A DNA stretch of 64,000 nucleotides, taken from NCBI RefSeq assembly GCF_000348785.1, contig NC_020520.1, positions 4,650,001 through 4,714,000 of the forward strand. Reading direction: 5' to 3'. Shown here piece by piece: positions 1 through 64,000 of the stretch. How positions within the stretch are numbered: the stretch's first letter is position 1; each line of letters opens with the position of its first letter. Source of the stretch: Ilumatobacter coccineus YM16-304. GTDB taxonomy: Bacteria; Actinomycetota; Acidimicrobiia; Acidimicrobiales; Ilumatobacteraceae. The translations under genes were made by a program, and so were the position numbers. The notes beneath the pieces are model-generated. The model was not told where the DNA came from. It made no database searches and saw only the letters and a program-made list of their open reading frames with translations.

Positions 1-1019
1 ACCGCCATCGACAGGATCGCACCCGCCTGCACCAGCGGGATCGCCGTGTCGTACAGACCGAGGAACTCGTACAGCCCCACCGAGATCGGTTGCAGGTCAC
101 GACGACCCGACAGGTAGATCAGCGGTTCGAGGAAGTCATTCCAGGCGAAGAAGAAGTGGAACAGCGCGATCGCCAGGATCGCCCCCTTCGCCTGCGGCAG
201 GATCACCGTGATCAGCGTCTTCAGCGGTCCGGCCCCGTCGATCTCCGCCGCCTCGTCGAGGTCGCGCGGGATCGTCAGGAAGAACTGGCGGAGCAGGAAC
301 ACGTTGTACGCGTTGGCGAAGAAGTGCGGCACGATCAGCGGCCACCACGTCCCCACCCAACCGATCTTCGAGAACAGCGCGTACGTCGGGATCAGCGTGA
401 CGAAGCGCGGCAGGATGATCGTCGCCACCAGCGAACCGATGATCAGCCCTTTGAACCGCATCCGGAAACGCGACAGCCCGTAGGCGACCAACGTCGACGA
501 GATGACCGTGCCCGCCATGCCGAGCCCGGCGATGATGCCGGTGTTGCGCAGCAGGCGGAGGAACTCGAGGCGATCCCAGGCTCGACCGAAGTTCTCGAAC
601 GTCGGGTCGATCGCGTAGCTCGGCTCGAGCGTGCGCCAACGACCTTCCCACTCGATGAGTACGTCGGGGTCGGCCGGGTCGACGAAGCCACTCGACTCGC
701 GACCCGGCTGCACCAACGCCAGCGACGACGACGTGCCATCGGGCAGGGGAACCGTCAGCAGGTCGTGGTCGCCGGCGAACTCGCCCGAGGTGATGGTGAC
801 CGTCGCCTGGGTCTTGGGCAGGATCTGCTGGTTGGCGAGTTGGTCTTCGGTCTTGAGCGACGTGACCCCCATGAACACCAGCGGCAACAGGAACCCGACC
901 ATGAGGATCACCGCGAACAGGGTCACGCCGGCCTTGCCGATGAAGCGGCGGGTCTGACCGTCGAGGTCGCGGAATCGTTGCTTCGGCTCCTTGGCGAGCG
1001 CGATCGAACCGATACTCAT
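1..1019 (-). CDS. Carbohydrate ABC transporter permease, MalG type (3' end beyond window)
   Basis: Inner-membrane permease subunit of a sugar importer. The ATG at 1019 shares one base with the stop of the preceding permease, and the frame stays open to the window edge, so the C-terminus is missing. The EAA loop (DEAAEIDGAGPLKTLITVILP) that contacts the ATPase is clear near 220-290, with hydrophobic segments on both sides. Between the first membrane segment and the core lies an insertion of roughly 80 residues, hydrophilic and probably extracytoplasmic, which MalG proteins usually lack. The gene is last in the binding protein-permease-permease operon. Family assignment is firm; the sugar (a beta-glucoside) is inferred from the neighbouring GH1 enzyme. 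Confidence 0.9.
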   Translation of the reverse strand, partial: MSIGSIALAKEPKQRFRDLDGQTRRFIGKAGVTLFAVILMVGFLLPLVFMGVTSLKTEDQLANQQILPKTQATVTITSGEFAGDHDLLTVPLPDGTSSSLALVQPGRESSGFVDPADPDVLIEWEGRWRTLEPSYAIDPTFENFGRAWDRLEFLRLLRNTGIIAGLGMAGTVISSTLVAYGLSRFRMRFKGLIIGSLVATIILPRFVTLIPTYALFSKIGWVGTWWPLIVPHFFANAYNVFLLRQFFLTIPRDLDEAAEIDGAGPLKTLITVILPQAKGAILAIALFHFFFAWNDFLEPLIYLSGRRDLQPISVGLYEFLGLYDTAIPLVQAGAILSMA

Positions 1020-1990
1020 CAGCGTTCCTCGTATTCGTAGTGGACCCAGTACTTCGCCGACCAGAACAGCAACGACGTGATGGCGAAGACGACGACGAAC
1101 ATGCCCCACGCCAGAGCCGCGCCGTAGCCGCCCTTGAAGAACTTGAAGGTCTCACGGAAGAAGACCATCGTGTAGAACTTGCTCGCCCCGTCGGGCGGAC
1201 CTTCCGGGCCGAGCAGCACGAACGGCACCAGGAAGTACTGACCGAGCCCGACGAGGCTGATGATCACGTTGTAGAAGGTGATCGGACTGATCATCGGCCA
1301 GGTGACGTCGCGGAACAGCCGCCACTTGCTCGCGCCGTCGATCTTCGCCGCTTCGTAGAGCTGCGTCGGCACACCGTTGAGCGCGGCGATGAAGATGATG
1401 ATCGAGTTGCCCACGCCCCACATCGCCATGAACACCAACGCCGGCAACACCCAGTTGCGGTCGTTCAGGAAGTTGGGCGTGCCGTCCCATCCGGCGGCGC
1501 GCAGCAGACGGGGCAGCCAGCCGGACTGGCTGTTGAGGTAGAACCGCCAGACGATCACCGCGGCCACGAACGGCACCATCGACGGGAGGTAGAACATCAC
1601 CCGGAAGAAGCTGCGTCCCCACAGCCGTTCGGAGGTGAGGAGATAGGCGAAGCCGAGCGGCACGAAGATCGACATCGGCACGAACAGCAGCCCGAACTTC
1701 GCGGTCACGAGCAGCCCGTTGCGGACGTTGTCGTCGCCGAGCATCGTGCGCCAGTTGTCGAGGCCGACGAACGTGGTGGTCTCGCCCTCGCCGGTGACGA
1801 GTCGATAGTCGGTGAAGCTCATCGCGAGCGACGCGACGAGGGGAAAGAGGAAGAACAGGCTGAGCCCGAGCAGCCACGGGGAGACGAAGAGCAGTCCGCG
1901 TCGACGTTCGCGTCGAGCGAGGGTGCCGTCGCCCGCGTCGACGCTGTCGTCGATGTCGTCGGGGGCGCCGGCGAAGAGTGTGCTGGCCAT
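1019..1990 (-). CDS. Carbohydrate ABC transporter permease, MalF/UgpA type
   Basis: A 323-residue membrane protein, the first of the two permease subunits of the sugar importer. An N-terminal cytoplasmic stretch of about 30 residues precedes the first membrane helix (LFVSPWLLGLSLFFLFPLV), a usual start for this family. The ATPase-contacting EAA motif reads YEAAKIDGASKWRLFRDVTWP. It lies 82 bp downstream of the binding-protein gene and couples to the next permease through TGATG. Length and topology are normal for the family. The substrate is inferred from the adjacent beta-glucosidase and not from the permease itself. Confidence 0.92.
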   Translation of the reverse strand: MASTLFAGAPDDIDDSVDAGDGTLARRERRRGLLFVSPWLLGLSLFFLFPLVASLAMSFTDYRLVTGEGETTTFVGLDNWRTMLGDDNVRNGLLVTAKFGLLFVPMSIFVPLGFAYLLTSERLWGRSFFRVMFYLPSMVPFVAAVIVWRFYLNSQSGWLPRLLRAAGWDGTPNFLNDRNWVLPALVFMAMWGVGNSIIIFIAALNGVPTQLYEAAKIDGASKWRLFRDVTWPMISPITFYNVIISLVGLGQYFLVPFVLLGPEGPPDGASKFYTMVFFRETFKFFKGGYGAALAWGMFVVVFAITSLLFWSAKYWVHYEYEER

Positions 1991-2072
1991 GTGAGAGTTC
2001 CGATCCGGGGACGGGTGCGACGGGTGCGACGGGTGCGGGGCCAGAGGGGGAGTGGCCCCGCACCCGGTCGAG

Positions 2073-3575
2073 TCAGCTGCCGAAGATGGTGTTCAGGTCG
2101 GCTTCCAACTCGGCGACCGCGGCGTCGATGTCGAAGCCCGGGTCGCTCATGAGCGGGGTGACGAGTTCCTTGATCCGTGCATCGGCTTCGAGGAAGTTCG
2201 GCATGTTCGCCTCGTGGTTCGGCACGTCGGGGAAGGCCAGGCCGGCCATGATCACGTCCCAGTTGACGCCTTGCGTGAAGCGCTCGTCGAGCGCCGCGAA
2301 GTAATCGTCACGGATGTCTTCACGGGCCGGGGCGGCGCCGTACACGGTGAGCAGATCGAGTGCGCCTTCCTCCAGCAGGTACTGGAGCACGGCGAACGCC
2401 TCGTCGGGATGCTCGGTGTCCTTGTGGATCCGGAACGAGTCGCCGTGCAGCTTCGACGTGACCGTGCCCTCGTAGTTCGGGAGCGCAGCGAGGTCGAAGT
2501 TGGTGCGAGCGTTGCCGTCTTCGTCGGCGAGGCAGCACGTGTACCAGAGGTGCGTGTTGGCCATGGCGACGCGACCACTGTTGAACGCGTTGCCGGCGAG
2601 GGCGTCGGAGTCCTGGTAGTCGGCGCTCGGCGTCGCGCCGAGTTCGTGCACCATGTTTTGGTACCACTTCCACTCGGCGACCCACTGGTCGGGGATCTTC
2701 GCCGAGCCGTCGTCGGCCACGACCGAGCCGGCACCGAAGAACGTGCCTTGCGCGGCGGGGTCCTCGGTCCACTGGTTGACGTAGCCGAACTGTTCGATCG
2801 CCGACGTGTCGTAGTCGGGGCTCGTGGCGTCGTTGCCGTTCGCGTCGACCGAGAGGATCAGTGCGATCTCTTGCAGCTTGTCGAAGTTCCACTCGCCTTC
2901 GTACTCGGTGCCTTCGCCGTACATCGTGATGCCGCCCTCGCCGTACTCGGCCGGCGGGTAGGGCAACCCGGCCTCGTCGAAGAGTTCGGTGTTGTAGAAC
3001 AGCGCCGACGGGAACACGGCGAACGGGATGCCGAGCAGCCCTTCCTCGCTGCGGTACACGTCCTTGGCTTCACCGAACTGGTCGATGTCGTAGCCCGACG
3101 ACGCCACCAGCGGGTCGAGGTCGAGGTACTGGCCGGCGAAGGCGTTGGAGCCTGCGAGACCGACGGGGCCGATGAGGTCGGGAGCGTCGCCGCCTGCGAT
3201 CTGGGTGGCGAGCACGTCGGCGGCCGTGGTGTTGTCGACGTACTCCGGGATCAGCCGGATCGCGTCCTGGCTGTCGTTGAAGGCGGCCACGATGGCGTCC
3301 TGGCCGTCGATCTGCTCGTCTTGCGAGCCGGTGCCGAGGCCGATGAACCAGCGGATGTCGACGCGGCCGTCGCTGTCGGATGCTTCCGCGGGCTCCGCTG
3401 CCGGTTCGGCGGCGGGTTCTTCCGCCGGGGCCGCGGTGTCGTCGGCTGCGGGTTCTTCGGCCGGTTCGTCGGCGGCGTCGTCGCTGCCTCCGCACGCTCC
3501 GGCGACGAGCGCCAGTGCCGTCGCGGTACTCGCTACGACACGCAGGCGCCGCGAACGGTGTTGCTTGATTATCAT
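2073..3575 (-). CDS. Extracellular sugar-binding lipoprotein of the ABC importer
   Basis: A 500-residue family-1 solute-binding protein, predicted to be lipid-anchored outside the membrane. The signal sequence ends in a lipobox, LVAGAC, followed by an Ala/Glu/Pro-rich linker of about 40 residues and then the binding domain. The ATG at 3575 was chosen because GAAGGAGATC (3590-3581) lies just upstream and the signal peptide starts there; the frame is open further upstream but looks non-coding. The gene heads the operon with the two permeases. A 17-nt leader block (3590-3606) is shared with the beta-glucosidase gene at the same distance from the start codon, suggesting joint control. The ligand is probably a beta-glucoside such as cellobiose, by context only. 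Confidence 0.92.
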   Translation of the reverse strand: MIIKQHRSRRLRVVASTATALALVAGACGGSDDAADEPAEEPAADDTAAPAEEPAAEPAAEPAEASDSDGRVDIRWFIGLGTGSQDEQIDGQDAIVAAFNDSQDAIRLIPEYVDNTTAADVLATQIAGGDAPDLIGPVGLAGSNAFAGQYLDLDPLVASSGYDIDQFGEAKDVYRSEEGLLGIPFAVFPSALFYNTELFDEAGLPYPPAEYGEGGITMYGEGTEYEGEWNFDKLQEIALILSVDANGNDATSPDYDTSAIEQFGYVNQWTEDPAAQGTFFGAGSVVADDGSAKIPDQWVAEWKWYQNMVHELGATPSADYQDSDALAGNAFNSGRVAMANTHLWYTCCLADEDGNARTNFDLAALPNYEGTVTSKLHGDSFRIHKDTEHPDEAFAVLQYLLEEGALDLLTVYGAAPAREDIRDDYFAALDERFTQGVNWDVIMAGLAFPDVPNHEANMPNFLEADARIKELVTPLMSDPGFDIDAAVAELEADLNTIFGS

Positions 3576-3589
3576 TCTGGGATCTCCTT

Positions 3590-3606
3590 CGGTGATTGGG
3601 TAAGAG
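3590..3606 (-). promoter_or_regulatory. 17-nt leader block shared with the beta-glucosidase gene
   Basis: On the minus strand this reads CTCTTACCCAATCACCG. The identical 17 nt occurs at 4920-4936 on the plus strand. Both copies end exactly 14 nt before their start codon. It is probably a shared operator, promoter part or leader element for transporter and hydrolase; its exact role is unknown. Confidence 0.6.
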
Positions 3607-3621
3607 CAAGAGCCGGGAGAG

Positions 3622-3655
3622 CCGGTGAGCGGGGGGTGCAACCCCCGCCCACCGG
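3622..3655. terminator. Strong hairpin between the lacI-type gene and the binding-protein gene
   Basis: CCGGTG-A-GCGGGGG pairs with CCCCCGC-C-CACCGG around a 6-nt loop: 13 pairs with one A/C mismatch. There is no T-tract on either strand. It lies downstream of the regulator stop (3721) and upstream of the binding-protein start (3575), so it may end the regulator transcript or attenuate read-through into the transport operon. Confidence 0.55.
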
Positions 3656-3720
3656 ATTGGTCTACGACACGTTCATGACGAACGACGTCGCACACCGTCT
3701 CGGTGGTGTTGATGAGTTGT

Positions 3721-4773
3721 TCATGGCGGCGAACCGCCGATTCGCAGTGACGAGGCAGCGACCTGCAGCGTGGGATGAACCACCTGCAGCGTCGGCACGT
3801 CGTCGCCGGCGAGGATGGAGACGAGCGAGGCCACGGCCAGTTCGCACATCTCGTCGAAGGGTTGTCGGAGGGTGGTGAGCGTCGGGTCGAGCACGTCGAG
3901 CGCCGCCGTGCCGTCGAAGCCGGTCACCGCCACGTCGTCGGGCATCGAGAGCCCCGCCCGCTCGACGGCGGTCATGATGCCGATGGCGGTCTCGTCGTTG
4001 GCGGCCACGATCGCGTCGGGTCGATGCTCGAGCAGTTCGGCACCGACTCGGCGAGCCGTCGTCCGGGTGTAGTCACCGGCGACGATCAGCGACTCGTCGA
4101 TCGCGCGCCCCAGCTTGTCGTGCGCGGCGCGGAAGCCGGCGAGGCGTTCTTGTGCGTCGACGCGATGCAGCGGGCCGTGGACGTGGGCGATGCGTTCGTA
4201 CCCTTGCTCGACGAGGTGCTCGACCACGCTGACGATCGCGTCGTGGTTCTCGACCTCGACACGATGCACGTCGGGGCGGTCGGGGTGCGCACCGATGAGC
4301 ATGGTGGGGATCTGCGCGTCAATGAGTTCTTCGACCCAGCGAGTACCGATGGCGATGGCGCTCACGACGACACCGTCGATCAAACCGTCGCGGATCGTGT
4401 CGGCCACGGCTCGGCTCGGCTCCTTCTGCGCGAGCAGGAGCATCAGGCCTTCGTCGTGGCGGTTGGCGGCGTTGGCCACCGCCTGCACGAGCGATGCGCC
4501 GTACGGGTCGACGCGGAGTTCGTCGGACGGCATGACCAGCCCGATGACCGAGGTGCGCCCGCTGGCGAGGGTCTTGGCGGCGCGGTTGGGTCGGTAGCCG
4601 AGCGACTCGGCGACGTGCTGCACCCGCTGACGAACGTCGTCACGAACGCCGTCGCGTCCGTTGAGCGCACGGGAGGCAGCGGCTCGCGACACCCCGCTGA
4701 CGCGTGCCACGTCGTCGAGCGTCACGGGCGGCACGGCAGTGGCCGGCATGCTGTCGGTGGTCGTTCGACCCAC
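3721..4773 (-). CDS. LacI-family transcriptional regulator
   Basis: A sugar-responsive repressor of about 350 residues. The N-terminus holds the LacI helix-turn-helix (TLDDVARVSGVSRAAASRAL), followed by a periplasmic-binding-protein-like effector domain (GLVMPSDELRVDPY...; AANDETAIGIMTAV). GTG 4773 is preferred because AAGGGGG lies 8 nt upstream (4788-4782); ATG 4749 is an alternative without a clear ribosome site. The gene is transcribed away from the GH1 gene, and a perfect GGAAGCGCTTCC operator (4825-4836) lies between them, so it probably represses both itself and the hydrolase/transport genes. Confidence 0.9.
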   Translation of the reverse strand: MGRTTTDSMPATAVPPVTLDDVARVSGVSRAAASRALNGRDGVRDDVRQRVQHVAESLGYRPNRAAKTLASGRTSVIGLVMPSDELRVDPYGASLVQAVANAANRHDEGLMLLLAQKEPSRAVADTIRDGLIDGVVVSAIAIGTRWVEELIDAQIPTMLIGAHPDRPDVHRVEVENHDAIVSVVEHLVEQGYERIAHVHGPLHRVDAQERLAGFRAAHDKLGRAIDESLIVAGDYTRTTARRVGAELLEHRPDAIVAANDETAIGIMTAVERAGLSMPDDVAVTGFDGTAALDVLDPTLTTLRQPFDEMCELAVASLVSILAGDDVPTLQVVHPTLQVAASSLRIGGSPP

Positions 4774-4824
4774 TCGGTTCACCCCCTTCGTCGTCCCCGA
4801 ATTCCGACACAACTTCTTGCGTTC

Positions 4825-4836
4825 GGAAGCGCTTCC
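4825..4836. promoter_or_regulatory. LacI/GalR-type operator
   Basis: A perfect 12-bp palindrome, GGAAGCGCTTCC, with the central CG typical of LacI-family operators. It lies between the divergent LacI-type regulator and the beta-glucosidase gene, about 50 bp upstream of the regulator start. Confidence 0.75.
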
Positions 4837-4866
4837 ATGTAAGCATGTGACCGATGTCAACGTCAA

Positions 4867-4894
4867 GATAATCGTTGCCGAATCGCCGATTATC
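4867..4894. promoter_or_regulatory. Second inverted repeat in the regulator/beta-glucosidase intergenic region
   Basis: GATAATCG (4867-4874) and CGATTATC (4887-4894) form a perfect 8+8 inverted repeat around 12 nt. It is AT-rich in a GC-rich setting and lies just upstream of the GH1 leader. It does not match the LacI-type palindrome, so it may bind a second regulator or cover the promoter. Confidence 0.45.
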
Positions 4895-4919
4895 ACTCTG
4901 ACCAGGCGTTATTCAAAGT

Positions 4920-4936
4920 CTCTTACCCAATCACCG
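4920..4936 (+). promoter_or_regulatory. 17-nt leader block of the beta-glucosidase gene
   Basis: CTCTTACCCAATCACCG, identical to the copy at 3590-3606 and likewise ending 14 nt before the start codon. See the binding-protein entry for the shared context. Confidence 0.6.
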
Positions 4937-4950
4937 CATCAGGACTCTCT

Positions 4951-6417
4951 GTGACCACGACACCTTCACGTACGCACGAAACCGCTTCCAACGACGCGCA
5001 TCGACACCGACGAACCGACTCGACCCCCGGCGCCGAGCTCACCTTCCCCGCCGGATTCACGTGGGGATCGGCGACCTCGTCGTTCCAGATCGAGGGCGCC
5101 CACGACGCCGACGGCAAGTCCGAGAGCATCTGGGATCGCTTCTGCTCGGTCCCCGGCAACATCGTCGACGGCAGCGACGGCACCGTCGCCTGTGACCACT
5201 ACGACCGCTTCCGCGACGACGTCGCGCTCATGGCCCGAATGGGTCTCCAGGCCTACCGGTTCTCGATCGCGTGGACCCGCGTGATCCCCGACGGCACCGG
5301 CCAGGTGAACGAAGCCGGGCTCGACTTCTACGACCGACTGGTCGACGAGTTGCTCGCCGCCGGCATCACGCCCATGCCGACGCTCTACCACTGGGATCTT
5401 CCGCAGGTGCTCGAAGACCGCGGCGGCTGGCTGTCACGCGACACCGCGTCGGCCTTCGCCGACTACGCCGGCGCCGTCGTGCGTCGCCTCGGCGACCGCG
5501 TCACCACCTGGACCACGCTCAACGAACCGTTCGTGTCGGCGAACCACGGCTACGTCACCGGCGAGCACGCCCCGGGACACACGTCGGTGCGCGACGGCTT
5601 CGCTGCCTCGCACCATCTCCTGCTCGGCCACGGCCTGGCCGCGCAGCAGATCCGCTCGCTCGCCCCCGACGCCGACCTGGCGATCGTGCTCAACTTCACG
5701 CCGACCGAACCCGCCAGCGACGACCCGGCCGACCTTGCCGAGTGCGCGATCCGCGAAGAGGTCGAGAACCGCTGGTACGCCGACCCGATCGGCGGCTACG
5801 GCTACCCGGTGCACACGACCGAAGCGCTCGGCTGGGACCAGTCGGAGGTCCTCGACGGCGACCTCGAACTCATCTCGCAGCCGATCGACCTGCTCGGCAT
5901 CAACTACTACACCCGCCAGGTCGTCGCCGCGCCGACCGACGGCGACGACGACCGGCCCAAGGAGTTCGCGACCACGGCGATGGGGTGGGAGATCCATCCC
6001 CCCTCGCTCGGCCGACTCCTGCGCTGGCTCGACTCGCGCTACTCGTTCCCGAAGATGATGATCACCGAGAACGGCTGCGCGATGCCCGACGACGCTCGCA
6101 TCGACAGCGCGCACGGCAGCCAGGTCGACGACCTCGACCGACTCGACTACGTGCAGCGACATCTCGCGCAAGTGCACAGCGCGATCGACGACGGCGTGCC
6201 GATGGTCGGCTACCTCGTGTGGTCGCTGTTCGACAACTTCGAATGGGCGTGGGGCTACACCAGCCGCTTCGGCATCGTCGAGGTCGACTTCGAGACGCAG
6301 CGGCGCACCCCCAAGCGCAGCGCCGACTGGTTCTCGGGTGTGGTGGCCTCGAACTCGATCATCGACCCGGGCCCCGAACCCGAATCCAGGGCGGCACAGA
6401 CGGGAGCGGCGCGATGA
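4951..6417 (+). CDS. Beta-glucosidase, glycoside hydrolase family 1
   Basis: A 488-residue cytoplasmic retaining glycosidase that would cleave imported beta-glucosides. Both family-1 signatures are present: the acid/base in TLNEP (Glu192) and the nucleophile in ITENG (Glu373). The N-terminal FPAGFTWGSATSSFQIEG motif and a late WSLFDNFEWAWGY motif are also typical. No signal peptide is seen. The start is GTG 4951, with AGGA at 4941-4944. The first 28 residues are an unconserved-looking extension. The stop overlaps the ATPase start by ATGA, so hydrolase and ATPase form one unit divergent from the regulator and permease genes. Confidence 0.94.
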   Translation: MTTTPSRTHETASNDAHRHRRTDSTPGAELTFPAGFTWGSATSSFQIEGAHDADGKSESIWDRFCSVPGNIVDGSDGTVACDHYDRFRDDVALMARMGLQAYRFSIAWTRVIPDGTGQVNEAGLDFYDRLVDELLAAGITPMPTLYHWDLPQVLEDRGGWLSRDTASAFADYAGAVVRRLGDRVTTWTTLNEPFVSANHGYVTGEHAPGHTSVRDGFAASHHLLLGHGLAAQQIRSLAPDADLAIVLNFTPTEPASDDPADLAECAIREEVENRWYADPIGGYGYPVHTTEALGWDQSEVLDGDLELISQPIDLLGINYYTRQVVAAPTDGDDDRPKEFATTAMGWEIHPPSLGRLLRWLDSRYSFPKMMITENGCAMPDDARIDSAHGSQVDDLDRLDYVQRHLAQVHSAIDDGVPMVGYLVWSLFDNFEWAWGYTSRFGIVEVDFETQRRTPKRSADWFSGVVASNSIIDPGPEPESRAAQTGAAR

Positions 6418-7577
6418 GCTCGGTCACGTTCAGCGGCGTCACCAAGCGGTTCGGTACCGACGTCTACGCCGTCCGAGACCTCGACCTCGACGTCGCCGAC
6501 GGCGAACTCCTCGTGGTGGTCGGCCCGTCGGGCTGCGGCAAGACCACGACGCTGCGCATGCTGGCCGGGCTCGAAGACATCACGGCGGGCGAAGTCAAGA
6601 TCGGCGACCAGGTCGTCAACGACCTGAGTGCGAAGGAACGCGACATCGCCATGGTGTTCCAGAGCTACGCGCTCTACCCGCACCTCACGGTCGGCGAGAA
6701 CCTCGGCTACCCGCTCCGCCTCGCCAAGATGCCCAAGCAGGAACTGCGGGAGCGGGTGCGCACGGTCGCCGGCCAACTGCAACTCGACGAACTCCTCGAC
6801 CGCAAGCCGCGCCAACTCTCGGGCGGCCAACGCCAGCGCGTCGCCATGGGCCGGGCGATGGTGCGCGAGCCGAAGGTGTTCCTCATGGACGAGCCGCTGT
6901 CGAACCTCGACGCCAAGCTGCGCGTCACGATGCGCTCCGAAGTGGCCGAACTCCAGCACGATCTCGGTACCACGATGTTCTACGTCACCCACGACCAGGT
7001 CGAGGCGATGACGATGGGACACCGCGTCGCGCTGATGCGTGACGGCGTGCTGCAACAGGTGGCGCCGCCCGAGGAGCTGTACCGGTCACCGGCCAACACG
7101 TTCGTCGCCGGGTTCATCGGCTCGCCGCCGATGAACCTCGTCAACGCGCGAGTCGCCACCTCCGACAGTGGCGACCGTCAGCTGATCACCGGCACCGCCG
7201 CATTCACCATCGCCGGCGACACCGCTCGACCGGAGTCGGCGCTCGCCACGATCGACGAGCGCCCGGTGGTGGCCGGCTTCCGGCCCGAACACGTGCGACT
7301 CGACCCGGCCGGCACGGCCGGTGGCGCAGCCGCCACCGTTCGCCTCGTCGAGATGCTCGGCTCCGAGCATCTCGTCCACCTCAACATCGACGGCATGGAC
7401 CTCCACGGCGCCCCGCACGACGAGAACGCGGCCACGAGCACCCGCGTGCTCGCCAAGCTCCACGACGACGACACCACGGTCCGGCTCGGCGACCACGTCG
7501 CGGTCTCGATCGAGGCCCGCCACGTCCACCTCTTCGACGCCGCCACCGGCGAACGGATCACCGATTCGACCGACTGA
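6414..7577 (+). CDS. Sugar ABC transporter ATP-binding protein, MsmK/UgpC type
   Basis: A 387-residue ATPase expected to energise the two permeases encoded at the window start. Walker A is GPSGCGKTT (Lys43), the signature is LSGGQRQRVAMGRAMV, and Walker B is VFLMDEPLSNLDAKLR. A C-terminal TOBE-like regulatory domain follows (FRPEHVRLDP...), as in MalK/UgpC. The ATG overlaps the GH1 stop. A dedicated ATPase beside the hydrolase is unusual, since many actinobacteria use one shared MsiK for several sugar importers. Family assignment is certain; partnership with the permeases is inferred from proximity. Confidence 0.94.
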   Translation: MSSVTFSGVTKRFGTDVYAVRDLDLDVADGELLVVVGPSGCGKTTTLRMLAGLEDITAGEVKIGDQVVNDLSAKERDIAMVFQSYALYPHLTVGENLGYPLRLAKMPKQELRERVRTVAGQLQLDELLDRKPRQLSGGQRQRVAMGRAMVREPKVFLMDEPLSNLDAKLRVTMRSEVAELQHDLGTTMFYVTHDQVEAMTMGHRVALMRDGVLQQVAPPEELYRSPANTFVAGFIGSPPMNLVNARVATSDSGDRQLITGTAAFTIAGDTARPESALATIDERPVVAGFRPEHVRLDPAGTAGGAAATVRLVEMLGSEHLVHLNIDGMDLHGAPHDENAATSTRVLAKLHDDDTTVRLGDHVAVSIEARHVHLFDAATGERITDSTD

Positions 7578-7627
7578 GCCGGTCGGCGCCGTGGGTGTCG
7601 GCAACTCGAAAGGGGTAGCTTCTTGGC

Positions 7628-8104
7628 GTGCACATTCTTCTCGCCACGGACGCTGACTGGATCGTCGACGAGGTCACGAACGCGCTCGGCGGCACCGGTG
7701 ACACGTTCACCGTGTGCCGCGATGGACGCGCGGTGACCGATCAAATCAAGGAGCGCACGCCCGATCTCGCCATCTTCGACCTGCAGGTCGGCTCGATGGG
7801 CGGCATGGCGATCACGATGTCGCTGCGCCTCGACGAATCGGCCGGAGCCCTCCCGCACGTGCCCGTGCTGATGCTCGTCGATCGCGTCGCCGACCTCCAC
7901 CTCGCCCGTCGCTGCGGCGCCGAAGGCTGGCTCATCAAGCCGCTCGACTCGCTGCGCCTCAAGCGGGCCACGAAGGCGATCCTCGCCGGAGAGGGCTACA
8001 CCGAAGGCCTTCCCGCCGACGCGGCACCGGTCGAACCGATGATCGACACCGGCGATTCCACAGAGTCCGAATCGTCGGAGTCAGAAACGGTCGACGCCGG
8101 ATAG
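7628..8104 (+). CDS. Stand-alone response-regulator receiver-like protein
   Basis: A 158-residue protein with a single receiver fold and no DNA-binding output domain. The phosphoacceptor is Asp51 (AIFDLQVGSMGG), the acid pair Asp8/Asp10, and the conserved lysine Lys104 in GWLIKPLDS. The usual Thr/Ser before the loop is replaced by Val in PVLMLVDRV, which may weaken phospho-dependent switching. The last 35 residues form a Ser/Glu-rich acidic tail. No kinase gene is adjacent. GTG 7628 has a TAGCTT hexamer 6 nt upstream, consistent with a leaderless transcript. It could act as a phosphate sink or through protein contacts. Confidence 0.82.
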   Translation: MHILLATDADWIVDEVTNALGGTGDTFTVCRDGRAVTDQIKERTPDLAIFDLQVGSMGGMAITMSLRLDESAGALPHVPVLMLVDRVADLHLARRCGAEGWLIKPLDSLRLKRATKAILAGEGYTEGLPADAAPVEPMIDTGDSTESESSESETVDAG

Positions 8105-8107
8105 AAT
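8102..8107 (+). promoter_or_regulatory. -10 element of tRNA-Pro
   Basis: TAGAAT lies 14 nt before the mature tRNA 5' end. Its first three bases are also the TAG stop codon of the receiver-like gene, so the tRNA promoter begins inside the preceding coding sequence. No good -35 was seen. Confidence 0.5.
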
Positions 8108-8121
8108 GCCGTCTCACCATT

Positions 8122-8198
8122 CGGGGTGTAGCGCAGCTTGGTAGCGCGCCACGTTCGGGACGTGGAGGTCGCAAGTTCAAATCTTGTCACCCCGACCA
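8122..8198 (+). tRNA. tRNA-Pro (anticodon CGG), CCA encoded
   Basis: A 77-nt cloverleaf. The acceptor CGGGGTG (8122-8128) pairs with CACCCCG (8188-8194), followed by discriminator A and genomic CCA. The anticodon arm is CCACG-TTCGGGA-CGTGG, giving anticodon CGG, which reads CCG proline codons. The T arm is GCAAG-TTCAAAT-CTTGT. A factor-independent terminator follows within 10 nt, so this is a single-tRNA transcript. Confidence 0.95.
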
Positions 8199-8203
8199 CA
8201 GAG

Positions 8204-8252
8204 GCCTCAGGCATCACGCTTCGGCGTGAGCACCTGGGGCTTTCTGCTTTTT
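8204..8252 (+). terminator. Intrinsic terminator of tRNA-Pro
   Basis: An outer stem GCCTCAGG/CCTGGGGC encloses an inner stem TCACGC-TTCG-GCGTGA, followed by TTTCTGCTTTTT. It is one of the few hairpins in the window with a real T-tract. Confidence 0.85.
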
Positions 8253-8280
8253 CCGGTCGCCATCGCTTAGCCTCGGCGTC

Positions 8281-8301
8281 GTGCCGAGGAGCTGCCGATG
8301 A
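8281..8301 (+). promoter_or_regulatory. Possible six-codon leader ORF before the helicase gene
   Basis: A TAGCCT hexamer (8268-8273) lies 7 nt before GTG 8281, the spacing used by apparently leaderless genes here. That GTG opens a six-codon frame (VPRSCR) whose TGA overlaps the helicase ATG as ATGA. AGGAG inside it is the ribosome site of the helicase. It may be a coupling leader or simply a short 5' UTR. Confidence 0.35.
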
Positions 8302-11144
8302 GCGTCACCGCGGCGCAGGTCGTCCGAGTGCTCGCCGACCTCGCCGACACCTCCGGCCAGCGCCGCTCGATCACGTCGGTCGACCCCGACCTGATGCGTT
8401 GGCTCCCGCTGAGTTACACCAACCTCCTCCGTGGCGAGTCCGGGCGGCGATCCGACGGGAGCGGGTTCGACGCCGACGACCTCGCCCGCCGGATCTTCAA
8501 GACCGCCAAGCTCCGCGGCAACGACGACGAGGGGGTGCTGCGCGTCGGTTGGCTGTGGCTCGCCGGGCAACACCCCGAGCACGGCCGGATACTGACGCCG
8601 CTCGTGTCGCTGCCGGTCGGTGCTGACGTCGTCGCACTCGCCGAACCCGAACTGAGCGAACTCATCACCGAACCGGGCGACCGGCTCCGACTCGGTGCCT
8701 ACGTCGATCTCGACCCGACGTGGCGCGACGACGCGGCGATCACGGCGTCCCCGGCATCGTTCTCGGACGAGCGCGTCACCGGGATTCCGGCGTGGACGCG
8801 CGACGCGTCGGCTGCCGCCGGTTGCGCAACCGCCACCGTGGTCGCCGCCGACCGACCGGCCGGCGAGTTCCAGCAGTCGACCGACCTCGTCGTGGTCGCC
8901 GGCGTGGCCCTCTACGTCACGCCGCGAGGTCGACGACGCCCGGTCACGCAGGCCGCAACGTTGCGTTCGTGGGCGAATCAGCCCATCGACGACACGGCGC
9001 TCGGTGCGCTCTACGTCGACGGCACCGCTACGCCATCGACGGCGCACGATCCGACGCCTGCCACAGCGAGTCCATTCGAACTCAACGCCGCGCAGCGGGC
9101 CGCGGTCGACGCCGTCGCCCGCCAACGCGTGACCGTGCTGTCGGGGCCGCCCGGCACCGGCAAGTCACAGACCGTCGCCGCCGTGGCCTTCGATCAGGTG
9201 CGGCACGGCCGATCGGTGCTCGTCGTCGCGCCGACCAACGCGTCGGTCTCGGCACTGACCGCGCTCATGGAACAAACGCCCGGGCCCGACCCGGTCGTGT
9301 TCGGTTCGACCGCGCACCGCGTGCAGGTCGCCAACCAACTCACCGAACACTCGAGCAACGTCCACGGCGACGACGAAGTCGAACGCCGCACAGCCGTGCG
9401 CGAGCAGGCGTTCGACGACGCGACCCGTCGGCGGTCCGCCATCGCCGAACTCCTCGCCGCCGAGTCGGCCGCCGACATCGACCCGGCTGAGCTGATGCTC
9501 GCCCGCGTCGAAGCCCCCGGTCTCTTCGAACAGCACACCGACCTCGACCGAGCTCGCGACCTCGCGCTGTCGGCCGCCGACGCCGAGCGCCGCGACCGCT
9601 CGTGGTGGTGCCGTCGCCGTGCACGCAAGGACCTCGAACGGCTGCACCGACTCTGCCGTTCGAGCGACGATCGAGCGCTCGACACGCTCACACGACACGT
9701 CGAGTTGGCGACCGCGCGCCGTCGCAGCGCCGAACTGCAGTCGTCGGGCGGGCTCGACCTCGCCGCACTCTGGGGTTCGCTCAGCGACGCGACCGACCGC
9801 CTGCGACACGCGAACGGTGCGCTCCTCCACGCCGTCACCCACCGGCGGGACCGCAGCGACCGCAGATCGCAGCGGGCCGTGGCCGCCGTCGCCGCGGCGT
9901 TGCGCGCCGGGCGCGAACGTCGCCGCGAACTGCTCGCCGAGGTCGACACCAGCGAACTCCTCGAGCCGCTCCCCCTCTGGGTGTCGACGCTGCGCGACGT
10001 CGACGACCTCCTGCCGATGCGCGCCGACATGTTCGACCTCGTCATCATCGACGAGGCCTCGCACATCGATCAGATCAGCGCCGCACCGGCGCTCCTGCGC
10101 GCCTCGTCGGCGCTCGTGGTCGGCGACCCGCGCCAGCTCCGACACGTCTCGTTCGTGGCGGCAACCCGCGTCGACGAGGCACTCGCGGCGCACGCGCTCG
10201 CCGGTCGTCCCGTCGCCGCGCAACTCGACGTCCAGCGCAACTCGCTGTTCGACGCGGCGGCCAGCGTGCAACCGCCGATGCTGCTCGACGAGCACTACCG
10301 CAGCGCGCCGCACCTGATCGACTTCTCGGCGCAGCGCTTCTACGACGGCAAGGTCGGCGTAGCCACTCGCCATCCGCGCAACGAACGCGACGACTGCATC
10401 GACGTGGTCGACGTCGACGGACGACGCGACGAGTCGGGAATCAACGTCGCCGAGATCGACACGATCATCGACCTCCTGCGCACGCGCGAATTGGTCGGCG
10501 AACAGCGCTCGGTCGGGGTGATCACCCCGTTCCGGGCGCAGGCCGATGCACTCGAGACTGCGTTGCGCGACGAGTTCGATCTGTCGCAGATCCAACAGCT
10601 CGACCTGCGCGTCGGCACGGTCCACGGCTTCCAGGGCTGCCAGCGCGACACCACCTACCTGTCGATGTGCCTCGACGACGACGCTCCCACCGGGAGCCGA
10701 TCGTTCGTCGACGACCCGGCACTGTTCAACGTGATGGTGACGCGCGCTCGCCACAACGTCACCGTGGTGTCGAGCCTGCGCAGCGAGTTTCCCGATCTGT
10801 TCGCCGCGTACCTCCGCCATGCCGACGCGCCCACTGCGAGCGGCACCACGGTCGCACCCGATGCTCGGTCGTGGTCGGCGCGCGTCGTGACCGAGCTCCG
10901 CGACGCCGGGATCGACGTCCGCACCCGCTACCCCGTCGGCCGCCACGAGATCGACGCCGTCGTCGGCAACGGCGACCGGACTCTCGGGCTGATCTGCGGC
11001 GTGCACCCCGACGGCCCGGACGCGCACGTCGACCGGCACCTCGAGCTGAGCCGCCTCGGCTGGTCGATCCGCGAGGTGTTCGCGTCGCAGTGGGCCGACG
11101 AGCTGCCGACCTTCGCCGTCGAACTCCGCGCCTCGCTCCTCTGA
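8298..11144 (+). CDS. Upf1/DNA2-like superfamily 1 helicase with C-terminal restriction-nuclease-like domain
   Basis: A 948-residue ATPase/helicase. An N-terminal region of about 260 residues of unknown fold precedes Walker A SGPPGTGKSQT (Lys289). A 200-residue arginine/glutamate-rich insertion, probably helical, separates it from Walker B LVIIDEAS (Asp585, Glu586). Later helicase motifs are GDPRQL, DEHYRSAP, VGVITPFRAQ, GTVHGFQGCQRD and NVMVTRARHN. The last 100 residues (VVTELRDAGIDVRTRYP...RHEIDAVVG) resemble the small PD-(D/E)XK-type endonuclease domain found at the end of such helicases. AGGAG precedes the ATG. Possible roles are nucleic-acid repair or defence; no partner gene is adjacent to decide. 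Confidence 0.88.
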   Translation: MSVTAAQVVRVLADLADTSGQRRSITSVDPDLMRWLPLSYTNLLRGESGRRSDGSGFDADDLARRIFKTAKLRGNDDEGVLRVGWLWLAGQHPEHGRILTPLVSLPVGADVVALAEPELSELITEPGDRLRLGAYVDLDPTWRDDAAITASPASFSDERVTGIPAWTRDASAAAGCATATVVAADRPAGEFQQSTDLVVVAGVALYVTPRGRRRPVTQAATLRSWANQPIDDTALGALYVDGTATPSTAHDPTPATASPFELNAAQRAAVDAVARQRVTVLSGPPGTGKSQTVAAVAFDQVRHGRSVLVVAPTNASVSALTALMEQTPGPDPVVFGSTAHRVQVANQLTEHSSNVHGDDEVERRTAVREQAFDDATRRRSAIAELLAAESAADIDPAELMLARVEAPGLFEQHTDLDRARDLALSAADAERRDRSWWCRRRARKDLERLHRLCRSSDDRALDTLTRHVELATARRRSAELQSSGGLDLAALWGSLSDATDRLRHANGALLHAVTHRRDRSDRRSQRAVAAVAAALRAGRERRRELLAEVDTSELLEPLPLWVSTLRDVDDLLPMRADMFDLVIIDEASHIDQISAAPALLRASSALVVGDPRQLRHVSFVAATRVDEALAAHALAGRPVAAQLDVQRNSLFDAAASVQPPMLLDEHYRSAPHLIDFSAQRFYDGKVGVATRHPRNERDDCIDVVDVDGRRDESGINVAEIDTIIDLLRTRELVGEQRSVGVITPFRAQADALETALRDEFDLSQIQQLDLRVGTVHGFQGCQRDTTYLSMCLDDDAPTGSRSFVDDPALFNVMVTRARHNVTVVSSLRSEFPDLFAAYLRHADAPTASGTTVAPDARSWSARVVTELRDAGIDVRTRYPVGRHEIDAVVGNGDRTLGLICGVHPDGPDAHVDRHLELSRLGWSIREVFASQWADELPTFAVELRASLL

Positions 11145-11165
11145 GCGCTGCGTACGCTCGGGCGG

Positions 11166-11444
11166 ATGGACTTCGCTGAGTTGCAGGACGTGATCGAGCG
11201 GACGTATGGCGATCGCGATCGGGAGCGAGGCGTGTCGGCGACCGTGGCGTGGCTCGCCGAAGAGATCGGCGAACTCGCCCAGGCCGTGCGCAAAGGCACG
11301 CCGGAGCAGCAACTGCACGAGTTCGGGGACGTCGTCGCGTGGGTGGCGACGCTCGCCAATCAGCAGGGCGTCGATCTGAACGAGGCGATCCAGCGCTTCG
11401 CCGATGGCTGCCCGAAGTGCGACGCCATCCCCTGCGCCTGCTGA
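11166..11444 (+). CDS. MazG-like nucleotide pyrophosphohydrolase
   Basis: A 92-residue all-alpha NTP-PPase of the MazG superfamily, expected to hydrolyse a (possibly non-canonical) NTP to NMP and pyrophosphate. The metal-binding motif pair is visible: EEIGE (Glu32, Glu33, Glu36) and EFGD (Glu52, Asp55). The C-terminus ends in a cysteine cluster, CPKCDAIPCAC, which could bind zinc and is not part of the core fold. A TACGCT hexamer lies 7 nt before the ATG with no Shine-Dalgarno, suggesting a leaderless mRNA. It converges on asd with only one base between the two stops. Confidence 0.87.
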   Translation: MDFAELQDVIERTYGDRDRERGVSATVAWLAEEIGELAQAVRKGTPEQQLHEFGDVVAWVATLANQQGVDLNEAIQRFADGCPKCDAIPCAC

Positions 11445-11445
11445 A

Positions 11446-12507
<1,062 letters not shown>

Positions 12508-12587
12508 CTAACGGTCGAGGCGGGCGCGATCGCCGGAGGTTTGGTGCCGTTGACCAAATCGTTCGCGTACCTGGCAGAATCGGTGGC

Positions 12588-13412
12588 GTGAGTCGTCGCG
12601 GTCAACTCGTCCCCTGGAAGTCAGCTGGTCGTATCACCGAGCGTGAGACCAGCGCAGACGAGGTCGTGCAGACCACCGGGTGGGTGTTCAACAACGAAAC
12701 CGGCTCGTCGCTCACGCTCGAACAGTTCGTGGCCACCGGCGACCAGGAGGTGCCGTCGTACCTCACGATCTTCGGGTTGCGCAGCCCCGACACCGAGACG
12801 CAATCGATGATCGAGATCGGTTGCGGCATCGGCCGGATGACCTGCGCGTTCACTCGTGAGTTCGGATCGGTCATCGGCTCCGACCTCGACGCCGGCTTCC
12901 TCGAACGCTGCCACGAGACGGTGAGCCGCTTCGGCAAGGTCGACCGCCTCGAAACGCTCCACGTCGCCGACGGCCGCTCGCTCGACATGCCGCCGAACTC
13001 CGTCGACCTGGCGTTCAGCTACATCACGTTCCAGCACTGCGATCCCGACGATGCGTTGGAGCTCACCTCCGAGGCCGTCCGCGTCACCAAGCCCGGCGGG
13101 AAGGTCGCGCTCAACTACCGCGGTCGCAGCCGCATCGACACCGTGGTGCTTCCGATCGGTCAGTTCGTGCGCACCCTGTTCCGCATCCCCGGGTTCGGGT
13201 CGTGGCTGGCACGTCGGCGCTTCTTCGCTCGGCTCGGCTGGCAGGCCAACCGCCTCACGCCCGACGAGATCATCGGCCCACTGTCGCCGCTGCTCAAAGA
13301 CGTCGAGGTGTGGCGCAACCCGAAGTCGAAGATCACCGGCTACAAGGCCAGCATCAAAGAGTTCGACGGCATCAACAAGCACCACTACTGGATCGTCGCC
13401 ACCCCGCGCTGA
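12588..13412 (+). CDS. Class I SAM-dependent methyltransferase
   Basis: A 274-residue methyltransferase. The SAM-binding motif I is MIEIGCGIGRM, followed by the acidic motif VIGSDLDAGFLERC and the post-motif ALNYRG region. The substrate cannot be read from the sequence. GTG 12588 was chosen: TTGACC (12550-12555) and CAGAAT (12575-12580) form a plausible promoter ending 7 nt before the codon. An ATG at 12480 in the same frame lies upstream of that promoter and was rejected. The 3' end overlaps the convergent FAD oxidoreductase by 28 bp. Confidence 0.85.
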   Translation: MSRRGQLVPWKSAGRITERETSADEVVQTTGWVFNNETGSSLTLEQFVATGDQEVPSYLTIFGLRSPDTETQSMIEIGCGIGRMTCAFTREFGSVIGSDLDAGFLERCHETVSRFGKVDRLETLHVADGRSLDMPPNSVDLAFSYITFQHCDPDDALELTSEAVRVTKPGGKVALNYRGRSRIDTVVLPIGQFVRTLFRIPGFGSWLARRRFFARLGWQANRLTPDEIIGPLSPLLKDVEVWRNPKSKITGYKASIKEFDGINKHHYWIVATPR

Positions 13413-14791
13413 AGATACGCCTGCAGCTTTTCGAGTGCGGGCAGGGCGAATCCCATCGCCGTCTCTCGTGCCGCGACCGTTGCGGCCGATGGCTCGCCGG
13501 GCTGTGAGAATCCGTCGAGTCGGGCGTTGGCCAGCCACTCGATCAGCTCCGGCTCAGCCGACCAGGTCGCCATGTTCATGATGTTGCCGTGCATGGTGCG
13601 CAGCCAGTCGAGCGCGGTGTCGGGATGCGGCACCACGGTGCACAGCGCGTTCTTCTTCTCGATGTCGTCGTAGGCGGCTTCGACGTGCGCGATGAACGCC
13701 GCGCTGAACACCTGCTGGCAGTGCCTGACCGTCTGCAGCGTGATCCGGCTCGATGCGGCGTCGAACACCGCGACGGGCGGCCGCCGTTCGAGACCGTCGG
13801 CGGAGCAGTCGACGTGGAACGTGTTCGGCGTGGTCGGAATCGTGCCCTCGTCGAGCACGATCTCGTCGACGCCGATCGAGCGCACCCGACCGAGGCGGAC
13901 GACGTGCTCGATGCGCCGGAGCTGTTCGAGTTCGGCCTGCGTGACGGTCGAGCAGCGGTACATCGTCGGCTCGACCTCGGGGTCGAGGCGCAGCAGTGCG
14001 CCGTCGGCTTCGAGGCGATCGAAGAGGTCGTCGATCGACGTGGACTCGGCGGCGTGCTGGAAGCTGCGGCCGAAGGCGGCGGTCGATTCGTCGAACCCGT
14101 CACCGGGCTGGATGACGGCTCGGTCGAGATACCAGGAGTCGCGCGGCATGATCCAGCGGATCGTGTCGGGGTCGACGCCGTTGGCGAGCAGCCAGAGGCA
14201 CGCGTCGGCGCCGGTCTTGCCGGCACCGATCACGACGAAGCCGTCGTGGGGTGACCGCGTCGACGGCAGCGCGTTGAGCGGCGCGCAGAACGCGCCGTCG
14301 GCCACGTCATAGGCGGGCGGACGCTGCGACGGCACCGACACGTTCATGTAGGTCGCGTCGACGAGCGTGCGAGCTCGCACCTGGTGCACCTCGCCGGTCA
14401 CCAGCGACCGGAACTCGTGGACGTCTCCACCGTCGGCGTCGGGCTCGTAGCTCGACATCGGGAAGTACTCGACTCGCCCCGACGGCAGGAACTGCTGGTG
14501 CATCACCTGGTCGTAGTACGCGAGCACTTCGGCACCCGACGCCAACTCGTAGAGCCCGGCGTTCCAGCCGTGCGTGTCGATCCGATCCGCGCCGAGCGGT
14601 CGCGAGTTGACCCCGTAGAACGCCGACGGCTGGTGGAGTCGCACGAACGGGTAGGCGTCGTTCCAGTGTCCGCCGGGCTTGGCGTGGCGGTCGACCAGCA
14701 CGACCCGGGCATCGGTCTCGGTCAGCAGCACGTCGGCGAAGGCCATGCCCATCGCCCCGGCACCGATCACCAGGTAGTCGGTCTCGAGCAT
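13385..14791 (-). CDS. FAD/NAD(P)-binding oxidoreductase
   Basis: A 468-residue flavoprotein with a Rossmann motif at the extreme N-terminus (YLVIGAGAMGMAF) and a second GxGxxG in FVVIGAGKTGADACLWL, the two-dinucleotide layout of flavin monooxygenase-like enzymes. The motif GGHWNDAYPFVRLHQPSAFYG also resembles those enzymes. The substrate is unknown. ATG 14791 is supported by TACGGT 6 nt upstream. The reading frame is open far upstream, but that part is antisense to the NERD helicase and was not included. Confidence 0.85.
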   Translation of the reverse strand: MLETDYLVIGAGAMGMAFADVLLTETDARVVLVDRHAKPGGHWNDAYPFVRLHQPSAFYGVNSRPLGADRIDTHGWNAGLYELASGAEVLAYYDQVMHQQFLPSGRVEYFPMSSYEPDADGGDVHEFRSLVTGEVHQVRARTLVDATYMNVSVPSQRPPAYDVADGAFCAPLNALPSTRSPHDGFVVIGAGKTGADACLWLLANGVDPDTIRWIMPRDSWYLDRAVIQPGDGFDESTAAFGRSFQHAAESTSIDDLFDRLEADGALLRLDPEVEPTMYRCSTVTQAELEQLRRIEHVVRLGRVRSIGVDEIVLDEGTIPTTPNTFHVDCSADGLERRPPVAVFDAASSRITLQTVRHCQQVFSAAFIAHVEAAYDDIEKKNALCTVVPHPDTALDWLRTMHGNIMNMATWSAEPELIEWLANARLDGFSQPGEPSAATVAARETAMGFALPALEKLQAYLQRGVATIQ

Positions 14792-14878
14792 TTCGTGACC
14801 GTACACCTGGTCCGACCGGGTCGATGTCGACCGAAGTGAAGTGTCAAGATCTCGTGAGGACGTGCCGATACCTCTGAC

Positions 14879-17062
14879 ATGACTGGAGTCGGTGTGATGA
14901 CGAGGATGCGGCCTGCACTGAGCGATCTCGGCCAACTCGTCGAACCCCTGAACGAAGCCGAGAGCCAGGTCGCCCGCGCGCTCAGCCGACTCGGCGAGGG
15001 TTGGACCGTCTACATCAAGCCGCGCATCGGTCTCGACCGGCCCGACTTCGTGGCGATCCACGACCACTACGGCGTGTGCGCCATCGAAGTGCGCGCCTGG
15101 TTGCCGCACGCCGTCCGCCAGAGCGAAGCCGACGGATTCGAGTTCTCGACCGAGACCGGCGGGTGGACACCGTCGCCCGATCAGCCGCGCTTCGAAGCGA
15201 GCCGCTACCGACTGACTATCTACGACCAGTTCTTCGCGCTGCCCGAAGACGGCGGCACCACGCCGCCCGAGATCCGAGCGATGGTCGTGCTGCCGTACTT
15301 CACCACCGAGCAGGCGATGCACCTCTTCGATCGTCCCGGCATCACCGACGAGGAACAACTCGTCGGCGTGTGGGGCAGCGACGTGCTCGACCGCATCGCC
15401 GAACCCGTACAGGGATTCGGCAGCCAGCCGCCCAACCCGTCGTCGATGCGACGGCTGCGCGAACACGTCGTCGTGTCGGAGAGGATCACCGCTGACGCTG
15501 CCACCGCAGTACCGATGAGCGCCGGTGTGACCGAGATCGCCACCAACCCGAGCGGACTCAGCGCCCGTCGCTTCCGCGGCGCGGCCGGTTCGGGCAAGAC
15601 GTTCGGCGTCACGGCGCGCGCTGCCCGTCTGGCCGCCGAGGGCAAGAACGTGCTGCTGCTGTCGTTCAACGTCACGCTCGCCAACCGTCTTCGCGCGCTC
15701 GCGACCGAACGCTGCAACGAGGTCGGCGCCAACCCGACGCTGATCACCTGCGCCAACTTCCACACCTTCTGCACGCGCGTCGTGCAAGACGCCGAAGTCG
15801 CCGGCCTCCACCTCAAGGGACCGTCCGGCGCCGCGTGGACCGTCGCCATCGTCGCCAAGGTCGAGGAAGCGTTCGCCCAGGGATTCTCCCGCACCTACGA
15901 CGCGATCCTCATCGACGAAGGCCAGGACTTCTCCGCCGACTGGTGGCAACTCCTGCGCAGCCGAGTGCTCGCTCCCGGCGGCGAGATGCTGCTGGTCGCC
16001 GACCCGACACAGGACGTGTACGGACGCTACGAGTGGGACGTCGACGACTCGATCGGCGGCACGGGCCTGTCGGGGCCGTGGGGCGAACTCACCGGCTCGT
16101 ACCGCCTCCCCGACGACCTCGTCGACTTCGCCAACGGCTTCGCGGCAACCGATCTCGAGGGCGAGGTGCTGCCGATCTCGAAGGCCGACGATCACGCATC
16201 GGTCGTCGGCGACCTGACGGCCAGCGGTTCGGTCCGCCGATGGACCAACGTCGACCGCGTCAACGACCTCGGTCGAGCCGTCGGCCTCGAAGTCGTCCGC
16301 ATGCTCAACGACAACCCGTCGCTCACTCCGGCCGACATCACCTTCCTGTGCGACTACCACCACGACGGCGTGGCGGCAGTGCGCGTGATCGAAGGGGCGG
16401 GCATCCCGGTCCACCACATCTTCAGCCGCGACCCCGACGCACCCCGTCGCCGACGCAAGCACCGCTTCTGGCCGGGAGTCGACGCCGTCACCGGGTGCAC
16501 GATGCACAGCTACAAGGGGTGGGAGACCCCCGCCCTGGTGGTGGGTGTGGGCGCCGACGCGCGCGCTCGCCGCGTCGGCTACATCTCGATGACTCGGCTC
16601 GCGGCGATGGCCGACGGTCGCCCCTCGGTGATCTCGGTGCTCAACGCCGACAAGCGCATGGCCGATCTGCGCGAGTCGTTCGAGGCCGGGTCGAAGGCAC
16701 CCGCACCGCGCGCTCAGCGCCCCGCACCGACGCCGCTTCCCGTGGCTCCCCCGGCGACCCCGGTGCCGTTCGCCGCTCCGGCGATCCATGTTCCCGCGCC
16801 GCCCGTTCCTGCGCCGCCCGTCGCTGCGCCACCCGCTCCGCCCGCGCCGCCTGCACCACCCGCGCCACCCGCGGCTCCGGCACCCGCTCCGGCCCCGCCG
16901 ATCGAGCCGCTGTCGGCACCGACGCCGCACACTCCGACGCCCGCTCCGATGTCGACACCGATGCCGCCGCCTCCCCCGATGAGCGCGCCGCCGATGCCGG
17001 CACCCTCGCCGCCGGCTCCCCCGGCGCCTCCGGCCGACAGTTGGTCGGCGCCCGTCGGCTGA
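14879..17062 (+). CDS. NERD-domain UvrD/Rep-like helicase with proline-rich tail
   Basis: A 727-residue protein. Residues about 25-140 look like a nuclease-related (NERD) domain (VYIKPRIGLDRPDFVAIHDHYGVCAIEVRAW, given here as a landmark near 40-75). The helicase core has Walker A GAAGSGKT (Lys240), Walker B ILIDEGQD (Asp346, Glu347), VADPTQDVYGRY and a late MHSYKGWE motif. The final 120 residues are almost only Pro, Ala, Met and Ser, a disordered tail uncommon for these enzymes. ATG 14879 has GATACC 6 nt upstream; ATG 14897 with GGAG ahead is an alternative. A role in DNA processing is inferred. Confidence 0.85.
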   Translation: MTGVGVMTRMRPALSDLGQLVEPLNEAESQVARALSRLGEGWTVYIKPRIGLDRPDFVAIHDHYGVCAIEVRAWLPHAVRQSEADGFEFSTETGGWTPSPDQPRFEASRYRLTIYDQFFALPEDGGTTPPEIRAMVVLPYFTTEQAMHLFDRPGITDEEQLVGVWGSDVLDRIAEPVQGFGSQPPNPSSMRRLREHVVVSERITADAATAVPMSAGVTEIATNPSGLSARRFRGAAGSGKTFGVTARAARLAAEGKNVLLLSFNVTLANRLRALATERCNEVGANPTLITCANFHTFCTRVVQDAEVAGLHLKGPSGAAWTVAIVAKVEEAFAQGFSRTYDAILIDEGQDFSADWWQLLRSRVLAPGGEMLLVADPTQDVYGRYEWDVDDSIGGTGLSGPWGELTGSYRLPDDLVDFANGFAATDLEGEVLPISKADDHASVVGDLTASGSVRRWTNVDRVNDLGRAVGLEVVRMLNDNPSLTPADITFLCDYHHDGVAAVRVIEGAGIPVHHIFSRDPDAPRRRRKHRFWPGVDAVTGCTMHSYKGWETPALVVGVGADARARRVGYISMTRLAAMADGRPSVISVLNADKRMADLRESFEAGSKAPAPRAQRPAPTPLPVAPPATPVPFAAPAIHVPAPPVPAPPVAAPPAPPAPPAPPAPPAAPAPAPAPPIEPLSAPTPHTPTPAPMSTPMPPPPPMSAPPMPAPSPPAPPAPPADSWSAPVG

Positions 17063-17078
17063 CCGCGCCGACGTCGAC

Positions 17079-18314
<1,236 letters not shown>

Positions 18315-18323
18315 GGCCGAAGC

Positions 18324-18340
18324 TTAGAACATTGTTCCAA
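18324..18340. promoter_or_regulatory. Palindromic operator over the P450 promoter
   Basis: TTNGAACNNNGTTCNAA with 3-nt centre ATT. It overlaps the -10-like TAAGCT (18326-18321) of the P450 gene. The odd symmetry and length fit a TetR-type operator. No TetR gene is in the window. Confidence 0.55.
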
Positions 18341-18354
18341 AGAGGTACAGGGGT

Positions 18355-18837
18355 TCAGGTGAGCACGCCGTCGAGGAGCTGCTTGACCACGACCGACGAC
18401 TCACGTTCGAGCGCCGTACACCGCTCGAGGGTCGAGCGCGTCGCGTCGTCGGTGACCGCTTCGGCCATGCCGACCCACGCCATCGCACCTTGCAATTCGG
18501 CTTCGGACTGCAGGTACAGCTGATGCAGCGGCGGGTGCGGGGCGAACACCTCGTAGTAGAGCGCGACCGCCGCCGGCATGGCCTCGTCGACCTGCTGCTG
18601 GAGTTCGGCACTGACCGGAAACAGGTCGGCCACCAGCTCTGCGATCTCGTCTTCGCGGCGAGCGCAACCGAGCAGTTCGTCGGCGTACTCCGGAAGCTGC
18701 TCGGCCCACTGGCGGTAGCGCTCGGCCGCCGACCGTTCGAGACCCGACAGGAACACGGGACGAGCTTCGTCGGGCACGCTCGAGATGTGACCGCGCAACA
18801 ACGCACCGAACTGCGGAACCTCGGGAAGATCGCTCAT
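18355..18837 (-). CDS. Hypothetical protein
   Basis: A 160-residue soluble, mostly helical and acidic protein that I do not recognise. It has no signal peptide or membrane segment. The sequence contains several Glu/Leu-rich helices (LQQQVDEAMPAAVALYYEVF; LYLQSEAELQGAMAW), giving a coiled or four-helix-bundle look. A CAGACT hexamer lies 6 nt before ATG 18837 and no ribosome site is visible, so it probably has its own leaderless promoter. It lies upstream of and co-directional with the P450 gene; its stop lies next to the P450 operator. Confidence 0.7.
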   Translation of the reverse strand: MSDLPEVPQFGALLRGHISSVPDEARPVFLSGLERSAAERYRQWAEQLPEYADELLGCARREDEIAELVADLFPVSAELQQQVDEAMPAAVALYYEVFAPHPPLHQLYLQSEAELQGAMAWVGMAEAVTDDATRSTLERCTALERESSVVVKQLLDGVLT

Positions 18838-18868
18838 CGCGCCAGTCTGTCGCGAACCGTCGCCGAGA

Positions 18869-19636
18869 TCAGAAGCCGACCTGCTTCGTGTAGCCGCCGT
18901 CGACCACGACGTTGGCGCCGTTGACCCAACTCGCTCGCGACGACGCGAGGAAGGCGACGACGTCGGCGACCTCGTCGTCGGTGCCCATGCGTTCGAGCGG
19001 ATGCATCAGGCGGTCGCGCTCGTACAACTCGGGGAGGCGTTCGCGGATGTCGTCCCACCGACCGTTCTCGATCAGGATCGGGCCGGGCGACACCGTGTTG
19101 GCGCGAATGCCTTCGGCGCCCCATCGCTGTGCGAGTTGGGCGATCAGGTTGATGCCCGCCGCCTTGCTGGCCCCGTAGCTCGGGCTGATCGGCACGTCGT
19201 GATGCTCGATGGCCGTGATGGTCGCGATCTGCACGATCGCCGCGGCGTCGGACTCGGCGAGAAACGGATGCGCCGCCTCGTAGAACATCGCGGTGCCCAG
19301 GATGTCGACGGCGAAGCTGTTCTTCCACGGTTCGGGCCCGTCGCCGCGCTGGCCGCTCGCACTCGCGTTGCCGACACAGATGTCGATGCCCCCGAGCGCC
19401 TCGGCCGCGTCACGGACCCATGCCTGCACGGCGTCGACATCGGAGAAGTCACAGATGTGGCCGACCACCGTGCCGAGTTCACCGAGCGTGGCGACCGCTT
19501 CGTCGAGTTCGTCTCGACGGCGGCAGCAGATCGCGACCGACGCTCCCTCCTCGAGCAGTCGTCGAGTGATGGCGCGACCGAGACCCTTGTGGCCGCCGGA
19601 GACGAGTGCGCGTGTGCCGTCGAGATGCAGATCCAT
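18869..19636 (-). CDS. SDR-family oxidoreductase
   Basis: A 255-residue short-chain dehydrogenase/reductase. The cofactor motif is SGGHKGLG (a variant of TGxxxGxG, with Ser for Thr), and the active site is the usual Tyr-x3-Lys in SYGASKAAG. NNAG is replaced by VGNASASG. Length is standard. ATG 19636 is preferred over an upstream ATG because TACTGT lies exactly 6 nt before it and the Rossmann strand starts at residue 8. It diverges from the LLM oxidoreductase gene, with 64 bp between starts. Substrate unknown. Confidence 0.9.
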   Translation of the reverse strand: MDLHLDGTRALVSGGHKGLGRAITRRLLEEGASVAICCRRRDELDEAVATLGELGTVVGHICDFSDVDAVQAWVRDAAEALGGIDICVGNASASGQRGDGPEPWKNSFAVDILGTAMFYEAAHPFLAESDAAAIVQIATITAIEHHDVPISPSYGASKAAGINLIAQLAQRWGAEGIRANTVSPGPILIENGRWDDIRERLPELYERDRLMHPLERMGTDDEVADVVAFLASSRASWVNGANVVVDGGYTKQVGF

Positions 19637-19700
19637 GCGTCGACAGTACGAAGTCGGTCCGCCTCCCGGATCGTCGGAGCACACATCTACTCTCAGCAAG

Positions 19701-20606
19701 GTGCGCTACACCGTGAACCTCGTCGATGCCGACGTCGACCCACGAGCGTGGGCCGCAGAGCGCGAAGCCGAGGGGTGGCACGGCCTCTCGGTCGCCGATC
19801 ACTTCTTCACCGACACCCGCGCCTACCCCCATGTGTGGGTGAGCGCAGCGGCGATGGCGGCGGCCACCACTCGCGCCACGATCTCGACGGCGTTCGCCAA
19901 CAACCTGTTCCGCAGCCCCGTCGAGGTCGCGCAGGCCGCCTTGCAGTTGCAGGTGGTGAGCGACGGCCGGTTCGAACTCGGTCTCGGCGCGGGCTGGTCG
20001 AAGAGCGAAGCGATCGGGGCGAGCATCGAGTACCCGGCGCCGGGCGTGCGCGCCGGTCGGTATGCCGAGGCCGCGCACATCGTCCGCACGCTGCTGCACA
20101 CCAACGCGTGCACGTTCGCCGGCGAGCACTACACGGTCGACGTGCCGGTGCTCGGCCCCGCCGTCACCCCGCCGCCGCTGATCGGTTCGGTCGGCGGGCC
20201 GCGCACGATGCGCGAGGTCACGCCGCATCTCGACCGAGTCGAACTCAAGGTGCAGAGCGCCGCCACCCGCGGCGGCGCGCTCGACCTCGGCGTGATGGCG
20301 TCGATCCCGGCGAGCCGCATCACCGACATGATCGAGCAGGTCCGCGCCGTCAACCCCGACATCGAGATCTCGATGTTCGTGCTGTGCAGCGTCGGCGACG
20401 ACCCCCGCACCAAGGGTGTGGCGAAGGCGCTCGCGAGCGGCGGGCTCAGCAGCGACGAGCGGCTGTTCGAGCGGTTCTTCGGGTCGCCCGAGCACGTCGC
20501 CGAGGGCCTCGACTGGCTCGAGACGATGGGCGTGTCGGCCGCCTCGATCACCGGGATGACCGACGAGTCGCTGCCCCTGCTCGCCCCGCACCTTCACCTC
20601 GACTGA
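19701..20606 (+). CDS. LLM-class (F420-dependent type) oxidoreductase
   Basis: A 301-residue luciferase-like TIM-barrel protein. The family signature is visible in the middle: GRFELGLGAGWSKSEAIGASIEYP. Many actinobacterial members use F420 or FMN; the cofactor here is inferred. GTG 19701 is chosen because TACTCT lies 7 nt upstream and the barrel begins with VRYTVNLVD. An NTF2-like gene follows 14 bp downstream, so the two are probably co-transcribed. Together with the SDR and P450 genes this suggests oxidation of a small hydrophobic substrate. Confidence 0.88.
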   Translation: MRYTVNLVDADVDPRAWAAEREAEGWHGLSVADHFFTDTRAYPHVWVSAAAMAAATTRATISTAFANNLFRSPVEVAQAALQLQVVSDGRFELGLGAGWSKSEAIGASIEYPAPGVRAGRYAEAAHIVRTLLHTNACTFAGEHYTVDVPVLGPAVTPPPLIGSVGGPRTMREVTPHLDRVELKVQSAATRGGALDLGVMASIPASRITDMIEQVRAVNPDIEISMFVLCSVGDDPRTKGVAKALASGGLSSDERLFERFFGSPEHVAEGLDWLETMGVSAASITGMTDESLPLLAPHLHLD

Positions 20607-20620
20607 CGGAGAAGAATTTC

Positions 20621-21103
20621 ATGCACGACCCACGGATCGACGTCGCCCAGACGGTCTACGCGTTCGCGTACGGCATCGACCAGCGCGACTGGGCGAACTA
20701 CCGCGAGGTGTTCGTCCCCTCCCCCACCGAGATCGTGTTCGACTACGAGTCGTACCACGGCCGCCCGGCATCGGCGATGTCGGTCGACACCTGGCTCGGC
20801 GCGGTCACACCGTTGTTCACCGGGCTCGATGCGACGCAGCACTCGATGAGCAACCCGATCGTCGAGATCGACCCGTCGGGTTCGGCGGCGCAGTGTCGCG
20901 TCTACATGCAGGCCGCGCACTTCCTGTGGCGTGACGATCTCGAGCAGCGGACCGGTAGCGCCGACCCCGAGTTCACGATCGGCGGGTTCTACGACGACCA
21001 CCTGGTGCTCGACGATGCCGGGCGCTGGCGCGTCGATGCCGTCACGCTCACCGTGTGGTGGCGACGCGGCAACGAGGCGATCATGTCACTCGCCCGGGAG
21101 TGA
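20621..21103 (+). CDS. NTF2-like / SnoaL-like protein
   Basis: A 160-residue single-domain alpha+beta cone protein. The start (IDVAQTVYAFAYGIDQRDWANYREVF) and the end (DDAGRWRVDAVTLTVWWRRGN) are typical of SnoaL-like enzymes, which act as dehydratases, isomerases or hydroxylases on polycyclic substrates. ATG 20621 has GGAG at 20608-20611. It follows the LLM gene closely and converges on an SDR gene. The reaction is unknown. Confidence 0.85.
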   Translation: MHDPRIDVAQTVYAFAYGIDQRDWANYREVFVPSPTEIVFDYESYHGRPASAMSVDTWLGAVTPLFTGLDATQHSMSNPIVEIDPSGSAAQCRVYMQAAHFLWRDDLEQRTGSADPEFTIGGFYDDHLVLDDAGRWRVDAVTLTVWWRRGNEAIMSLARE

Positions 21104-21119
21104 CACGATCGCCGCTCGC

Positions 21120-21869
21120 TCAGAGACCGCCGGCGACGATCAGCGTCTGACCCGACATCCAACTGCCGCCCTGCGATGCGAGGTACACCGCGGTCGAGCC
21201 CATGTCGTCGGGCGTGCCGAGACGCTGCAGCGGCACGCGCTTCTGCGCCATCTTCTCGAGCGCCGCTTCGTCGGTGTCGAGCGCGGTCATCATCACCTCG
21301 GTCGGCACGTAGCCCGGCGAGATGCCGTTGACGCGGATCTTCGGAGCGAGTTCGAGCGACAGCGTCTTGGTGAGCGAGTTGACGCCCGCCTTCGCTGCCG
21401 CGTAGTGGCCGCTTCCGGGCACGCCGCGATCGCCGGCCGGCGACGAGATGTTGATGATGCTGCCGCGGTCGGTCATCCGTTCGGCGGCGATGATCGACGC
21501 TTGCCACAGCGCCTTGAGGTTGAGCGTGAAACACGCGTCCCAGTCGTCGTCGGAGAGTTCGCTGAGCGGTTGACGCACCGGAGATCCGCCCGCGTTGTTG
21601 ACCCACGTGTGCAACCCGCCGAAGGTCTCGACGGCCGCGTCGGCCAGGTTCACCAGCGCCGACTTGTCGGTGACGTCGGTGACGACGGCGAGCGCCTTCG
21701 CTCCCGTGTCGTTGATCTCGGCGGCGACGCGATCGATCCGTTCCTGGTGGCGCGCGGCCACGACGACCGCAGCGCCTGCCGCCGCGAGGTTCTTGGCGAT
21801 TCCCTCGCCGATGCCCTGGCCGCCGCCGGTGACGACGGCGACGGTTCCGGTGAGATCAAACGCTTGCAT
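21120..21869 (-). CDS. SDR-family oxidoreductase (FabG-like)
   Basis: A 249-residue classical SDR: TGGGQGIG cofactor motif near residues 14-21, NNAGG, catalytic Ser in NISSPAG and HYAAAKAG with Tyr and Lys. It would oxidise or reduce an alcohol/ketone with NAD(P)H. ATG 21869 lies inside the 3' end of the LLM gene (14-bp overlap), so translation is probably coupled to it. The substrate is not evident. Confidence 0.92.
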   Translation of the reverse strand: MQAFDLTGTVAVVTGGGQGIGEGIAKNLAAAGAAVVVAARHQERIDRVAAEINDTGAKALAVVTDVTDKSALVNLADAAVETFGGLHTWVNNAGGSPVRQPLSELSDDDWDACFTLNLKALWQASIIAAERMTDRGSIINISSPAGDRGVPGSGHYAAAKAGVNSLTKTLSLELAPKIRVNGISPGYVPTEVMMTALDTDEAALEKMAQKRVPLQRLGTPDDMGSTAVYLASQGGSWMSGQTLIVAGGL

Positions 21870-22737
21870 CGGCTGCTCCGATCGCGGTCTCGCCGAACGC
21901 GGCGAGGCGTTCCATGCCACCGTCGCCGGCGAAGAAGAAGGCAGGGACCATGATGCGCCCCACGCCGAGTTCGGCCATCTGCTCGACGCCGGCGACCGGG
22001 TCGGCCATCTGCACACCGAACATCGCGTTGACCTCGATGCTGTCGGGGTCGCGGCCCGCGTCCTCGGCACCCTGACGGAGCCGGGTGATCAGCGCACCGA
22101 GTCGTTCGGCATCACCTTCGCCGGGGAAGTAGCCGTCGGCGAGGCGCACGGCACGAGAGAGTGCGGCTTCGCTGTCGCCGCCGACCAGGATCGGAATGTC
22201 GGCACCCTGGATCGGACGCGGGCTGCACGTGGCCGGGTCGAAGTCGACGAAGTCGCCGTGGAACTCGGCGTGCGGGCCGGCCCACAGGGCGCGCATCGCC
22301 TCGATGTACTCGTCGTTGCGCTTGCCGCGGCGCTCCCACGGCACGCCGAGGGCATCGAACTCCTCCTTCATCCACCCGACGCCGAGGCCGAGTTCGACGC
22401 GGCCGCCCGACAGGCGGTCGAGGGTGGCGAGTTCTTTGGCGAGAATCAGCGGGTTGCGCTGCGGGACGATGAGAATGCACGTGCCGAGGCGCATGGTGGG
22501 GGCAGCGGCGGCCGCGAAGGCGAGCCAGATCAGCGGGTCGGGAATCGGCGTCTCGGGCTCGGCCGGGATCTTGCCGTCGGGCGTGTAGGGGTACGCCGAG
22601 TCGATCGTGCTGGGCATGATGACGTGTTCACCGCCCCACAGTGATTCGAAGCCGGCCGCCTCGGCGGTGCGACAGATGTCGAGCGCGTCCTGGTGTTCGA
22701 TACCGATGCTGCTGGCGAATGCAAGTCCGAATTTCAT
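21856..22737 (-). CDS. LLM-class F420-dependent oxidoreductase
   Basis: A 293-residue luciferase-like oxidoreductase. The conserved barrel segments are SLWGGEHVIMP, LGTCILIVPQRNPLILAKELATLD and GRVELGLGVGWMKEEF, as in the TIGR03619-like F420 group. ATG 22737 has a strong GGAGG site in the 10 nt before it. It is first in a two-gene operon with the overlapping SDR. The pairing of an LLM enzyme with an SDR repeats the arrangement seen 3 kb away at 18.9-20.6 kb. Confidence 0.9.
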   Translation of the reverse strand: MKFGLAFASSIGIEHQDALDICRTAEAAGFESLWGGEHVIMPSTIDSAYPYTPDGKIPAEPETPIPDPLIWLAFAAAAAPTMRLGTCILIVPQRNPLILAKELATLDRLSGGRVELGLGVGWMKEEFDALGVPWERRGKRNDEYIEAMRALWAGPHAEFHGDFVDFDPATCSPRPIQGADIPILVGGDSEAALSRAVRLADGYFPGEGDAERLGALITRLRQGAEDAGRDPDSIEVNAMFGVQMADPVAGVEQMAELGVGRIMVPAFFFAGDGGMERLAAFGETAIGAADASV

Positions 22738-22841
22738 GGTTCCTCCATCTGGCCACCCGCTGATGGGTCGCTGTCCAGACGGTAGAACTCCGGCCGTGCG
22801 ATCTTCCTGTCGGAGGGTGGGCGGCACGCCATGCTGTGTGA

Positions 22842-23786
22842 GTGCCCGAGCCGACCGACCTCGCCGACGAACGGTTCGCGCTGTGCGCGCGGTTCCCCGA
22901 CAACGGACTCGTCGGCGCCGAGTGCCGGAGCCTCACCGGTGGCTCTCCCGACCTCTCGGGTGTCGCCGTGTGCGACCGAACCGATCGGGTCGAGCGAGGC
23001 GCCTACGTCCAGCAGGGCCTCCGCACCATCGCCGCCGCGTCGTCGTTCGACGAGTTGATCGAACGGGTCGCCGCCACCGACTTCGACGCGCACCGCTTCC
23101 GCATCGACATCCACGATCCGTATCGGCTCGCATCGTGGCCGACCGCCGACATGTCGATGATGCTCGCCGACGGCATCCCGTTCAGCCCCGACCTGAAGCA
23201 CCCGGTCCGCCGGTTCGTCGTCACCGTCGCCGACGGCGCGTTCCGCTTCGGCGAGGTGGTCGCCGAGTCGGAGAACTCCCATCGCGTGCACGACGACAAG
23301 CCGTGGACCACGTCGTCGTCGCTCACCAGCCAGTTCGCGCGTGCGCTCGTCAACCTCGTGCCCGACGCGCGGTCGATCGTCGATCCGTGCTGCGGTGCCG
23401 GCTCGATCGTGCTCGAAGCGGCGTCGCTCGGCCTCACCGCGTTCGGAGCCGACTGGAAACCGGCGATGGTCGGCATGACCACGAAGAACCTCGAACACTT
23501 CGGCCACGAGCCGTCGGTGGTGAAGGCCGACTCTCGCCAGGAGATGGCGCAGGCGGACGCGGTGGTCACCGACCTGCCGTACGGCCAGGCGATCACACGC
23601 GACGAGGCGGTCGTGCGGGGCATCCTCCAACGCGCCGCGACGGCGGCACCGCTCGGCGTGTTCGTGGCGCACCGCGACATCACCGACTGGCTGACCGATG
23701 CGGGGTATCACGACGTGGAGGTGGTGCCGGTGCTCAAGCGGAAGCGATTCACCCGCTGGGTCCACCGCGCGAGCTGCTCGTTATGA
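22842..23786 (+). CDS. Trm11/RlmL-like RNA methyltransferase
   Basis: A 314-residue protein whose second half is a class I methyltransferase of the THUMP-associated type: VDPCCGAGSIVLEAASLG for SAM binding and the catalytic VTDLPYG motif, a variant of the N/DPPY motif of N2-guanine methyltransferases. The N-terminal half lacks a clear THUMP domain but probably binds RNA. GTG 22842 is chosen with CATGCT 6 nt upstream. A 7-bp hairpin overlaps its stop codon. Target nucleotide unknown. Confidence 0.8.
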   Translation: MPEPTDLADERFALCARFPDNGLVGAECRSLTGGSPDLSGVAVCDRTDRVERGAYVQQGLRTIAAASSFDELIERVAATDFDAHRFRIDIHDPYRLASWPTADMSMMLADGIPFSPDLKHPVRRFVVTVADGAFRFGEVVAESENSHRVHDDKPWTTSSSLTSQFARALVNLVPDARSIVDPCCGAGSIVLEAASLGLTAFGADWKPAMVGMTTKNLEHFGHEPSVVKADSRQEMAQADAVVTDLPYGQAITRDEAVVRGILQRAATAAPLGVFVAHRDITDWLTDAGYHDVEVVPVLKRKRFTRWVHRASCSL

Positions 23787-23800
23787 CGCGCTTGCGTCAT
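23783..23800 (+). terminator. Hairpin at the end of the methyltransferase gene
   Basis: ATGACGC-GCTT-GCGTCAT, a perfect 7-bp stem that includes the stop codon; no T-tract. It directly precedes the first iron box. Confidence 0.5.
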
Positions 23801-23802
23801 CT

Positions 23803-23818
23803 GTAAGGCGCGCCTAAC
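23803..23818. promoter_or_regulatory. Iron box A (DtxR/IdeR-like)
   Basis: GTAAGG-CGCG-CCTAAC. Its 3' half overlaps the -10 hexamer TAACAT (23815-23820), which has TTGCGT 17 nt upstream, so a bound repressor would block the promoter of the hmuT-like operon. It matches the inner part of the known IdeR consensus TTAGGTTAGCCTAACCTAA. Confidence 0.75.
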
Positions 23819-23827
23819 ATCCTCGGA

Positions 23828-24745
23828 GTGGCACAGCGAACGCTCCTCTCGTACCTCTCCGCGCTGAGCTGTCTGGCGCTCGCCTCGACGGCGTGTGGCG
23901 TCGACGACACGCAGGCGGGCGCCATCGGCACGACGGCCCCGACCACCGCCGCGCTCGCCCCACCCGAGCGCATCATCCCCGTCGACGGCGACCTCGCCGA
24001 GATCGTCTTCGCACTCGGACTCGGCGAGCAGGTCGTGGCCACCGACATCTCGGCCACGCACCCGGCCGCCGCCGACGCGCTCCCCGAGATCGGCTACCAA
24101 CGAGCACTGGCCGCCGAGCCGATCGTGGCCTTCGACCCCACCATCGTCCTGGCCACCGACATCGCCGGACCCGTCGAGACACTCGACGACCTCGAGCGAC
24201 TCGGCGTCGAGGTCGTGATGATCCCCAACGAGAGTTCGTCGGACGGCCCGGGCAACAAGATCCGAGCGGTCGCCGCGGCGCTCGGCGTCGACGCCACCGG
24301 GCAGGCACTCGCCGACACCGTCGACGCCGAGATCGCCGCCGCTTCGGCCCGAGTCGACGACGTCACCCCGTCGCTGAAGGTCGGCGTCCTCTACGTGCGC
24401 GGCAAGAACGTGCAACTCCTGCTCGGCGAAGGTGGCGGCGTCGACTGGATGATCGAGGCCGCCGGGGCGATCGACATCGCCGACGAACTCGGCATCGTCG
24501 ACAACGCGCCGATCAACGCCGAGAGCCTCGTCGCCGCAGCACCCGACGTGCTGATCATCCCCGAGCGCGGCCTCGAGTCGGTCGGCGGCATCGACGGCCT
24601 GCTCGAACTCCCCGGCATCGCCGAGACCCCGGCGGGCCAGACCGGACGGGTCGTCGCCTACGACGACCAGTACCTGCTCGGCAACGGGCCGCGCACCGGA
24701 CAGTTCCTCGACCAACTGATCACCGACCTACACGGAGACATCTGA
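23828..24745 (+). CDS. Heme ABC transporter substrate-binding lipoprotein, HmuT-like
   Basis: A 305-residue helical-backbone (type III) binding protein. The signal peptide ends in lipobox LASTAC. HmuT hallmarks are IGYQRALAAEPIVAFDPTIVLA in the N-lobe and the late DDQYLLGNGPRTG, the region that lines the heme site. GTG 23828 lies 7 nt after TAACAT, inside an iron box, so an iron-repressed leaderless mRNA is likely. It overlaps the HugZ-like gene by TGATG. No dedicated hmuUV follows; the FecCD pair at 27.7 kb may serve it. Confidence 0.9.
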   Translation: MAQRTLLSYLSALSCLALASTACGVDDTQAGAIGTTAPTTAALAPPERIIPVDGDLAEIVFALGLGEQVVATDISATHPAAADALPEIGYQRALAAEPIVAFDPTIVLATDIAGPVETLDDLERLGVEVVMIPNESSSDGPGNKIRAVAAALGVDATGQALADTVDAEIAAASARVDDVTPSLKVGVLYVRGKNVQLLLGEGGGVDWMIEAAGAIDIADELGIVDNAPINAESLVAAAPDVLIIPERGLESVGGIDGLLELPGIAETPAGQTGRVVAYDDQYLLGNGPRTGQFLDQLITDLHGDI

Positions 24746-25569
24746 TGACCACCAGCACACCCACCAGCGACAAGCCCGACACCGGCCCACACGAGACCGC
24801 CGGTCCGCCGCTTCGAGGCGACACCCGCAGCATCCCGTCGCACGCCGAACTCGCCCGCACGCTCGTCGGCAACGGGGGCATCGCCACGTTGTCGACGCTC
24901 ACCGACTCGGGCCATCCGTACTCGTCGATCGCTCCCTACTCGGTGCTCGCCGACGGAGCGGCACTCGTGTGCGTCTCGTCGCTCGCCGAACACACCCAGA
25001 ACCTGCGCCGCGATCCGCGAGCGAGCATGCTCGTCGGCGAGGCGACGCCCGACGAGATCGACCCGCTGTCGCTCGCCCGCGTCACGCTCATCGGCGCGTT
25101 CGTGCCGTACGCACCCACCTCGACCGAGATCGAAGCACACCTCGTCGTCCATCCGTTCGCTCGGCACTACGTCGGCTTCGACGACTTCTCGTGGTGGCGG
25201 TTCGACACCCTCAATCTCCGCTACGTCGGTGGCTTCGGCTTCATGGGTTGGGCGAGCGCCGACGAGTACGCCTCGGCCACCGTCGACCCGATCATCGATC
25301 ACGCGCGCCCGATGATCGAACACCTCAACGCCGACCACGCCGACGCCTGCACACAGATCGTCCAGCATCTCGCCGGCATCGAGGCAGCCAGTTCCGCCAC
25401 CGTCACCGCGGTCGACCGGTACGGCATGACCTTCGACGTGTTCGGCGGCCCCGACGGCACCCAGATCGCCATCGGCCGCGTCGCGTTCCCCGAACCGCTC
25501 ACGTCACCCGACCAGGTGCGCGCCGCCTCGGTCGAACTCGTCCGGCGAGCACGCGAGCAGGCCGGCTGA
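24745..25569 (+). CDS. HugZ-like heme utilisation protein (PNPOx-like fold plus DUF2470)
   Basis: A 274-residue protein with a split-barrel flavin-reductase/PNPOx-like domain (about 30-180: ATLSTLTDSGHPYSSIAPY, RASMLVGE) and a C-terminal DUF2470 domain (about 190-274: DHARPMIEHLNADHADACTQ). This layout is that of HugZ-type heme oxygenases that open the heme ring and release iron. The His-rich NADHADA stretch is in the region used for heme binding in DUF2470. The first 30 residues are a Thr/Pro-rich tail. Its one-base overlap with the HmuT-like gene supports uptake followed by degradation of heme. Confidence 0.88.
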   Translation: MTTSTPTSDKPDTGPHETAGPPLRGDTRSIPSHAELARTLVGNGGIATLSTLTDSGHPYSSIAPYSVLADGAALVCVSSLAEHTQNLRRDPRASMLVGEATPDEIDPLSLARVTLIGAFVPYAPTSTEIEAHLVVHPFARHYVGFDDFSWWRFDTLNLRYVGGFGFMGWASADEYASATVDPIIDHARPMIEHLNADHADACTQIVQHLAGIEAASSATVTAVDRYGMTFDVFGGPDGTQIAIGRVAFPEPLTSPDQVRAASVELVRRAREQAG

Positions 25570-25626
25570 ACCGGCCGCACACCTCACCATTCACCCACCC
25601 CACCCCACATCTCACCAAGGAACCCT

Positions 25627-26178
25627 GTGACCTCACTCGAACGACTCCGATTGGCCGTTGCGCTCGGCCACGCCGTACCCGGCGCCGAACTGCGACTGCG
25701 CACCGTCGACGACGAACAGATCGTCGTCGCCTCCGAACCGCACGGCGCCATCAGCCCGTGCGTCATGCGCCGCGTCGCCATCGCGTCGTCGTGGCCCAAC
25801 GTGCCCGACCACTCGGCGAAGATCGTCGACATCGAAGTCGGGGGTTCGCTCGAAGACCTCGGTGGCGGCGTGTACCGCGTCGAGCGCGATGGCATCGAGC
25901 AGCGGTGGATCGCCTCGACGCTGCACCCGGATGCGATCAGCGACCTGCTCGACCTCGTCGGTCTCGACACCGTGCCGGCCGACGCCATGCACGGCTGTCT
26001 CAAGCCCGACTGCGAACTCGGCGTGACGCTCCTGGTGGTCACGTCGACCGACCTGCGCTACAGCCACGCCCTCGACGACATCGCCGCGCAGGCCGCGACG
26101 TCGATGATCGTCGAAGAACTGCTGCAACGCCCCGCCGATTCGGTGCGCAGCAGCCAGCGGAGCGGAGGTGCAGCATGA
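25627..26178 (+). CDS. Unknown protein of the heme/iron operon
   Basis: A 183-residue soluble protein that I do not recognise. GTG 25627 has AAGGAA just upstream, and its stop overlaps the next lipoprotein start (ATGA), so it is translated with the operon. It has no signal peptide or membrane helix. Three cysteines stand out: Cys45 (ISPCVMRR) and the pair Cys124/Cys129 in HGCLKPDC, which with His122 could bind metal, heme or a cluster. The C-terminus is a predicted helix followed by a Ser/Arg tail. Between a heme-degrading enzyme and an iron-binding lipoprotein, a cytoplasmic role in heme or iron handling is plausible but unproven. Confidence 0.75.
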   Translation: MTSLERLRLAVALGHAVPGAELRLRTVDDEQIVVASEPHGAISPCVMRRVAIASSWPNVPDHSAKIVDIEVGGSLEDLGGGVYRVERDGIEQRWIASTLHPDAISDLLDLVGLDTVPADAMHGCLKPDCELGVTLLVVTSTDLRYSHALDDIAAQAATSMIVEELLQRPADSVRSSQRSGGAA

Positions 26179-27623
26179 CGCGCCGATTCCTCGCGACACT
26201 CGTGGTGGCCGGACTCGTCGCCGCGAGCTGCGGATCAGACGACGACGCCGCCCCGGCAATCGACGCCCCGGCCGACAGCGCCGCTCCCGCTACCGACGCG
26301 CCGAGCGACACCGCCGCTCCCGAGACCGACGACGTCTCGACCGACGACGCCGAGTTTCCGGTGACGATCGAGCACAAGTTCGGCGCCACCACGATCGACG
26401 CCGAGCCCGAACGGGTCGTGTCGATCGGCTACAACGAACACGACTTCCTGCTGGCGCTCGGTGTGGTGCCGGTCGCGCTGCGCGACTGGTACGGCGAACA
26501 GCCCAACTCGGTGTGGCCGTGGGCGCAGGACGAACTGGGCGACGCCACGCCCGACGTGTTGCCGGTGACCGAGCTCAACTTCGAGCAGATCGCCGCGTTG
26601 CAACCCGACCTGATCACCGGCGTGTGGTCGGGCATCTCCGACAGCGACTACGAGTTGCTCTCGGCGATCGCTCCCACCGTCGCGCAGCCCGACACCTACG
26701 AGGACTACGGCACGCCGTGGCAGGAGCAGACCCTGATTCTGGGTCGAGCGACCGGCCGTGAAGCCGAGGCCCGAGCGATCGTCGACGAACTCGATGCGAA
26801 GTTCGCCGCCGCTCGCGATGCGCACCCCGAGTGGATCGGACAGACGGCCTCGGTCGCGTTCGTCACCGAGGAGGGGCCGGGTGCGTACACGTCGCAAGAC
26901 ACCCGCAGCCGAATCATGCAAGACCTCGGCTTCGTCATCCCCGAGATCAACGACTCGGGCGGCGACGGCTCGTTCTACCTCGAGATGAGCCCCGAAGACA
27001 TCACGCCACTCGACGTCGACGTGCTCGTGTGGGTGGCCGGTGCCTTCGAAGCCATCGACGGCATCCTCAACCAGCTGCCGACCCGACCGGCGCTCACCGC
27101 GGTGCAGGAAGGCCGAGAGATCTTCGCCGGCATCGAGCTGTCGGGCGCGTTCTCCCACGGCAGTCCGCTGAGCCTCGACTACGCGCTCGAGGCACTCGTC
27201 CCCGAGATCGAAGCCGCGGCCGACGGCGACCCGTCGACGCCGGTTCCATCGGCCGTCGAGGTCGGCGCGGTCGACGCACCTGCCGACGACGCTGCCACTG
27301 CGGCTGGCGCGGCCTGGGCCACGGTGTTCGACTCGACGGTCGCGTTCGCCGACAAGGCACCTCATCTGGCCGACGCCGAGGCGCTGGAAGAGACCATCGA
27401 GGCGTACGCCGCGGCCGGCGACGGATTCGACGGGATCAGCCTCGTGCCGACCGACGTCGTGATCGATGGCGAGGCCGCCGAGGTCACCTACGACGTCAAC
27501 TTCGGAGCGAACCCGGCCTACACCGATCAGATCGGGTCGATCGAGCTCGTCGACGGCGTGTGGACCGTGAGCCGCGACGAGTTCTGCTCGTTCATGGCAT
27601 CGGCTCGGGTCGGCTGCCCGTGA
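26175..27623 (+). CDS. Iron-siderophore-binding lipoprotein fused to an MTB12-like C-terminal domain
   Basis: A 482-residue lipoprotein (lipobox VAASC, then an Asp/Ala/Pro/Thr linker to about residue 55). Residues about 60-355 form a FepB/FecB-type binding domain (PERVVSIGYNEHDFLLALGV; LNFEQIAALQPDLITGV). Residues about 375-482 are a separate small domain (FDSTVAFADKAPHLADAEALE ... GVWTVSRDEFCSFMASARVGCP) resembling mycobacterial low-molecular-weight antigen MTB12, including the W-x-S/R-x-x-x-C end and paired cysteines. Ordinary FecB proteins stop near 340 residues. GGAGG precedes the ATG. It is the last gene before a GC-rich hairpin. Confidence 0.87.
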   Translation: MTRRFLATLVVAGLVAASCGSDDDAAPAIDAPADSAAPATDAPSDTAAPETDDVSTDDAEFPVTIEHKFGATTIDAEPERVVSIGYNEHDFLLALGVVPVALRDWYGEQPNSVWPWAQDELGDATPDVLPVTELNFEQIAALQPDLITGVWSGISDSDYELLSAIAPTVAQPDTYEDYGTPWQEQTLILGRATGREAEARAIVDELDAKFAAARDAHPEWIGQTASVAFVTEEGPGAYTSQDTRSRIMQDLGFVIPEINDSGGDGSFYLEMSPEDITPLDVDVLVWVAGAFEAIDGILNQLPTRPALTAVQEGREIFAGIELSGAFSHGSPLSLDYALEALVPEIEAAADGDPSTPVPSAVEVGAVDAPADDAATAAGAAWATVFDSTVAFADKAPHLADAEALEETIEAYAAAGDGFDGISLVPTDVVIDGEAAEVTYDVNFGANPAYTDQIGSIELVDGVWTVSRDEFCSFMASARVGCP

Positions 27624-27625
27624 AC

Positions 27626-27641
27626 CGCCGCACCAGCGGCG
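27626..27641 (+). terminator. GC-rich hairpin after the binding-protein gene
   Basis: CGCCGC-ACCA-GCGGCG, a perfect 6-bp stem 3 nt after the stop, without a T-tract. It separates the heme operon from the permease operon. Confidence 0.45.
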
Positions 27642-27656
27642 ACCTTGCTGTTCAGC

Positions 27657-27672
27657 GTTAAGAACCCCTAAC
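27657..27672. promoter_or_regulatory. Iron box B (DtxR/IdeR-like)
   Basis: GTTAAG-AACC-CCTAAC, 14 nt before the FecCD permease ATG. One mismatch from GTTAGG-N4-CCTAAC. The 3' half contains a possible -10 TAACCT (27669-27674). Confidence 0.7.
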
Positions 27673-27686
27673 CTTCCGTTGTTCTC

Positions 27687-28763
27687 ATGACCGCGCTGGT
27701 GGAATCGTCCCTGGATCCCGCGCCGTCGACTCCGGTCGACGGCGTCGGGGCCCGGAAGGTGTGGTCGTTGACGCGCCGCATGACCGGTGTGGCGATCTTG
27801 ACCGCGTGCGCCCTGTTCGGGGTGCTGCTCTCGCTCGCCGTCGGCGCCAAGTCGATCCCGTGGGGCACGGTCGTCGACGCCGTCTTCTCGTACGACGTCT
27901 CGATCACCGATCACCTGATCGTGCGCGAACTGCGCTTGCCGCGCACCGTGCTCGGCATCCTGGTCGGCGGAGCCCTCGGCATGGCCGGCGCCCTGATGCA
28001 GGGCGTCACCCGCAACCCGCTGGCCGACCCCGGCCTGCTCGGCGTCAACGCAGGCGCCGCGTTCGCCGTCGTGCTCGCGATCTGGTTGTTCGGCATCACG
28101 ACCGTGTCGGGGCTGGTGTGGTTCGCCTTCGTCGGCGCCGGCGTGACGTCGGTGGTGGTGTACGTGCTCGGCACGGCTGGTCGCGGCGGAGCCACCCCCG
28201 TGCGCCTCGCGCTCGCCGGCGCGGCCTTGGCGGCGCTGCTCTTCGCGCTGACCCGAGCGGTCACCCTGCTCGACCGAGCAACCCTCGACCAGTTCCGCTT
28301 CTGGGCGGTCGGGTCGCTGGCCGGACGCGGGACCGACGTGGCCGGGCAGGTCGCACCGTTCATGATCGTCGGCGCCGTGCTGGCCATCGGCGCAGCCCGA
28401 CAACTCAACGCACTGGCACTCGGCGAGGAAGCGGCCCGCGCGCTCGGCACCAAGGTGCAGACCACCCGTCTCGTCAGCGTGCTCGGCATCACCCTGCTGT
28501 GCGGCAGTGCGGTCGCCGCCGCCGGGCCGATCGGATTCGTCGGCCTCGTCGTCCCGCACGCGGTCAGAGCGTGGTTCGGCCCCGACCAGCGGTGGCTCAT
28601 CCCGATGTCGGCACTCGCCGGTGCGGCCCTGCTCCTGTTCTGCGACACGATCGGCCGCGTCGTCGCCCGCCCGGGCGAGGTGCAGGTCGGCATCATGACC
28701 GCCGCCATCGGCGGCCCCGCCTTCGTCCTGCTCGTCCGTCGAACCCGAATGGCTCAACTGTGA
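27687..28763 (+). CDS. FecCD-family iron-siderophore ABC permease
   Basis: A 358-residue polytopic membrane protein. Family motifs are RLPRTVLGILVGGALGMAGALMQGVTRNPLADPGLLGVNAGAA near residues 85-127 (landmarks only) and AAGPIGFVGLVVPHAVR near 280, the ATPase-coupling loop. About ten membrane segments are expected after a cytoplasmic N-terminus of 30 residues. ATG 27687 follows iron box B by 14 nt. GTGA overlap with a second, different FecCD gene indicates a FepD/FepG-type heterodimer. Confidence 0.94.
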   Translation: MTALVESSLDPAPSTPVDGVGARKVWSLTRRMTGVAILTACALFGVLLSLAVGAKSIPWGTVVDAVFSYDVSITDHLIVRELRLPRTVLGILVGGALGMAGALMQGVTRNPLADPGLLGVNAGAAFAVVLAIWLFGITTVSGLVWFAFVGAGVTSVVVYVLGTAGRGGATPVRLALAGAALAALLFALTRAVTLLDRATLDQFRFWAVGSLAGRGTDVAGQVAPFMIVGAVLAIGAARQLNALALGEEAARALGTKVQTTRLVSVLGITLLCGSAVAAAGPIGFVGLVVPHAVRAWFGPDQRWLIPMSALAGAALLLFCDTIGRVVARPGEVQVGIMTAAIGGPAFVLLVRRTRMAQL

Positions 28764-29872
28764 CCGACATCCTGCACCGCCCGCCGGTCGACACCGCCGA
28801 GCGAGTGATCGTCGACGCGCCTCCGCCTGCACCGGTTCCGATCAGCGGACGTGTCATCCGCACCCGCTCGTTCTCGGTGCGCCTCGACCCGCGAGCGATC
28901 ACCGTGTGCAGCGCGCTCGCCGTCCTCCTCGTGGCGGTCGGACTCTGGTCGATCAGCGTGGGCGACTTCCCGATCCCGATCTCCGACGTGATCGCCACGC
29001 TCATGGGCAACCCGACCGACGACTCGGAGTTCATCGTCGGCACGCTGCGTCTCCCCCGCGTCCTCGTCGGCGCCGGCGTCGGCGCAGCGTTCGGCATGTC
29101 TGGCGCCATCTTCCAGTCACTCGTCCGCAACCCGCTCGGGTCTCCCGACATCATCGGGTTCACCGGCGGCTCCGCGCTCGGCGCGGTCGTGATGATCGTC
29201 TACGTCGACGCGAGCGCGTTCCAGGTCTCGCTCGGCGCGGTCGTCGGTGGACTCATCGCCGCCGTCGCCGTCTACTTCCTGGCGTGGAAACGCGGCGTGC
29301 AGGCCTACCGGTTGGTGCTCGTCGGCATCGGTGCAGGCTTCGCCATCAACGCCGCCATCGACTACATGGTCACGCGCGCCGACATCAACGACGTGCAGCG
29401 CGCTGCGGTCTGGCTCACCGGTTCACTCAACGGCCGCAGCTGGGCCGAGGTGCGCATCGTGGTGGTCGCCCTCGCGATTCTCGGGCCGCTCGCCGTGCTG
29501 ATGCAGCGCAACCTCGACCGCCTCGACCTCGGCGACGACACCGCAGCCGGCCTCGGTGTCGACGTCGGCCGAGCGAAACTGATGCTCGTCCTGGTCGGCG
29601 TCGGCCTCGCCGCGCTGGGCGTGGCCGCCGCCGGTCCCGTCGCCTTCGTGGCGTTCGTGTCGGCGCCGATCGCTCGACGCCTCGTCGACTCTCCGCGTGC
29701 ATGCATCGTTCCGGCCGCGTTCGTCGGCGCCCTCGTCACCGTCGTCGCCGACCTGGCCGCACGACGACTCCTCGCCCCGATCGAGTTGCCGGTCGGCATC
29801 ATGACCGCGCTGATCGGTGCCCCGTACCTGCTGTGGCTGCTCACCCGCCAAGCCCGAACCGGAGCACTCTGA
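28760..29872 (+). CDS. FecCD-family iron-siderophore ABC permease, second subunit
   Basis: A 370-residue permease of the FepG type. It shows RLPRVLVGAGVGAAFGMSGAIFQSLVRNPLGSPDIIG (landmark near 95-130) and the coupling segment AAGPVAFVAFVSAPIARRL. A 45-residue Pro/Val-rich cytoplasmic extension precedes the first helix. GTG 28760 overlaps the stop of the first permease, and its own stop overlaps the ATPase start (TGATG). The GTRxDI-like segment MVTRADINDVQRAAVWLTGSLNGRSW is typical of siderophore, rather than heme, permeases. Confidence 0.93.
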   Translation: MTDILHRPPVDTAERVIVDAPPPAPVPISGRVIRTRSFSVRLDPRAITVCSALAVLLVAVGLWSISVGDFPIPISDVIATLMGNPTDDSEFIVGTLRLPRVLVGAGVGAAFGMSGAIFQSLVRNPLGSPDIIGFTGGSALGAVVMIVYVDASAFQVSLGAVVGGLIAAVAVYFLAWKRGVQAYRLVLVGIGAGFAINAAIDYMVTRADINDVQRAAVWLTGSLNGRSWAEVRIVVVALAILGPLAVLMQRNLDRLDLGDDTAAGLGVDVGRAKLMLVLVGVGLAALGVAAAGPVAFVAFVSAPIARRLVDSPRACIVPAAFVGALVTVVADLAARRLLAPIELPVGIMTALIGAPYLLWLLTRQARTGAL

Positions 29873-30717
29873 TGACCGACCCGACCCCGGCACGACTCAG
29901 CGCCAACGGCGTCTCGCTGTCGTACGACGACCACCTCGTCGTCGATCGCCTCGACCTCGACATCCCCGACGGCAAGGTCACCACGATCATCGGCCCCAAC
30001 GCCTGCGGCAAGTCGACGCTGCTGCGAGCGCTCGCCCGCCTGCTCAAGCCATCGACCGGCCAGGTCGTGCTCGACGGCGAACTGATCCACAAGCTCCCGA
30101 CCAAGGAGGTGGCCCGCCGCCTCGGACTGCTGCCGCAGACCCCGATCGCTCCGGAGGGCATCACGGTCGTCGACCTCGTCGCGCGTGGCCGGACCCCGCA
30201 CCAGCGGTTGTTCCACCAGTGGTCGCAGGCCGACGAAGCAGCGGTTCGTACTGCGCTCGACGCCACCTCGACCGCCGACCTCGCCGACCGGTCGATCGAC
30301 GAACTGTCGGGCGGCCAGCGTCAGCGCGTGTGGATCGCCATGGCGCTCGCGCAGGAGACCGAGTTGCTCCTCCTCGACGAGCCGACGACGTTCCTCGACA
30401 TCGCACACCAGATCGACGTGCTCGACCTCGTCGAGAAGCTGAACACCGAACGCGGACGAACCGTCGTCGTCGTGCTCCACGACCTCAACCTCGCGTGCCG
30501 CTACGCCGACCACATCGTCGCCATGCGCGACGGCGCCATCGTCGCGGCAGGTCGCCCGGCCGACGTGATCAACGCCGACACCGTGCGCGCCGTGTTCGGG
30601 CTCGAGTCGGTCGTGATCGACGACCCGATCAGTGGCACACCACTCGTCGTGCCGATCAGCTCCAACTCCACGAAGGCCAACCGATCACCAGCGTTGTCAG
30701 ATGGTTCATCGCTCTGA
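29872..30717 (+). CDS. Iron-siderophore ABC transporter ATP-binding protein, FepC/FecE type
   Basis: A 281-residue ATPase. Walker A is GPNACGKST (Ala in place of the usual Gly, still fitting GxxxxGKS/T), with signature LSGGQRQRVWIAMAL, Walker B LLLLDEPTTFLDI and switch histidine VVLHDLNLACRYADH, the last typical of FecE proteins. It completes the two-permease transporter. The last 25 residues are a Ser/Asn-rich tail. A 70-bp gap separates it from the PhnD-like gene. Confidence 0.95.
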   Translation: MTDPTPARLSANGVSLSYDDHLVVDRLDLDIPDGKVTTIIGPNACGKSTLLRALARLLKPSTGQVVLDGELIHKLPTKEVARRLGLLPQTPIAPEGITVVDLVARGRTPHQRLFHQWSQADEAAVRTALDATSTADLADRSIDELSGGQRQRVWIAMALAQETELLLLDEPTTFLDIAHQIDVLDLVEKLNTERGRTVVVVLHDLNLACRYADHIVAMRDGAIVAAGRPADVINADTVRAVFGLESVVIDDPISGTPLVVPISSNSTKANRSPALSDGSSL

Positions 30718-30787
30718 GTTGGGCACGGCGGGTCGGCCCGGCCACACTCACCGACATGACATACACACCCAGCACGAGGCGCGCACA

Positions 30788-31795
30788 ATGAGCGCCTTCA
30801 CTCGGCCCGCCAGTTGGCGGGCACTCATCCCACTGACCGTTCTGGCGGTCACCGCCGCAGCGTGTGGCAGTGACAGCAACTCGACGAGCAGTCCGGCCGA
30901 CACGGCTGGTGCCGATGCACCCGCCGAAGCTCCCGCCGAGACTCCCACTGAGACGCCCACTGAAGCGGCCACCCTCCGGATCGGGGCCATCCCCGACCAG
31001 GAGCCCGAGCGGCTCCAGCGCACCTACGGCCTGATCGCCGACTTCCTCGAAGCCGAACTCGCCGATGTCTCCCCTGGTATCGACGTCGAGTACGTGCCGG
31101 TCACCGAGTACGAAGGAGCGGTCACCGGCTTCGCGATCGGCGACCTCGACCTCGTCTGGTTCGGTGGACTCACCGGCGTCCAGGCCCGTCTCGAAGTCGA
31201 AGGCGCCCAGGCGATCGCTCAGCGCGACATCGACGAAGCCTTCACCTCGGTGTTCGTCGCCTCACCCGATTCGGGGATCGAACCGATCGCCGACGTCGCC
31301 GGACTCTCCGTCCTCGCCGACCGGTCGTTCACGTTCGGTTCCGAGACGTCGACCTCCGGCCGTCTGATGCCGCAGTCGTTCCTCAGCGAAGCCGGCGTCA
31401 CCCTCGACGACTTCCGCGGCCAGCCGGGCTTCTCCGGATCGCACGACGCGACGATCGAAGTCGTCGCTGCCGGAACCTTCGAGGCCGGAGCGCTCAACTC
31501 CCAGGTGTGGGACGATCGCGTCGCCGAAGGCGTCGTCGACGCCGACAAGGTCGTCGAGGTCTTCCGCACCCCGCCGTACTTCGATTACCACTGGGTCGGG
31601 CAACCCGATCTCGACGAGCGCTTCGGCGACGGCTTCTCGGCCGATCTCCTCGCGGCGTTCGAGTCGCTCGACGCGTCCGATCCGGCAGACGCCGAGATCC
31701 TCGACCTGTTCGGAGCGGGCGCGTTCATCGCGACCGAGAACTCGAACTACGACGCCATCGAAGCGGTCGGGCGCGATGCCGGCCTCATCCGCTGA
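30788..31795 (+). CDS. PhnD-family substrate-binding lipoprotein
   Basis: A 335-residue oxyanion-type binding protein with lipobox VTAAAC and a Pro/Glu/Thr linker. The core begins LRIGAIPDQEPERLQRTYGLIADFLE and contains FTFGSETSTSGRLMP and GFSGSHDATIEVVAAGTFEAGALN, the motifs of the phosphonate/phosphite and related 'putative selenate' binding proteins. GAGG lies 8 nt before the ATG. Its 3' end overlaps the ATPase by 20 bp. It is embedded in the iron island with no phosphonate-degrading gene nearby, so the ligand is uncertain. Confidence 0.88.
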   Translation: MSAFTRPASWRALIPLTVLAVTAAACGSDSNSTSSPADTAGADAPAEAPAETPTETPTEAATLRIGAIPDQEPERLQRTYGLIADFLEAELADVSPGIDVEYVPVTEYEGAVTGFAIGDLDLVWFGGLTGVQARLEVEGAQAIAQRDIDEAFTSVFVASPDSGIEPIADVAGLSVLADRSFTFGSETSTSGRLMPQSFLSEAGVTLDDFRGQPGFSGSHDATIEVVAAGTFEAGALNSQVWDDRVAEGVVDADKVVEVFRTPPYFDYHWVGQPDLDERFGDGFSADLLAAFESLDASDPADAEILDLFGAGAFIATENSNYDAIEAVGRDAGLIR

Positions 31796-32558
31796 CCAAG
31801 CGGCACTTCGGCTCACCGCTGTCACCGTCGACTACGTGGTCGGCTCGAACACCGCTGGTGTTCGAGCCCTCCACGAGGTCGACCTGACGATCGCGCCAGG
31901 AGAACGCGTGGCGCTGCTCGGCGAGAGCGGCGCCGGCAAGTCGACCCTGCTCGACGTCGTCGCCGGACTCACGGTGCCGACGTCGGGTTCGGTCGAGGTC
32001 CTCGGCGCGGCGATCGACGAACTCCGTGGACGAGCACTGCGCAGGCACCGAGCCGACATCGGCGTGGTGCGTCAGCAGCACGGCCTGCCCGAGTCGCTGC
32101 GCGTGGTGCACAACGTCAACGCCGGGCGGCTCGGCACCTGGTCGACGTGGCGGGCCTTGACGTCGCTGGTTCGACCGCGTGGCCGTGCGGAGGTCGATTC
32201 GGCCCTCGCCGCGGTCGGGCTCGCCGGGCTCGCCGACCGCCTCACCGGCGACCTGTCGGGAGGTCAACAGCAGCGCGTCGCCGTCGCACGCGCGCTCATC
32301 GAGCAGCGTCGGCTCCTGCTGGCCGACGAGCCGGTGTCGGCCGTCGACCCGAAGCTCAGCGACGACGTCCTGCGCCTGCTCCGCGCTGCCGACGGCGACC
32401 CGGCGGTGCTCGTGAGTTTGCACGACCCGGGCCTCGCACGGCGCCACGTCGATCGCATCGTCGGCCTGCGCGACGGGATCGTCCACTTCGACCTGCCCGT
32501 CGACGAGGTGTCGGATCGTCGGATCGACGACCTGTACCGAATCACACCATCCGGCTGA
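31776..32558 (+). CDS. PhnC-like ABC transporter ATP-binding protein
   Basis: A 260-residue ATPase: Walker A GESGAGKST, Q-loop VRQQHGLPESLRVVHNVNAGRLG, signature LSGGQQQRVAVARALI, Walker B LLLADEPVSAVD and switch His in VSLHDPGL. The Q-loop with HNVNAGRLG is the form found in PhnC. It overlaps both neighbours, so binding protein, ATPase and permease are made together. Confidence 0.92.
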   Translation: MPASSADQAALRLTAVTVDYVVGSNTAGVRALHEVDLTIAPGERVALLGESGAGKSTLLDVVAGLTVPTSGSVEVLGAAIDELRGRALRRHRADIGVVRQQHGLPESLRVVHNVNAGRLGTWSTWRALTSLVRPRGRAEVDSALAAVGLAGLADRLTGDLSGGQQQRVAVARALIEQRRLLLADEPVSAVDPKLSDDVLRLLRAADGDPAVLVSLHDPGLARRHVDRIVGLRDGIVHFDLPVDEVSDRRIDDLYRITPSG

Positions 32559-34129
32559 TGAACAGCCTGCTGAGGCCTCGGCGCGTTCGCGTGCTCGTCG
32601 TCGCGCTGGTCGTCATCGTCTGGTCGGCGTCTCGCGCCGGCTGGTCGACGGTGGTCAACGCCGGCGGGTGGTCGAGTTTCTCTCGATTCTGGACGACGGC
32701 GGTCGACCCCGAACTGGCCGGCGAGTTCCTGCGGCTCACGTGGGACGCGGCGCTCCAGACGCTTGCGTTCGCCGTGCTGGGCTCGACGGTCGCCTTGTTG
32801 TTCGGCGCATTCGGGTCGCTCCTGATGAGCCGACGGGTCATCGGTTCACGCGTCGCTCATCGTGTGGCCGCGTCGTGCGCGGCGCTGCCGAGAGCGGTCC
32901 ACGAGATCCTGGTCGCACTGCTCCTCGTGCAGATCCTCGGCTTCGATCCGCTCGTGGCGGTGCTGGCCATCGGCATTCCCTTCGGAGCCGTCACCGCCAA
33001 GGTCTATGCCGACGCCATCGACGATGCCGACAGCGCCGGGTTCGACGCCCTCCGCGCGACCGGCGCGAACCGCGTCGGCGCCGTGCTGTACGGCATCGGG
33101 CCGCTCGTACGCGCCGAGTTCGTCGCCTACGGCTTCTACCGGTTCGAGTGCGCGATCCGCTCGGCCGCCGTGCTCGGCATCGTGGGCGTGGGCGGCCTCG
33201 GTTTCCAGCTCGACCTCAGCTTCGAGAGCCTGCGCTACCGCGAGATCTGGACGCTCATCTTCGCGCTCATGCTGCTCAGCGGCGGGGCCGACGCCGTGTC
33301 GTCGTCGGTGCGACGTGTGCGCAGTCGCGTGTCGTTGCGCTGGATCCTCGGCGCCGCCGGAGTCGCCGTGGCCTGGTCGTTCTGGCAGGTGGGCATCGCC
33401 CCGTCGTCGCTCTGGTCGGAGCGCACCCGCCGCCGCGTGCCCGAGTTCGTCGACGATCTCCTGCCACCCCGGCTCGGACCCGGCGGGTGGAGTGGCTTGT
33501 GGTCGGCGACCCTCGACACGGTGGCGCTCTCGGCGCTGTCGCTCCTGGTCGCCGTGGTGGTCGGGCTGCTCGGCGCCGCCGCGATCCGTCGTCCGTCACC
33601 GTGGATGTCGAGGATGCGGCAGCGCACCTGGCCCGACCGGCTCGCCCGGTCGGCCAGCCGCATCGTCGTGTTGCTGTTCCGCGCGGTTCCGGCCCCGATC
33701 TGGGCGTTCCTGTTCGTGTTGATCCTGTACCCCGGGCTCTGGCCCGGAGCGGTCGCCCTCGGCATCTACAACGCCGGTGTGCTCGGCCGACTCTTCGCCG
33801 AGGCGATCGAGACGCAACCCGAGCAGGCCGAGCGCGGCGTCGTGCTCGCCGGAGCGACCGGGCCGACCCGATGGGCCTACGGCGTGCTGCCGCAGGCCCA
33901 TCTGCGACTGGTGTCGTTGTCGCTGTATCGCGCCGAGGTGATCGTGCGCGAGACCATCGTCATCGGCGTGGTCGGCGCAGGCGGGCTCGGCCAGCTGCTC
34001 CGCGACGATCTGGCGGCCCGCGACTTCCAGGCGGTGACCGGTGTGATCGTCGTGCTGATCGTGCTGGCGATCGCCACCGACCAGCTCGGGGCGGCGCTCC
34101 GTCGCAGCGTCAGCCGACCCCGAACGTGA
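32558..34129 (+). CDS. PhnE-like ABC permease, two permease domains fused in tandem
   Basis: A 523-residue membrane protein that is twice the usual PhnE length. The first half carries the permease core with GFDALRATGANRVGAVLYGI and GIVGVGGLGFQLD; the second half repeats it with QAERGVVLAGATGPTRWAYGVLPQ and GVVGAGGLGQLL. One polypeptide therefore supplies the whole membrane channel that normally needs two PhnE subunits. ATG 32558 overlaps the ATPase stop. The 3' end overlaps the convergent FecB-like gene by 20 bp. Confidence 0.92.
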   Translation: MNSLLRPRRVRVLVVALVVIVWSASRAGWSTVVNAGGWSSFSRFWTTAVDPELAGEFLRLTWDAALQTLAFAVLGSTVALLFGAFGSLLMSRRVIGSRVAHRVAASCAALPRAVHEILVALLLVQILGFDPLVAVLAIGIPFGAVTAKVYADAIDDADSAGFDALRATGANRVGAVLYGIGPLVRAEFVAYGFYRFECAIRSAAVLGIVGVGGLGFQLDLSFESLRYREIWTLIFALMLLSGGADAVSSSVRRVRSRVSLRWILGAAGVAVAWSFWQVGIAPSSLWSERTRRRVPEFVDDLLPPRLGPGGWSGLWSATLDTVALSALSLLVAVVVGLLGAAAIRRPSPWMSRMRQRTWPDRLARSASRIVVLLFRAVPAPIWAFLFVLILYPGLWPGAVALGIYNAGVLGRLFAEAIETQPEQAERGVVLAGATGPTRWAYGVLPQAHLRLVSLSLYRAEVIVRETIVIGVVGAGGLGQLLRDDLAARDFQAVTGVIVVLIVLAIATDQLGAALRRSVSRPRT

Positions 34130-35210
34130 CCGCGAGGTCGTCGAGGATCGCGTGGGCGCCGAACACACCGACGCCGCTCATCCAGAGGTCGTCGACCACC
34201 GGGTGCGCGTTGCCGTTCTGCACTGCGCCGAGCGTCTGCCACAGCGGCCGCGCTTCGAGTTCGGCGAACGCTTCCTCGGCGTCTTCGCGGTCGTACACGG
34301 TGAAGAAGAGGTGATCGGCGTCGGCGAGCTGGAGTTCCTCTTCGCTGATCTGGAGGATGAAGTCCTCGCGGTCCTGCTGGCTCTCGGGCCGGGCGAGGCC
34401 GGCGTCTTCGAGGACGGTGCCGCTGAAGCTCACCGGCTGGTACAGCCGGATCTCGCCGAGGAACCGGACGACGGAGATCGTCGGAGAATCGGCGACCTCG
34501 TTGATGGCTGCACCGATCTCGGCGGCGCGCGCTTCGTAGTCGCCGAGCACCTGTTCGGCGACGTCTTCGCGGCCGGTCGCTTCGGCGACGAGACGCATGT
34601 TGTCCTTCCAGCCGCCGCCGCCCGACTCCGACATGACGGTGGGCGCGATCTGGCTGAGTTCGGCGTAGATCGCCTCGTGGCGCACCATCGACGAGACGAT
34701 CAGGTCGGGTTGCAGCGCGAGGATGGCTTCGAGGTTCGGCGAGAGCAGGTCGCCAACCCATTCAGCCTCGGCGGCGTGGTCGGCGAGCGCGTCGCCGAAG
34801 TAGGCGGGCAGGTCACCGTCGGGGTCCTGATAGGTGGTGTAGCCGACGAGGTCGAGCCCGAGGGCGAGCACCGGGTCGGTGAGCGACCGGTCGAGCGACA
34901 CGACGCGCATCGGCTCCGCCGCGATCTCGGTACTGCCGAGAGCGTGCTCGACGGTGCGCGGGAACACCGCCGGCACCGTCTCGACCGGCGCGTCGGTTGC
35001 GACCGGCGCGTCGGTTGCGACCGGCGCGTCGGTCGTGACCGGCGCCTCGGTTGCGACGGGTGCCTCGGTCACAACGGGCGCCTCGGTTGCGACCGGCTCG
35101 GCTTCCGTGGTGCTGGTGGCCTCGGTGTCGGCCGGGTCGTCGCTTCCGCAACTGGCGATGACCAGGCAGGAGGCAACGGCGAGGGTGGCGATTCGTTTCG
35201 TTCTGTTCAC
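34110..35210 (-). CDS. Iron-siderophore-binding lipoprotein, FecB/FatB-like
   Basis: A 366-residue lipoprotein. The signal peptide ends in LVIASC, followed by a linker of seven near-identical six-residue units (VATEAP/VTTDAP type) encoded by 18-bp tandem repeats. The binding domain (about 90-366) contains MRVVSLDRSLTDPVLALGL and SPNLEAILALQPDLIV, typical of type III siderophore-binding proteins. GTG 35210 is chosen because the signal peptide starts there; an in-frame ATG at 35264 lies upstream of iron box D and would not be transcribed from that promoter. It has no own permease. Confidence 0.88.
   Translation of the reverse strand: MNRTKRIATLAVASCLVIASCGSDDPADTEATSTTEAEPVATEAPVVTEAPVATEAPVTTDAPVATDAPVATDAPVETVPAVFPRTVEHALGSTEIAAEPMRVVSLDRSLTDPVLALGLDLVGYTTYQDPDGDLPAYFGDALADHAAEAEWVGDLLSPNLEAILALQPDLIVSSMVRHEAIYAELSQIAPTVMSESGGGGWKDNMRLVAEATGREDVAEQVLGDYEARAAEIGAAINEVADSPTISVVRFLGEIRLYQPVSFSGTVLEDAGLARPESQQDREDFILQISEEELQLADADHLFFTVYDREDAEEAFAELEARPLWQTLGAVQNGNAHPVVDDLWMSGVGVFGAHAILDDLAVTFGVG
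34981..35100. repeat. 18-bp tandem repeat encoding the lipoprotein linker
   Basis: Six full copies and one partial copy of an 18-bp unit (consensus GCGACCGGCGCGTCGGTT). Each copy encodes six residues of the linker. The first three copies are almost identical, the later ones have drifted, so slippage could change linker length. Confidence 0.85.
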
Positions 35211-35236
35211 CTGATGAGGTTCGCGTAACGGCGATC

Positions 35237-35252
35237 GGTAGGCAAGCCTCAC
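35237..35252. promoter_or_regulatory. Iron box D (DtxR/IdeR-like)
   Basis: GGTAGG-CAAG-CCTCAC, 26 nt upstream of the minus-strand FecB-like gene. Two mismatches from GTTAGG-N4-CCTAAC. Confidence 0.65.
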
Positions 35253-35301
35253 AACAAAGGTCACAAGTCGGGCTTCGAGTGGCCCGAACAGTGGGAAACC
35301 T

Positions 35302-35317
35302 GTTAGGGCGACCTAAC
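35302..35317. promoter_or_regulatory. Iron box C (DtxR/IdeR-like, perfect palindrome)
   Basis: GTTAGG-GCGA-CCTAAC, a perfect 6+6 inverted repeat. Its 3' half is part of the -10 hexamer TAACAT (35314-35319), which lies 6 nt before the ATG of the first siderophore-interacting gene. Confidence 0.8.
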
Positions 35318-35325
35318 ATCTCCCC

Positions 35326-36144
35326 ATGCTCGATGATCTGAACGCCACGCGCGACGTCGCCGAACCCAAACGCGAGCTCCCCCGCACCCAGCTCCGGACG
35401 TTCCTGTCCGAGGTCGCCGCGGTCACCGACATCACGCCGACCCTCCGGCAGATCACCTTTCGCGGCGGGCTCGACGACTTCGAGCCGCTCGACGGCGACC
35501 AGTTCCTCTACGTCCTGCTGCCGCCCAAGGGCCGAACGGAATTGACGTTCGGCACCGACTTCGCGTGGGAGGCGTACGAGCAGATGCCCGAAGCCGAGCG
35601 GCCGACCGGGGCGTACTACACGGTTCGCCACTGGCACGCCGACGTCGGCGAACTCGACATGTGGTTCGTGCTGCACGGCGATGCCGGCGACGCGTCGGCG
35701 TGGGCGAGCCGCGCTGAGCCGGGCCAGCCCGTCGGGCTGTGGGGACCTCGGCGCGTCTTCTACCCACCGACCACCACCGGCTCGTATCTCCTCGTCGTCG
35801 ACGAGACCGGGTTCGGCGCCGTGGCCGCCGTACTCGACCAACTCCTCGCCGCCGACCCCGATGTCGACGTGCGCGTGCTCGCCGAGAGCGACGGGCACGC
35901 CGGCCGGGTCGAGTTCCCCGCCGGGCCGAACGTCACGACCACCTGGGTCGATCGGGCCGGCGCCGCGCCCGGCACCACGATCGGCCTGCTCGACGCCGTC
36001 CAGCGCCTCGAGATCTCGACCGACACCTATGCGTTCGGGGCCGCCGAGTCACGGCGCATCACCGCCATCCGCAATCACCTGCGAGACCACGTCGGCCTCG
36101 CGGCCGAACAGGTCTCGATGACCGGCTATTGGAGAGCAACATGA
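35326..36144 (+). CDS. Siderophore-interacting protein (FAD-dependent ferric reductase, ViuB type)
   Basis: A 272-residue flavoprotein expected to reduce ferric siderophores in the cytoplasm to release iron. The FAD motif is AYYTVRHW (variant of RxYTxR), the middle AEPGQPVGLWGPRRVFYPP and the end SMTGYWR are typical of the family. The leaderless-looking ATG 35326 follows TAACAT within iron box C. Its stop overlaps the next, paralogous gene. FYPP/DETGFGAV replaces the usual GDETALPA, a small deviation in the NAD(P)H-binding part. Confidence 0.9.
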   Translation: MLDDLNATRDVAEPKRELPRTQLRTFLSEVAAVTDITPTLRQITFRGGLDDFEPLDGDQFLYVLLPPKGRTELTFGTDFAWEAYEQMPEAERPTGAYYTVRHWHADVGELDMWFVLHGDAGDASAWASRAEPGQPVGLWGPRRVFYPPTTTGSYLLVVDETGFGAVAAVLDQLLAADPDVDVRVLAESDGHAGRVEFPAGPNVTTTWVDRAGAAPGTTIGLLDAVQRLEISTDTYAFGAAESRRITAIRNHLRDHVGLAAEQVSMTGYWRAT

Positions 36145-36944
36145 ACCCCGTTTACGGAACCGTCGAACAGGTCGAGTGGCTGAGCCCCTCGATGGTGCGC
36201 ATCGTCCTCGGTGGCGCAGGACTCGATCACTTCGAGGCGAGCGACGCCACCGACCAGTACGTCAACGCTCGCTTCGTTCCCGATGGAGCGCCGTACAGCG
36301 TGCCGTTCGACGACGAGACGATCGAGGCCGTCGACGCCGCGTTCCGGCCGAGGAACCGCCGCTACACCGTGCGGTACTGGGATGCCGAGCAGCGCCGCCT
36401 CACGATCGACTTCGTCGCGCACGGCGACGTCGGATACGCCGGACGATGGGCGCAGCGCGCCGCGGTCGGCGATCGCCTCCAGATCTCCAACGCCAGCGGC
36501 AACTACCGCCCCGACCCGAGCGCCGACTGGCACCTCCTGGTCGGCGACGAGAGCGCGCTGCCGGCCATCGCCGCCTCGCTCGACGCACTCGCGCCGACCG
36601 CGTCCGGCGTGGCGATCGTCGTGGTCGACCGACCCGACGACGAGTTCGAACTGACGGCACCCGCCGGTGTCGACGTGCGGTGGCTGCATCGCTGCACTGC
36701 CGCGGTACCCGAGACACTCGCCCTCGATGCCGTGACCGCACTCGACTGGCGACCCGGAACGGTCGACGTGTTCGTCCACGGCGAGGCCGCCGAGGTGCGC
36801 TCGGTTCGCCAGCATCTCATCGCCGATCGCGGCATCGACCGAGACGGCGCCTCGATCTCGCCATACTGGCGTCGTGGCCACACCGACGAGGCGTGGCGCG
36901 AGATCAAGCGCCAGTGGATGGCCGAGCAGGCCGCCGACGCCTGA
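36141..36944 (+). CDS. Second siderophore-interacting protein
   Basis: A 267-residue paralogue of the preceding protein with better-kept motifs: RNRRYTVRYW for FAD, GDESALPAIAASLDAL for the nucleotide site and the closing SPYWRRGHTDEAWREIK. It would reduce a ferric siderophore using NAD(P)H. GGAG lies ahead of the ATG, and ATGA couples it to the first gene. Two tandem copies suggest different siderophore substrates or redox partners. A 6-bp hairpin follows the stop. Confidence 0.92.
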   Translation: MNPVYGTVEQVEWLSPSMVRIVLGGAGLDHFEASDATDQYVNARFVPDGAPYSVPFDDETIEAVDAAFRPRNRRYTVRYWDAEQRRLTIDFVAHGDVGYAGRWAQRAAVGDRLQISNASGNYRPDPSADWHLLVGDESALPAIAASLDALAPTASGVAIVVVDRPDDEFELTAPAGVDVRWLHRCTAAVPETLALDAVTALDWRPGTVDVFVHGEAAEVRSVRQHLIADRGIDRDGASISPYWRRGHTDEAWREIKRQWMAEQAADA

Positions 36945-36950
36945 TCAGCA

Positions 36951-36968
36951 AGGAGACGAGTTTCTCCT
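36951..36968 (+). terminator. Hairpin after the siderophore-interacting genes
   Basis: AGGAGA-CGAGTT-TCTCCT, a perfect 6-bp stem, no T-tract, directly before iron box E. Confidence 0.4.
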
Positions 36969-36978
36969 CACAGCAACA

Positions 36979-36994
36979 GTTAGGTATGCTTTAC
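36979..36994. promoter_or_regulatory. Iron box E (DtxR/IdeR-like)
   Basis: GTTAGG-TATG-CTTTAC; the left half is perfect, the right half has two mismatches. It covers a good -10 hexamer TATGCT (36985-36990) about 60 nt upstream of the bacterioferritin-like ATG. Confidence 0.65.
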
Positions 36995-37054
36995 CACCGA
37001 CAGGGCGAGCGCGTCAGCGCCTGGTCCGACGACACGAACCGAGGAACTGCGCTC

Positions 37055-37501
37055 ATGGACGACACCTTCATCGACACCAGCGACATCAACCCCGTGCTCA
37101 ACGAGGTCATGCTGGCCGAACTCGCCGGCGTGGTGCGCTACACCCACTACTCCCTTGTCATCACCGGACCCAACCGGCTGCCGCTCGTCGCCTTCATGCA
37201 AGAGCAGGCCGACGAATCGTTGGTCCACGCTCGTCAGGCCGGCGAGATCCTGACCGGGCTCGGCGGCCACCCGACGCAGGGCATCGGCGCGATCGAGGAG
37301 TCGCACGACCACACGATCGAGAACATCCTGCGCGAATCGATCGCCCACGAACGGCGAGCCCTGGCGCTCTACCGCGAGTTGCTGTCGCTCTCCGAGAACC
37401 GCTCGGTGTACCTCGAGGAGTACGCCCGCACGCAGATCGGTCAGGAAGAACTGCACGTCATCGAGATGAACAAGCTCCTGAGGGACTACACCATTGGCTG
37501 A
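37055..37501 (+). CDS. Bacterioferritin / ferritin-like diiron protein
   Basis: A 148-residue four-helix-bundle protein. Diiron ligands are visible as Glu in LNEVMLAELAG, ExxH in DESLVHARQAGEIL, Glu in ESIAHERRAL and the last ExxH in GQEELHVIEMNKLL. It would oxidise and store Fe2+ or protect DNA. GAGGAA lies 9 nt before the ATG. Its stop lies inside the next gene, a small [2Fe-2S]-type protein, which may take the part of a Bfd partner for iron release. Confidence 0.9.
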   Translation: MDDTFIDTSDINPVLNEVMLAELAGVVRYTHYSLVITGPNRLPLVAFMQEQADESLVHARQAGEILTGLGGHPTQGIGAIEESHDHTIENILRESIAHERRALALYRELLSLSENRSVYLEEYARTQIGQEELHVIEMNKLLRDYTIG

Positions 37502-37826
37502 CCACGACCGCCCACGCGTCGCCCTCTGCGCCGGCAAGGACTGCAAGAAGCGCTGCGAGTTCGCCAAGATGCACGACGCGCTGTCCGAACGGTGCGACGT
37601 GGTCGAGCTGAAGTGCGTCGGCATCTGCTCGGGCTCGGTCGTCGTCGCCAACGTCGACTCCGACGATCCGCGAGTGTTCGCCAAGCTCAAGTCGAAGCGC
37701 GACCGCCAAGAGCTGCTGCGCATCGTGGTCGACGGCAAGAAGCCGAGCTCGCAGTTCGTCAAGCGCGAGGTCACCAACGGCAAGAAGAAGTCGACGCTCC
37801 GCAAGGTCCGTCGAGCCGTCGCCTGA
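37494..37826 (+). CDS. Small (2Fe-2S) ferredoxin-like protein
   Basis: A 110-residue protein with cysteines in two clusters: Cys12, Cys17 and Cys21 in ALCAGKDCKKRCEF and Cys41/Cys45 in LKCVGICSG, the spacing of thioredoxin-fold [2Fe-2S] proteins. The C-terminal third is very Lys/Arg-rich. The start is a TTG at 37494 that overlaps the bacterioferritin-like stop by 8 bp, with AGGGA ahead; a TTG start is rare here and supports translational coupling. Context suggests electron transfer to or from the ferritin-like protein. Confidence 0.8.
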   Translation: MADHDRPRVALCAGKDCKKRCEFAKMHDALSERCDVVELKCVGICSGSVVVANVDSDDPRVFAKLKSKRDRQELLRIVVDGKKPSSQFVKREVTNGKKKSTLRKVRRAVA

Positions 37827-37870
37827 CATCCCGCTTTGCCCCACGCGATAGTTGTGCTCCACAATGAAGC

Positions 37871-39070
37871 GTGACCGTGGTTCCTCCGCCTGCTGACGCG
37901 CCGACGCGCCTCCTCACGCCGGAGTTCTGGATCCTCGCCGCGTCGACCAGCGTCTACTTCCTCGGCATCGGCTCGCTCAACGTCCTCGTTCCCACGTACG
38001 TCGTCGACGAGTTGGGCGGCTCCGAGGCGACATCGGGATTCGTCATGGGCTCGATGGCGGTCACCGCGCTCTTGGCTCGGCCGTGGTTCGGGCGGATGGC
38101 CGACCGGCGCGGTGCTCGCGACATCATCGCAATCGGCGCCGCGCTCGCCTGCCTCTCGGTGCTGATCCTCGCAATCGATTCGTCGCTCGCCGGCGCGTTC
38201 GCCTCGCGTCTCGTCATGGGCGCAGCGGGCGCCGGCACGTTCACCGGGTCGATGATGCTGTCGATGGACATCGCCCCCGAGAGTCGGCGGGCGCAGGCCG
38301 GTGCGTACATCCTCATCTCGTTCCACGTCGGGCTCGGTGTCGGTCCGATCGGCGCCGAGCCGATCCTCGACGCCACGTCGTATCGCACGGTGTGGTTGAT
38401 CGTGTCGGCGCTCGCGGCGGTGAGCTTCGTGATCGCGTTGGCGCTCCCGAACCGCCGACGCCCGATCGACGACACGCCGCCCGGCCCGCTGGTGCACCGC
38501 TCGGCGATCCTGCCGGGCCTCGTCACGCTGTTCGGCGTGTGCGCGTTCAACGGTCTGCTGCAGTTCGCTCCGCTCTACGCGCGCGAGATCGGCCTCGACG
38601 ACGTCGGCATCGTGTTCACGATCGCGTCGCTGACGATCGTGTTCGTTCGCCTGGTGTTCGGTCGCGTTCCCGACATGGTCGGCCCGATCCGCGCCGGGTC
38701 GTGGGCGCTCGTCCTGACCGCCTTCGCTGCCGCGGTGGTGGCGTTCTGGGCCGAACCCGCCGGCCTGTACGTCGGCGCCGCGCTGCTCGCCTGTGGTCTG
38801 TCGTTGCAGTCGCCATCGTTCATGACGCTGGCGATCGAAGGGGTCAGCGATCGCGAGCGAGGGTCGGCGTTGGCCACCTACACCGGCTTCTTCGACCTCG
38901 CCAACGCGATCATCGGGCCGGCCGTCGGGCTCATCGTCGTCGGCTTCGACTACCGGGTCGCGTTCCTCACCGCCGGGTCGATGTCACTCGTCGCCCTCGC
39001 GATCCTCCGACTCCTCGTCGCGCCGCGACGGATGGGGGCGCAGGCCGCGTCACTGGCGATCACTCGGTGA
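37871..39070 (+). CDS. MFS transporter
   Basis: A 399-residue major-facilitator protein with about 12 hydrophobic segments. The loop 2-3 signature is GRMADRRGARD, and a similar loop, FGRVPDMVGPIRAG, sits between helices 8 and 9. The N-terminal FWILAASTSVYFLGIGSLNVLVPTYV resembles staphyloferrin/opine-type or drug exporters. GTG 37871 follows the [2Fe-2S] gene by 44 bp with its own weak CACAAT hexamer. Siderophore export is possible from the location, but substrate prediction is not safe. Confidence 0.87.
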   Translation: MTVVPPPADAPTRLLTPEFWILAASTSVYFLGIGSLNVLVPTYVVDELGGSEATSGFVMGSMAVTALLARPWFGRMADRRGARDIIAIGAALACLSVLILAIDSSLAGAFASRLVMGAAGAGTFTGSMMLSMDIAPESRRAQAGAYILISFHVGLGVGPIGAEPILDATSYRTVWLIVSALAAVSFVIALALPNRRRPIDDTPPGPLVHRSAILPGLVTLFGVCAFNGLLQFAPLYAREIGLDDVGIVFTIASLTIVFVRLVFGRVPDMVGPIRAGSWALVLTAFAAAVVAFWAEPAGLYVGAALLACGLSLQSPSFMTLAIEGVSDRERGSALATYTGFFDLANAIIGPAVGLIVVGFDYRVAFLTAGSMSLVALAILRLLVAPRRMGAQAASLAITR

Positions 39071-39914
39071 GCGCTGGGTCCCAGAGGCGGACCCAGCCCG
39101 ATTCGACCTCGAGATCGGCGTGCTCGTAACCCGCTTCGCCTGGGAGGACGACGCGGTACTCGCCGTCGGGGTCGATGACTCGCACGCGTCGATACGCGCT
39201 GCGCAGGCGGGCCGCGTCCATCACCTCGTCGGCCGAGCCGTAGCGGCTGAGGCAGTCGACCATCCGCACGGTCGGCGACATCATCTCGAACTCGCCGGCG
39301 CGCCAGCGTGCGAGCGCGTCGGCGGGTCGCACCCACTCCCAGTCGACGATCTCGGAGTCGTCGTGCTGCGGCGTCTGCCCGGCCGGAGCGCGAGCGACGA
39401 AGAATCGGGCGTCGAAACGTCGCGGTGGGCCGAGCGGCGTGATGAAGCGGGCGACCTCTTCGATCGCGGTCGCGTCGATCAGGAAGCCGTGGCGGACGAG
39501 TTCGTCGACGAAGACGCCTTCGTCGCGCTGCACTCGTTGGCGCATCGCCAGCACGCTGCGTTGGGTCTCGTCGGCATCGAGTGGCTCGTTGGCGGCGAGC
39601 AGCATGCCGCATTCCTCGAGCGTCTCGCGGCAGGCGGCGAGCCACCACGCCAGGCCGCCGCTGTCGACGCCGAGGCGTTCGGAGGCCTCGGCGTCGGTGA
39701 GCCCGGAGGTGACCCGATCGAAGTCGCCGAGGTGATCGTCGGGGTCGACACGCCCGCCGGGAAACACCCAGTTGGCCGACGCGAACACGACCTTGGCCGT
39801 GCGCTTGAGCATCAAGACGTGCAGATCGGGCAGGTCGTCGACGAGCATCACCGTCGCCGCGTGGCGGATCGCGACGTCGTCGGGGTCGTAGTCGAGGTGG
39901 GCGTACGCCGTCAT
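39060..39914 (-). CDS. NUDIX hydrolase (NUDT19-like)
   Basis: A 284-residue NUDIX protein. The catalytic helix reads ACRETLEECGML (REUxEExGU core), but the preceding Gly-Gly of the box (FPGGRVDPDD) is separated from it by about 35 residues, an insertion known from NUDT19-type CoA-diphosphate hydrolases. Thus acyl-CoA hydrolysis to an acyl-phosphopantetheine is a reasonable guess. ATGA couples it to the upstream metallo-beta-lactamase gene. Its 3' end overlaps the MFS gene by 11 bp. Confidence 0.88.
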   Translation of the reverse strand: MTAYAHLDYDPDDVAIRHAATVMLVDDLPDLHVLMLKRTAKVVFASANWVFPGGRVDPDDHLGDFDRVTSGLTDAEASERLGVDSGGLAWWLAACRETLEECGMLLAANEPLDADETQRSVLAMRQRVQRDEGVFVDELVRHGFLIDATAIEEVARFITPLGPPRRFDARFFVARAPAGQTPQHDDSEIVDWEWVRPADALARWRAGEFEMMSPTVRMVDCLSRYGSADEVMDAARLRSAYRRVRVIDPDGEYRVVLPGEAGYEHADLEVESGWVRLWDPALTE

Positions 39915-41029
39915 TCGGTGGTGGCGTAGCTCGCGAAGCCGTCCGACTCCGAGCGCGTGAGTTCACCCAACTCGCGGAGGTGTTCGAGGTGCGCGTAGGT
40001 CTCGCTCTCGGCCATGTCGCCCCACGACCGTTCACGGAACAGCACGCGCATGAAGTCGCTGACCGTGCCGTTGGGCAGGTCGTGGGTGGCGTTGCGGATC
40101 GTGTCGAGTCGTTCTTCGTGGTGGTCGATGATGTGTCGGGCGCGGCCGCCGAGATCGGCGAACGGATGGCCGTGCGCCGGCAGCGCCACGGTGACGTCGC
40201 CGAGATCTTCCATGCGCACGAGGGAGGCGAAGAATTCGGCGAGCGGGTCCGACTGCGGGGTGAGGCCGCTGATGTGCGGCGTGATCGACGGGAGCACGTG
40301 GTCGCCGGTGAGCACCACCCCGTGTTCTGGGTCGAACAGACAGAGATGGTCGTAGGTGTGGCCGGGGGTGTGCATGGCGACCCACTCTCGACGGGCAAGT
40401 TTGATCGTCTGGCCGTCGGCGAGCGGCACGGTCGGGGCCGGGATCGAGAACGACCCACCGGCGGATTCGCCGGCCTTGCGGAGCCGCTCGAGAAACTCCG
40501 GTGACGGGCCGGCGCGCTTGCCACCCCACGGGCTCGGCCGAGAGAAGTAGCGCTCCAAGGCTGCCGCCTGGTCGTCGGCGGAGTTGATCTCCAGGTTGGA
40601 GGAGTCTTCGTCGTCGTCCATCTCGGCGGCGTCCCAGATCGTGCGGAACGTCTCGTGGGTGACGATGTCGGCGTTGGTCTCGTAGCGCAGCCGCATCGCG
40701 CCGCCGTAGTGGTCGGGGTGCGAGTGGGTGACGACGATCGTGTGGACGTCGGCGACCTCGTAGTCGGCGCGCTTCAACCGATCGACGAGGTGGACCCACG
40801 AGTCCTCGCCGGGGAGGCCGGGATCGACGACGGCGACACCGCGCTCGTCTTCCATGAGGTAGCAGTTGACGTGTCCGAGGCCGGGCATGGCGATCGGCAG
40901 TTGGCTGCGGAGAATGCCGGGAGCGACTTCGGTGATGTCGGTCGACGCGTCTTCCTGCTCCTGCTTCGGCGGTCGCTGATGGCCGTGATCGTGCGTGTGC
41001 GGATGCTGGTGTTGCGTGTCGTTCGTCAT
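39911..41029 (-). CDS. Metallo-beta-lactamase-fold hydrolase (LACTB2-like) with His-rich N-terminus
   Basis: A 372-residue MBL-fold enzyme. The zinc motif is THSHPDHYGG, further ligands lie in MHTPGHTYDH and LTGDHVLP, and the final histidine in LPAHGHPF. A C-terminal helical segment of about 90 residues (DHHEERLDTIRNATHDLPNG) resembles LACTB2-like enzymes. The N-terminus carries HQHPHTHDHGH, a probable metal-binding tail. GGAG precedes ATG 41029. It is first in an operon with the NUDIX gene; both may act on thioesters or nucleotides. Confidence 0.88.
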   Translation of the reverse strand: MTNDTQHQHPHTHDHGHQRPPKQEQEDASTDITEVAPGILRSQLPIAMPGLGHVNCYLMEDERGVAVVDPGLPGEDSWVHLVDRLKRADYEVADVHTIVVTHSHPDHYGGAMRLRYETNADIVTHETFRTIWDAAEMDDDEDSSNLEINSADDQAAALERYFSRPSPWGGKRAGPSPEFLERLRKAGESAGGSFSIPAPTVPLADGQTIKLARREWVAMHTPGHTYDHLCLFDPEHGVVLTGDHVLPSITPHISGLTPQSDPLAEFFASLVRMEDLGDVTVALPAHGHPFADLGGRARHIIDHHEERLDTIRNATHDLPNGTVSDFMRVLFRERSWGDMAESETYAHLEHLRELGELTRSESDGFASYATTE

Positions 41030-41145
41030 CGGGCTCCAGGTCGTGGGCCGCCGCGTCGAGGCGGGGCCACGACCATCTTGCTCCACCGCGCCGCCGAATC
41101 CGGTGCCGGGCGAGCGCCTGGTCGACCGCGATCTAGTGTCGGCGC

Positions 41146-41604
41146 ATGACTCCCGACCTCGAAGTGTCCCGCGAGATCGCTGCCTCGCCCTCCGCCGTGT
41201 TCGCCGCGATCACCGACATCACCCGCATGGGCGAGTGGTCGCCCGAGACCATCCGTGCCGAGTGGAACGACGGCTTCGACGGCCCCGCGGTGGGCGCCAG
41301 GTTCAGCGGGCACAACCGCAACGGCGACAAGGAGTGGACGACCGAAGCCGAGATCGTCGAGCTGGTCGCCGACGAGCGCTTCTTCTTCGACTGCAACTTC
41401 CGCGGGTTCGTGTTCGCGAAGTGGGGGTATGCGATCGAGCCGACCGAGTCGGGTTGCCGGGTGACCGAGTACAGCCAGGACCTGCGCCCGGAGGAGGCCA
41501 GAGGGATGTCGACGTCGATGTCGGGGGTCGCCGATCGCCATGCACACAACCGGGCCGGCATGGAAGCGACCCTCGAGCGTCTCGCCGCCGCTCTGGAGGC
41601 CTGA
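41146..41604 (+). CDS. SRPBCC-family protein
   Basis: A 152-residue START-like (polyketide cyclase/dehydrase) domain protein. The opening VSREIAASPSAVFAAITDITRMGEWSPETI is the standard first strand and helix of the family, which binds a hydrophobic ligand in a helix-grip pocket. TAGTGT lies 6 nt before the ATG with no ribosome site, suggesting leaderless translation. It stands alone, divergent from the MBL gene and convergent with DUF808. Confidence 0.88.
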   Translation: MTPDLEVSREIAASPSAVFAAITDITRMGEWSPETIRAEWNDGFDGPAVGARFSGHNRNGDKEWTTEAEIVELVADERFFFDCNFRGFVFAKWGYAIEPTESGCRVTEYSQDLRPEEARGMSTSMSGVADRHAHNRAGMEATLERLAAALEA

Positions 41605-41607
41605 CGC

Positions 41608-42564
41608 TCAGTGCGCCGCAGCGTGAGCGTCGTCGTCGTGGGACGAGCCGTGGAAGCGTGAGACGACGGCGACGACGAGGGCGCCGACGGCGAGGCCGAT
41701 GATGGCCGAGATGCCGGTGTTGATCAGCCAGGCGAGGAGGCCGCCGATGCCGCCGACGTCGTCGACGCCCTTCTCGATGTCGTGGACGAAGTCGTACGGG
41801 GCGTGCCAGCCGAGTTCTTCCGAACCGACGAGGAGGATGTGGCCGCCCACCCAGAGCATGGCGGCGGTGCCGACGACGGTGAGGCCGGCGAGCAACTTCG
41901 GCATGGCGTTGACGAGCCAGCGGCCGATCTTCTGTGACGTGGGGGCTTCTCGTTCGGCCATGGCGAGGCCGATGTCGTCCATCTTCACGATGAGGGCGAC
42001 GGCGCCGTAGACGACGACGGTGATGAGGATGGCGACGATGATCATGATGATCGCTCGCTGCACGATCGGCTCGTCGATGACTTCCTTGAGCGAGATGACC
42101 ATGATCTCGGCCGACAGGATGAGGTCGGTGCGGATGGCGCCCTGGACGGTGGCTTCTTCGGCCTCGGGGCCTTTGAGCGTGGCGGGGACCTTGCTCTTGT
42201 GGTCGTTGCGTGTGATGCGGTGGTAGATCTTCTCGGCACCTTCGAAGCAGAGGTAGGTGCCGCCGAGCATGAGGATGATCTCGACGAGGGTGGGGGCGAT
42301 GGAGCTGAGGATCAGCGCGATCGGCAGGATCAGCAGCAGCTTGTTGCGCAGCGACCCGGTGGCGATCCGTTTGATGATGGGGAGCTCGCGGTCGGCGGCG
42401 AGCCCGCGGACGTAGGCGGGGGTGACGGCGGCGTCGTCGACGACCACACCCGCGGCCTTGGCGCTCGCCTTGCCCGCGGCGACGCCGACATCGTCGATCG
42501 ACGAAGCGGCCAGTTTCGCCAATGCGGCGATGTCATCGAGCAATCCGGCCAGACCGCCAGCCAT
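41608..42564 (-). CDS. DUF808-family inner-membrane protein (YedI-like)
   Basis: A 318-residue polytopic membrane protein. The N-terminus MAGGLAGLLDDIAALAKLAASSIDDV and the segment GGTYLCFEGAEKIYHRI are signatures of DUF808. Six or so hydrophobic helices are visible in the second two-thirds, and the C-terminus ends in a His/Asp-rich HDDDAHAAAH tail that may bind metal. CGGAGA precedes ATG 42564. Function of the family is unknown. Confidence 0.9.
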   Translation of the reverse strand: MAGGLAGLLDDIAALAKLAASSIDDVGVAAGKASAKAAGVVVDDAAVTPAYVRGLAADRELPIIKRIATGSLRNKLLLILPIALILSSIAPTLVEIILMLGGTYLCFEGAEKIYHRITRNDHKSKVPATLKGPEAEEATVQGAIRTDLILSAEIMVISLKEVIDEPIVQRAIIMIIVAILITVVVYGAVALIVKMDDIGLAMAEREAPTSQKIGRWLVNAMPKLLAGLTVVGTAAMLWVGGHILLVGSEELGWHAPYDFVHDIEKGVDDVGGIGGLLAWLINTGISAIIGLAVGALVVAVVSRFHGSSHDDDAHAAAH

Positions 42565-42681
42565 GTTGTCTCCGTTTCCGTGTCGTCGAACGAGCGAGGT
42601 GGAGACTAGCCGTCGTGGTCGTGCCCAACGACCTGCGCGCACGAGCGTGCTTTTCGGCGCGATCCGAGGCACCGTGGTGGA

Positions 42682-43929
42682 GTGGAACACGTTGACATCG
42701 CGGTGATCGGTGGTGGCCCCGCCGGTGCGGCGACCGCCATTCGTGCAGCTCGTCAGGGCGCGAAGGTGATCGTCTTCGAAAAGGGCGCGCACGGGCGAGA
42801 CAAGGTGTGTGGCGATGGGCTCACGCCGCGTGCGGTCGGCGCCCTCGACGAACTCGACATCGACATGAGCGACGCGCACCGCATCCGCGGGCTCCGCATG
42901 ATCGCCGGCAAGAAGGTCCGCGAGCTCGACTGGCCCACCACCGACCGGTTTCCGAACCATGGAGCGGTCTGGCCGCGGCGTCGTCTCGATGCCGCGCTGA
43001 TCGACGCCGCCGCAGCCGCCGGTGCCGACATCCGATTCGAGCGCGAGGCGTTGCCGATGATGGACGGCGACCGCGTGATCGGTGTCGAGGCGTCGCCCGC
43101 CGGCGACAACGGCGGCGCCACCCCCGTCGAGAAGGTCACGGCCGATCTCACCGTCGCGGCATCCGGCCCGCCCGGCGCCGTCGCCCGCATGCTCGGCGCG
43201 AACCGGGTCGAGGGCGAGACGTTCGGGCTCGCCATCCGCACCTACGCCGAGACGCCTCGCCACGCCGACGAGCACCTCGAAGCGATGCTGTCGCTCAAAG
43301 ACGATCGCGGCACGGCGGTGCCCGGCTACGGCTGGATGTTCCCGGCCGGCGACGGCACGGTCAACATCGGTGTCGGTGCGCTGTCGACGATGAAGGGGTT
43401 CAAGAAGCTGAACCTCAACAAGCTGATCGACATGTACCGAGCGGTCGTGGGCGACGAGTGGGAACTCGGCCCGAACCTCGAACGGCCCCGCGCCTGGCGT
43501 CTCCCGATGTCGGCACAGAAGCGCCACGGACCCGGCTGGGTCGCGATCGGCGATGCCGCCGGCCTCGTCAACCCGATGAACGGCGAAGGCATCGACTACG
43601 GCCTCGAGTCGGGCATGTTGGCCGCCGACCTGTTCGTCGCGGACCCGGCCACGGCTCCCGATCGCTACGACGAACTGGTGGGCGAGCGCTTCGACGCGTT
43701 CTTGCGCACCGGACGCCGCTTCTCGTTCCTCATCGGCCACCCGTGGATCCTGAAGACCGGGCTGCGGATGTCGGTGAGCACCGACGCGATCGCCAACATC
43801 ACCCTCGCGGTCATGGGCAACCTGGTCGACAACACGACCCCCGGCGCGGCCGGCAAGGTGATGTGGATGGCCGACAAGGGCCTCGGCCTCGCCGACCCGA
43901 TCCTCCGCAAGACCCGCGCCAAGGCCTGA
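42682..43929 (+). CDS. Geranylgeranyl-reductase-family FAD oxidoreductase
   Basis: A 415-residue flavoprotein. The FAD motif is IAVIGGGPAGAATAIRAARQG, followed by KVCGDGLTPRAV near residue 42, YGWMFPAGDGTVNIGVG and GDAAGLVNPMNGEGIDYGLESG, the standard set of the GGR family. Members hydrogenate isoprenoid chains; in actinobacteria a common substrate is menaquinone (MenJ type). GTG 42682 is used, with GGTGGA ahead. A bidirectional terminator-like hairpin follows. Confidence 0.92.
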   Translation: MEHVDIAVIGGGPAGAATAIRAARQGAKVIVFEKGAHGRDKVCGDGLTPRAVGALDELDIDMSDAHRIRGLRMIAGKKVRELDWPTTDRFPNHGAVWPRRRLDAALIDAAAAAGADIRFEREALPMMDGDRVIGVEASPAGDNGGATPVEKVTADLTVAASGPPGAVARMLGANRVEGETFGLAIRTYAETPRHADEHLEAMLSLKDDRGTAVPGYGWMFPAGDGTVNIGVGALSTMKGFKKLNLNKLIDMYRAVVGDEWELGPNLERPRAWRLPMSAQKRHGPGWVAIGDAAGLVNPMNGEGIDYGLESGMLAADLFVADPATAPDRYDELVGERFDAFLRTGRRFSFLIGHPWILKTGLRMSVSTDAIANITLAVMGNLVDNTTPGAAGKVMWMADKGLGLADPILRKTRAKA

Positions 43930-43939
43930 ACATCGGCGT

Positions 43940-43968
43940 GTTTCTCTTCGACCCGGTCGAAAAGAAAC
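43940..43968. terminator. Bidirectional terminator between convergent genes
   Basis: GTTTCT-C-TTCGAC pairs with GTCGAA-A-AGAAAC around a 3-nt loop: 12 pairs, one mismatch. The AT-rich base of the stem gives T-rich sides in both directions. It lies between the GGR-like gene and the ABC operon. Confidence 0.65.
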
Positions 43969-43975
43969 AAGCGGG

Positions 43976-44758
43976 TCAATCGATGTCTTGGCGAGCGAGG
44001 CGCCACGAGGCGATCGCCACCGCCAGCACTGTCGCCACCAGCGGTACGACGACGCCCGTCGCCGTGGAGAAGTCACCGAGCTGAAGATCGGCACCCGTCT
44101 GGTCGGCCAGGATCGAGCGGGTGTACTTGCGGATCGCGAACTGCGCGACCCCCGCGCCGCCCAGCGAGACGAACCCCTCCCAGATGAGGATGTAGGCGAG
44201 GCCCCACACGATGAATCGCCGCAGCACGACGCCCAACAAGGTGAAGATCGCACAGTACGCGACAAGCGCCACCGCCGACGCCAGCAACGTGGCACCCACC
44301 AGGCCGTTGCCGGCACCGGTCAGCGCCGCGCCGGCCAACACCGGCGGCAACGTGATCGGCGCCGCCAGCGTCAGTGCGGCGAGGGTGGCGCCGACGACGA
44401 TCGGGAGTCGCTGCATCGGGCGGAGCCAGAGGTAGACGAGGGTCTTGTCGTCGCGCAGGTCACCGAGCGCACCGCCACCGAACACGAGGGCCACGACCGG
44501 GAGCACGACGGCGAGGCCGAGCCCGGAGATGACCTGCGCGGCATCGTCGATGTCGGCCGTGTCGGATGCCCCCACGGCGAACCCGGCGATGCAGACGGTG
44601 AGCGACAGCAAGACCAGCGCGGTGATGCGTCCGGGGCTCATCAATTGACGCACGACGACCCGGTAGGCCAGGGCGAGTGCGACGCGAGGCGCCACCGATG
44701 GCGAGCGACTCACGTCGGGGTACGGGGTCAGGGTGGGAGGTTGCGTGTCCGAGCTCAT
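43976..44758 (-). CDS. ABC-2-type exporter permease (second system)
   Basis: A 260-residue membrane protein with about six hydrophobic segments and the typical FGGGALGDLRDDKTLVYLWLRPMQRLPIVVG motif of ABC-2 permeases, in which the membrane loop precedes a short amphipathic stretch. The N-terminal 35 residues are hydrophilic. It is last in a four-gene operon; ATGA joins it to its ATPase. Substrate unknown. Confidence 0.85.
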   Translation of the reverse strand: MSSDTQPPTLTPYPDVSRSPSVAPRVALALAYRVVVRQLMSPGRITALVLLSLTVCIAGFAVGASDTADIDDAAQVISGLGLAVVLPVVALVFGGGALGDLRDDKTLVYLWLRPMQRLPIVVGATLAALTLAAPITLPPVLAGAALTGAGNGLVGATLLASAVALVAYCAIFTLLGVVLRRFIVWGLAYILIWEGFVSLGGAGVAQFAIRKYTRSILADQTGADLQLGDFSTATGVVVPLVATVLAVAIASWRLARQDID

Positions 44759-45744
44759 CGTCCCTCCACGAGGTAGCGAAACACCGATTCGAGATCGTCG
44801 TCGAGCGGGTTGATCTCGGTGAGACGCACGCCGAGTTCGAGTGCGATCGTCGCAATCTGGCGACCGAGCGTGTCGATGTCGAGCGTGTCGACGATCACCT
44901 CACCGTCATCGAGTGACAGCGCTGTCACGAGACCGCGATCGACGAGGACCGTGGCGAGTCGTCGAGGCTCGTTCGACCCGATCCGGATCCGGTGCGGACG
45001 ATCGTCCATCAGTTCGCGGAGGTCGCGATAGTCACCGCGGGCGATGAGGCGCCCCTGTGCCACGACGAGCACGTTCGATCCGAGGCGGGCCACCTCGTCG
45101 AGCACGTGACTCGACACGAGCACGCAGCGGCCCTGATCGCCGAGCGAGTGGAAGAGGGCGATCATCCGTCGGCGCTGCACCGGGTCGAGGCCGGTGAGCG
45201 GCTCGTCGAGGATGAGCACCTTCGGATCGTGCACGAGCGCGGCGGCGACCTTCACGCGCTGCCGCATCCCCTTCGAGAACTGTCCGACCGTCTTCGATCC
45301 AACGGCGGCCAAGTCGACTTGTTCGAGCGCCCAGTCGCCGGCGGCGGCGACGTCATCGCCCGACAACCCCTGCGTCTCGGCCGCGAGCGACACGAACTGG
45401 CGCGCGCTCAGGTGATCGAACAACGCGTCTTGCTGGGGCACGAGGCCGATCGAACCGCGCACATCGAGATCGGCTCGCGGGTCGGCGCCGAGCACACGCA
45501 ACTCGCCGCGCGACGCAGGCGTCAGACCGCACATCATGCGGAACAGCGTCGACTTGCCGGCGCCGTTCGGTCCGAGCAGCGCGGTGACACCGGCGTCGAT
45601 CGCGAAGCTCACATCGCTCACCGCCACGACCGACCCGAAGAACTTCGAGACGTTGTCGACGGTGATCATCCCGTCGAGCGTCGTCGCGACGGCGACAGCA
45701 TCGTGGGGCGTCGTGGGCACTGCCGGGGGTGGGAGCTGCGTCAT
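44755..45744 (-). CDS. ABC exporter ATP-binding protein (second system)
   Basis: A 329-residue ATPase: Walker A GPNGAGKST, signature FSKGMRQRVKVAAALV (with SKGM, as in CcmA/NatA-type exporters), Walker B VLILDEPLTGLDP and a C-terminal extension of about 90 residues. The first 25 residues are Pro/Thr/Ala-rich. Start ATG 45744 overlaps the stop of the upstream permease. It pairs with the permease at 43976-44758 by coupling. Confidence 0.92.
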   Translation of the reverse strand: MTQLPPPAVPTTPHDAVAVATTLDGMITVDNVSKFFGSVVAVSDVSFAIDAGVTALLGPNGAGKSTLFRMMCGLTPASRGELRVLGADPRADLDVRGSIGLVPQQDALFDHLSARQFVSLAAETQGLSGDDVAAAGDWALEQVDLAAVGSKTVGQFSKGMRQRVKVAAALVHDPKVLILDEPLTGLDPVQRRRMIALFHSLGDQGRCVLVSSHVLDEVARLGSNVLVVAQGRLIARGDYRDLRELMDDRPHRIRIGSNEPRRLATVLVDRGLVTALSLDDGEVIVDTLDIDTLGRQIATIALELGVRLTEINPLDDDLESVFRYLVEGR

Positions 45745-46625
45745 CGCGCCACCACCATGCGGGAGTACTTGACGGCGACGACGAGGAGCCCACCGATCGT
45801 CCACGCCGCGTTGGCCAGCAGGATGTTGGCCGTGGAGACCTCGGGGAAGTTGCCCGGCTCGCCGTAGATGCGGAACACCAACTCGAAGGGCATCGAGAAC
45901 ACGTCGATCAAGCGCCAGCTCGGGGAGAGCTCGGCGCCGTCGACGAGCGCCGAGGCGACCGCCGGCGAGGCCAATGCCAGGAGAACCACACCGATCGATG
46001 CGAATGCTCGCCGATCGGTGATGCTCGAGGCCGCCATCGACACCGCCGTGAGCGCCGCCGACACGCCGACCGCCGACAGGAAGATACGGCCGAGCACTAC
46101 CATCCAGTTGCCGAACCCGTCGGGCCCGGCGTTGTCGAGCGTGTAGCCGATGAGCACCAGGAGGGGCGGGCCGAGCGTGACCAGCGCGAGCGTGAGCCCG
46201 ACGGCCAGGGCTTTGGCCGCCAGATAAGTGCCGCGGTGCAGCGGCGTCGACAGGTACATCGCCAGCATTCCGTTGCGTCGGTCGCCGACGAGAACCTCCG
46301 GGGCGACGAGGCCGGCGAACAGCAGGATCGCGGCGGTGATGAAGCCGTAGTAGCTCGCGTAGTCCGCGACCTCGTTCGGGTCGAGCACGTCGCCGATGAG
46401 AATCGACACCCCGACGAAAACCACGGCGGGCAGGTAGGCGATGACCACGGCCGCCACCGGGAAGATCTTGTGACGGGCCGGTCGCCCGAGACCGAGCGTC
46501 GCGCGGATGCTCTGCCACGTCACGCTCCAGATCGAACGCAGCAGCCCGACACGTGGGCCGTCGTAGCGCTGGAACCCGCGGTCCACGATCTGCGCGCCGT
46601 TGGTCGGTCGGCTCATGCCGGTCAT
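45741..46625 (-). CDS. ABC-2-type exporter permease (first system)
   Basis: A 294-residue membrane protein with six hydrophobic segments. The motif APEVLVGDRRNGMLAMYLSTPLHRGTYLAAK is typical of ABC-2 permeases (EVLxGDRR...L...PLSR). It overlaps both flanking ATPase genes through ATGA. It is about 35 residues longer than the second permease and not closely similar to it, so the operon encodes two different exporters or one heteromeric exporter. Confidence 0.88.
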   Translation of the reverse strand: MTGMSRPTNGAQIVDRGFQRYDGPRVGLLRSIWSVTWQSIRATLGLGRPARHKIFPVAAVVIAYLPAVVFVGVSILIGDVLDPNEVADYASYYGFITAAILLFAGLVAPEVLVGDRRNGMLAMYLSTPLHRGTYLAAKALAVGLTLALVTLGPPLLVLIGYTLDNAGPDGFGNWMVVLGRIFLSAVGVSAALTAVSMAASSITDRRAFASIGVVLLALASPAVASALVDGAELSPSWRLIDVFSMPFELVFRIYGEPGNFPEVSTANILLANAAWTIGGLLVVAVKYSRMVVAR

Positions 46626-47584
46626 GCGTCGCCTCCGACTCTGCCTGCGTACTCGGCGGTGACCACGTCGTCGGTGAACACGTCGTCGAGCGTTCGCCGA
46701 CGCACCCCGAGTCGCTTGACCCGCGCTTCCGCCGCAGCGATCGCCACGGTCACCTGATCGAAGAGTTCGTCATCGGGGCGACCTCCGACGGTCAGCGTGG
46801 TGAGCGCGCGCTGCACCGTGAGCCCTGCCTCGGTCAGCCGCTCGACGACGTCGTCGACGGAGCCCGGTCGATCGTCGAGTTCGACCAGCTCGACCTCGAC
46901 ACCACCGGATGCTCCGGCGAGGTCGCCCATCGTGCCTTGAGCGACGAGCTTGCCCGCATCGAGCGCGATCACGTGATCACAGATGCGCTCGACCTCTTCG
47001 AGGACGTGCGACGACAACATCACGTCGATCCCGAACTTGCGATTGACCTCGACGATGATGTTCAACATCTCGTCGCGCTGCATCGGGTCGAGGCCGTCGG
47101 TCGGCTCGTCGAGGACGACGAACGACGGGTCGGCGGCGATCGCCTGGGCGAGCTTGACGCGTTGTCGTTGACCGGTCGACATGGTTCCCAGCGCTCGAAA
47201 GCGTTCTTCTCCGAGCCCGACGAGGTAGAGCGAGTCGCTCGACCTCGACCGTGCCTCGTCGCGAGGCAAGCCCTTGACCTCGGCGAAGTGTCGGACGAAG
47301 TCGTAGGCCCGCATGTCATCGGGCAGCACGTTGCGCTCCGGGCCGTAGCCGATCATCGCTCGGAGTCGCGGCCCGTCGGTGGCCGGATCGAGACCCAGCA
47401 CTTCGATCGCTCCCGAGGTGGGCTTGAGCAGGCCGAGCACGAGGGAGATGAGCGTCGTCTTGCCCGCACCGTTCGCACCGACGAGGCCGGTCACCCCCGG
47501 AGGCACGACGAGGTCGAGTCCGTCGAGCGCCCTGGTGGACGGGAACTGCATGACGAGCCCCCGGGTTTCGATGATCGCGCTCAC
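46622..47584 (-). CDS. ABC exporter ATP-binding protein (first system)
   Basis: A 320-residue ATPase with Walker A GANGAGKTT, signature MSTGQRQRVKLAQAIA, Walker B FVVLDEPTDGLDP and a long C-terminal extension. YGPERNVLPDDM replaces the usual Q-loop glutamine, with Glu-Arg at that place, which is unusual for an active ABC ATPase and deserves a check. GTG 47584 is chosen with GACACT 6 nt upstream; this gene is first in the operon. Confidence 0.88.
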   Translation of the reverse strand: MSAIIETRGLVMQFPSTRALDGLDLVVPPGVTGLVGANGAGKTTLISLVLGLLKPTSGAIEVLGLDPATDGPRLRAMIGYGPERNVLPDDMRAYDFVRHFAEVKGLPRDEARSRSSDSLYLVGLGEERFRALGTMSTGQRQRVKLAQAIAADPSFVVLDEPTDGLDPMQRDEMLNIIVEVNRKFGIDVMLSSHVLEEVERICDHVIALDAGKLVAQGTMGDLAGASGGVEVELVELDDRPGSVDDVVERLTEAGLTVQRALTTLTVGGRPDDELFDQVTVAIAAAEARVKRLGVRRRTLDDVFTDDVVTAEYAGRVGGDA

Positions 47585-47689
47585 ATCGTCAGTGTCGCAG
47601 CGATCTCGTCGTCGTGGGTCCACCCGTGGGATGGTCTGGGTCATCCCGACGGCGTACTCGCAGTCCGCCACGACCACTACGGTCGCGCC

Positions 47690-48520
47690 ATGACCGTGAC
47701 GCACCTGTCGGCAGCCGCTTCCCCGGAGGAAGTTCACGAGATCCTGCTCCGGGACGGCGCCGTGATCATCGACCGCCTCTCCGCACCGGAGGTGATCGAC
47801 GCCGTGCGCACCGACATGGCGCCGCACATCGCGGCGACGCCGAACGGAGCCGACGACTTCACCGGCCGCTCGACGAAACGAACCGGGGCTCTCGTCGCCC
47901 GCTCGCCGAGCAGCCGCCAACTCGTCCAGCATCCACTCGTGCTCGACGTGGCCGGCCGGTTGCTCGGCCGGGCCCAGAACTTTCAACTCCACCTCACGCA
48001 GATCATCGCCATCGGACCCGACTCGCCGAGCCAGTCGATTCATCGTGACGAATGGGCATTCGACTTCTTCGAGTTCCCGGCCGACTATCACGTGCAGTGC
48101 AACACGATCTGGGCGATGACCGACTTCAACGAGGAGAACGGCGCGACCCGACTCATCCCCGGTAGCCAGGACTGGGAGAACGACCTCGGCCACACGGTCG
48201 ACGAGTCGGTGCCGGCCGAGATGACCAAGGGGTCGTGCCTCCTCTACACCGGCAAGGTGTACCACGGCGGCGGCGCGAACCGCTCCGACACGACCCGAAT
48301 GGGCCTCAACATCACCTACAACGTGGCGTGGCTCCGCCAGGAGGAGAACCAGTATCTCTCGTGCCCACCCGAGGTGGCCGAGACGCTCGACGACGACCTA
48401 CTCAAGCTGATGGGCTACCGCATCGGCGCCTACGCACTCGGCTACATCGACGACACGCGTGACCCGCTCGAAGCGATTCGCGGATCAGCCGCCACGGTCG
48501 GCTCGTTCGACGCGACCTGA
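47690..48520 (+). CDS. Phytanoyl-CoA dioxygenase (PhyH)-family protein
   Basis: A 276-residue Fe(II)/2-oxoglutarate-dependent oxygenase. The metal-binding HxD lies in SQSIHRDEW and the distal His in YTGKVYHGGGANRSDTTR, where the Arg is expected to bind 2-oxoglutarate. The loop TDFNEENGATRLIPGSQ is a family hallmark. TACGGT lies exactly 6 nt before ATG 47690, so a leaderless mRNA is likely. It diverges from the ABC operon. Substrate unknown. Confidence 0.9.
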   Translation: MTVTHLSAAASPEEVHEILLRDGAVIIDRLSAPEVIDAVRTDMAPHIAATPNGADDFTGRSTKRTGALVARSPSSRQLVQHPLVLDVAGRLLGRAQNFQLHLTQIIAIGPDSPSQSIHRDEWAFDFFEFPADYHVQCNTIWAMTDFNEENGATRLIPGSQDWENDLGHTVDESVPAEMTKGSCLLYTGKVYHGGGANRSDTTRMGLNITYNVAWLRQEENQYLSCPPEVAETLDDDLLKLMGYRIGAYALGYIDDTRDPLEAIRGSAATVGSFDAT

Positions 48521-48597
48521 CAGTTCGGGGCGGAACCTGCTCGCCGCGTCCAACCTGGTTCGGCCCGAGATTTCCGATCACGTTCCTTCCGTACGGG

Positions 48598-48627
48598 TTG
48601 ACACCTCACATCGAACACATGTACGAT
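48598..48627 (+). promoter_or_regulatory. Sigma-70-type promoter of HNH gene 1
   Basis: TTGACA (48598-48603), 18-nt spacer, TACGAT (48622-48627), then 6 nt to ATG 48634: the clearest promoter of the window and leaderless. Confidence 0.75.
48611..48626. promoter_or_regulatory. SOS (LexA)-like box of HNH gene 1
   Basis: TCGAAC-ACAT-GTACGA, one mismatch from the actinobacterial SOS box TCGAAC-N4-GTTCGA. It overlaps the -10 element, a position where LexA would repress. Confidence 0.65.
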
Positions 48628-48633
48628 GGAAGC

Positions 48634-50067
48634 ATGGTTGTAGAGCCACTTTCCACGACTGCAGCGGCGGTGGTGCTGAATGGGCTCGATGATGTTGCCG
48701 CCGAGATCAACCTGGTGGCCGGGCATCGCAACGCGCTCGACGGGCGCCTGGTCGATGTCGCGATCTGGCTGCTCGCGAACGATGGATGGAAGGGCACGGG
48801 GTTGCGAAAGCCCGAGCAGTTCCTCGCGTTCCGATGCGGACTGAGCCCGGCCTCGGCGCGCCGGTACGTGCAGGTTGCCGCGCGCGCCGAGGAGCTTCCC
48901 GAGTCGATCGGCGCGTTGCGACGCGGTGAGTTGTGCCTCGACCAACTGATGCCGATCGTGCGGCGAGTTCCGGCGTGGGCCGACTCTCAGGTCCTGCGGC
49001 TCTCGAAGAAGCTCACGGTCGGACAGATCAACGCGGTCATCAACAAGTACGACTTCGAACGCTCCGGGCCGCCCGCCGAGCGCCACGCCCCGGTCATCGA
49101 CGACCAAGCCGCTGACGAGGCGGAGTTGATCGCCACCATCGACGCTGCGCGAGCAGATGCCAGCACCGAGAACACCTCGACATCGGCATCGGCATCGGCA
49201 TCGACGGTTCCGGCCGACACCGAGCACGCTCGGTCGACGATGCCGAAGGATCGCTGCTGGGTGGGCGTCGGCGACGACGGTCGCTGGCGGCTCCACCTCG
49301 AGACCAGCCCCGATGTCGGCATGGTGATCGACGCGGCATTGCGCGAGGCACGAGACCGTGCCTTCCGATCGACGGGGAGCATGGTGTCTGATGCCGAGGC
49401 GCTCGCTGACGTGGCCAATCGCTCGCTCGACGCGATCGACGATGCGAGCCGGCGAGATCGGTTTCGCATCAATCTCCACGTCCGCACCGATGGCGTCACC
49501 GCCGACGAACTCGGCGCAACGCTTCCCGATGTCATGGCGAGGCACATCTCGTGCGATGGGCTGGTGTCGCCCGTGTTCACCGAGCACGGTGTGCCAGTCT
49601 CCGTCGGCAGGAGCCACCGAATCGTCCCCGACCGCACCCGCCGCATCGTGCTGCTCCGCGACGGCGGATGCCGCGTTCCCGGCTGCGGTGCAACACAACA
49701 CCTCGAGGTCCACCACGTCGTGCACTGGGCCGACGGCGGACGAACCGACACCTGGAACTTGGTCGCGCTGTGCGGCCACCACCACCGCATGCACCATCAC
49801 GGGAAGCTCGACGTGACGGGCAACGCCGACATCGCTGGCGGGCTGACGATCACCAACGAACACGGCATCGACGTGTGCCTCGATGGCCCGAGACCCGAGC
49901 CCGTGACGGGCCCGCCACCTGCGCCAGTCGGCAAATATCGACCGCCGCTCTGCGAGCGCCTCGACATGGGCTACGTCAGCTTCATCCATCCCGAGCGACT
50001 CGAGCTCATCGCCGCCTCAGCGCTCGCTCATTCCCGAGGTCAGCCAGGCGTTGCATCACGGAGTTGA
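48634..50067 (+). CDS. DUF222 / 13E12-repeat HNH endonuclease-domain protein (1)
   Basis: A 477-residue protein. The N-terminal two-thirds is the helical DUF222 region (VAIWLLANDGWKGTGLRKPEQFLAFRCGLSPASARRYVQVA). The C-terminal HNH domain shows CRVPGCGATQHLEVHHVVHW...NLVALCGHHHRMHHH, with intact His-Asn-His and four zinc-type cysteines. A Ser/Thr/Ala-rich linker near residues 175-205 divides the two parts. ATG 48634 is chosen by promoter spacing; the TTG at 48598 is the -35. SOS-linked control is inferred. 13E12 genes of mycobacteria are reported to be partly LexA-controlled, but their function is unclear. Confidence 0.9.
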   Translation: MVVEPLSTTAAAVVLNGLDDVAAEINLVAGHRNALDGRLVDVAIWLLANDGWKGTGLRKPEQFLAFRCGLSPASARRYVQVAARAEELPESIGALRRGELCLDQLMPIVRRVPAWADSQVLRLSKKLTVGQINAVINKYDFERSGPPAERHAPVIDDQAADEAELIATIDAARADASTENTSTSASASASTVPADTEHARSTMPKDRCWVGVGDDGRWRLHLETSPDVGMVIDAALREARDRAFRSTGSMVSDAEALADVANRSLDAIDDASRRDRFRINLHVRTDGVTADELGATLPDVMARHISCDGLVSPVFTEHGVPVSVGRSHRIVPDRTRRIVLLRDGGCRVPGCGATQHLEVHHVVHWADGGRTDTWNLVALCGHHHRMHHHGKLDVTGNADIAGGLTITNEHGIDVCLDGPRPEPVTGPPPAPVGKYRPPLCERLDMGYVSFIHPERLELIAASALAHSRGQPGVASRS

Positions 50068-50085
50068 GCCGGTGCAGCTCCGGCG

Positions 50086-50727
50086 TCAGACCAGGTCGGC
50101 GGCGGTGAAGGCGACCGAGAAGCGGTCGCACCACACGACGACGGTGTCGAACGCAGCGAGGTCGACGTCGACCGGAATCTCGTAGTTCTGCGGGCCGACG
50201 TTGCCCTTGAGACGGCCCAGGTTCACGAACTCGCCGTCGACGCCGAAGTCGTCGGCTGGGGCGTCGGCGGACGCCGTGGTGAGGTACACGAACAGGTCGG
50301 GGCCGTTGTCGGTCTCGAAGTCTTCGAAGCGCAGGAAGCGCTGCGTGGTGCCGTCGGTGATGACCGTGGCCGTTCCCGATCCCGGGTGGCTCCGAGCAAC
50401 GAACTGGCCCTCCACGACCGTGGTGATCGTCGGAGTGGCTTCGGGCTCGTCGTCCATGTCGGGCATCGGTTCGTCGGCGACCACCTCGACCGGGGTCTGC
50501 TCGGCTTCCATCACCTCGTTCATCTCGTCGGTGGTGGCCTGGTCGACCTCGTCGGACACGATGGCCGACGCGGCGCCCGAATCGAAGACCGGGACGTCTT
50601 CCGACACCTCGTCGTCGATGAACTTCGTGTGGATGCCGAACACACCGAACGCGAGGTACGCAACCACGGCGAGCCCGACGACGGCGCCGGGAACGGCGAC
50701 CTTGAGGTTGTTGCGAATCCAGTTCAT
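50086..50727 (-). CDS. Membrane-anchored DM13-domain protein
   Basis: A 213-residue protein with one N-terminal membrane helix (VAVPGAVVGLAVVAYLAFGVFGI) and an acidic, Met/Glu-rich linker. The last 105 residues are a DM13 domain (GQFVARSHPGSGTATVI...GPDLFVYLTTA...GRLKGNVGPQNYEIPVDVDLAAFDTVVVWCDRFSVAFTAADL, given as landmarks), with the single conserved Cys in VVWCDRF. DM13 domains are thought to take part in extracytoplasmic electron transfer. TAGCGT lies 7 nt before the ATG. Confidence 0.88.
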   Translation of the reverse strand: MNWIRNNLKVAVPGAVVGLAVVAYLAFGVFGIHTKFIDDEVSEDVPVFDSGAASAIVSDEVDQATTDEMNEVMEAEQTPVEVVADEPMPDMDDEPEATPTITTVVEGQFVARSHPGSGTATVITDGTTQRFLRFEDFETDNGPDLFVYLTTASADAPADDFGVDGEFVNLGRLKGNVGPQNYEIPVDVDLAAFDTVVVWCDRFSVAFTAADLV

Positions 50728-50790
50728 GCTGCGGACGCTACGACCCCGGGTGAACCAGGGTGTTGCGAACCACGAAACGGATGCGGAACG

Positions 50791-51633
50791 TCAACCCACC
50801 GTCGAGCGGGAGAACTTGCGGATCGAGATCGCCGCGAACACGAGGGTGATGCCGACCGACCACGCAATCGCGATCCATCCGTCACTGCCGATGGGGAGCC
50901 CGTTGTACAGACCGCGACATGCGTTGGTCGCGATGGTGAACGGGTTGTTGCGAGCAACTGGCTGCAACCAGCCGGGCAGCTGCGACGTGTCGACGAACGC
51001 CGACGACACGAACGTCAACGGGAACATCCAGATGAAGCCGCCGGAGTTCGCCGCCTCGACCGAGCTCACGCTCAGGCCGATCAGTGCCTGCACCCACGAC
51101 AGCGAGAAGCTGAACACGAGCAGGAGGCCGGTGGCCAACGCCGCTTCGAACAGCGACCCCTCGAACCGGAAGCCGAGCAAGAACGCCACGAGCAGCATGA
51201 TCGCGAACGTGATGCAGTTGCGAACGAAGTCCGACACGGTTCGACCGATCAGCACGGCGGCACGCGACATCGGGAGCGATCGCAGCCGATCGATGTAGCC
51301 CTTCTGCATGTCTTCGGCGATGCCCAACGACGTGAACGCCGAGTTGAACACCACCGACTGGGCGAAGATGCCCGGCATCAGGAACTGGTCGTAGTCGGCG
51401 AAGCCTGGGATCTCGATCGCCCCACCGAACACGAAGCTGAACAAGAGCACGAACATGATCGGCTGGATCGTGGCGAAGATCAGCAACTCGGGGTTGCGCG
51501 GCACGACACGGAGGTGCCGGGTTGCCTCGACCCAGGTGTCGCGCAGCGCCCACACCACGCCGCCGCCTGGATGCGCTGCGGTGGGGTCTTCGATGCCGTT
51601 TCCGGCGGTGGTCGTGGTGTTGGTGGGGCTCAT
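50791..51633 (-). CDS. ABC-2-type exporter permease, DrrB-like
   Basis: A 280-residue membrane protein with six hydrophobic segments. The motif YIDRLRSLPMSRAAVLIGRTVSD is the conserved ABC-2/DrrB signature, and AVVFNSAFTSLGIAEDMQKG precedes it. The first 25 residues are hydrophilic. It is translationally coupled (ATGA) to the upstream DrrA-like ATPase. The family exports daunorubicin-type drugs, lipids or antibiotics; the substrate here is unknown. Confidence 0.9.
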   Translation of the reverse strand: MSPTNTTTTAGNGIEDPTAAHPGGGVVWALRDTWVEATRHLRVVPRNPELLIFATIQPIMFVLLFSFVFGGAIEIPGFADYDQFLMPGIFAQSVVFNSAFTSLGIAEDMQKGYIDRLRSLPMSRAAVLIGRTVSDFVRNCITFAIMLLVAFLLGFRFEGSLFEAALATGLLLVFSFSLSWVQALIGLSVSSVEAANSGGFIWMFPLTFVSSAFVDTSQLPGWLQPVARNNPFTIATNACRGLYNGLPIGSDGWIAIAWSVGITLVFAAISIRKFSRSTVG

Positions 51634-52610
51634 GACGGCTCCTCCGTCTGTTCGTCGGCGTCGGCACGCTTGCCGGTGAGTTGCAGGAACACGTCGTCGA
51701 GCGTCGGGCGACGCACCTCCACGTCGAGGACGTCGACGTCGGCGTCATCGAGCGCTCGGATGGCTCGCGGCACCACTCGGTCCCCGCTGCGAATCGACGC
51801 CAGCAGGTGCCGCCCGTCGCTGTCGGCATCGACCACGACGGTGCCCGTGCACAGCGGCTGCAACGCCTCGATCGCCCGACCCGAGTTCTCGGCGCGGGCG
51901 ATGGTGACCGACAAGCGATCGCCGCCGATGTCGTTCTTCAACTCGTCGGCGGTGCCGTTGGCGATGACCTTGCCGGTGTCGATCACGACGATGCGCTCGG
52001 CCAGTCGGTCGGCTTCGTCGAGGTACTGCGTGGTGAGCAGCACGGTGGTGCCGTCGTCGCCGAGTTCTTCGATCAGCTCCCACATGGCGAGGCGGCTGCG
52101 GGGGTCGAGACCCGTCGTCGGCTCGTCGAGGAACAGCACGGACGGGCGGGCGATGAGGCTCATCGCGATGTCGAGGCGACGGCGCATGCCACCGGAGAAG
52201 CCCTTGACGACGCGGTCGGCGGCCTGGTCGAGGTCGAACCGGTCGAGCAGTTCCTTCGATCGGGCGCGGACCTCCTTGCGGGGCAGGTGGTAGAGCCGGC
52301 CGATCAGATCGAGGTTCTCGTTGGCCGTCAGCCGCTCTTCGACCGCCGCGTACTGGCCGGTGAGACCGATGCGTGACCGGACGAGCCCGGGCTGCGCGAC
52401 GACGTCGATGCCGTCGACCAACGCCGTGCCGCCGTCGGGGCGCAAGAGGGTGGTGAGCAGGCGCACGGTCGTGGTCTTGCCGGCACCGTTCGGGCCGAGC
52501 AACCCGTAGACGACGCCGCGCGGCACCTCCAGGTCGACGCCGTCGACCGCCCGCGTCGTGCCGAAGGCTTTGACGAGCCCATGTGCTTGTACTGCCAGAT
52601 CGGAACTCAC
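51630..52610 (-). CDS. ABC exporter ATP-binding protein, DrrA-like
   Basis: A 326-residue ATPase with Walker A GPNGAGKTT, Q-loop TGQYAAVEERLTANENL, signature FSGGMRRRLDIAMSLI and Walker B VLFLDEPTTGLDPRSR. The C-terminal 80 residues end in RRPTLDDVFLQLTG, the CREEM-like DrrA tail. GTG 52610 has AAGACT 7 nt upstream; the frame is open further upstream but that part is antisense to the divergent lipoprotein leader. Forms an operon with the permease. Confidence 0.92.
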   Translation of the reverse strand: MSSDLAVQAHGLVKAFGTTRAVDGVDLEVPRGVVYGLLGPNGAGKTTTVRLLTTLLRPDGGTALVDGIDVVAQPGLVRSRIGLTGQYAAVEERLTANENLDLIGRLYHLPRKEVRARSKELLDRFDLDQAADRVVKGFSGGMRRRLDIAMSLIARPSVLFLDEPTTGLDPRSRLAMWELIEELGDDGTTVLLTTQYLDEADRLAERIVVIDTGKVIANGTADELKNDIGGDRLSVTIARAENSGRAIEALQPLCTGTVVVDADSDGRHLLASIRSGDRVVPRAIRALDDADVDVLDVEVRRPTLDDVFLQLTGKRADADEQTEEPS

Positions 52611-52668
52611 GGGCGACAGTCTTCCAACCGCGACCCACAGAACCTCACTGAGTTTCGAGCGAGCACGA

Positions 52669-52714
52669 CGCGAAAAGTGCAAGATTGCAGTGCGGCTGTG
52701 CTCCTGCATGGTGA
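52669..52714 (+). promoter_or_regulatory. 46-bp conserved upstream element, copy 1
   Basis: Starts with CGCGAAAAGTGCAAGAT and ends with CTCCTGCATGGTGA. It aligns without gaps to 55961-56006. Contains TGCAAGA (52678-52684) and TCCTGCA (52702-52708), an imperfect inverted repeat 17 nt apart. It lies about 40 nt before the lipoprotein ATG. Confidence 0.7.
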
Positions 52715-52752
52715 AGCGAGAACCGCTCGCTTCAGCGCCGAAGGAGAACCTC

Positions 52753-54012
52753 ATGACCCCGAACCACCGCTCGACCCGCCAGCACCCGGCCCGACTCCGG
52801 CTGGCAGCCGCCCTCGCCGTCGGGTCACTCGCCGTCACCGCATGCGGTGGAGGCGACGACACCACCGCGCCCGCCGGAGAGACCGCCGACGACGTGATCG
52901 AGCAGATCGACGAGCAGATCGACGGCATCGACACCGACGGGCTCGACGAGGGTCAGATCGAGCTCATCGACGACGTGGTCGACGGACTCGGCGACGAGTT
53001 CAGCGACGACGCCGACGACGATGCACCCGCACCGTGGGAAGGCGTCCGCGTGCTCTCCACCTCGGGCAACGCGCGGCTGGAAGTGATCGATCCCGATGCG
53101 TTCGGTGGCGTGGCCGAGGCGTTCTCGACACCCGTTCCCGAGCCGCTCAACAACTCCGAGTCGGCCAACCGCACGGTCGACACCGGCGTCGTGATCGGCG
53201 ACTCGGTCTGGGTCAGCGCCCAGACCGCGCTCCACCGCGTGGCACTCGCCGACGGGACGATCACGGCCAGCATCCCGGTCGACGACGTCGTGCCCGGCGG
53301 CTCGTTCGGTGACATCACGGGCGACGCCCAGGGCATCTTCGTACTGGCGTCGATGCGCGGCGGCGACAGCGTCGTCGCCGAGGTCGATCCCGATGCGGCG
53401 ACGGTTCGCAACACCATCGACTTCACCGCTCCTGCGGTCGCCCTGTACACGATCGCCAGCAACGACACGCACGTCGCCGCGGCGTACGACAACGCACCCG
53501 GCATCCCCGTGCAGTTGATCGATCGAGTCACCGGCGACGTCACCGAGATCGGCAACTACCTGCAGCTCCACAGCGTGCACATCGTCCGCGACGAACTGTG
53601 GGTGGTGGTCGCCTCGAGCAACACCAGCGAGGCCGACACCTACGAGAAGTACGCGCTCGACGGCACCCCCATCGGCGAGGGCACCCTGCCCCGCACCGGT
53701 GTGCTGAAGACGTTCGGTGATCGGGCCGTCATGGTCGAGCCGTCGAACGCATCCGATCCGAGCGACCCGGTCGCGCCGCTCGAGGTCGAGCCGGTCGGCA
53801 CGCCGATCGAAGCGATGCTCCCCGCCGGCACGGTGACGCTCACCGCCTACGCCGAGATCGACGGATACGCCTACTCGTCGGCGTCGTGCTGCACGAAGGA
53901 CGAGTTCGACTTCCCCACTCGCACCGGGGTGGTCGACATGGCGACCGGCGAGACGGTCTTCGCCGCCGACTCCCTCACGGCCACGGCGATTCTTCCCGCT
54001 GCCGACGCCTGA
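52753..54012 (+). CDS. Lipoprotein of unknown function, acidic linker and beta-propeller-like C-terminal part
   Basis: A 419-residue lipoprotein with lipobox LAVTAC and a very acidic, Asp/Gln/Ile-rich helical linker (EQIDEQIDGIDTDGLDEGQ) to about residue 85. The remaining part has repeating beta-strand patterns of 40-50 residues (VSAQTALHRVALADGTITASIP; IFVLASMRGGDSVVAEVDPDAATV; TYEKYALDGTPIGEGTL), like a WD/PQQ-type propeller. Function unknown. AAGGAG lies just before the ATG at 52753. The gene shares a 46-bp upstream element with the lipoprotein gene at 56048. Confidence 0.82.
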   Translation: MTPNHRSTRQHPARLRLAAALAVGSLAVTACGGGDDTTAPAGETADDVIEQIDEQIDGIDTDGLDEGQIELIDDVVDGLGDEFSDDADDDAPAPWEGVRVLSTSGNARLEVIDPDAFGGVAEAFSTPVPEPLNNSESANRTVDTGVVIGDSVWVSAQTALHRVALADGTITASIPVDDVVPGGSFGDITGDAQGIFVLASMRGGDSVVAEVDPDAATVRNTIDFTAPAVALYTIASNDTHVAAAYDNAPGIPVQLIDRVTGDVTEIGNYLQLHSVHIVRDELWVVVASSNTSEADTYEKYALDGTPIGEGTLPRTGVLKTFGDRAVMVEPSNASDPSDPVAPLEVEPVGTPIEAMLPAGTVTLTAYAEIDGYAYSSASCCTKDEFDFPTRTGVVDMATGETVFAADSLTATAILPAADA

Positions 54013-54043
54013 ACACGGGTCCGGGCCGGGTCGACGTCAGGCG
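54006..54043. terminator. Possible bidirectional terminator made from two stop codons
   Basis: CGCCTGA (54006-54012) pairs with TCAGGCG (54037-54043); each arm contains the stop codon of one convergent gene. The loop is long and GC-rich, without T-tract. Confidence 0.35.
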
Positions 54044-55197
54044 CGGGTGACGACGACGCTGCCGACGCTGTAGCCGGCACCGAACGAACAGATCACGCCA
54101 AGGTCGCCGGCGTCGAGGTCGTCACGGTGCTTGTGGAACGCGATGACCGACCCGGCCGACGAGGTGTTGGCGTACTCGTCGAGGATGACGGGCGCCTCGT
54201 CCTCGTCGGGAACCCGGCCGAGCACGCCCTTCGCGATGAGCTGGTTCATCTTGAGGTTCGCCTGGTGGAGCCAGAAGCGGCGCACACCGTGCGCGTCGAG
54301 TCCGATCTCGTCGAGGTGTCCGGTGATGTGCTTGACGACGAGCGGGCACACCTCCTTGAACACCTTCTGCCCGTTCTGACGGAAGACGAGTTCGTGCGGG
54401 TCGCGCTCGTCGTCTTCCGACTCGTTGAGGAACCCGAAGTCGTTGCGGATGTTGTTGGAGAACTGGGTGGCGAGCTTCGTGCCGAGCACGTCCCAGCGCG
54501 GTGCCCGAGCCGGGTCGGACGGGTCGTCGGCGACGACGTCGTCGGTGCGTTCGAGCACCGCGGCCGTGCACGCGTCGCCGAAGATGAAGTGGTGGTCGCG
54601 CAACTCGAAGTTGTTGTGACCGGAGGTGATCTCGGGGTTGACCACCACCACGCACGAGGCGGTGCCGTTGCGGAGCGCATCGACACCGTTCTGCATCGAG
54701 AACGTGGCCGACGAGCAGGCGACGTTCATGTCGAACGCCCAACCGCCCGCGCCGAGCGCGTTCTGGATCTCGATGGCCACAGCCGGATAGGCGCGTTGCA
54801 GGTTCGAGCAGCCGACGATCACCGCGTCGACCTCGTCGGGCCGGCGTCCGGCCTGGGCCAGCGCTTCGAGCACGGCCGGCATCGACATCTCGGCCTGCAG
54901 GCCGAGCTCGTCTTCGCTGCGCGTCGGCAGGTGCGGACGCATGCGGTCGGGGTCGAGCACGCCCGACTTCTCCATCACGTAGCGCGCCTTGATCCCCGAC
55001 GCCTTCTCGATGAACTCGGCATCGGGAAGCTCGCGAGCGACCATGGTGCCCGCGGCGATGGCCTCGGCGTGTTCGCCGTTCCACTTCTCGACCGATGCGC
55101 AGAGCGACGACGCCAGCTCGGCGTTGGTGATCGATTCGGTCGGAGTGAACAGACCGGTGCCGGTGATCGAGACGCCGACGGCGTGCTGAGGACTCAT
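54037..55197 (-). CDS. 3-oxoacyl-ACP synthase III-like enzyme
   Basis: A 386-residue thiolase-fold condensing enzyme. The catalytic triad is Cys161 (NVACSSATF), His311 (WLHQANLKM) and Asn344 (YANTSSAGS). It would condense an acyl-CoA with malonyl-ACP or another acyl acceptor. It is longer than FabH of E. coli (about 317 residues) because of insertions near residues 30-100 (EHAEAIAAGTMVARELP) and 215-270, as seen in beta-ketoacyl synthases of secondary or unusual lipid pathways. TAGCGT lies 7 nt before the ATG, with a 12-bp palindrome just upstream. Confidence 0.9.
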   Translation of the reverse strand: MSPQHAVGVSITGTGLFTPTESITNAELASSLCASVEKWNGEHAEAIAAGTMVARELPDAEFIEKASGIKARYVMEKSGVLDPDRMRPHLPTRSEDELGLQAEMSMPAVLEALAQAGRRPDEVDAVIVGCSNLQRAYPAVAIEIQNALGAGGWAFDMNVACSSATFSMQNGVDALRNGTASCVVVVNPEITSGHNNFELRDHHFIFGDACTAAVLERTDDVVADDPSDPARAPRWDVLGTKLATQFSNNIRNDFGFLNESEDDERDPHELVFRQNGQKVFKEVCPLVVKHITGHLDEIGLDAHGVRRFWLHQANLKMNQLIAKGVLGRVPDEDEAPVILDEYANTSSAGSVIAFHKHRDDLDAGDLGVICSFGAGYSVGSVVVTRA

Positions 55198-55216
55198 CGC
55201 GTCGACGCTAGGCGAC

Positions 55217-55228
55217 TACCCGCGGGTA
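55217..55228. promoter_or_regulatory. 12-bp palindrome upstream of the KAS III gene
   Basis: TACCCGCGGGTA, perfect palindrome lying 6 nt upstream of the -10-like TAGCGT (55210-55205), i.e. in the promoter spacer. Candidate operator. Confidence 0.45.
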
Positions 55229-55261
55229 ACCAGCACAGCGTGGGGAGGTGATTCGACGCGT

Positions 55262-55903
55262 TCAGTCGAGGAGGTGCGTCCGCACGAGGCTGCGGAGACG
55301 GTCGATGCCGTCTCCCTTCGTGGAGCTGACCCACACGACGTCGCCGGGGTCGAGTTGGCAGCCGGCAGCGAGTTCCTTCTTGCGGCCCGGGCGCTTCGAC
55401 GACTTCACCTTGTCGAGCTTGGTGGCGACCACCGTGTGCGGCAGGGCGTTGAAGCGCAGCCAGTCGAGCATCTGGACGTCGAGCTTGGTCGGGCCGATCG
55501 CGCCGTCGACGAGCACGAAGATCATCACCAGCTCCTCGCGTTCGAGGAGGTAGCCCTCGATCATCGCCGGCCAATCACCCTTGATGCTCTTCGACGTCTT
55601 GGCGAACCCGTACCCCGGCAGGTCGACCACGGTGCCGAGGAGTTCGGCGTCGTCACCGGCCGACGGGTTGCTCGGCCGCTGGCGCGAACCCGGCCCTTCG
55701 TCGAGACGGAACATGTTGATGAGCTGAGTACGACCCGGCGTGTTGGAGACGCGGGCGAGTTGCTTGCGGTTCGCACACGCGTTGATGAGCGACGACTTGC
55801 CGACGTTCGACCGGCCGACGAACGCGACCTCCACCGGCGACTCCGGCAGTGTCTTGGCGCGGCTCGCCGACTCGACGAACGTCAACTTGAGCGGACTCGA
55901 CAT
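55262..55903 (-). CDS. engB: Ribosome-biogenesis GTP-binding protein EngB/YsxC
   Basis: A 213-residue TRAFAC-class GTPase needed for 50S subunit assembly. G1 is GRSNVGKSS, G2 lies in NTPGRTQ, G3 in VVDLPGYGFAK, G4 is TKLDKVK and G5 SSTKGDG. Between G2 and G3 there is an insertion of about 20 residues (GPGSRQRPSNPSAGDDAELL) rich in Ser/Pro, absent from typical EngB. GATACT lies 6 nt before ATG 55903. It lies directly upstream of, and co-directional with, the KAS III gene. Confidence 0.95.
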   Translation of the reverse strand: MSSPLKLTFVESASRAKTLPESPVEVAFVGRSNVGKSSLINACANRKQLARVSNTPGRTQLINMFRLDEGPGSRQRPSNPSAGDDAELLGTVVDLPGYGFAKTSKSIKGDWPAMIEGYLLEREELVMIFVLVDGAIGPTKLDVQMLDWLRFNALPHTVVATKLDKVKSSKRPGRKKELAAGCQLDPGDVVWVSSTKGDGIDRLRSLVRTHLLD

Positions 55904-55960
55904 GCGTCGAGTATCCCAGCGATTCGCGCTCGCCGTGCGCGATGCCCGTCGGGAACCGAG

Positions 55961-56006
55961 CGCGAAAAGTGCAAGATCGCCTCGTCGTGTGGCTCTTGCA
56001 AGGTGA
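55961..56006 (+). promoter_or_regulatory. 46-bp conserved upstream element, copy 2
   Basis: Starts with CGCGAAAAGTGCAAGAT and ends with CTCTTGCAAGGTGA. TGCAAGA (55970-55976) and TCTTGCA (55994-56000) form a perfect 7-bp inverted repeat with the same 17-nt spacing as copy 1. It lies about 40 nt before the lipoprotein ATG. Confidence 0.7.
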
Positions 56007-56047
56007 CGGCGCCGCACCGGCGCCCCACAGCATCGGAGCACCTCACC

Positions 56048-56722
56048 ATGACGAACCACACCACCGACATCACCACTGGCACCGGCATCGCCGGCCGCAT
56101 GCGAACCGTCACGATCGCCGCGGCGGTCGCTGCCGCGCTCGGCTTCAGCGCCTGCGGGGCCGTGGCGGAGAAGGCCACCGAGCAGGGGGTGGAGCGCTTG
56201 ATCGAATCGAGCGTCGACGACGAACTCGACGGCTTCGACATCGACCTCGACCTGTCGGACGGCGACTTCAGCATCGACACCGACGCCGGAAGCTTCTCGA
56301 TCGGCGGCGACGGGAGCATCGTGTTCGACACCGACGAGGGATCGTTCGTCGGCCAGGTCGACGAGCACGGCATCGAACTCACCGGCGACGACGGTTCGTT
56401 CCAGGCATCGTCGCAGCTCGCGTCGTTCGACGACTGGCCCGCCGACATTCCCCGCCCGACCATCGAGAACGACGAGTGGTTCGCCGGATCGGTGACGGGC
56501 GACCATCTCTGGTTGACCGCCGGCGGGTCGGTCAGCGCATCCCCTCGTGACGCGGTCATGGCCTACGCCTCGATGTTCGGTTCCGCCGAGGTCGTCGAGG
56601 AGACCTGGGGTGAGTCGGAGGTGGTGACGATCACGACCGACCACTACTCGATCAACGTGCTCGCCGACGTCAACACACTGCGGGGCGGCAGCACCATCTC
56701 GTACACGATCTCGAGCCGATGA
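56048..56722 (+). CDS. Acidic lipoprotein with Asp/Gly/Ser repeats (1)
   Basis: A 224-residue lipoprotein (lipobox LGFSAC). Residues about 55-120 consist of short repeating strands rich in Asp, Gly and Ser (DGDFSIDTDAGSFSIGGDG, SIVFDTDEGSFVGQVDEHG), then DDWPADIPRP and a C-terminal alpha/beta domain of about 90 residues. The acidic repeats could bind Ca2+ or pack as a beta-solenoid. GGAG lies 9 nt before the ATG. It is a paralogue of the next gene. Function unknown; surface location is inferred from the lipobox. Confidence 0.78.
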   Translation: MTNHTTDITTGTGIAGRMRTVTIAAAVAAALGFSACGAVAEKATEQGVERLIESSVDDELDGFDIDLDLSDGDFSIDTDAGSFSIGGDGSIVFDTDEGSFVGQVDEHGIELTGDDGSFQASSQLASFDDWPADIPRPTIENDEWFAGSVTGDHLWLTAGGSVSASPRDAVMAYASMFGSAEVVEETWGESEVVTITTDHYSINVLADVNTLRGGSTISYTISSR

Positions 56723-56828
56723 AGAACCTGGTCAAGTGCCCTGTCCGATCTGCCGACATCAGACCATCGCAGCGATCTACGCTCCGCTACAACGCAAGGC
56801 ATTCCGCCGCTCGACCTGGAGACATCCG

Positions 56829-57641
56829 ATGACACCTCGCAACCGAACCCTCGCCGCGACGACGGCGATCATCGCCCTCACCGCCACGGCGTGCGGCGAC
56901 AGCAGCTCCAGCCAGGAGGCGGCGCTCGAACGACTCATCGAGAACGAGTCGGGCCAGGAGATCGACCTCGATCTCGACGGTGACGGCGGCTTCTCCCTGC
57001 AGTCGGAAGACGGCGGCTTCTCGATCAACGTCGACGACGACGGCAACGTCGTGTTCGACAGCGACGAGGGCAGCGGCACGTTCGACATCGACGGTGACAC
57101 CGGTGGCACGCTCGAGTTCGAAGGAGACGACGGCAGCGGCTCGGTGCAGGTCGGCGAAGACGGCAGCTTCGTCGTCACCGACGAGGACGGCGAGGTCGTC
57201 ACCGGCCAGGCCGACGGCGACGGCGGATTCACCGTCACCGGCGAAGACGGCGAGACCATGGTGACCGACATCGACGAGGACAGCGGCAGCGTCGTGATCT
57301 CGAGCGACGACGGATCGACGTTCGAGTCGGGTCCGGGCATCCCCGATCAGTGGCCCTCCGACATTCCGCAGCCCGTCGGGCTCAGCGACGCCACCGGCAC
57401 CTTCATGGGTGACGCGACGTCGATGAACGTCGTCGTGGCCGGCACCCCGGAGGGCGATCCGATCGCCTACCTCGACGACTACGTGGCACAGCTGGTCGCC
57501 GCCGGGTTCTCCGAGACGGCGACGTACACGTCCGACCAGGCCGTCACCTACACCCACGAGCGCGACGGCATCATGGTCGCCAGCTCGTACAGCGATCTGG
57601 GCGTGACCGGCCAGATCGTCGTGACCATCGGCCAGAGCTGA
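56829..57641 (+). CDS. Acidic lipoprotein with Asp/Gly/Ser repeats (2)
   Basis: A 270-residue paralogue of the preceding lipoprotein (lipobox LTATAC). The repeat zone is longer, about 130 residues, with units such as GGFSINVDDDGNVVFDSDEG and GSGSVQVGEDGSFVVTDEDG, followed by DQWPSDIPQPVGL and a C-terminal domain. Net charge is strongly negative. ATG 56829 is chosen for its GGAG site and lipobox position. The different repeat numbers in the two genes suggest expansion by duplication. The 46-bp element of the other two lipoprotein genes is not seen here. Confidence 0.78.
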   Translation: MTPRNRTLAATTAIIALTATACGDSSSSQEAALERLIENESGQEIDLDLDGDGGFSLQSEDGGFSINVDDDGNVVFDSDEGSGTFDIDGDTGGTLEFEGDDGSGSVQVGEDGSFVVTDEDGEVVTGQADGDGGFTVTGEDGETMVTDIDEDSGSVVISSDDGSTFESGPGIPDQWPSDIPQPVGLSDATGTFMGDATSMNVVVAGTPEGDPIAYLDDYVAQLVAAGFSETATYTSDQAVTYTHERDGIMVASSYSDLGVTGQIVVTIGQS

Positions 57642-57654
57642 CGGCGGATCGGGG

Positions 57655-57864
57655 TCAGCCCGAGATCAGCGTGGCGATCGCCCAGATCGCCGCCACCAGA
57701 CCGATCGCCGCGAAGCCGAGGCTACGCGCCACCGGGGCGGCCTCGAGGTTCGCATCGTCGAGTTGACGCTCGGGTGGCTTGACGACGGCGAGCAGGTTGC
57801 CGACGAACAGGGCTCCGCCGAACGCGAGCACGAGATACGCCAAGAGGTCGTCACCGAGAAACAT
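57655..57864 (-). CDS. Small two-helix membrane protein
   Basis: A 69-residue hydrophobic protein with two predicted membrane helices (LLAYLVLAFGGALFVGNLLAVV and SLGFAAIGLVAAIWAIATLI) joined by a short polar loop (KPPERQLDDANLEAAP). I do not recognise a family. ATG 57864 is preferred to GTG 57870 because TAGCCT lies 8 nt upstream of the ATG but only 2 nt from the GTG. It converges on the acidic lipoprotein gene with 13 bp between. Confidence 0.65.
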   Translation of the reverse strand: MFLGDDLLAYLVLAFGGALFVGNLLAVVKPPERQLDDANLEAAPVARSLGFAAIGLVAAIWAIATLISG

Positions 57865-57944
57865 CGCCACTCAGGCTACGACCGGGTGACGAATCGGGTG
57901 CACAACCCGCTGTCCCGCGCGACTATTCCGAACTGTGACGTTCG

Positions 57945-57976
57945 ACCGAAATAGTTGCACCTTGAACTATTTCGGT
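57945..57976. promoter_or_regulatory. Long perfect inverted repeat upstream of the azoreductase
   Basis: ACCGAAATAGTT and AACTATTTCGGT, 12 bp each, around 8 nt. The right arm abuts the -10 TACGAT (57976-57981). A third, imperfect half-site GACTATTCCG lies at 57921-57930. Typical of a redox- or quinone-sensing MarR/HxlR-type repressor; none is encoded nearby. Confidence 0.7.
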
Positions 57977-57988
57977 ACGATCCTTGCC

Positions 57989-58588
57989 ATGACAACAATT
58001 CTTCGCATCGATTCCTCAGCTCGCCGCGGCGACTCGGTCAGCCGCCAGTTGGCAAGCCGACTCATCGACCGGATCCCCGGCGACGTCACCGTCAAGAGCC
58101 GCGACCTCGCCGCCGGCGTGCCGCTGCTCAGCGAGGCGACCCTCGCCGCCATGTGGACGCCTGCCGATCAGCGCACCGACGAGCACACCGCCGAGCTCGC
58201 CGTGGCCGACGAGTACATCGCCGAGTTGATGGACGCCGACGCCGTGGTGATCGGACTCCCGATCTACAACTTCGGCCCGCCCGCCGCCATGAAGGCCTGG
58301 GCCGACCTCGTCGCCCGCGCGGGCACCACCTTCCGCTACACCGAAACCGGTCCGCAGGGCCTGATCGACGACAAGCCGGTGTACATCGTCGTCGCCTCCG
58401 GCGGGGTTCCGGTCGGTTCGCCGGCGGACCTCTCGTCGACGTGGCTCACGACGTTCCTCGGCTTCCTCGGTCTCACCAACGTGACCGTCATCGCCGCCGG
58501 CCAACTCAACGTCGACCCCGAAGCTGCGCTCGCCGCCGCACAGGCCATCGTCGACGCCACCGACGTCGGCGAGCTCACGCCCGCCTGA
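57989..58588 (+). CDS. azoR: FMN-dependent NADH:quinone oxidoreductase / azoreductase
   Basis: A 199-residue flavodoxin-like enzyme that reduces quinones or azo dyes by two-electron transfer from NADH. The FMN loop is RIDSSARRGDSVSRQLA, and the second signature is VIGLPIYNFGPPAAMKAWADLVARAGTTFRYTE near residues 90-120 (landmark). ATG 57989 lies 7 nt after TACGAT; an upstream in-frame start overlaps the palindrome and was rejected. The operator suggests induction by electrophiles or quinones. Confidence 0.92.
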   Translation: MTTILRIDSSARRGDSVSRQLASRLIDRIPGDVTVKSRDLAAGVPLLSEATLAAMWTPADQRTDEHTAELAVADEYIAELMDADAVVIGLPIYNFGPPAAMKAWADLVARAGTTFRYTETGPQGLIDDKPVYIVVASGGVPVGSPADLSSTWLTTFLGFLGLTNVTVIAAGQLNVDPEAALAAAQAIVDATDVGELTPA

Positions 58589-58634
58589 TCCAGCGTCCGT
58601 CCCGACGGTGAGCGTTCGTGACATGCTCACGCTC

Positions 58635-59909
58635 ATGGATCTCGATGCCGCCGTCACCTCCGCTCGGGCCTCGTTCGTTGCCGCCCATCCGGAGGCGGCG
58701 ACGTGGTCGGATCGCGCCCGACGCGTGCAGCCCGGCGGCAACACCCGATCGGTGCTGCACGTCGATCCGTTCCCGATTCGGGTCGATCGCGCCGAAGGCA
58801 AACACCTCTGGGATCTCGACGGGCACCGCTACGTCGACCTGCTCGGCAACTACACGGCCGGCCTGCTGGGTCACTCCCCCGAACCGGTGCTGGCGGCTGC
58901 TCGGGCAGCGCTCGAGTCGGGCTGGTCGCTCGGCGCGGTGCACGAGAACGAGGTGCGCCTCGCCGAGCTGATCGTCGAGCGCTTCCCGTCGCTCGATCAG
59001 GTGCGCTTCACCAACTCGGGCACCGAGGCCAACATGATGGCGTTGGCCGTTGCAACCCACCACACCGGCCGACGCAAGGTCGTCGTGTTCCGCAACGGCT
59101 ACCACGGCGGCGTCCTCACCTTCGGGGCTGAGCCGAGCCCGGTCACGGTCCCGCACGACTGGGTGCTGTGCGACTTCAACGATCTCGACTCGGTGAGTGC
59201 TGCGTTCGCCGAGCACGGTGTGGAGATCGCGGCGGTGCTCGTCGAGCCGATGCAGGGATCGGGCGGCTGCATCCCGGGTACACCGGCGTTCCTCGCCGGG
59301 CTCCGGTCGCTGTGCGACGATCACGGCGCGCTGCTCGTGTTCGACGAGGTGATGACGTCACGCTTCTCGACGGGCGGCGCGCAGCAGTTGCTCGGCGTGC
59401 AACCCGACATGACGACGCTCGGCAAGTACCTCGCCGGCGGGCTCACGTTCGGTGCGTTCGGAGGTCGAGCCGACGTGATGGCCAACTTCGACCCGGCAGC
59501 AGGCGGCACGCTCGCGCATGCGGGCACCTTCAACAACAACGTCGCCTCGATGGCCGCCGGTGTCGCCGCGCTCACCGAGGTGTTGTCGCCCGAACTGCTC
59601 GACGAGGTGCACGCTCGCGGCGAGCGCTTGCGGGTGCGGCTGAACGAAGCGTTCGCGGCCGCTGGGCTGCCGATGTGCGCCACCGGTGTCGGGTCGTTGA
59701 TGAACGTGCACGGCACGGCCGGCCCGGTCGGCACCGCCGCCGATCTCGCCGACCAGGACGACCGGCTCCGCGAGCTCTTCTACTTCCACTGCCTCGCGAA
59801 CGGCTACTACATCGCCCGCCGCGGCTTGATCGCGCTGAGCATCGAGATCACCGACGACGACATCGACCAGTTCCTCGACGTGGTCGGTTCGTTCGGCACC
59901 GACGACTGA
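58635..59909 (+). CDS. Class III aminotransferase, glutamate-1-semialdehyde aminomutase-like
   Basis: A 424-residue PLP enzyme of the HemL-like group. The PLP lysine is Lys264 in TTLGKYLAGG, with FTNSGTEANMMALAVA for phosphate binding and LLVFDEVMTSRF, where the Asp contacts the pyridine nitrogen. HemL itself usually has T-K-x-I-G-G-G-x-P; here GKYLAGGLTFGAFGG replaces it, so a different aminotransferase is likely. ATG 58635 is chosen with CATGCT 7 nt upstream; GTG 58608 is an alternative. No heme genes are adjacent. Confidence 0.88.
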   Translation: MDLDAAVTSARASFVAAHPEAATWSDRARRVQPGGNTRSVLHVDPFPIRVDRAEGKHLWDLDGHRYVDLLGNYTAGLLGHSPEPVLAAARAALESGWSLGAVHENEVRLAELIVERFPSLDQVRFTNSGTEANMMALAVATHHTGRRKVVVFRNGYHGGVLTFGAEPSPVTVPHDWVLCDFNDLDSVSAAFAEHGVEIAAVLVEPMQGSGGCIPGTPAFLAGLRSLCDDHGALLVFDEVMTSRFSTGGAQQLLGVQPDMTTLGKYLAGGLTFGAFGGRADVMANFDPAAGGTLAHAGTFNNNVASMAAGVAALTEVLSPELLDEVHARGERLRVRLNEAFAAAGLPMCATGVGSLMNVHGTAGPVGTAADLADQDDRLRELFYFHCLANGYYIARRGLIALSIEITDDDIDQFLDVVGSFGTDD

Positions 59910-59923
59910 GCTCGACTCGCCTT

Positions 59924-61243
59924 TCACGCTGGCACTGGTTCGGCCCAGTCGGGTTCGGTTTCGCCAACGGGTGCGATCACCGATCCGTCAGGTCTGATGA
60001 GGTAGATCCGACCGTTCGCCGCTCGGCGGCTGCGGATCGAGTTGGCGTGTTTCCATCTGTCGTGCACTCCGCAGAGGGTCATCGCGTTGCGCTGGTCGGT
60101 GGCTCCGGACGCTGCGGCCCATTCGATGCGGTGATCGATGTCGCAGAACTTCGCGGGAACGTCGCATCCTCGATGCGTGCAGGTGACCGCGAGGAGTTGG
60201 GCGGCCTCGCGAGCCTTGCCGGTGAACAGTCGTTGCGTGCGGCCGAGATCGATCGTGACGCCGTCGGCGTCGATGATCGCCCTGCGAATCCGTCCGCCGA
60301 TCATCGCTGCGAGGGCGATGTCGGGATGCACGGGAGTGCCCTCGACCGCACAGTGCCGGCCCAGCAGGTCGGCCTCCGCCTCGGCGAATGCCTCCGGTCC
60401 GATGCCCGAGATGTCGGCGGACTCGACGAGCCCGTGCGCTTCGAGCACTCGGCCGGCGGTGACCTGGTCGATCACGATGTTGACGAGCGGCTCGGGGACC
60501 CTGCCGCCGACCGGTGCCGTCACCGAGGCCATGAAGATGTTGTACAGCGCGTCGAACCTGCGTTGCTGCGCCGTCCGCGGGAGTGGAGCACCGAGGGCAC
60601 CCTCGCCGTGTTCGGCGCGACGCGCTGCGCAGTCCTTGTGGAACTCGGCTTCGACCGCCTGGTCGAAGATCGCTTTCATCTCGGCTGCGGCCAGCGGTGA
60701 TCCACCCGACGCGTGCACCTCGATCGAGCCGTCGACATCGGCGACGGTGGCGGTCCGTTCGTTCTCGTGGAACCGCTGATCGTCGAACGAACCGTCGGGG
60801 TCGGCCTGCGTGATGAAGTGCGCCACCACGGTGTCGAAGTCGCGGAATTCGAGGTGCTCGGCATGGTCGAGCAACTGCGGGGCGAACTCGGCGAAGCGCT
60901 GCCCGGCCACCGGGTGGAGCGCCGCCTTCGCGAGCACGTCGACTTGGTCGGAGCCGATGCGACCGGCGAGCAGACCGTTGCCGACAGCGACGTCGAGGTT
61001 CACCAGGTCGGCACGTCTGCGGATCTTGTTCGCCGCTGCGCCCGAGCAGTTGAGCCTGCCCTTCAAGTACGTCCGCATCGACCGATAGCCGTGATCTCGG
61101 TAGCCGCCCCGTGCCGCGATCACCGCCGTCACTGCGGCGATCCGAGCTTCCGCATCACGGCGTGCGAGCTCGGCGGCCTCCAACGCCGCATCGAGCCGGC
61201 GAGGCGAGCATTCGGCCAGTTCGTCGATCACCTCATCGAACAT
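59924..61243 (-). CDS. DUF222 / 13E12-repeat HNH endonuclease-domain protein (2)
   Basis: A 439-residue protein with the DUF222 helical region (RDHGYRSMRTYLKGRLNCSGAAANKIRRRADLV) and an HNH domain, CTHRGCDVPAKFCDIDHRIEW...NAMTLCGVHDRWKH. It is not a close copy of the first HNH protein (11 kb away), so this is not a recent duplication. TAGAAT lies 7 nt before ATG 61243 with TTGTGC 16 nt further. An SOS-like box covers the start codon. The 3' end lies 14 bp from the convergent aminotransferase. Confidence 0.9.
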   Translation of the reverse strand: MFDEVIDELAECSPRRLDAALEAAELARRDAEARIAAVTAVIAARGGYRDHGYRSMRTYLKGRLNCSGAAANKIRRRADLVNLDVAVGNGLLAGRIGSDQVDVLAKAALHPVAGQRFAEFAPQLLDHAEHLEFRDFDTVVAHFITQADPDGSFDDQRFHENERTATVADVDGSIEVHASGGSPLAAAEMKAIFDQAVEAEFHKDCAARRAEHGEGALGAPLPRTAQQRRFDALYNIFMASVTAPVGGRVPEPLVNIVIDQVTAGRVLEAHGLVESADISGIGPEAFAEAEADLLGRHCAVEGTPVHPDIALAAMIGGRIRRAIIDADGVTIDLGRTQRLFTGKAREAAQLLAVTCTHRGCDVPAKFCDIDHRIEWAAASGATDQRNAMTLCGVHDRWKHANSIRSRRAANGRIYLIRPDGSVIAPVGETEPDWAEPVPA

Positions 61244-61251
61244 GTGTACGA
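61236..61251. promoter_or_regulatory. SOS (LexA)-like box of HNH gene 2
   Basis: TCGAAC-ATGT-GTACGA, the same arms as the box of HNH gene 1, covering the start codon and touching the -10 TAGAAT (61256-61251). Confidence 0.6.
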
Positions 61252-61256
61252 TTCTA

Positions 61257-61523
61257 CTACGATCTCACAGGGGCACAAGGGCTCTGCAGCGGCGACGAGA
61301 ACGCCAACTCGACACCGCGCTCCCACGGCTCCGAGCAGCGGTCGACGAGCCGCCGATGACGAGATCGCGACGCCGCGGGCCGGCCGATGCCGACGGACGC
61401 GAACGCCGATCAGGCAGTCGCACATCGGCCACTCCGACCACCACAGCGGCACAAGTTTTTCGAAGAATCCTCAGGCCATCGGCACGCTTGTCCGAGTGAC
61501 CGGTAGGCAGTCAGTGGCGATCG
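61257..61523. other. Intergenic region without recognised gene
   Basis: About 270 bp between HNH gene 2 and the DUF1801 gene. Apart from the -35-like TTGTGC at 61278-61273 I see no gene, hairpin with T-tract or repeat in it. Short open frames here have no coding look. Confidence 0.5.
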
Positions 61524-61955
61524 TCAGAACAACGGATCGCCAGGGGCCTGCGCTGCCTGGCGAATCCAGTCACGGACTTGGTCGTCGTCGATCTCGTCGA
61601 GCGTGGCGATGTTCGAGTACCGGACCCGCTCGTCTTTCGACGTGACCGGTGGTGGCGGGTCGAGTTGCGCCCCGTTGAGCCAGGTGACCTTCACGTACTT
61701 CGTGAAGCAGTGCAGGCTGAGAAACCAACCGTTGCCCTCGACACCATAGAACGGCGAGTTCCACCGCACCGCCTTGCGCGCTTCCGGGGCGACCTCGTTG
61801 ACGAGATCGTCGAGATGACGGCCGATCTCGCCTTTCCAGTCCGGCATCGCGGCGAGGTACGCCTGCACCGGGCCGTCACCGTCACCTTTGGGGATCTGGG
61901 GGTTCCCACCCGCGAGCAGTTTCACGTCGCCGGTGCTGCCGTGGTCGGTTGCCAT
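61524..61955 (-). CDS. DUF1801-domain protein
   Basis: A 143-residue protein with the YdhG/DUF1801 fold pattern: LDDLVNEVAPEARKAVRWNSPFYGVEGNGWFLSLHCFTKYVKVTWLNG (landmark, residues about 48-95). Members are small cytoplasmic proteins of unknown function, possibly ligand-binding. ATG 61955 has GAGAGG 8 nt upstream. The VOC remnant directly upstream ends 13 bp before this ATG, so the two may once have formed an operon. Confidence 0.85.
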   Translation of the reverse strand: MATDHGSTGDVKLLAGGNPQIPKGDGDGPVQAYLAAMPDWKGEIGRHLDDLVNEVAPEARKAVRWNSPFYGVEGNGWFLSLHCFTKYVKVTWLNGAQLDPPPPVTSKDERVRYSNIATLDEIDDDQVRDWIRQAAQAPGDPLF

Positions 61956-61968
61956 GTCGGTGGACCTC

Positions 61969-62106
61969 TCAGGTTCGTTGCTGGATGCGGATCAGGTTGC
62001 CGGCCGGGTCCCTGACCGCACAGTCGCGCAGACCGTAGTCCTGGTCCATTGGTTCCCGAACGATCTCGGCGCCCGCTGATCGTCGATCTGTCCGAGCTCC
62101 TTGAGA
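61969..62106 (-). pseudogene. C-terminal remnant of a VOC (glyoxalase/bleomycin-resistance) family gene
   Basis: The last 35 codons read AGAEIVREPMDQDYGLRDCAVRDPAGNLIRIQQRT, the typical closing strands of a VOC protein, including the metal-ligand region DPAGN. An in-frame TGA lies upstream at 62109-62107, there is no start codon or ribosome site, and the plus-strand amidohydrolase begins at 62192, so the N-terminal two-thirds is gone. The adjacent minus frame carries LAPDLKELGQIDDQ, perhaps the preceding part after a frameshift. Confidence 0.65.
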
Positions 62107-62191
62107 TCAGGAGCCAGTCGAGCACCCGGGGCCGCTGGCAGGGAGAAGGCCCGCCTCTCGGTGATCGAGGGCGACATGGGAAGATGCTGTC

Positions 62192-63934
62192 ATGGCTGAG
62201 TACGACCTGATCGTCCGCAATGGGAGCCTCATCGACGGCACCGGGAGTGAGGCGCGGCCCGCCGATGTCGGGGTGCGCGACGGCATCATCGTCGACGTCG
62301 GAACCGTCGACGGTCGCGGCGCGCAGGAGATTAACGCCGACGGCGCGCTGGTCATCCCCGGCATCGTCGACATCCACGCGCACTACGACGGTCAGGCCAC
62401 GTGGGAAGAACGCATGCAACCGTCGTCGTGGCACGGCGTCACCACGGTGGTCATGGGCAACTGCGGTGTCGGGTTCGCGCCGGTGCACGACGACGACCAC
62501 GACGCCTTGATCGAACTGATGGAAGGCGTCGAAGACATCCCCGGCGCCGCGCTGCACGAAGGTCTGGCGTGGAACTGGAACTCGTTCGGCGAGTTCCTCG
62601 ACGCCGTCAACGCCCGCCCGCACGACATCGACGTCGCCGCGCAGGTGCCACACGGCGCCCTGCGCCTCAACGTCATGGGCGAGCGCGGCGCCAACCACGA
62701 AGACGCCACGCCGGCCGACATCGGCGCGATGGCCGAGCTGGCGCGCGAGGCGATCGAAGCCGGTGCACTCGGCTTCACCACCAGCCGCACCCGCAACCAC
62801 AAGACCTCGACCGGCGCATACACGCCAACGCTCACCGCCGCTCCCGACGAGTTGATCGGCATCGCCGAAGGGGTCGGCGCGGCCGGCACCGGCGTGCTGC
62901 AGGTCGTGTCCGACTTCCTCGACGTCGACGACGAGTTCCGCACGCTGCGCACGATGATCGAACGGTCGGGCCGCCCGATGTCGATCTCGGTCGCCCGCAA
63001 CCCGATGCTGCCTGACGCCTTCCGCGGCATCCTCGACCACATCACCGCGGCCAACGCCGACGGACTCACGATGACCGGGCAGGTCGCCGCTCGCGCCGTC
63101 GGGCTGATCCTCGGGCTCGAGTGCACGCTCAACCCGTTCCTCAACAACCCGGTGTTCGCCGAGATCGCCGACCTCCCGCTCGCCGAGAAGGTCGCTGCGC
63201 TGCGCGATCCAGCGTTCCGCGCACGCCTCGTCGACAGCCACCGCATGGCCACGCGCGAGCGCGACAAGCTCGGCGGCGGACTCATCACCAAGTTCGAGTT
63301 GCTGTTCGAGATGAGCGACGACCCCGACTACGAGCCGGCACTCTCCTCGTCACTCGCCGCGCGGGCCGCGGCCTCGGGCACCACGCCCGAAGAACTCACG
63401 ATCGACGTCATGCTCGGCGCCGACGGCGATGGCCGCGGCCTCATCTACATCCCGTTCCTCAACTACGTCGACGGTCGACTCGATGCCGTGCACGAGATGC
63501 TCGTGCACCCGCACACCGTGCCGGGGCTCGGCGACGGCGGCGCTCACGTCGGCACCATCTGCGACGGCAGCTTCCCCACCACGCTCCTCCAGTACTGGGG
63601 CCGCGATCGCGAGACCGACCGCATCGACCTGCCGTTCCTGGTCCAGCGCCACTGCCAGCAGACCGCTCGCACCGTCGGCCTCCTCGACCGCGGTGTGATC
63701 GCCCCCGGCTACCGCGCCGACCTCAACGTGCTCGATCACGCCAACCTCCGACTGCACAAACCGACGATCGCCCACGACCTCCCCGCCGGAGGCCGACGCC
63801 TCCTGCAGCGAGCCGACGGTTGGCTGCACACGATCGTGGCCGGTCACGAGACGTACCGCAGCGGCGAGGCCACCGACGCACTGCCCGGTCGCCTCGTCCG
63901 CGGCGCCAAGCCCGCACCGGCGAGCGTGGCCTGA
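62192..63934 (+). CDS. N-acyl-D-amino-acid deacylase-type amidohydrolase
   Basis: A 580-residue TIM-barrel metal hydrolase of the D-aminoacylase/amidohydrolase 3 group. The metal HxH is His62/His64 in VDIHAHYDG, preceded by the usual small beta-domain (LIVRNGSLIDGTGS). Later motifs are TSRTRNHKT, VSDFLDVDDE and the catalytic Asp in LGDGGAHVGTICDG. It would cleave N-acyl groups from D-amino acids or a related amide. A GGGAAG stretch lies 8 nt before the ATG. Its stop overlaps the next gene. Confidence 0.92.
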   Translation: MAEYDLIVRNGSLIDGTGSEARPADVGVRDGIIVDVGTVDGRGAQEINADGALVIPGIVDIHAHYDGQATWEERMQPSSWHGVTTVVMGNCGVGFAPVHDDDHDALIELMEGVEDIPGAALHEGLAWNWNSFGEFLDAVNARPHDIDVAAQVPHGALRLNVMGERGANHEDATPADIGAMAELAREAIEAGALGFTTSRTRNHKTSTGAYTPTLTAAPDELIGIAEGVGAAGTGVLQVVSDFLDVDDEFRTLRTMIERSGRPMSISVARNPMLPDAFRGILDHITAANADGLTMTGQVAARAVGLILGLECTLNPFLNNPVFAEIADLPLAEKVAALRDPAFRARLVDSHRMATRERDKLGGGLITKFELLFEMSDDPDYEPALSSSLAARAAASGTTPEELTIDVMLGADGDGRGLIYIPFLNYVDGRLDAVHEMLVHPHTVPGLGDGGAHVGTICDGSFPTTLLQYWGRDRETDRIDLPFLVQRHCQQTARTVGLLDRGVIAPGYRADLNVLDHANLRLHKPTIAHDLPAGGRRLLQRADGWLHTIVAGHETYRSGEATDALPGRLVRGAKPAPASVA

Positions 63935-64000
63935 TGACGCAGCCTGGTGACATCCAGCCCGAACCGATGTCACCAGCGTCGGTCGCGCCGCTCGAACCAC
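63934..64000 (+). CDS. Start of an unidentified gene (3' end beyond window)
   Basis: ATG 63934 overlaps the amidohydrolase stop (ATGA). Only 22 codons are present: a Pro/Glu/Ser-rich start (MTQPGDIQPEPMSPASVAPL). No family can be assigned. The overlap makes it a likely operon partner of the amidohydrolase. Confidence 0.6.
   Translation, partial: MTQPGDIQPEPMSPASVAPLEP

Follow-up and report, generated by a model that had tools for sequence, protein, structure and literature searches.

We report a pair of candidate operators, O1 and O2, at the azoR promoter of Ilumatobacter coccineus YM16-304, located within the window (the whole 64,000-nucleotide stretch of DNA that was analyzed). From computed sequence matches at O1 and O2, a conserved position, shared target genes, and a motif link to the promoters of MarR genes, we infer, with a probability of roughly 70%, that a MarR repressor binds both sites, blocks a leaderless azoR promoter, and is released by an aromatic or quinone-like ligand.

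Operator O1 (57945 to 57976, no strand assigned) is a perfect 12+8+12 palindrome, as a sequence-only reading of this DNA had described, with arms ACCGAAATAGTT (57945 to 57956) and AACTATTTCGGT (57965 to 57976) that are 100% complementary across an N8 spacer. Its core, TTGCACCTTGAA, occupies 57955 to 57966 and starts at −34 relative to the azoR ATG. The same reading had extended the palindrome into the −10 element and called it AT-rich in GC-rich DNA, and both descriptions hold: the final T of O1 is the first base of TACGAT (57976 to 57981), and 57900 to 57988 has a GC content of 54%, against 68% across the window. It had also called O1 the longest perfect inverted repeat noticed; this was in error, as the 14-nt arms at 2030 exceed the 12-nt arms of O1. 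That repeat (2030 to 2066) is the longest perfect one in the window at gaps of up to 20 nt, with GC-rich arms and a 9-nt loop, and is terminator-like. Perfect inverted repeats with arms of at least 12 nt also occur at 7349, 31842, and 39665.

Of 100 dinucleotide-preserving shuffles of the whole window, 42 contained one or more perfect repeats with arms of ≥12 nt and a gap of ≤20 nt (mean, 0.87 per window; nested repeats counted separately), so the length of O1 alone is not significant; the case for O1 rests on its position, its conservation in relatives, and its recurrence at other genes. A purely fortuitous or structural origin of the palindrome (e.g., as an RNA hairpin), with no regulatory role, would be in keeping with the shuffles and with a weak third half-site; we give it almost no weight, since the place of O1 is conserved in eight genus azoR promoters and the operator recurs at pirin and YceI genes. 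O1 lies upstream of the −10 and is therefore unlikely to be transcribed from the azoR promoter. A genome search for other copies, which had been proposed as a check, returned none at up to three mismatches in the 4,830,181-base genome, leaving O1 as the sole copy of the palindrome, and AATAGT-N(2–30)-ACTATT had no second occurrence in that genome. The sequence AGTTGCGNNCGCAACT, at up to two mismatches, gave fewer matches than its reversed control in each of 10 genus genomes and was uninformative. One match to a shortened palindrome pattern (G000:350002) was rejected; lying just beyond a MarR gene, it appears to be a chance match.

The presumed regulated gene, azoR (57989 to 58588, forward strand), encodes a 199-aa protein of flavodoxin fold (Pfam Flavodoxin_2, 2.5e-38). 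Its best relatives of solved structure (PDB 4c14 and 4c0w; E value, 2.1e-36) are azoreductases/quinone reductases, and the best NCBIfam azoreductase model gave 90.5 bits against a cutoff of 188. The label of azoreductase, assigned on first reading, therefore stands as kinship with FMN-dependent NADH-azoreductases/quinone reductases, at a score below the NCBIfam azoreductase cutoffs. Distribution is patchy: azoR was found in 15 of 298 genomes of the order, I. coccineus among them, and in 7 of 10 genomes of the genus, again counting I. coccineus; the 11 other members of its family in the order set gave no match. The small divergent ORF (57655 to 57864, reverse strand; 69 aa) is membrane-protein-like by reading, has no Pfam match, and is not recognizable as a regulator. 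By reading, the products of two adjacent genes at 56000 to 57641 are lipoprotein-like and secreted; the second has acidic repeats (DNA period, ~27 to 30 bp) and no Pfam match. Synteny with Ilumatobacter relatives around azoR was seen over 54037 to 63934 in several genus loci; genes recurring near azoR encode a FabH-like protein and an EngB-like GTPase (by reading) and a class III aminotransferase and an amidohydrolase (Pfam), and a glyoxalase-superfamily gene lies directly upstream of azoR in L022/L131 and L030 to L032.

As read from its sequence, the azoR promoter appears to be of the leaderless type, with the −10-like TACGAT (forward strand) 7 nt before the ATG. A −35-like TTGCAC (57955 to 57960) forms the left half of the O1 core and is separated from the −10-like hexamer by a spacer of 15 nt, a layout comparable to those of other genus promoters (e.g., TTGTGT-16-TATAAT in L030). 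With its core at −34, O1 overlaps the −35-like and −10-like hexamers, a placement in keeping with that of MarR operators, which are dyads of about 16 to 24 bp over the −35/−10 of the target. In several promoters the TTG of the left half doubles as a plausible −35, and a dimer sitting there would obstruct polymerase directly.

A third half-site upstream of the palindrome, also claimed on first reading, was borne out in part. The element (57918 to 57930, forward strand; CGCGACTATTCCG) is present, with GACTATTCCG at 57921 to 57930, 14 nt 5′ of the left O1 arm; the match is partial, as it resembles only the right half of the operator (CRCAACTATT), from which CGCGACTATT (57918 to 57927) differs by one mismatch. 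It scored below 4 in the matrix scan. A full operator was rejected here, as the right half alone matches, and the element is probably weak or vestigial. In five of eight genus azoR promoters (window, L022, L030, L031, and L032) a TATTC element lies 31 to 32 bp before the core; it lies at 39 bp in L029 and is absent from the upstream stretch searched in L027 and L028.

Conservation of the O1 site was assessed across eight Ilumatobacter azoR promoters (the comparison was made without L025, a more distant member of the genus with 52% identity and a TTAC-type site). A TTGYG-NN-CRCAA dyad occupies the same place in the seven promoters other than that of the window (L022 and L027 to L032), and all seven carry the full TTGYGNNCRCAA core. 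The core starts at −34 in the window and L030, at −32 in L027, and at −35 in L022, L028, L029, L031, and L032. The O1 core (TTGCA..TTGAA) deviates from TTGYG..CRCAA at 4 of 10 positions, a fit to TTGYGNNCRCAA of 6 of 10; O1 surpasses its relatives in the perfection of its outer arms, but its inner core has drifted. Matrix scores reflect this, with O1 at 12.0, L027 at 18.4, and six genus azoR sites, each scored leave-one-out, at 26.3 to 33.7; L031 and L032 score 24.1 and 25.0 when both are left out of the matrix. Because the O1 core has drifted, the assignment of a MarR partner to O1 is the weakest step of the argument.

For the matrix scan, 13 genus sites were used, with the azoR sites of the window and of L027 left out. 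Across the 64-kb window, O2 ranked first (17.1) and O1 (57948 to 57973) second (12.0), followed by a match at 7.4. A score of the size of O1's is expected 0.07 times per 64 kb, and none of 200 shuffles matched the O2 score of 17.09, the highest coming close at 17.06. Candidate operator O2 (57977 to 58002, no strand assigned), the best site in the 64 kb, has its core TTGCCATGACAA at 57984 to 57995, over the azoR start codon and 29 bp after the O1 core, and fits TTGYG-NN-CRCAA at 8 of 10 specified bases. It overlaps the azoR coding sequence ATGACAACAAT, so part of the match may be codon usage. O2 was missing from the half-sites listed by the sequence-only reading, and it outscores the third half-site that was included.

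The 29-bp distance between O1 and O2 falls within the tandem spacing of 28 to 30 bp, an arrangement that is not universal in the genus: a second site scoring above 4 is absent from four of the eight azoR promoters, all with a strong O1, and in L031 and L032 such a site follows at 15 bp. Second sites at a start codon also occur at the L027 azoR gene (27 bp) and at the YceI genes of I. coccineus and G298 (30 bp each). Among the eight azoR promoters, a start-codon O2 is present in the window and in L027, the pair in which O1 is weakest, a suggestive coincidence that comprises only two cases. A simple trade-off between O1 and O2 is opposed by the I. coccineus and G298 YceI promoters, in which the first site is good and the second weak (9.9 and 11.4).

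The perfection of the outer arms, which is not common to the relatives, invites the alternative that a non-MarR repressor (TetR, LysR, or HxlR type) binds ACCGAAATAG/CTATTTCGGT and that the core resembles MarR sites only by coincidence. HxlR-like sites at azoR in other Acidimicrobiales and further dyads at Rhodobacterales azoR genes would be in keeping with such a protein, whereas the CTATT flank is common to several genus sites, the TTG/AA columns of the core and its position are conserved, and both top matrix matches of the window fall on the azoR promoter. We consider it highly improbable.

A MarR repressor acting at O1 and O2, the reading we prefer, also draws on recurrence of the operator at other genes. 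In 10 genus genomes, TTGYGNNCRCAANTATT at up to one mismatch returned 19 rows, corresponding to 17 distinct places (reversed pattern, 6 rows). Our reading assigns 13 of these places to promoters of azoR (4), pirin (7), or YceI (2). Pfam was run on the I. coccineus pirin, the G306 pirin, and both YceI proteins; gene contexts were read for motif rows only, and for the G305 pirin just the 22 N-terminal residues were available. The remaining four places (G300:C88, G301:C593, G303:C29, and G302:C9) are without evident link; the G302:C9 place precedes an aminotransferase-like ORF by 91 bp. In the I. coccineus genome, strict TTGYGNNCRCAA was found four times, fewer than its reversed control (11): in the YceI promoter (gene near G000:182810), in the pirin promoter (gene near G000:1315557), inside a methyltransferase-like ORF, and inside a permease-like ORF. 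The motif being rare there, it is its placing that matters, not its frequency. A MarR gene near G000:348730 was dropped as a candidate, as the nearby site lies inside a methyltransferase-like ORF.

The operator was linked to MarR regulators in two ways. Of 396 genomes of the phylum, 10 contained exact TAGTTGCNNNNGCAACTA, at 10 places in all, and 6 contained the reversed control; gene contexts were read for the motif places. Five of the 10 places are at the promoters of MarR genes (Pfam MarR; L206, L207, L208, L209, and L214), with the sites in L207 and L208 shared with a divergent YceI gene; two are at VOC/glyoxalase-superfamily genes (L211 and L212), and three are without clear context. The L206 MarR gene is divergent from a DoxX gene and its product carries the helix SGLTRR, and the other four MarRs have helices that are related to SGLTRR but different.

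Helix and operator were then compared at the 30 best-scoring MarR loci (matches were found in 129 of 298 order genomes), 22 of which encode SGLTRR-like helices. Within 160 bp upstream, TTGY-N4-RCAA, a looser pattern picked post hoc, was present at 14 of 22 SGLTRR-like loci versus 0 of 8 loci with other helices (Fisher P = 0.0027), and strict TTGYGNNCRCAA was present at 9 of 22 versus 0 of 8 (P = 0.067); as the loci are related, these P values are only a guide. Shuffled promoters gave means of 0.11 of 22 for the loose pattern and 0.01 for the strict one. Eight of the 22 SGLTRR loci lack even the looser site. Among the best 30 loci, tandem site pairs at MarR promoters were spaced 28 to 29 bp apart in five of seven cases. 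These counts suggest that an S.SGLTRR recognition helix goes with the TTGYG-NN-CRCAA motif in the order. The original proposal that the palindrome serves a stress-type regulator of the azoreductase is supported by these results: its place is conserved in the genus, the operator recurs at pirin and YceI, and it appears to be of the MarR-type class.

The best candidate regulator in the I. coccineus genome is the MarR protein encoded at G000:C1:3308654-3309097 (helix SPSGLTRRLD; Pfam MarR_2, 4.5e-10), which is 49% identical to that of L206. Its group (46 to 49% identical to the L206 protein) was found in 8 of 10 genus genomes and was not found in G302 (72% complete) or G304 (81%), both of which have azoR with good sites. 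No site above 4 was found in the candidate's own promoter by matrix scan; its start codon carries TTGTGGTGGCAA with one mismatch. The gene lies outside the window, and no regulator was seen beside azoR in the window or in L027 to L032 (ORFs by eye; flanks of up to 5 kb, shorter in L032), in agreement with the earlier statement that the regulator gene is not in the window. MarR genes beside azoR were found only in L010 to L012 and in the duplicates L072 and L081, using one MarR query over the ORFs of the collected loci, which distant MarRs could escape. In L010, L011, and L012, loci of distant Acidimicrobiales, azoR is divergent from the MarR gene, with TTCAANNTTGAA-like sites.

The last arrangement bears on a rival in which O1 is bound by a different I. 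coccineus MarR with an S.SR(L)T helix (e.g., that at G000:C1:1970712), recognizing TTGANNNNTCAA or TTCAANNTTGAA, the regulator having been switched in this species. Of 10 specified bases, the O1 core has 8 in common with TTCAANNTTGAA and 6 with TTGYGNNCRCAA, and a switch to an SRLT-helix MarR is for this reason a serious rival. The right half of the O1 core, CTTGAACTA, is moreover the half-site in L011 and L012, the L011 MarR helix is SQSRLTQR (L236 is the same genome and place), and the promoter region of the 1970712 MarR carries TTGACATATCAA and TTGACTCATCAA sites. We nevertheless regard the switch as unlikely: O1 retains the operator position of the genus, its left half ATAGTTGC belongs to the TAGTTGC class, O2 fits the TTGYG class (17.1), and the sites of the 1970712 MarR are TTGA..TCAA, unlike O1. 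The 1970712 MarR, which lies beside a second pirin gene, was demoted as the cognate regulator on account of those sites; close homologues of it (66 to 92% identical) were found only in G298 and G302. A further I. coccineus MarR (L147; helix MITSGAMTNRLDRL) has a promoter dyad of another class, ATCTCTTGACATGAAGATATC..GATGTCAAGAGATAA.

In the mechanism we propose for a MarR-family repressor, a dimer at O1 would occupy the stretch from the −35, whose TTGCAC falls in the left core half, to the −10 TACGAT. O2, which lies 29 bp further on across the −10 and the start codon, could take up a second dimer, and RNA polymerase would thereby be kept off the leaderless azoR promoter. A small aromatic, quinone, or flavonoid-like compound would bind the repressor and cause it to leave the DNA, after which azoR would be produced and would reduce the inducing compound. 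The class of inducer is suggested by MarR precedent together with the azoR, pirin, and YceI targets.

A broader picture, tentative and on balance somewhat doubtful, is that of an undescribed actinobacterial electrophile-stress regulon (azoR, pirin, and YceI; elsewhere VOC/glyoxalase-superfamily and DoxX genes) run by S.SGLTRR-and-kin MarRs via TTGYG-NN-CRCAA sites, often 27 to 30 bp apart, with the second over a leaderless start codon; here and in L027 the upstream azoR operator would have decayed, as if control had moved from O1 to O2. No report of a joint MarR/azoreductase/pirin/YceI regulon was found in the open-licence literature, and to our knowledge, few stress regulators have been studied in the Acidimicrobiia. 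For this class, the analysis provides an orphan operator with a likely family of regulators and with a small regulon, and it offers a testable helix-to-operator rule for one MarR subtype. It would also bring two kinds of protein of poorly understood function, pirin and YceI, under one switch with an azo/quinone reductase.

Switches of this kind are already well known. MhqR of Bacillus subtilis and Staphylococcus aureus is likewise a MarR repressor with a palindromic operator and quinone-response genes. Targets of Bacillus MhqR include dioxygenases and an azoreductase. The present system differs in operator sequence, in that the regulator is not beside azoR, and in its targets (azoR, pirin, and YceI). 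In S. aureus, quinone binding to MhqR frees the DNA, and the mhqRED operator is TATCTCGAA-ATCGAAATA (PMC12893000).

RosR (Cg1324) of Corynebacterium glutamicum, which is H2O2 sensitive, is likewise an actinobacterial MarR. Its consensus is TTGTTGAYRYRTCAACWA, and FMN reductases are among its targets. It differs from the present case in the bases of the core and in being autoregulated. In a study of RosR, one of two rosR sites is TAGGTGATATGACAACAC, and mutating TAGGTGATATGACAACAC also alters RosR residue T2 (PMC7764795), so this site probably overlaps the rosR start codon, like O2. The likeness to MhqR and RosR appears to lie in the way of working, and orthology with either is not claimed.

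In other bacteria, YodB, HypR, and QorR (HxlR/DUF24) control azoreductases or quinone reductases. O1 differs from their sites in not being of the TTACTTA..GTAAGT type, and no TTAC/GTAA-type dyad was found by eye in 57890 to 57990. For a wider view, 80 of 566 azoR-like loci in wider contigs were kept, and 74 non-genus upstream regions were read. Azo reductase homologues of distant Acidimicrobiales carry TTACTTA/GTAAGT sites, a motif that we take to be HxlR-like, and the dyads at Rhodobacterales azoR genes are unlike that of the window. With azoR divergent from a MarR gene in L010 to L012 and HxlR-like sites at other distant homologues, this enzyme appears to have come under the control of three or more types of regulator.
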